This document shows, one piece after another, positions 1 through 11,262 of a DNA stretch of 11,262 bases (position 1 is the first letter of the stretch; each line of letters begins with the position of its first letter). Location: NCBI GenBank assembly GCA_024400895.1, contig JAKSMA010000060.1:1-11262 (forward strand). Direction: 5' to 3'. The DNA is from Muribaculaceae bacterium. Its GTDB lineage: Bacteria; Bacteroidota; Bacteroidia; Bacteroidales; Muribaculaceae. The notes under the pieces were generated by a model. It was not told the origin of the DNA. It was given only the letters and a program-made list of their open reading frames with translations, and did no database searches. The position numbers were made by a program, and so were the translations under genes.

Positions 1-52
1 TACACTATATTCTTGAACTGCGCCTCACCAACCAGGAAAATCCGCTGATCCA
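1..52 (-). CDS. possible 5' end of an unidentified gene leaving the window
   Basis: A minus-strand ATG at 52 opens a frame of 17 codons that runs off the left edge without a stop and begins MDQRIFLVGEAQFKNIV. It would lie downstream of the adk terminator and be read in the same direction as adk. No family is recognisable from so few residues and there is no clear promoter. The plus strand also has an open stretch here, so this may instead be the 3' end of a convergent gene. Low confidence. Confidence 0.25.
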
Positions 53-88
53 TAAAAATCCCTATTTTTGCACCGAAAACAAACAACA

Positions 89-116
89 AATCCCGGCGAT
101 TGAGGTCGTCGGGATT
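89..116. terminator. intrinsic, possibly bidirectional terminator after adk
   Basis: An 11-bp stem with one G-T wobble (89-99 with 106-116, arm AATCCCGGCGA) closes a 6-nt loop. Read on the minus strand it is followed by a T-rich run (TTGTTTGTTTTC), so it could end the hpt-adk transcript. On the plus strand it is followed by CTTTATATA, which is weaker. A second imperfect hairpin (148-178, GCTAA/TTAGC plus GGGC/GCCC) lies between adk and this terminator but has no T tract. Confidence 0.6.
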
Positions 117-212
117 CTTTATATAATGATATGTATAGAATTCACTTGCTAATTGGGCTTCTGATTTGCCCCCTTAGCCTACAAGAGTTTTTGAAAAAAC
201 GGGATTCAGGGA

Positions 213-791
213 TTAGCGAATCGCCTCAATCACTTTTTTCACACGTTCAAACACCACTTCAGCACCGCCTGTGCCCTTCACCATATGAAGCAGACCTTTT
301 TCTGCATAGAAGTCCTTCAATGGAGAGGTTTGGTTGTTGTACACTTCCAAACGAGAAGTAATGGTTTCAAGATTGTCGTCGCTACGCCCGCTTTCCTTAC
401 CGCGGTTGAGCAATCGGCCGATGAGGATTTCTTCTGGAACGTCTAAGCCAATCACGCCACTAACCTTAGTGCCTCGTGCTTCGAGCATAGTTTCAAGTGC
501 CTCTGCCTGTGGAATAGTGCGTGGAAAACCATCGAAAATCACACCATTCTTAGCAGCCTCTTTGTTGTCATCCACAACAGATGCCAAAATATCCACCATC
601 AGTTCGTCGGGAATCAATTGACCCTTGTTGATAAACTCTTGAGCAGTTTTACCGAGACTTGTGCCACGCTTAATGTTGTCGCGAAGCACGTCGCCAGTAG
701 AAATGTGGAAGAGTCCATAGGTCTTAATCAAGACTTCGCTTTGAGTTCCTTTACCAGAACCTGGAGCGCCGAACATTACAATGTTGAGCAT
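213..791 (-). CDS. adk: adenylate kinase
   Basis: Cytosolic adenylate kinase, catalysing ATP + AMP = 2 ADP. The 192-residue protein carries the P-loop GAPGSGKGT at residues 8-16, the AMP-binding region around HISTGD (29-34), and DGFPRT at 87-92. The LID region (about 126-141, GRLLNRGKESGRSDDN) is the short type and lacks the four-cysteine zinc site, which explains why the protein is shorter than the roughly 214-residue E. coli enzyme. Start and end both match family boundaries, so it is intact. It lies 45 bp downstream of hpt with no terminator between them, so the two genes are probably co-transcribed from the hpt promoter. As is usual in Bacteroidota there is no Shine-Dalgarno, only an A/T-rich stretch before the ATG. 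Identification is secure. Confidence 0.97.
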   Translation of the reverse strand: MLNIVMFGAPGSGKGTQSEVLIKTYGLFHISTGDVLRDNIKRGTSLGKTAQEFINKGQLIPDELMVDILASVVDDNKEAAKNGVIFDGFPRTIPQAEALETMLEARGTKVSGVIGLDVPEEILIGRLLNRGKESGRSDDNLETITSRLEVYNNQTSPLKDFYAEKGLLHMVKGTGGAEVVFERVKKVIEAIR

Positions 792-836
792 ATTTGAAAA
801 TTTAAAAAAATTAATTAGCCGTTATTAGTTATTATG

Positions 837-1382
837 TTAATCTTCTTTCAGAACCAGGATATCGCGCAATCCACGAGCTTGCCCGTCGAGGTCGAGACCA
901 TAGCCTAAAATAAACTTAGAAGGTATTTCAAATCCAACAAACTCTGGAACTTGTCCTGTGGTGAGCGACTTTGGCTTGTAGAGCAGTGCTGCCATTTTCA
1001 CACTCTTCGGATTGTGCTTAGCCAGGGTTTCGCGGAGCGCCTTTGCTGTAACGCCTGTGTCGACGATGTCTTCAATGATAATCACATTGCGTCCTTCAAT
1101 GTCTTCAGTGAGGCCCATCACTTGGTTGATAACGCCAGTCGATGAAGTGCCCTCATAGCTCTTGAAGCGAATGAATGTAATCTCTGCCTCTGGCAAATCG
1201 CATGCGCGGAACAGGTCGGCAGCAAACACGAATGCACCGTTGAGCACACACAAGAAAATAGGAGCTTTGTCGTCTCCCAAGCTTTCCACAATTTCGCGAG
1301 CAACGCGGTTCACTTGCTCCTGAATTTCAGCCTCGCTGATGTAAGGCACGAAGGTCATACCTTTTACCACAGTTTCTTCCAT
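837..1382 (-). CDS. hpt: hypoxanthine phosphoribosyltransferase
   Basis: Purine-salvage enzyme that transfers phosphoribose from PRPP to hypoxanthine (and usually guanine), giving IMP or GMP. The 181-residue protein has the phosphoribosyltransferase fold landmarks: LNGAFVFAADL at 47-57 (PPi loop), the flexible-loop region around RFKSYEGTSSTG (72-83), the PRPP-binding motif VIIIEDIVDTGVT at 100-112, and the C-terminal YGLDLDGQARGLRDI (161-175), where the aspartate contacts magnesium and base. Length matches bacterial HPRTs. It is the first gene of a two-gene purine operon with adk, preceded by a good Bacteroidota-type promoter. It is divergent from nnr across a 281-bp intergenic region. Confidence 0.96.
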   Translation of the reverse strand: MEETVVKGMTFVPYISEAEIQEQVNRVAREIVESLGDDKAPIFLCVLNGAFVFAADLFRACDLPEAEITFIRFKSYEGTSSTGVINQVMGLTEDIEGRNVIIIEDIVDTGVTAKALRETLAKHNPKSVKMAALLYKPKSLTTGQVPEFVGFEIPSKFILGYGLDLDGQARGLRDILVLKED

Positions 1383-1407
1383 TGTTACAATTAAAGAAAA
1401 ATTTCCA

Positions 1408-1439
1408 CAAAGGTAAAAAAGTTTATAATTCCAACCAAA
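1408..1439 (-). promoter_or_regulatory. Bacteroidota-type promoter for hpt-adk
   Basis: Read on the minus strand, TTTG (1439-1436) is followed after exactly 20 nt by TACCTTTG (1415-1408), matching the -33 TTTG and -7 TAnnTTTG elements of the primary sigma factor in Bacteroidota. Transcription should start near 1402, giving a leader of about 20 nt before the hpt ATG at 1382. Confidence 0.75.
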
Positions 1440-1663
1440 TTTTCACGCCATATATATTCCATTTCGGTCAATTTTTAACCATCTTGCGATATTTTTCCAA
1501 TTTCTCTATAATAGCCGAGAAAAAATAAGTATTTTTGTAGTTACATTTTTGCGGAACATCTACCGGCGTTCTGCCTCCCGTATCACATCAGGACATCCGC
1601 CCTCAAAAAAATCAATTGGCGAAACCAAAGAACGCCTCTTTGAAACTGAAAAAACATTAATTT

Positions 1664-3193
1664 ATGAAGATATTCACAACTGAAGGCATCAGAAGAATCG
1701 ACGAAGCAACCATCGAGAGCGAGAGCATCAAAATGCTCGACTTGATGGAACGCGCTGCTTCGGCAGTTGTTTACCAAATCATATCACGCTGGCACCCCAG
1801 CAAACGCATCGTGATTTTTGCCGGACCAGGCAACAATGGCGGCGACGCACTGGCTGTGGCAAGGCTTTTGGCGGAGCAAGGCTATCGCTCTGAGGTGTAT
1901 TTGTTTAATGTGAAAGGCACGCGCCTCTCACACTGCTGCGAAACAAACAGAGACCGCCTGAAAAATGTAGACCGCGTGGAGCTGATTGAAGTAATCGACA
2001 CCTTCGTTCCACCCGAATTGGGGCCTAACGACTTGGTCATCGACGGTCTGTTTGGCTCCGGCTTGAGCAAACCACTCAAAAGCGGATACGCTTCCACAGT
2101 GCAATATATCAACGAATCGCACGCTTTCGTCGTTTCAATCGACACTCCATCTGGCCTTTTCGGAGAATGGAACACTGGAGTTGACCGCCGCAACATCGTG
2201 CGCGCCAACCTCACCCTGGCGTTCCAGTTCAAGCGTCTGTCGTTCTTCTTCAGCGAAAATGCCGAGTTTGTGGGCGAAGTGGTAGTGCTCGACCTCGAAA
2301 TGGACCAACGCGCTATCGCCAACACTCCTACCGACTTCTACCTGATAGAGCCTGAAGACGTGAAGCGCGAACTTTATCCTCATGGCAATTTCATCAACAA
2401 ATACGACAACGGCACCGTATTTCTCGTAGCCGGAAGTTATGGAATGATGGGCGCCGCCACACTTGCAGCACGCGGCGCAACACGCGCTGGCGCAGGTTTG
2501 GTGACTGTACACGCGCCAAAATGCGGCTACATTCCGCTATCGAGCACCGTACCCGAAGTGCTTTTCGAAGCCGACCAAAGCGAATTTGTAACCACTGAAA
2601 TTGAGCTCCATCACCACTATAGCGTAGTGGCACTCGGCCCTGGCATAAGCACCACCGAGGAAACCATTTCAGCAGTCGACTCGTTTATCAAGCGTTATCG
2701 CCGCCCATGCATCCTCGATGCCGATGCGCTCAACTGTATCGCTATGCGCCCTGTGCTCATCCACAGCATTCCAAAAGGGTCGGTACTCACACCTCACAAC
2801 AGCGAATTCGACCGACTGTTTGGCGAGCACAATAGCGACGAAGAGAGATTGAAGAAAGCTATTGATGTGTCGCGACTCTACGAAATCACCATCGTGCTCA
2901 AGGGCAAGTACACCAAGACCGTGCGTCCCGACGGTAAGGTGTATATCAACAGCACTGGCAACCCTGGCCTCGCAACAGCCGGCAGTGGCGATGTGCTTAC
3001 AGGTGTGATTGCGGCATTCATCGCTCAAGGCTACGCTACCGACTGGAGCGTGGCGCTCGGCGTGTATGTTCACGGTTTGGCTGGCGACATCGCTGTGAAG
3101 GAGCAAGGCACTCACGGCCTTATCGCGCCAGATGTGGCCAATGCCGTAGGCAAGGCCATCCACAGCATTATCGGCAACGAGGCGAACGAATAA
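1664..3193 (+). CDS. nnr: bifunctional NAD(P)H-hydrate epimerase / ADP-dependent NAD(P)H-hydrate dehydratase
   Basis: Repairs hydrated NADH and NADPH. The N-terminal YjeF_N domain (about 1-215) epimerises R- and S-NAD(P)HX. The C-terminal ribokinase-like domain (about 230-505) dehydrates the S form using ADP. Visible landmarks are GPGNNGGD at 54-61, VIDGLFGSGL at 125-134 and SIDTPSG at 158-164 in the epimerase half; and VAGSYGMMGA (255-264), GPGI (325-328), LDADAL (351-356), LTPH (375-378) and the nucleotide-site signature TAGSGDVLTG (438-447) in the dehydratase half. At 509 residues it is the normal fused length with both halves intact. It is divergent from hpt and followed at once by a terminator. 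A -7-like TATTTTTG lies at 1530-1537, but I see no matching -33 element, so its promoter is uncertain. Confidence 0.95.
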   Translation: MKIFTTEGIRRIDEATIESESIKMLDLMERAASAVVYQIISRWHPSKRIVIFAGPGNNGGDALAVARLLAEQGYRSEVYLFNVKGTRLSHCCETNRDRLKNVDRVELIEVIDTFVPPELGPNDLVIDGLFGSGLSKPLKSGYASTVQYINESHAFVVSIDTPSGLFGEWNTGVDRRNIVRANLTLAFQFKRLSFFFSENAEFVGEVVVLDLEMDQRAIANTPTDFYLIEPEDVKRELYPHGNFINKYDNGTVFLVAGSYGMMGAATLAARGATRAGAGLVTVHAPKCGYIPLSSTVPEVLFEADQSEFVTTEIELHHHYSVVALGPGISTTEETISAVDSFIKRYRRPCILDADALNCIAMRPVLIHSIPKGSVLTPHNSEFDRLFGEHNSDEERLKKAIDVSRLYEITIVLKGKYTKTVRPDGKVYINSTGNPGLATAGSGDVLTGVIAAFIAQGYATDWSVALGVYVHGLAGDIAVKEQGTHGLIAPDVANAVGKAIHSIIGNEANE

Positions 3194-3194
3194 T

Positions 3195-3231
3195 TTCAAG
3201 TGTGCAACACCACGCCCTTGAATTTTTATTT
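3195..3231 (+). terminator. intrinsic terminator after nnr
   Basis: TTCAAG (3195-3200) pairs with CTTGAA (3217-3222), with a further GTG/CAC inside, and TTTTTATTT follows. It starts two bases after the nnr stop codon and ends just before the cys operon promoter, separating the two transcripts. The stem is short, so strength is uncertain. Confidence 0.55.
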
Positions 3232-3249
3232 GAATTTTCTTGAAAAATA

Positions 3250-3281
3250 TTTGTTTTTTCAAAAAATGCAATATAACTTTG
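3250..3281 (+). promoter_or_regulatory. Bacteroidota-type promoter for the cys leader and cysK-cysE
   Basis: TTTG (3250-3253) and TAACTTTG (3274-3281) are separated by exactly 20 nt, the same geometry as the hpt promoter in this window. Transcription should start near 3287, about 20 nt before the leader-peptide ATG at 3308. This places the leader peptide, antiterminator and terminator all on the transcript ahead of cysK. Confidence 0.8.
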
Positions 3282-3307
3282 CGCCATCAAAACAAGAACA
3301 ACGAAAA

Positions 3308-3391
3308 ATGAAACACATCTTCATATCTTCACAAGCATGTTGCTGCTGTTGTACCGAATCAGTCAATTGGCTCGGTCTGATGGCTATGTGA
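3308..3391 (+). CDS. cysteine-run leader peptide of the cysK-cysE attenuator
   Basis: A 27-residue open frame beginning MKHIFISSQA, then five consecutive Cys codons (TGT TGC TGC TGT TGT, 3338-3352, residues 11-15), then TESVNWLGLMAM and TGA at 3389-3391. The length, the run of one amino acid matching the product of the downstream genes, the position about 20 nt after a promoter and upstream of a terminator, and the embedded antiterminator strand all mark it as a ribosome-stalling leader peptide rather than a functional protein. A frame beginning upstream at 3200 is also open, but it starts before the promoter and cannot be the translated form. When Cys-tRNA is scarce the ribosome should stall on 3338-3352. 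When cysteine is plentiful it should run to the stop codon and mask the antiterminator. Confidence 0.88.
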   Translation: MKHIFISSQACCCCCTESVNWLGLMAM

Positions 3392-3440
3392 TGATGTAAC
3401 TACTTTGTTTCACTTTCACGATATCAGCGCCTTGCCAATT
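3365..3440 (+). promoter_or_regulatory. antiterminator helix of the cysteine attenuator
   Basis: Hand pairing gives a long helix that excludes the terminator: AATTGGC (3365-3371) with GCCAATT (3434-3440); a 2x2 internal loop (3372-3373 against 3432-3433); GGT (3374-3376) with GCC (3429-3431, one G-U); a bulged C at 3428; and CTGATG (3377-3382) with TATCAG (3422-3427, one G-U). That is 16 base pairs. The 3' strand includes the whole 5' arm of the terminator (3428-3436). The 5' strand begins 13 nt past the last Cys codon, just outside the footprint of a ribosome stalled there, and ends just before the leader stop codon. A competing upstream hairpin, ACCGA (3353-3357) with TCGGT (3372-3376), would sequester part of the 5' strand. 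Confidence 0.8.
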
Positions 3441-3460
3441 TCGGCAGGGCGTTTTTTATT
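3427..3460 (+). terminator. intrinsic terminator of the cysteine attenuator
   Basis: CGCCTTGCC (3428-3436) pairs with GGCAGGGCG (3443-3451) through nine base pairs with one G-U, closing a 6-nt loop, with TTTTTTATT immediately after. It lies between the leader peptide and cysK, ending 43 nt before the cysK ATG. It is therefore a conditional terminator inside the operon leader and not the end of any gene. Confidence 0.92.
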
Positions 3461-3502
3461 CACGACATCATTAATAACAACAATAATAAATATACAAAAA
3501 TT

Positions 3503-4417
3503 ATGATTTATTCATCTATCAGCGAACTCGTAGGTCGCACCCCATTGGTAGAAGTGACCAGATTTGAAGGACAAAAAGCAAGAATCGCAGTGAAAGTGGA
3601 AGCTTTCAACCCTGGCGGCAGCGTGAAAGACCGCATCGCCTTGGCAATGATTGAAGATGCAGAAAAGAAAGGCATACTGAAACCAGGTGCCACCATCATT
3701 GAGCCTACCAGCGGCAACACTGGCGTGGGACTCGCTTGGGTGGGCGTGGCAAAAGGCTACAAGACCATTCTCACCATGCCCGACACCATGAGCATGGAAC
3801 GCCGCAACTTGCTGAAGGCCTATGGTGCGAAACTCGAACTCACCCCTGGTGCAGAGGGCATGAAGGGCGCCATCGCAAAGGCAAATGAATTGCGCGACTC
3901 TATTCCTGGCGCAGTGATTCTGGGTCAGTTTGTGAATCCAGCCAACCCTGCAATCCACGAAGCCACCACTGGCGAAGAAATCTGGGCCGACACCGAAGGC
4001 GCTGTCGACATTTTCGTGGCTGGCGTTGGCACTGGCGGAACAGTGAGCGGCACTGGAAAGGCGCTGAAGAAGCACAATCCTAATGTAAAAGTAGTGGCAG
4101 TGGAACCTGCAACCTCTGCTGTGCTCAGCACTGGCGTGGCTGGCAAGCACAAAATTCAAGGCATCGGTGCAGGATTCGTACCCGACACCTACAGTGCTGA
4201 AGTGGTCGACGAAATCATGCCTATGACCGACGACGACGCGTTTGAAGGTGCAAGAGCATTGGCTCGCACACGCGGTCTGCTGGTAGGCATCTCATCAGGC
4301 GCTGCATTCTCGGCAGCACTCGCTTTGGCAAGAAAAGAGGAAAACGCCGGCAAACTTATCGTGGCATTGCTGCCCGACACTGGCGAACGCTATTTATCCA
4401 CCGCTTTATTTGAATAA
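3503..4417 (+). CDS. cysK: cysteine synthase A (O-acetylserine sulfhydrylase)
   Basis: PLP enzyme that makes L-cysteine from O-acetylserine and sulfide in the cytosol. The 304-residue protein has the PLP lysine K42 in NPGGSVKDR (36-44), the substrate loop PTSGNTG (68-74), the phosphate-binding GVGTGGT (174-180), IQGIGAGFVP (218-227), and the late signature GISSGAAFSAAL (262-273) followed by LPDTGERYLS (290-299). All fold-type II O-acetylserine sulfhydrylase landmarks are present and the length is normal, so it is intact. It is the first structural gene after the cysteine attenuator and is followed after 3 nt by cysE, which supplies its O-acetylserine. CysK and CysE usually form the cysteine synthase complex, with the CysE C-terminal isoleucine entering the CysK active site. 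The CysE here does end in Ile. Confidence 0.97.
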   Translation: MIYSSISELVGRTPLVEVTRFEGQKARIAVKVEAFNPGGSVKDRIALAMIEDAEKKGILKPGATIIEPTSGNTGVGLAWVGVAKGYKTILTMPDTMSMERRNLLKAYGAKLELTPGAEGMKGAIAKANELRDSIPGAVILGQFVNPANPAIHEATTGEEIWADTEGAVDIFVAGVGTGGTVSGTGKALKKHNPNVKVVAVEPATSAVLSTGVAGKHKIQGIGAGFVPDTYSAEVVDEIMPMTDDDAFEGARALARTRGLLVGISSGAAFSAALALARKEENAGKLIVALLPDTGERYLSTALFE

Positions 4418-4420
4418 TTT

Positions 4421-5179
4421 ATGAAAGCACCATCCATATCACAGCTCAAACGACTGATGGAACTCGTGGGATATGTCATTTTCCCCGACTATTCAGATGT
4501 GCCTGCCTGGACCAACGGTCCCGAAGCCATCCGCGCCATCCTCTCCGAACAGCTGTCGACCATCTCCGAAATTGACGACCCTGCGAAAGTGGCTGACGAT
4601 TTCGTGGCAGCATTGCCCGAAATTTCACGACTGCTGCACACTGATGCCGACGCTGTGATGCACAACGACCCCGCTGTGAAGAGTATGCAAGAGGTGATTC
4701 TCTGCTATCCAGTGGTGAAGGTAATGATCAACCACCGCACCGCCCACCAGCTCCACTTGCAAGGTGTGCCCATCATTCCGCGCGTTATCGCCGAAATGGC
4801 ACACTCAACCACGGGTATCGACATCCACCCAGCCGCACAGATTGGCGAATATTTCAGCATCGACCACGGCACTGGCGTGGTGATTGGCGCCACGAGCATC
4901 ATCGGCAACCATGTGATGCTCTACCAGGGTGTGACACTCGGTGCAAAGAATTTCACTTATGACGAAAACGGTGTGCCCATCGATGTGCCCCGCCACCCTA
5001 TCTTGGAAGACCATGTGACCGTGTATTCCAACACCTCTATCCTTGGTCGCGTGCGAATCGGCCATCACACAGTGGTGGGAGGTAACGTGTGGCTCACCCA
5101 CGATGTGCCACCACACTCACGCATCCTCCAGAGCCAAGCCATCGAAGAGCCCTACTTCCAAGACGGCGCCGGCATCTAA
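4421..5179 (+). CDS. cysE: serine O-acetyltransferase
   Basis: Transfers acetyl from acetyl-CoA to L-serine, the first step of cysteine synthesis. The 252-residue protein has an alpha-helical N-terminal part (about 1-115) and a left-handed beta-helix of hexapeptide repeats (about 130-235). The core TGIDIHPAAQIG starts at 131. D134 and H149 (in SIDHGTG) have the same 15-residue spacing as the catalytic pair D143/H158 of E. coli CysE. An extra loop interrupts the helix near 176-190 (FTYDENGVPIDVPRHP), where E. coli CysE has a shorter segment. The chain ends in GAGI, and the terminal isoleucine is what CysK binds in known cysteine synthase complexes. It starts 3 nt after the cysK stop, so the two genes are surely co-transcribed and controlled by the same attenuator. 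The symbol epsC is also used for this subfamily. Confidence 0.95.
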   Translation: MKAPSISQLKRLMELVGYVIFPDYSDVPAWTNGPEAIRAILSEQLSTISEIDDPAKVADDFVAALPEISRLLHTDADAVMHNDPAVKSMQEVILCYPVVKVMINHRTAHQLHLQGVPIIPRVIAEMAHSTTGIDIHPAAQIGEYFSIDHGTGVVIGATSIIGNHVMLYQGVTLGAKNFTYDENGVPIDVPRHPILEDHVTVYSNTSILGRVRIGHHTVVGGNVWLTHDVPPHSRILQSQAIEEPYFQDGAGI

Positions 5180-5214
5180 CCATCGCAACCTCGAGAAGGG
5201 AAAAGAATTAGCAC

Positions 5215-5296
5215 TATAGGGCTGAAGTCCCGACGTGTGAGCAAAGCGAACGATAGCCCCGGTCGCAAGCCGGGGAATCGGACTGTCGACCCTATA
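5215..5296. repeat. compact folded element, REP-like or structured RNA
   Basis: A nested fold begins 35 bp after cysE. TATAGGG (5215-5221) pairs with CCCTATA (5290-5296). Inside, AGTCC plus GA (5226-5233, one bulged C) pairs with TCGGACT (5278-5284). At the tip CCCCGGT (5257-5263) pairs with GCCGGGG (5269-5275) around CGCAA. The unpaired arm contains GTGTGAGCAAAGCGAACGA, which resembles GAGTGAGCGAAGCGATACGA at about 6652-6671. No T tract follows, so it is not a normal terminator. It may be a dispersed REP-like element or a 3' UTR structure of the cys operon. I recognise no Rfam family. Confidence 0.5.
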
Positions 5297-5444
5297 CGAC
5301 TCGCATACCGGTTGACTTGTGAACTTTATAAAATAGACATTTCTCCTACCACGAATAATTTGAGTTCCGTGAGGTGTGTGTCAAATATTGTTCTGCCAAA
5401 TGAGAAGCATATTGGTTTTTCGCCGCAGGCGAGTGGTTTATCGT

Positions 5445-5573
5445 CCTTTGGCATATGATAAGCCCGCAAAAGAGGGCGCGGTTGGTTTGTGGGAGTGCAG
5501 ATTTAAGCTCGCTTAAAAATCTGAAATTCCACAAATCAAGCGGTGGGTGTACAGCACCCACATATGCCAAAGG
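5445..5573. other. large cloverleaf-like folded element of unknown function
   Basis: A perfect 13-bp closing stem (CCTTTGGCATATG 5445-5457 with CATATGCCAAAGG 5561-5573) encloses three side-by-side hairpins. The first is GCCC/GGGC (5462-5477) with an 8-nt loop. The second is a long hairpin 5479-5542, whose base pairs TTGGTTTGTGG with CCACAAATCAA and whose distal stem is CAGATTTAAG with CTTAAAAATCTG. The third is GTGGGTG/CACCCAC (5543-5561) with a 5-nt loop. T-rich sequence follows (5576-5605). The element is either a structured RNA or a palindromic DNA element. No protein frame here looks real, and no promoter is visible on either strand. Confidence 0.55.
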
Positions 5574-5732
5574 AGGTTTTGCTCGGTTTTTGTCTTTTTG
5601 AATTCAACAAGTCCACGAGGGTTTTGTGAGAATGTAATCAACAGGAGACAACTATCCCCACTAAATTTCTGCTGAACTCGAACACAGAGGGCGCTTTATG
5701 AACTTTCTGCGTTAAATTATAAGGGAGCTATA

Positions 5733-6050
5733 TTAGTCATGGTAGTCGAGCATGAAAGCGTCCATGTCGTTGTCATCGTCCACATCGTCGTCGAAGCCTA
5801 ATATTTCATCGTGGCCGTCGCAGCTCCTCGAACTCACGCCATTGAATGAGCCTTCGGCTTTGGGAGCGCTCGATGAGCGACGGTCCTCTACGGAAGTGCC
5901 AGCCCGCTTCACAGTGTCGGCACTATGCTGAATGGTGTCGATCGGATAGGTGCAAACCACAAATCCCTCTTGAGGTTCTTTCTTGGAGCAACTTGCCATT
6001 GCCACTACAGCAATAGCAAAAAGAATGATTGTCTTCATAATTGTTTTCAT
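5733..6050 (-). CDS. small lipoprotein with an acidic C-terminal tail
   Basis: Function unknown. The 105-residue product starts MKTIMKTIILFAIAVVAMASC, a lipoprotein signal peptide with the acylated cysteine at 21. An alternative start at Met5 (6038) would leave the signal intact. The mature part is hydrophilic, and the last 22 or so residues are strongly acidic and almost free of basic residues (GFDDDVDDDNDMDAF, then MLDYHD). No catalytic motif is visible. An acidic tail like this could bind metal ions or a basic partner, but that is inference. The gene follows the tRNA-Asp terminator on the same strand. I see no clear promoter, and no terminator after it. Confidence 0.65.
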   Translation of the reverse strand: MKTIMKTIILFAIAVVAMASCSKKEPQEGFVVCTYPIDTIQHSADTVKRAGTSVEDRRSSSAPKAEGSFNGVSSRSCDGHDEILGFDDDVDDDNDMDAFMLDYHD

Positions 6051-6084
6051 AATATCGGGTCAATAGGCAATATGTACATAAACA

Positions 6085-6122
6085 AAAGAAAGCAACTTAC
6101 CATAGGGCTCGTTGCTTTCTTT
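6085..6122 (-). terminator. intrinsic terminator of tRNA-Asp
   Basis: A perfect 12-bp stem, AAAGAAAGCAAC (6085-6096) with GTTGCTTTCTTT (6111-6122), closes a 14-nt loop. On the minus strand TTTTGTTT follows. It begins three bases beyond the tRNA 3' end, so it terminates the tRNA transcript before the lipoprotein gene. Confidence 0.8.
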
Positions 6123-6125
6123 ATG

Positions 6126-6199
6126 CGGTGCGTACAGGACTCGAACCAGCGACCTCCTGCGTGACAGGCAGGCATTCTAACCAACTGAACTAACGCACC
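6126..6199 (-). tRNA. tRNA-Asp (anticodon GTC)
   Basis: A full cloverleaf on the minus strand. The acceptor stem is GGTGCGT (6199-6193) with ACGCACC (6133-6127). The anticodon arm is CCTGC-CTGTCAC-GCAGG with GTC at 6165-6163, and the T loop is TTCGAGT. The discriminator base is G (6126), as required for tRNA-Asp. CCA is not encoded. The T stem reads GCTGG against CCTGT, which leaves a U-U mismatch at the 51/63 pair where the E. coli tRNA-Asp has G-C. It has its own promoter and terminator. Confidence 0.96.
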
Positions 6200-6216
6200 A
6201 GTTGCTTTAAGCGATG

Positions 6217-6249
6217 CAAAGATACAGCAAAACTCTCCAATCATGCAAA
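6217..6249 (-). promoter_or_regulatory. Bacteroidota-type promoter for tRNA-Asp
   Basis: On the minus strand TTTG (6249-6246) is followed after 21 nt by TATCTTTG (6224-6217), a full match to the -33/-7 consensus. The predicted start near 6211 is about 12 nt before the mature tRNA 5' end. Confidence 0.75.
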
Positions 6250-6315
6250 CTTTTCAACGCTTTTTTTACATAAAAACGATTTTTTCTCATTTGCAGAGAT
6301 TTTTTCCCTTCAATT

Positions 6316-6347
6316 TTTGGTGGATTCCGGAAAATTCATATCCTTTG
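6316..6347 (+). promoter_or_regulatory. promoter of the putative small RNA
   Basis: TTTG (6316-6319) and TATCCTTTG (6339-6347). The distance between the two TTTG units is 24 nt, identical to the hpt and cys promoters here, although the -7 box has one extra base between TA and TTTG. Transcription would start near 6353, exactly where the first stem of the small RNA begins. Confidence 0.55.
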
Positions 6348-6351
6348 CGTC

Positions 6352-6439
6352 AAGATTAATTGCTACTGATATATGCAATAGGATGCGAATTAATCTTTAT
6401 TGATTACGCACGAGGGAGACACCAGTTCTCCCTTTTTTT
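6352..6439 (+). ncRNA. putative orphan small RNA, about 87 nt
   Basis: Between a promoter and an intrinsic terminator lies a short transcript with no gene downstream on its strand. AAGATTAATT (6352-6361) pairs perfectly with AATTAATCTT (6388-6397) around a 26-nt loop. An alternative hairpin, TAATC (6391-6395) with GATTA (6402-6406), would break that stem. The 3' end is the terminator hairpin at 6413-6433. The longest ATG frame inside is only six codons (6383-6403, MRINLY), so a coding role is unlikely. It could be a trans-acting small RNA. It could also be a leader whose downstream gene has been lost, because all genes to the right are on the other strand. No known family is recognised. Confidence 0.55.
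6413..6439 (+). terminator. intrinsic terminator of the putative small RNA
   Basis: AGGGAG (6413-6418) pairs with CTCCCT (6428-6433) around a 9-nt loop, followed by seven T residues (6433-6439). There is no protein gene immediately upstream on the plus strand. Confidence 0.75.
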
Positions 6440-6470
6440 CATCCCCCCACCCACCTCCATCACAACGAAT

Positions 6471-6502
6471 TCAAAGGGGTGGTAGACCGACCACCCCTTT
6501 GA
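6471..6502. other. perfect 13-bp GC-rich hairpin
   Basis: TCAAAGGGGTGGT (6471-6483) pairs with ACCACCCCTTTGA (6490-6502) across a 6-nt loop. Neither side has a T tract, so it is not a canonical terminator. It may be a dispersed palindrome or a barrier between the small RNA and the accessory block. Confidence 0.5.
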
Positions 6503-6523
6503 GGTAAAATTTCGTGGATAATT

Positions 6524-6735
6524 GGATACCTTAAGAAATCTGTTTAATCGAACGAAGCGGGTCGTATCCGTGTAAAATCAAAAAGCAGATGTTAATCAAA
6601 TCCAAACTAAAGTCGTCGGAGACGACCAGTTGTGGTTAACTCCATGCAAGCGAGTGAGCGAAGCGATACGAAGCGCAGCTTGGAGCCATAGCGCCCCCCT
6701 CATGCCCGAGCCTCGGAGGGGCGGTCATGCCCCCC
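6524..6735. other. structured GC-rich intergenic tract
   Basis: No gene is supported. Several hairpins occur in succession: GGATAC (6524-6529) with GTATCC (6564-6569); GTCGTC (6612-6617) with GACGAC (6621-6626); CTCCA and AAGC (6640-6651, three-base bulge) with GCTTGGAG (6678-6685); and CGCCCCCCTC (6692-6701) with GAGGGGCG (6716-6723, two-base bulge). The segment around 6652-6671 resembles part of the element at 5215-5296, which suggests a dispersed repeat family. The tract directly abuts the Rhs remnant. Confidence 0.35.
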
Positions 6736-6737
6736 AT

Positions 6738-6791
6738 GTTGCGGTCGCGCGTCATATTGCCATTTGCATCGTAGGCATGGGAATTATTCAT
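6738..6791 (-). pseudogene. Rhs/YD-repeat remnant
   Basis: The minus-strand frame beginning at 6791 reads MNNSHAYDANGNMTRDRN and then loses resemblance to anything. YDANGNMTRD is the diagnostic core of Rhs YD-repeats, the beta-cage shell of polymorphic toxins. Only about 18 codons survive. They overlap the 3' end of the preceding lipoprotein gene by 8 nt in a different frame, and no Rhs shell is present in this window. It is best read as debris left by recombination at an rhs locus. A chance match is possible but unlikely for this motif. Confidence 0.5.
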
Positions 6792-7365
6792 ATAATTTGA
6801 ATTTTTCGGGAGTCTCTAAGCAATCGCAAGTTTTATAGTTATAGCCATAAAAAGCATATAATTCATCACCTAAGCTGATGAATGCAATCGCAAGTTTCGG
6901 GTATTTTAATTGAGGCGTGTTCCAACTCCCGAAAAATATCACCCAAGGGGTTGAATCAAAATTGCTATCAATATAGAGGGGCAATATCTCGGACACTTCA
7001 TATAACAACATGCAGAAGTTCCAGTTATAATCATCAGTGGTTCGGGTATCGTAAATATTGAGCGCAACAGAAGCAGTGTCTGGTTCCCCAGAATGAGCGA
7101 TGACAGTTTTTAAAGTTTCACCTTGTAAATTTAGTTTGGTTAGTGGAACACATGGAGGCGGGGCAAAAAATGACGGGCCATTAGCAGAATCAGGGTAAAA
7201 TTTGTGGTTGAGTATCCCGTCGTAGTCAATCTGTTTATACAGTGCCGAATCTTCTGGGGCTTCAGCTATTGTAACATGCGATGGCTTTGGGGATTTTTGT
7301 TGCTTTTGGCAAGAAACTAACGCTAAAAGCGACAATGCTATAATCGAAAACATGGCTTTCTTCAT
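6784..7365 (-). CDS. lipoprotein of unknown function, possible Rhs immunity-type protein
   Basis: The 193-residue product begins MKKAMFSIIALSLLALVSC, a clear lipoprotein signal peptide with the lipidated cysteine at 19, so it should be anchored in the periplasm or at the cell surface. A Lys/Gln/Pro-rich linker follows (20-30), then a folded domain of about 160 residues with several aromatic stretches (WVIFFGSWNTP, ELYAFYGYNYKT) and no recognisable catalytic motif. Its ATG overlaps the stop codon of the gene before it by 4 nt (ATGA), so the two are translationally coupled. The stop falls inside the Rhs remnant. The context of tandem small exported proteins beside Rhs debris suggests an orphan immunity protein; this is inference. 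Confidence 0.7.
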   Translation of the reverse strand: MKKAMFSIIALSLLALVSCQKQQKSPKPSHVTIAEAPEDSALYKQIDYDGILNHKFYPDSANGPSFFAPPPCVPLTKLNLQGETLKTVIAHSGEPDTASVALNIYDTRTTDDYNWNFCMLLYEVSEILPLYIDSNFDSTPWVIFFGSWNTPQLKYPKLAIAFISLGDELYAFYGYNYKTCDCLETPEKFKLYE

Positions 7366-7832
7366 TTTTGTTTCTTATTTATGTAACCGAAAAACACATG
7401 ATATTTATTTTCTGTCAAAAAACAGTAAGCCTTAATTGGGACCGGATTCTCTGAGTAGAAATTAACCGTTACTTGAATGTCGAAGATATATCCCGAAAAC
7501 TGGCTCTTTTCAATCGCAGACAACACACACCGGGGCATCTTTCCTGCAAGCTTATTGCAATCGCCTCTCTCGATTATATAAGGTTTTGTTCCCGACACAA
7601 CGTAATAATCATGTCGGAAATGCCTTTTCAGTAAGGAGTCGAGGATGCATTGTTGGTTATGCTTGCTCACGAGAATCTCATAATCAGCCAAACTGTCGTC
7701 AATGTTTGTAACATCAGCTGATATTGTATTTTTTCCTTCTGTTGCACTCTCTTTTTGGTTTTCTTGTTGTGAACAGCTATGGAATTGCAATCCCATCAAA
7801 AGGAGAAGAAATATGTTGATTAACTGTTTCAT
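7362..7832 (-). CDS. lipoprotein of unknown function, coupled to the next gene
   Basis: The 156-residue product begins MKQLINIFLLLLMGLQFHSC. The cysteine at 20 is the likely lipidation site, although Phe-His-Ser before it is not an ideal lipobox. A polar linker rich in Gln, Glu and Lys follows (21-45), then one compact domain. Its C-terminal YHVFFGYINKK is reminiscent of YAFYGYNYKT in the following gene, which may hint at distant relatedness of the coupled pair. It shares an ATGA overlap with the gene at 6784-7365. Upstream it is overlapped by an open frame of 44 codons (7777-7911). It contains one copy of a 15-bp direct repeat (7576-7590). No known family is recognised. Confidence 0.7.
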   Translation of the reverse strand: MKQLINIFLLLLMGLQFHSCSQQENQKESATEGKNTISADVTNIDDSLADYEILVSKHNQQCILDSLLKRHFRHDYYVVSGTKPYIIERGDCNKLAGKMPRCVLSAIEKSQFSGYIFDIQVTVNFYSENPVPIKAYCFLTENKYHVFFGYINKKQK

Positions 7833-7956
7833 TTTGAAGTCTTATGCTGTGAATACCCTTGTTGCGGACACTTGATGTTCCCTGAATATAAGGTTTTGTT
7901 TGATAACTCATAATCGTAAAATATGGGCTTTGGTATTTACTCCTTTGAACCAAACT

Positions 7957-9036
7957 TTATTTATACTCAATATCAACCCAGTGCCAGCATTTTATGGCTT
8001 GTCCATTTCGAATAGCCGGGCTTTTATATTTGAATGTTTTTGCAGTCTTAATTGCTTCTTGTTCTTGAGCGGTGGTTCCATTTGTTGATCTCAACTCAAC
8101 ACTGATAACATTCGCTTTTTCATCGATAAGCAAATCCAGTGCAAAACGACTTTTGGGGGCAATATTGTATTTTGCTCCATTGAGAACATGTATCTCGTGC
8201 CCATCTCTAAACTCAACTCCATTGTCCATAGGTTTGGGACTTATATCGACATAGCGTTTTTTCCCCGGCCAATCATAGTAAGCCCAGTTTCTTGTCATAT
8301 CGGACTCTGCCTTCTCTTTATTTCGATGGCTGATGGCTTTTTCTAAACATGGCTGATACCCCCATTCTGCCAACGATTTTTCCACATAAAGAATACTCAA
8401 AGTGCTTTTCACTGTTTCACATTGATAAATAATTGTGTCGCCTTGGTCCACTCTTTTATAGGATAAGTACCCTTCTGTAGCACTGGCCACATCTTGAAAC
8501 TCATCAACTTTTGCAAGATTCAATCTGCTGGTTGGGTAATTTCTACAAATATTGAGAATTTTATCAAACTTGCACTCGTCTGAAAGTAATTCGTTTTCCT
8601 GCAATCTAATATTAACCAAGGTGTTTTTGGTCTTAATGAAGAGATTATTACTTATAACTTTTTTGTCTCCTGAACACTTTGCGATTTCATGCTCAACAAT
8701 CGTGTCTCTGAAAAAATAGCGACATACATCAACATCTTCTTTTGACCAATATTTTGAATTAGAAGACCAATAATCTCCGTTAGAGTGATAGGTATACTTT
8801 ATTCGTGCTTCTATATCATTCGATGGCACAACAATGATTTCATTGTCACTTGATTTGATGTAAACAAAAGGTGAGTCAACGACATTACCTTCTCCTTTCA
8901 TATTGTATTCATTGAATGTTTGATATTTGCTAAATCCGTCCAATGATAGATTCTCTTGTGAGTGTTTACATGCACTAATAAAAAAGGCTGTAAATATTAC
9001 AGAAAAAAATATATTGCGGTTATTTATCATGTTCAT
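7957..9036 (-). CDS. lipoprotein with a TonB C-terminal-like domain
   Basis: The largest accessory gene, 359 residues. The signal peptide MNMINNRNIFFSVIFTAFFISAC has its lipobox cysteine at 23. Residues 24-290 are unassigned and include several cysteines (105, 121, 155, 164, 206, 230). The last 65 or so residues (about 295-359) read like a TonB C-terminal fold: a strand with VISVELRSTNG, a helix (EQEAIKTAKTF), then KYKSPAIRNGQAIKCW and a final strand WVDIEY. This matches the family pattern of SSG, helix, W/F-x-F-x-PA, NG-x-P/A-V. A lipid-anchored protein with this fold cannot act as a classical inner-membrane TonB, so a binding or immunity role is more likely. Met3 is an alternative start. 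A possible C-terminal gene fragment lies immediately upstream. Confidence 0.75.
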   Translation of the reverse strand: MNMINNRNIFFSVIFTAFFISACKHSQENLSLDGFSKYQTFNEYNMKGEGNVVDSPFVYIKSSDNEIIVVPSNDIEARIKYTYHSNGDYWSSNSKYWSKEDVDVCRYFFRDTIVEHEIAKCSGDKKVISNNLFIKTKNTLVNIRLQENELLSDECKFDKILNICRNYPTSRLNLAKVDEFQDVASATEGYLSYKRVDQGDTIIYQCETVKSTLSILYVEKSLAEWGYQPCLEKAISHRNKEKAESDMTRNWAYYDWPGKKRYVDISPKPMDNGVEFRDGHEIHVLNGAKYNIAPKSRFALDLLIDEKANVISVELRSTNGTTAQEQEAIKTAKTFKYKSPAIRNGQAIKCWHWVDIEYK

Positions 9037-9039
9037 CGA

Positions 9040-9228
9040 TTAATTGTCAAAATACAGGTGGATTAATTGTTTGTTTCCTTGGTTCCAAAAGAATCCTCTT
9101 GAACAGTCAATGGATAAATTATAAATCGGAACGGCCTTTTTCCCAGAATTTGATATCATATAATCATTTCCATAATTATTTCCTGATAATGCTCCAAGAA
9201 TAAAATTTTTAAGAGGAGAATATTGTGA
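9040..9228 (-). pseudogene. C-terminal fragment of an unidentified protein, no start codon
   Basis: An open stretch of 62 codons begins right after an in-frame TAA (9231-9229) and ends at TAA 9042-9040, 4 bp before the lipoprotein gene at 9036. It reads SQYSPLKNFILGALSGNNYG and continues through FFWNQGNKQLIHLYFDN. The only ATG is 24 codons in. The composition (Gly, Asn, Tyr, Trp and hydrophobic patches) looks like real protein rather than intergenic sequence, so this is probably the truncated 3' end of a displaced gene, perhaps an exchanged toxin tip or immunity gene. No family is recognised. Confidence 0.45.
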
Positions 9229-9247
9229 TTAGATTCCTTGCTCCGTT

Positions 9248-9799
9248 TTAGTCATATATCATTTCTTGTTTATGGCAGAATAGCACATTGTTGAAATTAT
9301 CAAATATAAACCAAAAACAGGTGCCAGAGTTAAAACGGATGTAATTCTTCAATCGATGTTTGTGGTAATCATTGAGTCTTGCAAGCCTTTTTGTATAGTC
9401 GGTTTCTTCTATAGCCAAAGCTATAAGACAATTGTCCTCAAGGTGTGAAAAAAATATGACCATTGGAGCATTATCGTCTTGCATCCTCTTCATTGCAGCC
9501 AATAAATCACATCTTTGGGGCGGACGACAACAATTAGATATCATATTTTCGAATGAAAAAACCTCTGCTAATTTTGTGCTGTCATCTGGAAATTTTGCAA
9601 TTTCTTTTTCAGGAAAAGAGAATACTATTTCTCTCATATCATATACAGTATCAGAAATAGTAAATGCGCCATAGTCAAGGTTGAGAGATGATTTTATGCT
9701 ATCAAGAGCTATCTCATAACGTTCATCAGTATTTTGTCCAAAACAAAAAATTGCATTGGATATAATCATTGCAGCAAACACGAATATGAATCGATACAT
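9248..9799 (-). CDS. secreted protein of unknown function
   Basis: The 183-residue product begins MYRFIFVFAAMIISNAIFCF, a Sec signal peptide with probable cleavage before GQNTDERYE. The cysteine at 19 is not in a good lipobox, so a soluble periplasmic or secreted protein is more likely than a lipoprotein. The mature domain contains paired cysteines (NCCRPPQRC, near 89-97) and several Phe/Trp-rich stretches (FWFIFDNFNNVLFC). No catalytic motif is evident. It lies between remnants of other genes on both sides (9802-9891 and 9040-9228), as expected for one unit of a cassette array. The AT-rich base composition matches the rest of the accessory block and differs from the core genes at the left. 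Confidence 0.7.
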   Translation of the reverse strand: MYRFIFVFAAMIISNAIFCFGQNTDERYEIALDSIKSSLNLDYGAFTISDTVYDMREIVFSFPEKEIAKFPDDSTKLAEVFSFENMISNCCRPPQRCDLLAAMKRMQDDNAPMVIFFSHLEDNCLIALAIEETDYTKRLARLNDYHKHRLKNYIRFNSGTCFWFIFDNFNNVLFCHKQEMIYD

Positions 9800-9801
9800 A
9801 A

Positions 9802-9891
9802 TTATTGATTTTTAAAGTATATAAATTTTTGATATAAATATGTTGTTTCGTTATCCCGAACTCGCGTTATCAGTTTCTCAATAAAAGACAT
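9802..9891 (-). CDS. possible 29-residue small open frame
   Basis: It begins one base after the stop of the preceding lipoprotein gene and ends two bases before the ATG at 9799. It would encode MSFIEKLITRVRDNETTYLY and nine further residues. It fills the gap almost exactly and is basic and amphipathic, but there is no independent support. It could equally be a remnant or plain spacer. Confidence 0.25.
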   Translation of the reverse strand: MSFIEKLITRVRDNETTYLYQKFIYFKNQ

Positions 9892-9892
9892 A

Positions 9893-10333
9893 TTATTTAA
9901 CAAGGTATGGTCCGTTCAACTCATTACAAATGTAGATGTCATCGTGTGGCTCTCTGCCAATGCTTACACCATGGAAAACTATATTTAATCCATTGTTGGG
10001 TATCATATTAAATTTCTTTTCTGCACTTTTAAACTGAGAAAGAAGTTCTGAAGAAAACTTTGAACCCGTTTTCAGTTTCACCCCCTTTTTTCGCTCCTTG
10101 TTATAATAGCTTGCTATTTTGAAAATCGAGTCATTTCTAGAAGCATATATGATATACACATCTTGATTCATCTTGACAATTTCTTTTACAGTATAGTATT
10201 GCATTTGTGACGTGTCATTTAAATATTCCTGAATGTTTTTGCATCCAAGCAGTAAGATTAACACACAAAATAATGCTACATTTACTAACCTATGGATAGG
10301 ATTGGATTTTTTGCTCTTCAAATGGCTCAACAT
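9893..10333 (-). CDS. lipoprotein overlapping a possible toxin tip, candidate immunity protein
   Basis: I choose the ATG at 10333, giving 146 residues, because it places a lipoprotein signal correctly: a basic stretch (SHLKSKKSNPIHR), the hydrophobic segment VNVALFCVLILLLG, then the lipobox cysteine at 31. The frame is open further upstream to 10519, but those 62 extra codons would put a long basic leader before the signal and lie wholly within the other reading frame's protein. The mature domain (about 115 residues) is basic, with no known motif. Its start lies 44 nt inside the 3' end of the HEVTEAYQG-containing frame. That is the usual order and tight coupling of a toxin followed by its immunity gene, so it is the best immunity candidate here. 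Confidence 0.6.
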   Translation of the reverse strand: MLSHLKSKKSNPIHRLVNVALFCVLILLLGCKNIQEYLNDTSQMQYYTVKEIVKMNQDVYIIYASRNDSIFKIASYYNKERKKGVKLKTGSKFSSELLSQFKSAEKKFNMIPNNGLNIVFHGVSIGREPHDDIYICNELNGPYLVK

Positions 10334-10619
10334 TTGAGCGAATATACCATACTGCATTAGTCGCTTTGAGAGAATTTTGAGTTTCATTTCCTTCTTTATC
10401 ATATAATTTTTGATATACTTGTGGTTGAACAGAGGCTTTACCATGCGCTTCTGTATATACAGAATTGGGTTGCCCTGCTTCAGGACTTGAAGCCTTCCTT
10501 TCTGCCGAAATTTTAGCACCTTGATAAGCTTCTGTTACTTCATGTAAGATAGATGTGCCAATATCTGAAAATCCATCCATTTTTTCTAATACGAATGGAT
10601 TCACCTCTTGAAAAGCCAA
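10290..10619 (-). CDS. N-terminally incomplete protein, possible polymorphic-toxin tip with a HEVTEAYQG motif
   Basis: The frame is open from the stop of the previous gene (10635-10637) to TAG at 10290, but no ATG occurs until codon 19 (10565). The first possible start is TTG at 10619. It reads FQEVNPFVLEKMDGFSD, then GTSILHEVTEAYQGAKIS, with NSVYTEAHGKA farther on. The His-Glu pair in LHEVTEA plus a later His could form a metallo-hydrolase-like centre, but this is inference and the motif is not a standard HExxH. The lack of a proper start and the abrupt beginning suggest the C-terminal tip of a larger toxin separated from its shell, fitting the Rhs remnant elsewhere in the block. A lipoprotein gene overlaps its 3' end. 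It might still be a short functional protein starting at 10565 (91 residues). Confidence 0.5.
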   Translation of the reverse strand: MAFQEVNPFVLEKMDGFSDIGTSILHEVTEAYQGAKISAERKASSPEAGQPNSVYTEAHGKASVQPQVYQKLYDKEGNETQNSLKATNAVWYIRSNVEPFEEQKIQSYP

Positions 10620-10634
10620 CCCTTTATATGCGTT

Positions 10635-11183
10635 TTAATCTTCTGTCGCCAAATATTGGATGCAGCCAATTTTATGATATATACGGTCGTAGGTGTCAAG
10701 TTTGCTATCCCCATAAAGGAATGTGTTATATTTGAAAACTTGTATTAATTCAGAATCTGAAATAAGAGAATCGTTTGCTTCTTTTATTCTCAGCAATTTG
10801 GCGTAAAATAAAGGGTGGCTCCTTTTGAAAATCCAAATCTGATGCTCGAAAACGAGCATCATGTAAATAGGATGGTGACTTACTCTCCTAAATTGAAAAC
10901 TATATACTCCAAAATCCATATTTATATCATCATCTGTATCAGTAAAACCAAAATCACGATTATGGATAACATCTGTCATGTAAAAAATATCATAAAAATC
11001 TTTTGCTGTCACATGCTCTTGTTGAATCACTTCTTTCACACTCTCCCCCCAAAAGAGAGAAGGCTCCTTTCCTTTACTGAAATAATCTAAGATGCTTTCG
11101 TAAACATGCTTTGTTTGGTCATTAAAGGCGAAAGATGATGAGCTTAGTAATAAACTACATAATATTAGTAAAGCCTTTTTCAT
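10635..11183 (-). CDS. signal-peptide protein of unknown function
   Basis: The 182-residue product begins MKKALLILCSLLLSSSSFAF, a Sec signal peptide with likely cleavage after SFA, giving a soluble periplasmic protein beginning FNDQTKHVYES. There is no lipobox. The mature part has an acidic segment (TDTDDDINMDFG, about 80-91) and aromatic-rich stretches such as HPIYMMLVFEHQIWIFKRSH. No catalytic motif is visible. Its ATG overlaps the stop codon of the gene entering from the right (ATGA), so the two are coupled. That is compatible with an effector-immunity pair in which this is the periplasmic immunity protein. The possible toxin-tip frame begins in the same reading frame directly after its stop. 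The identity of any partner cannot be seen in this window. Confidence 0.7.
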   Translation of the reverse strand: MKKALLILCSLLLSSSSFAFNDQTKHVYESILDYFSKGKEPSLFWGESVKEVIQQEHVTAKDFYDIFYMTDVIHNRDFGFTDTDDDINMDFGVYSFQFRRVSHHPIYMMLVFEHQIWIFKRSHPLFYAKLLRIKEANDSLISDSELIQVFKYNTFLYGDSKLDTYDRIYHKIGCIQYLATED

Positions 11184-11262
11184 TTTGTTTCCTCCTCTTG
11201 TTTCTTTGTTTTTAATTGTTCTAAATGTTGCATCTCTACACTTTGTGCTCTCTTTTCTGCGC
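11180..11262 (-). CDS. 3' end of a gene entering from the right edge
   Basis: The last 26 codons of a minus-strand frame, reading AEKRAQSVEMQHLEQLKTKK and then QEEETK, end at TGA 11182-11180, which overlaps the next ATG by 4 nt. The residues are strongly helical and charged, with Glu, Lys and Gln in heptad-like order, so the protein probably ends in a coiled coil. The frame stays open to the window edge, and the ATGA coupling supports a real gene. The product cannot be identified. Confidence 0.5.
   Translation of the reverse strand, partial: AEKRAQSVEMQHLEQLKTKKQEEETK

Follow-up and report, generated by a model that had tools for sequence, protein, structure and literature searches.

We consider it highly probable, and the most likely reading, that positions 3250-3457 of the 11,262-nt stretch of Muribaculaceae DNA analysed here (the window) form a ribosome-mediated transcription attenuator that reads the charging of Cys-tRNA ahead of the cysK-cysE operon. 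The basis of this reading is the set of parts found in the leader, their conservation in relatives, the covariation of both alternative helices and a calculated ribosome geometry; from these we infer where transcription starts, that the leader is translated, that ribosomes stall and transcripts terminate within it, and that the system responds to cysteine. A shortage of charged tRNA-Cys would arrest the first ribosome at the Cys codons, where it would cover the protector strand (3345-3357). Segment 2 (3365-3382) could then pair with segment 3 (3422-3440), which would block the terminator and allow transcription of cysK-cysE. When cysteine is plentiful, the ribosome would move on toward the stop codon and cover segment 2, whereupon the terminator (3426-3457) would form and the transcript would end. 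An earlier note on this DNA had described the attenuator as complete, which holds for its anatomy, the function being predicted.

Parts of the leader region

The leader region and the operon comprise the following features.

3250..3281, plus strand: promoter-like element predicted from sequence, with TTTG at 3250-3253, a 20-nt spacer and TAACTTTG at 3274-3281
3308..3391, plus strand: leader ORF of 27 codons, ATG at 3308 and TGA at 3389-3391; peptide MKHIFISSQACCCCCTESVNWLGLMAM
3338..3352, plus strand: regulatory Cys-codon run, TGT TGC TGC TGT TGT
3345..3384, plus strand: protector hairpin (segment 1:2), 3353-3357 with 3372-3376 in the minimum-free-energy folds; comparative support weak
3365..3382, plus strand: antiterminator 5' strand (segment 2), from fold, covariation and cognate pairing
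3422..3440, plus strand: antiterminator 3' strand (segment 3), which includes the 5' arm of the terminator, from fold and covariation
3426..3457, plus strand: predicted intrinsic terminator, covarying, with stem 3426-3436/3443-3453 and T6 at 3452-3457
3503..4417, plus strand: cysK, cysteine synthase A (304 aa), TIGR01139 at 437 bits, above the cut-off of 351
4421..5179, plus strand: cysE, serine O-acetyltransferase (252 aa), TIGR01172 at 147 bits, the top family, under the cut-off of 211

The promoter elements that the earlier note had placed at 3250-3281 are present in the sequence as TTTG and TAACTTTG, a combination of TTTG and -7 box of the Bacteroidota promoter type. The 27-codon leader with five Cys codons was likewise found as described. 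Folding of 3353-3440 reproduced the claimed 16-bp antiterminator (-24.2 kcal/mol), in which 3365-3371 and 3374-3382 are paired with 3422-3427, 3429-3431 and 3434-3440, and in the longer fold of 3287-3425 the protector stem gains further pairs between 3345-3351, within the last Cys codons, and 3378-3384. The intrinsic terminator, its stem spanning 3426-3453 and followed by a T tract, folds at -19.9 kcal/mol (z -5.3, fold of 3422-3460) and ranks second among the 14 terminator-like sites listed for the window; the gap before cysK, previously given as 43 nt, is 45 nt when counted from the T tract. The proposed mutual exclusivity of antiterminator and terminator was borne out by the folds, by cognate pairing and by covariation.

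A run of five TGY codons occurs at nine places, representing five separate sites, in the 2.18-Mb genome. All five were inspected, and only the cysK leader combined a promoter upstream with a terminator downstream; one of the others, L119, lies within the short ORF MAFLARRRCCCCCYKN and is without a terminator-like site. At 3200-3510, no Rfam family scored close to its gathering threshold, including T-box and Bacteroid-trp, the latter a Trp leader attenuator, and in 14 related loci tRNA was the sole match. Two candidate definitions of a wider regulon, one from TGY runs in five genomes and one from a DNA pattern in three parts (31 of 393 genomes matched, strings judged by eye), were rejected as too noisy.

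Cys-run leaders ahead of cysK in relatives

Using CysK as the probe, we surveyed relatives (41 genomes, up to 30 loci), named genomes (best 80 of 540 loci), the window's genus (101 genomes, 18 matching at E 1e-60, all 18 loci inspected), its family (297 genomes, 158 matching at 1e-100, best 30 loci inspected) and its order (393 genomes, 37 matching at 1e-125, best 30 loci). A leader was counted where a Cys run was accompanied by a terminator, and short ORFs with CC or C.C alone (e.g. L014, L055, L127 and L128) were excluded; 34 loci without the CysK motif were left out of one ORF survey, and L005, L006, L043 and L124 were added by coordinates for the tree described below. As the earlier note had predicted, the Cys run is conserved: among the loci inspected, a Cys-run leader with a terminator precedes cysK in at least 24 loci, 21 of them distinct (L001, L002, L003, L031, L032, L033, L035, L039-L042, L044-L046, L082, L120-L123, L162, L163, L173, L179 and L222), and it is present in 7 of the 18 CysK loci of the window's genus. 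No leader was found in 27 further CysK loci of the order (25 searched by ORF, all 27 by the model R1 described below); two of these, L253 and L267, have CC within a short ORF.

All 20 leaders that were tabulated, the window's included, carry a run of two to five Cys residues, while the peptides are otherwise varied, with run length and neighbouring residues differing widely. Their 73 Cys codons comprise 54 TGT and 19 TGC, and both codons occur in 15 of the 20 runs, which indicates that the amino acid, and not a simple repeat, is conserved. Sixteen of these 20 leaders are preceded within 70 nt by a -7 box, which in 6 of the 20 ends 5-8 nt before the leader ATG. Downstream, cysE follows cysK in 18 of the 23 leader loci checked (all but L222), in L045 after about 180 nt. 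L035 and L046 lack cysE at this place, and L082, L179 and L173 run into the contig end; the genome of L179 (G534) has a cysE at the beginning of a different contig, which fits adjacency of the two genes.

Several loci have features of their own. In L042, a tRNA gene (1249-1321, Rfam) ends 4 nt before the leader ATG (leader from 1326), so that transcription of the attenuator probably begins at the tRNA promoter. L038 has no leader; there, cysK comes right after a tRNA-like stretch and a terminator, recognized by eye. The leader of L003 (genome G013) has two Cys codons, a remote stop codon, a weak terminator (-9.9) and a poor T tract, and may perhaps be a decaying attenuator. In L045, the CysE N-terminus MNRQHIRQN resembles the leader peptide of the same operon, MNRKHYRQN, through either duplication or chance. 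Within the window's genus, CysK was found at E 1e-60 in only 18 of 101 genomes (5 of the 48 of good quality), spread over several lineages; cysteine auxotrophy or an alternative route may be common there.

In a quick CysK tree (57 rows, SH-aLRT support only, four duplicates omitted), all 20 leader rows fell within one clade of 43 rows (support 98), and the leader state required 11 changes on the tree versus 16.6 in shuffles, with none of 500 shuffles as low. The window's genus is scattered at several places inside and outside this clade, which suggests operon transfer or repeated loss. Counting against the attenuator reading, the leader is absent from 23 of the 43 clade rows. In 18 of these 23 rows, a same-strand ORF of at least 80 codons (called by ORF alone) ends within 90 nt upstream of cysK, and 4 have a -7 box no more than 80 nt from cysK, L004 having both the box and the upstream ORF. 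Leader rows have no such ORF within 180 nt upstream, except L044, where the ORF call corresponds to the leader frame; L123 alone among the leader rows also has a -7 box close to cysK. The pattern is thus that cysK tends to lack the leader where it stands behind another gene.

Alternative helices and predicted ribosome position

Covariation was assessed on alignment A4, which holds 11 of 19 leaders; L003, L035, L040, L041, L045, L082, L123 and L173 were omitted as poorly alignable, and the pair counts therefore favour alignable leaders. The preceding alignments A1-A3 were discarded because several leaders were misaligned. In A4, compensatory changes were found in both helices, as anticipated in the earlier note. 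Pairing in the terminator amounts to 94.5%, and 7 of 10 pairs show two-sided changes (23 cells), with a covariation score reached by 0 of 500 shuffles. For the antiterminator, pairing is 89.7%, two-sided changes affect 5 of 11 pairs (11 cells), and the score was reached by 2 of 500. Sliding the antiterminator out of register lowered its pairing to 23-48%. Two further measures for the antiterminator in A4, the number of further pair types (163/500) and of pairs with two-sided change (100/500), did not rise above the shuffles. For the protector hairpin, 80% of cells are paired in the same 11 leaders, with two-sided changes at 2 of 6 pairs and a score of 9/500, a weak signal.

The pairing of segments 2 and 3 was further compared between cognate and non-cognate partners in 19 leaders, a set without L031 and L120 (near copies of L001), L163 (identical to L032), L179 (identical to L082) and L222. 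The cognate duplexes averaged -19.6 versus -13.4 kcal/mol for non-cognate ones, none of 20,000 permutations was as good, and the result held on a thinned set of 15 leaders. Against the attenuator reading, the cognate terminator arm ranked first in just 7 of the 19 rows, and some leaders are individually weak, the cognate energy being reached by shuffles in 150 of 500 cases for L044, 72 of 500 for L003, 25 for L045 and 22 for L041.

To position the ribosome, the transcript was cut before the 3' arm of the terminator, a ribosome was masked at each codon and the antiterminator probability was taken from folding. Across the 19 leaders, this probability averaged 0.91 with a Cys codon in the A site, 0.17 with the ribosome at the stop codon and 0.43 without a ribosome (Wilcoxon 7.6e-6 and 1.3e-4, for related leaders that are not independent). 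For the window's leader, the probability is 0.97 for every Cys codon, 0.00 for the stop codon and 0.61 when no ribosome is placed. The two-state fold thus behaved as the earlier note had predicted for most leaders: the antiterminator was more probable on Cys than at the stop codon in 18 of 19, and its probability at the stop codon was 0.31 or lower in 16 of 19. The further claim that a ribosome at the stop codon covers the antiterminator 5' strand stood for the window and failed in a few relatives, namely L003 (0.89), L162 (0.66), L039 (0.61) and three of the five cysE-first leaders described below.

Along the leader, the mean probability was 0.87-0.94 across the last Cys codon and the four codons before it and 0.65-0.81 farther upstream, and it fell to 0.75, 0.40 and 0.13 at one, two and three codons past the last Cys codon. 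With three footprint sizes, the mean over the 19 leaders crossed one half 1-3 codons after the last Cys codon, the two other sizes moving the boundary by about one codon. The ON/OFF boundary is therefore predicted to be tied to the last Cys codon, as a property of the fold calculation and not as evidence of stalling. Nine of the 19 leaders, among them the window's, gave an antiterminator probability of 0.53 or more without a ribosome; the untranslated state is therefore not plainly OFF, which counts against the attenuator reading.

Leaders for other amino acids and relation to known systems

The sequence model R1 was built from the cysK Cys leaders and carries no gene information. On eight held-out leaders, it recovered six at E 0.03 or better, gave L123 at 0.69 and missed L003. 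In the 101 genomes of the genus, all six matches below 1e-11 lay at cysK; the leaders of G013 and G060 were missed, and further Cys leaders are thus possible. No Cys leader was found among the weaker genus matches inspected (L225, L230, L234, L238 and L242), and one of these, L230 (genome G075, E 0.01), holds a Phe/Tyr leader, MKRFSAYYYFYYFYFTKNKGGIGIAQ, from 1465, followed by a terminator and a prephenate dehydratase gene. In the 393 genomes of the order, R1 gave 28 matches including the window's own; they comprise two leaders for Cys, six for Trp and one for His, the rest being terminators or chance; on 91 other loci, its best E was 0.12. The six Trp leaders (L287, L288, L289, L298, L299 and L304, from several families) carry WWW and a terminator, and the anthranilate synthase I gene (trpE) lies downstream in all five tested (L287, L289, L298, L299 and L304). 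The His leader of L301 (genome G229, family f13), MINRLHIHFHLHHHPKLVSMENNM, starts at about 1454 in the reverse complement and is followed by hisG and a histidinol dehydrogenase gene. Since R1 knows nothing of genes, its retrieval of Trp, His and Phe/Tyr leaders serves as an unplanned control for reading these elements as leaders of amino-acid operons.

The two Cys leaders, L284 (family f82, the second-best match in the order) and L308 (family f99, the sixth), stand before cysE-cysK. Four of the 11 f99 genomes have this CysE, and all four carry a leader (CCC, CWCC, CC and CCC) with a terminator, its -7 box ending exactly 4 nt before the ATG in 4 of 4. Of the five cysE-first leaders, comprising L311 (the leader of L308), L312-L314 and L315 (the leader of L284), pairing was clearly better than in shuffles for L311 (6/500), L313 (9/500) and L315 (17/500), modestly so for L312 (59) and not better for L314 (211). 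Their calculated boundary, too, falls 1-4 codons past the last Cys codon. L311 (0.73), L313 (0.93) and L315 (0.87) regained the antiterminator once the ribosome was placed at the stop codon, and in these leaders the OFF state would rest on a ribosome in transit or on its fast release.

These results also bear on what the leader might sense. Cys-rich peptides can bind metals, and a run of two to five Cys is what the otherwise diverse leader peptides have in common; a nascent poly-Cys peptide might therefore bind a metal or an oxidant and arrest the ribosome, so that the switch would sense metal or redox state in place of Cys-tRNA. We regard this as very unlikely, as the regulated genes make cysteine, the length and neighbours of the Cys run vary widely, the calculated boundary of the antiterminator follows the last Cys codon as it occupies the A site, and R1 also finds Trp, His and Phe/Tyr leaders, for which a metal signal is hardly possible. 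Only a very slim chance is given to a leader that acts mainly through Rho, RNA stability or translation, with the hairpins secondary. Such a route was suggested, with Rho, for mycobacterial cys leaders without conserved terminators (PMC1262725), and it would suit the several leaders in which the calculated stop-codon ribosome leaves the antiterminator unblocked; in the present leaders, however, the terminator is present and covarying, the alternative helix covaries too, and the terminator, about 45 nt from cysK, does not hide the start codon. A constitutive terminator beside an unrelated short ORF, with the alternative helix as a by-product, would fit a terminator that is stable by itself (-19.9 kcal/mol) and has next to no chance given the recurrence of the Cys run, the covariation and the cognate pairing.

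As an attenuator reading Cys-tRNA, the leader follows a classical design. In the classical attenuators of Proteobacteria, trp and his among them, the position of the ribosome on a run of codons for the regulated amino acid is the switch. The present leader shares with them the codon run for its own amino acid, the mutually exclusive antiterminator and terminator, and, in its predicted folds, a protector stem that reaches into the regulatory codons; it differs in its cysteine signal, its cysK-cysE or cysE-cysK target, its Bacteroidales host, its Bacteroidota-type promoter and a leader ATG that is often very close to the predicted transcript start.

Cys-codon leaders in other phyla, which the earlier note had mentioned as proposals, are indeed on record. 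Before cysS in Rhodobacterales, uORFC-8-2 has tandem Cys codons at which stalling was proposed to give read-through (PMC8632094). According to the available part of that source, uORFC-8-2 resembles the window's leader in its Cys-codon leader, a first stem holding the Cys codons, and a terminator stem with a U run; it belongs to Alphaproteobacteria and to a tRNA synthetase gene, has two Cys codons and comes, in that part, with no description of antiterminator covariation, whereas the window's leader stands before cysK-cysE in Bacteroidales. For Actinobacteria, PMC1262725 reports Cys-codon runs before cys operons or cbs, without conserved terminator hairpins, and suggests Rho or translation. Mycobacterial cysteine genes are under translation attenuation according to Canestrari 2020, as cited in PMC13236596, and like these mycobacterial Cys leaders, with their leaderless start, several Bacteroidales relatives have a promoter spacing that suggests a leaderless start.

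Within the phylum, Bacteroid-trp (RF01692) is listed in PMC2864571, leader-peptide attenuation before amino-acid operons is predicted from clues in Flavobacterium (PMC9723704), and some sORFs of B. thetaiotaomicron are said to resemble leader peptides (PMC7366714). A 2010 paper stated that, with the exception of ermC, no leader peptides were known outside Proteobacteria and Actinobacteria (PMC2965389). Bacteroid-trp and the Flavobacterium leaders share the phylum with the Cys leader but concern other amino acids, and the Cys leader has no Rfam match. The proposed mechanism is classical, and both Cys-codon leaders and Bacteroidota leaders were already known. The earlier note's statement that it knew of no described cysK-cysE example in this group holds for the open-licence papers listed in our searches, among which we found no described Cys attenuator in Bacteroidota; it does not extend to leaders in Bacteroidota as such, which are not new. 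The combination of the cysteine signal with the cysK-cysE operon is accordingly, within that literature, not described for Bacteroidota.

Classical attenuation requires the first ribosome to follow close behind RNA polymerase, and Bacteroidota are not known to use the usual Shine-Dalgarno initiation. Since attenuation needs a close ribosome, the covarying leaders offer indirect evidence for transcription-translation coupling in Bacteroidota, and the -7 boxes ending 4-8 nt before the ATG make some of the leaders look leaderless or nearly so. It is, in our judgement, an evenly balanced proposition that Bacteroidales use leader-peptide attenuation generally (Cys, Trp, His and Phe/Tyr), with a Cys branch on cysK-cysE and cysE-cysK, and that many of the leader ORFs lie at the transcript's very start, where a ribosome loaded without Shine-Dalgarno would have only about 150 nt in which to stay close to RNA polymerase. 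If true, the leaders would be a natural readout of this coupling in Bacteroidota, for which a limited search of the open-licence literature returned nothing. Cysteine synthesis in Bacteroidales also gains a specific, testable candidate regulator, and R1 finds more leaders, those for other amino acids included.

Elsewhere in the window, tRNA was the sole Rfam family matched, as a tRNA gene at 6126-6199 on the minus strand. A run of short ORFs at 7362-11183, also on the minus strand, appears by eye to be secreted or lipoprotein-like.
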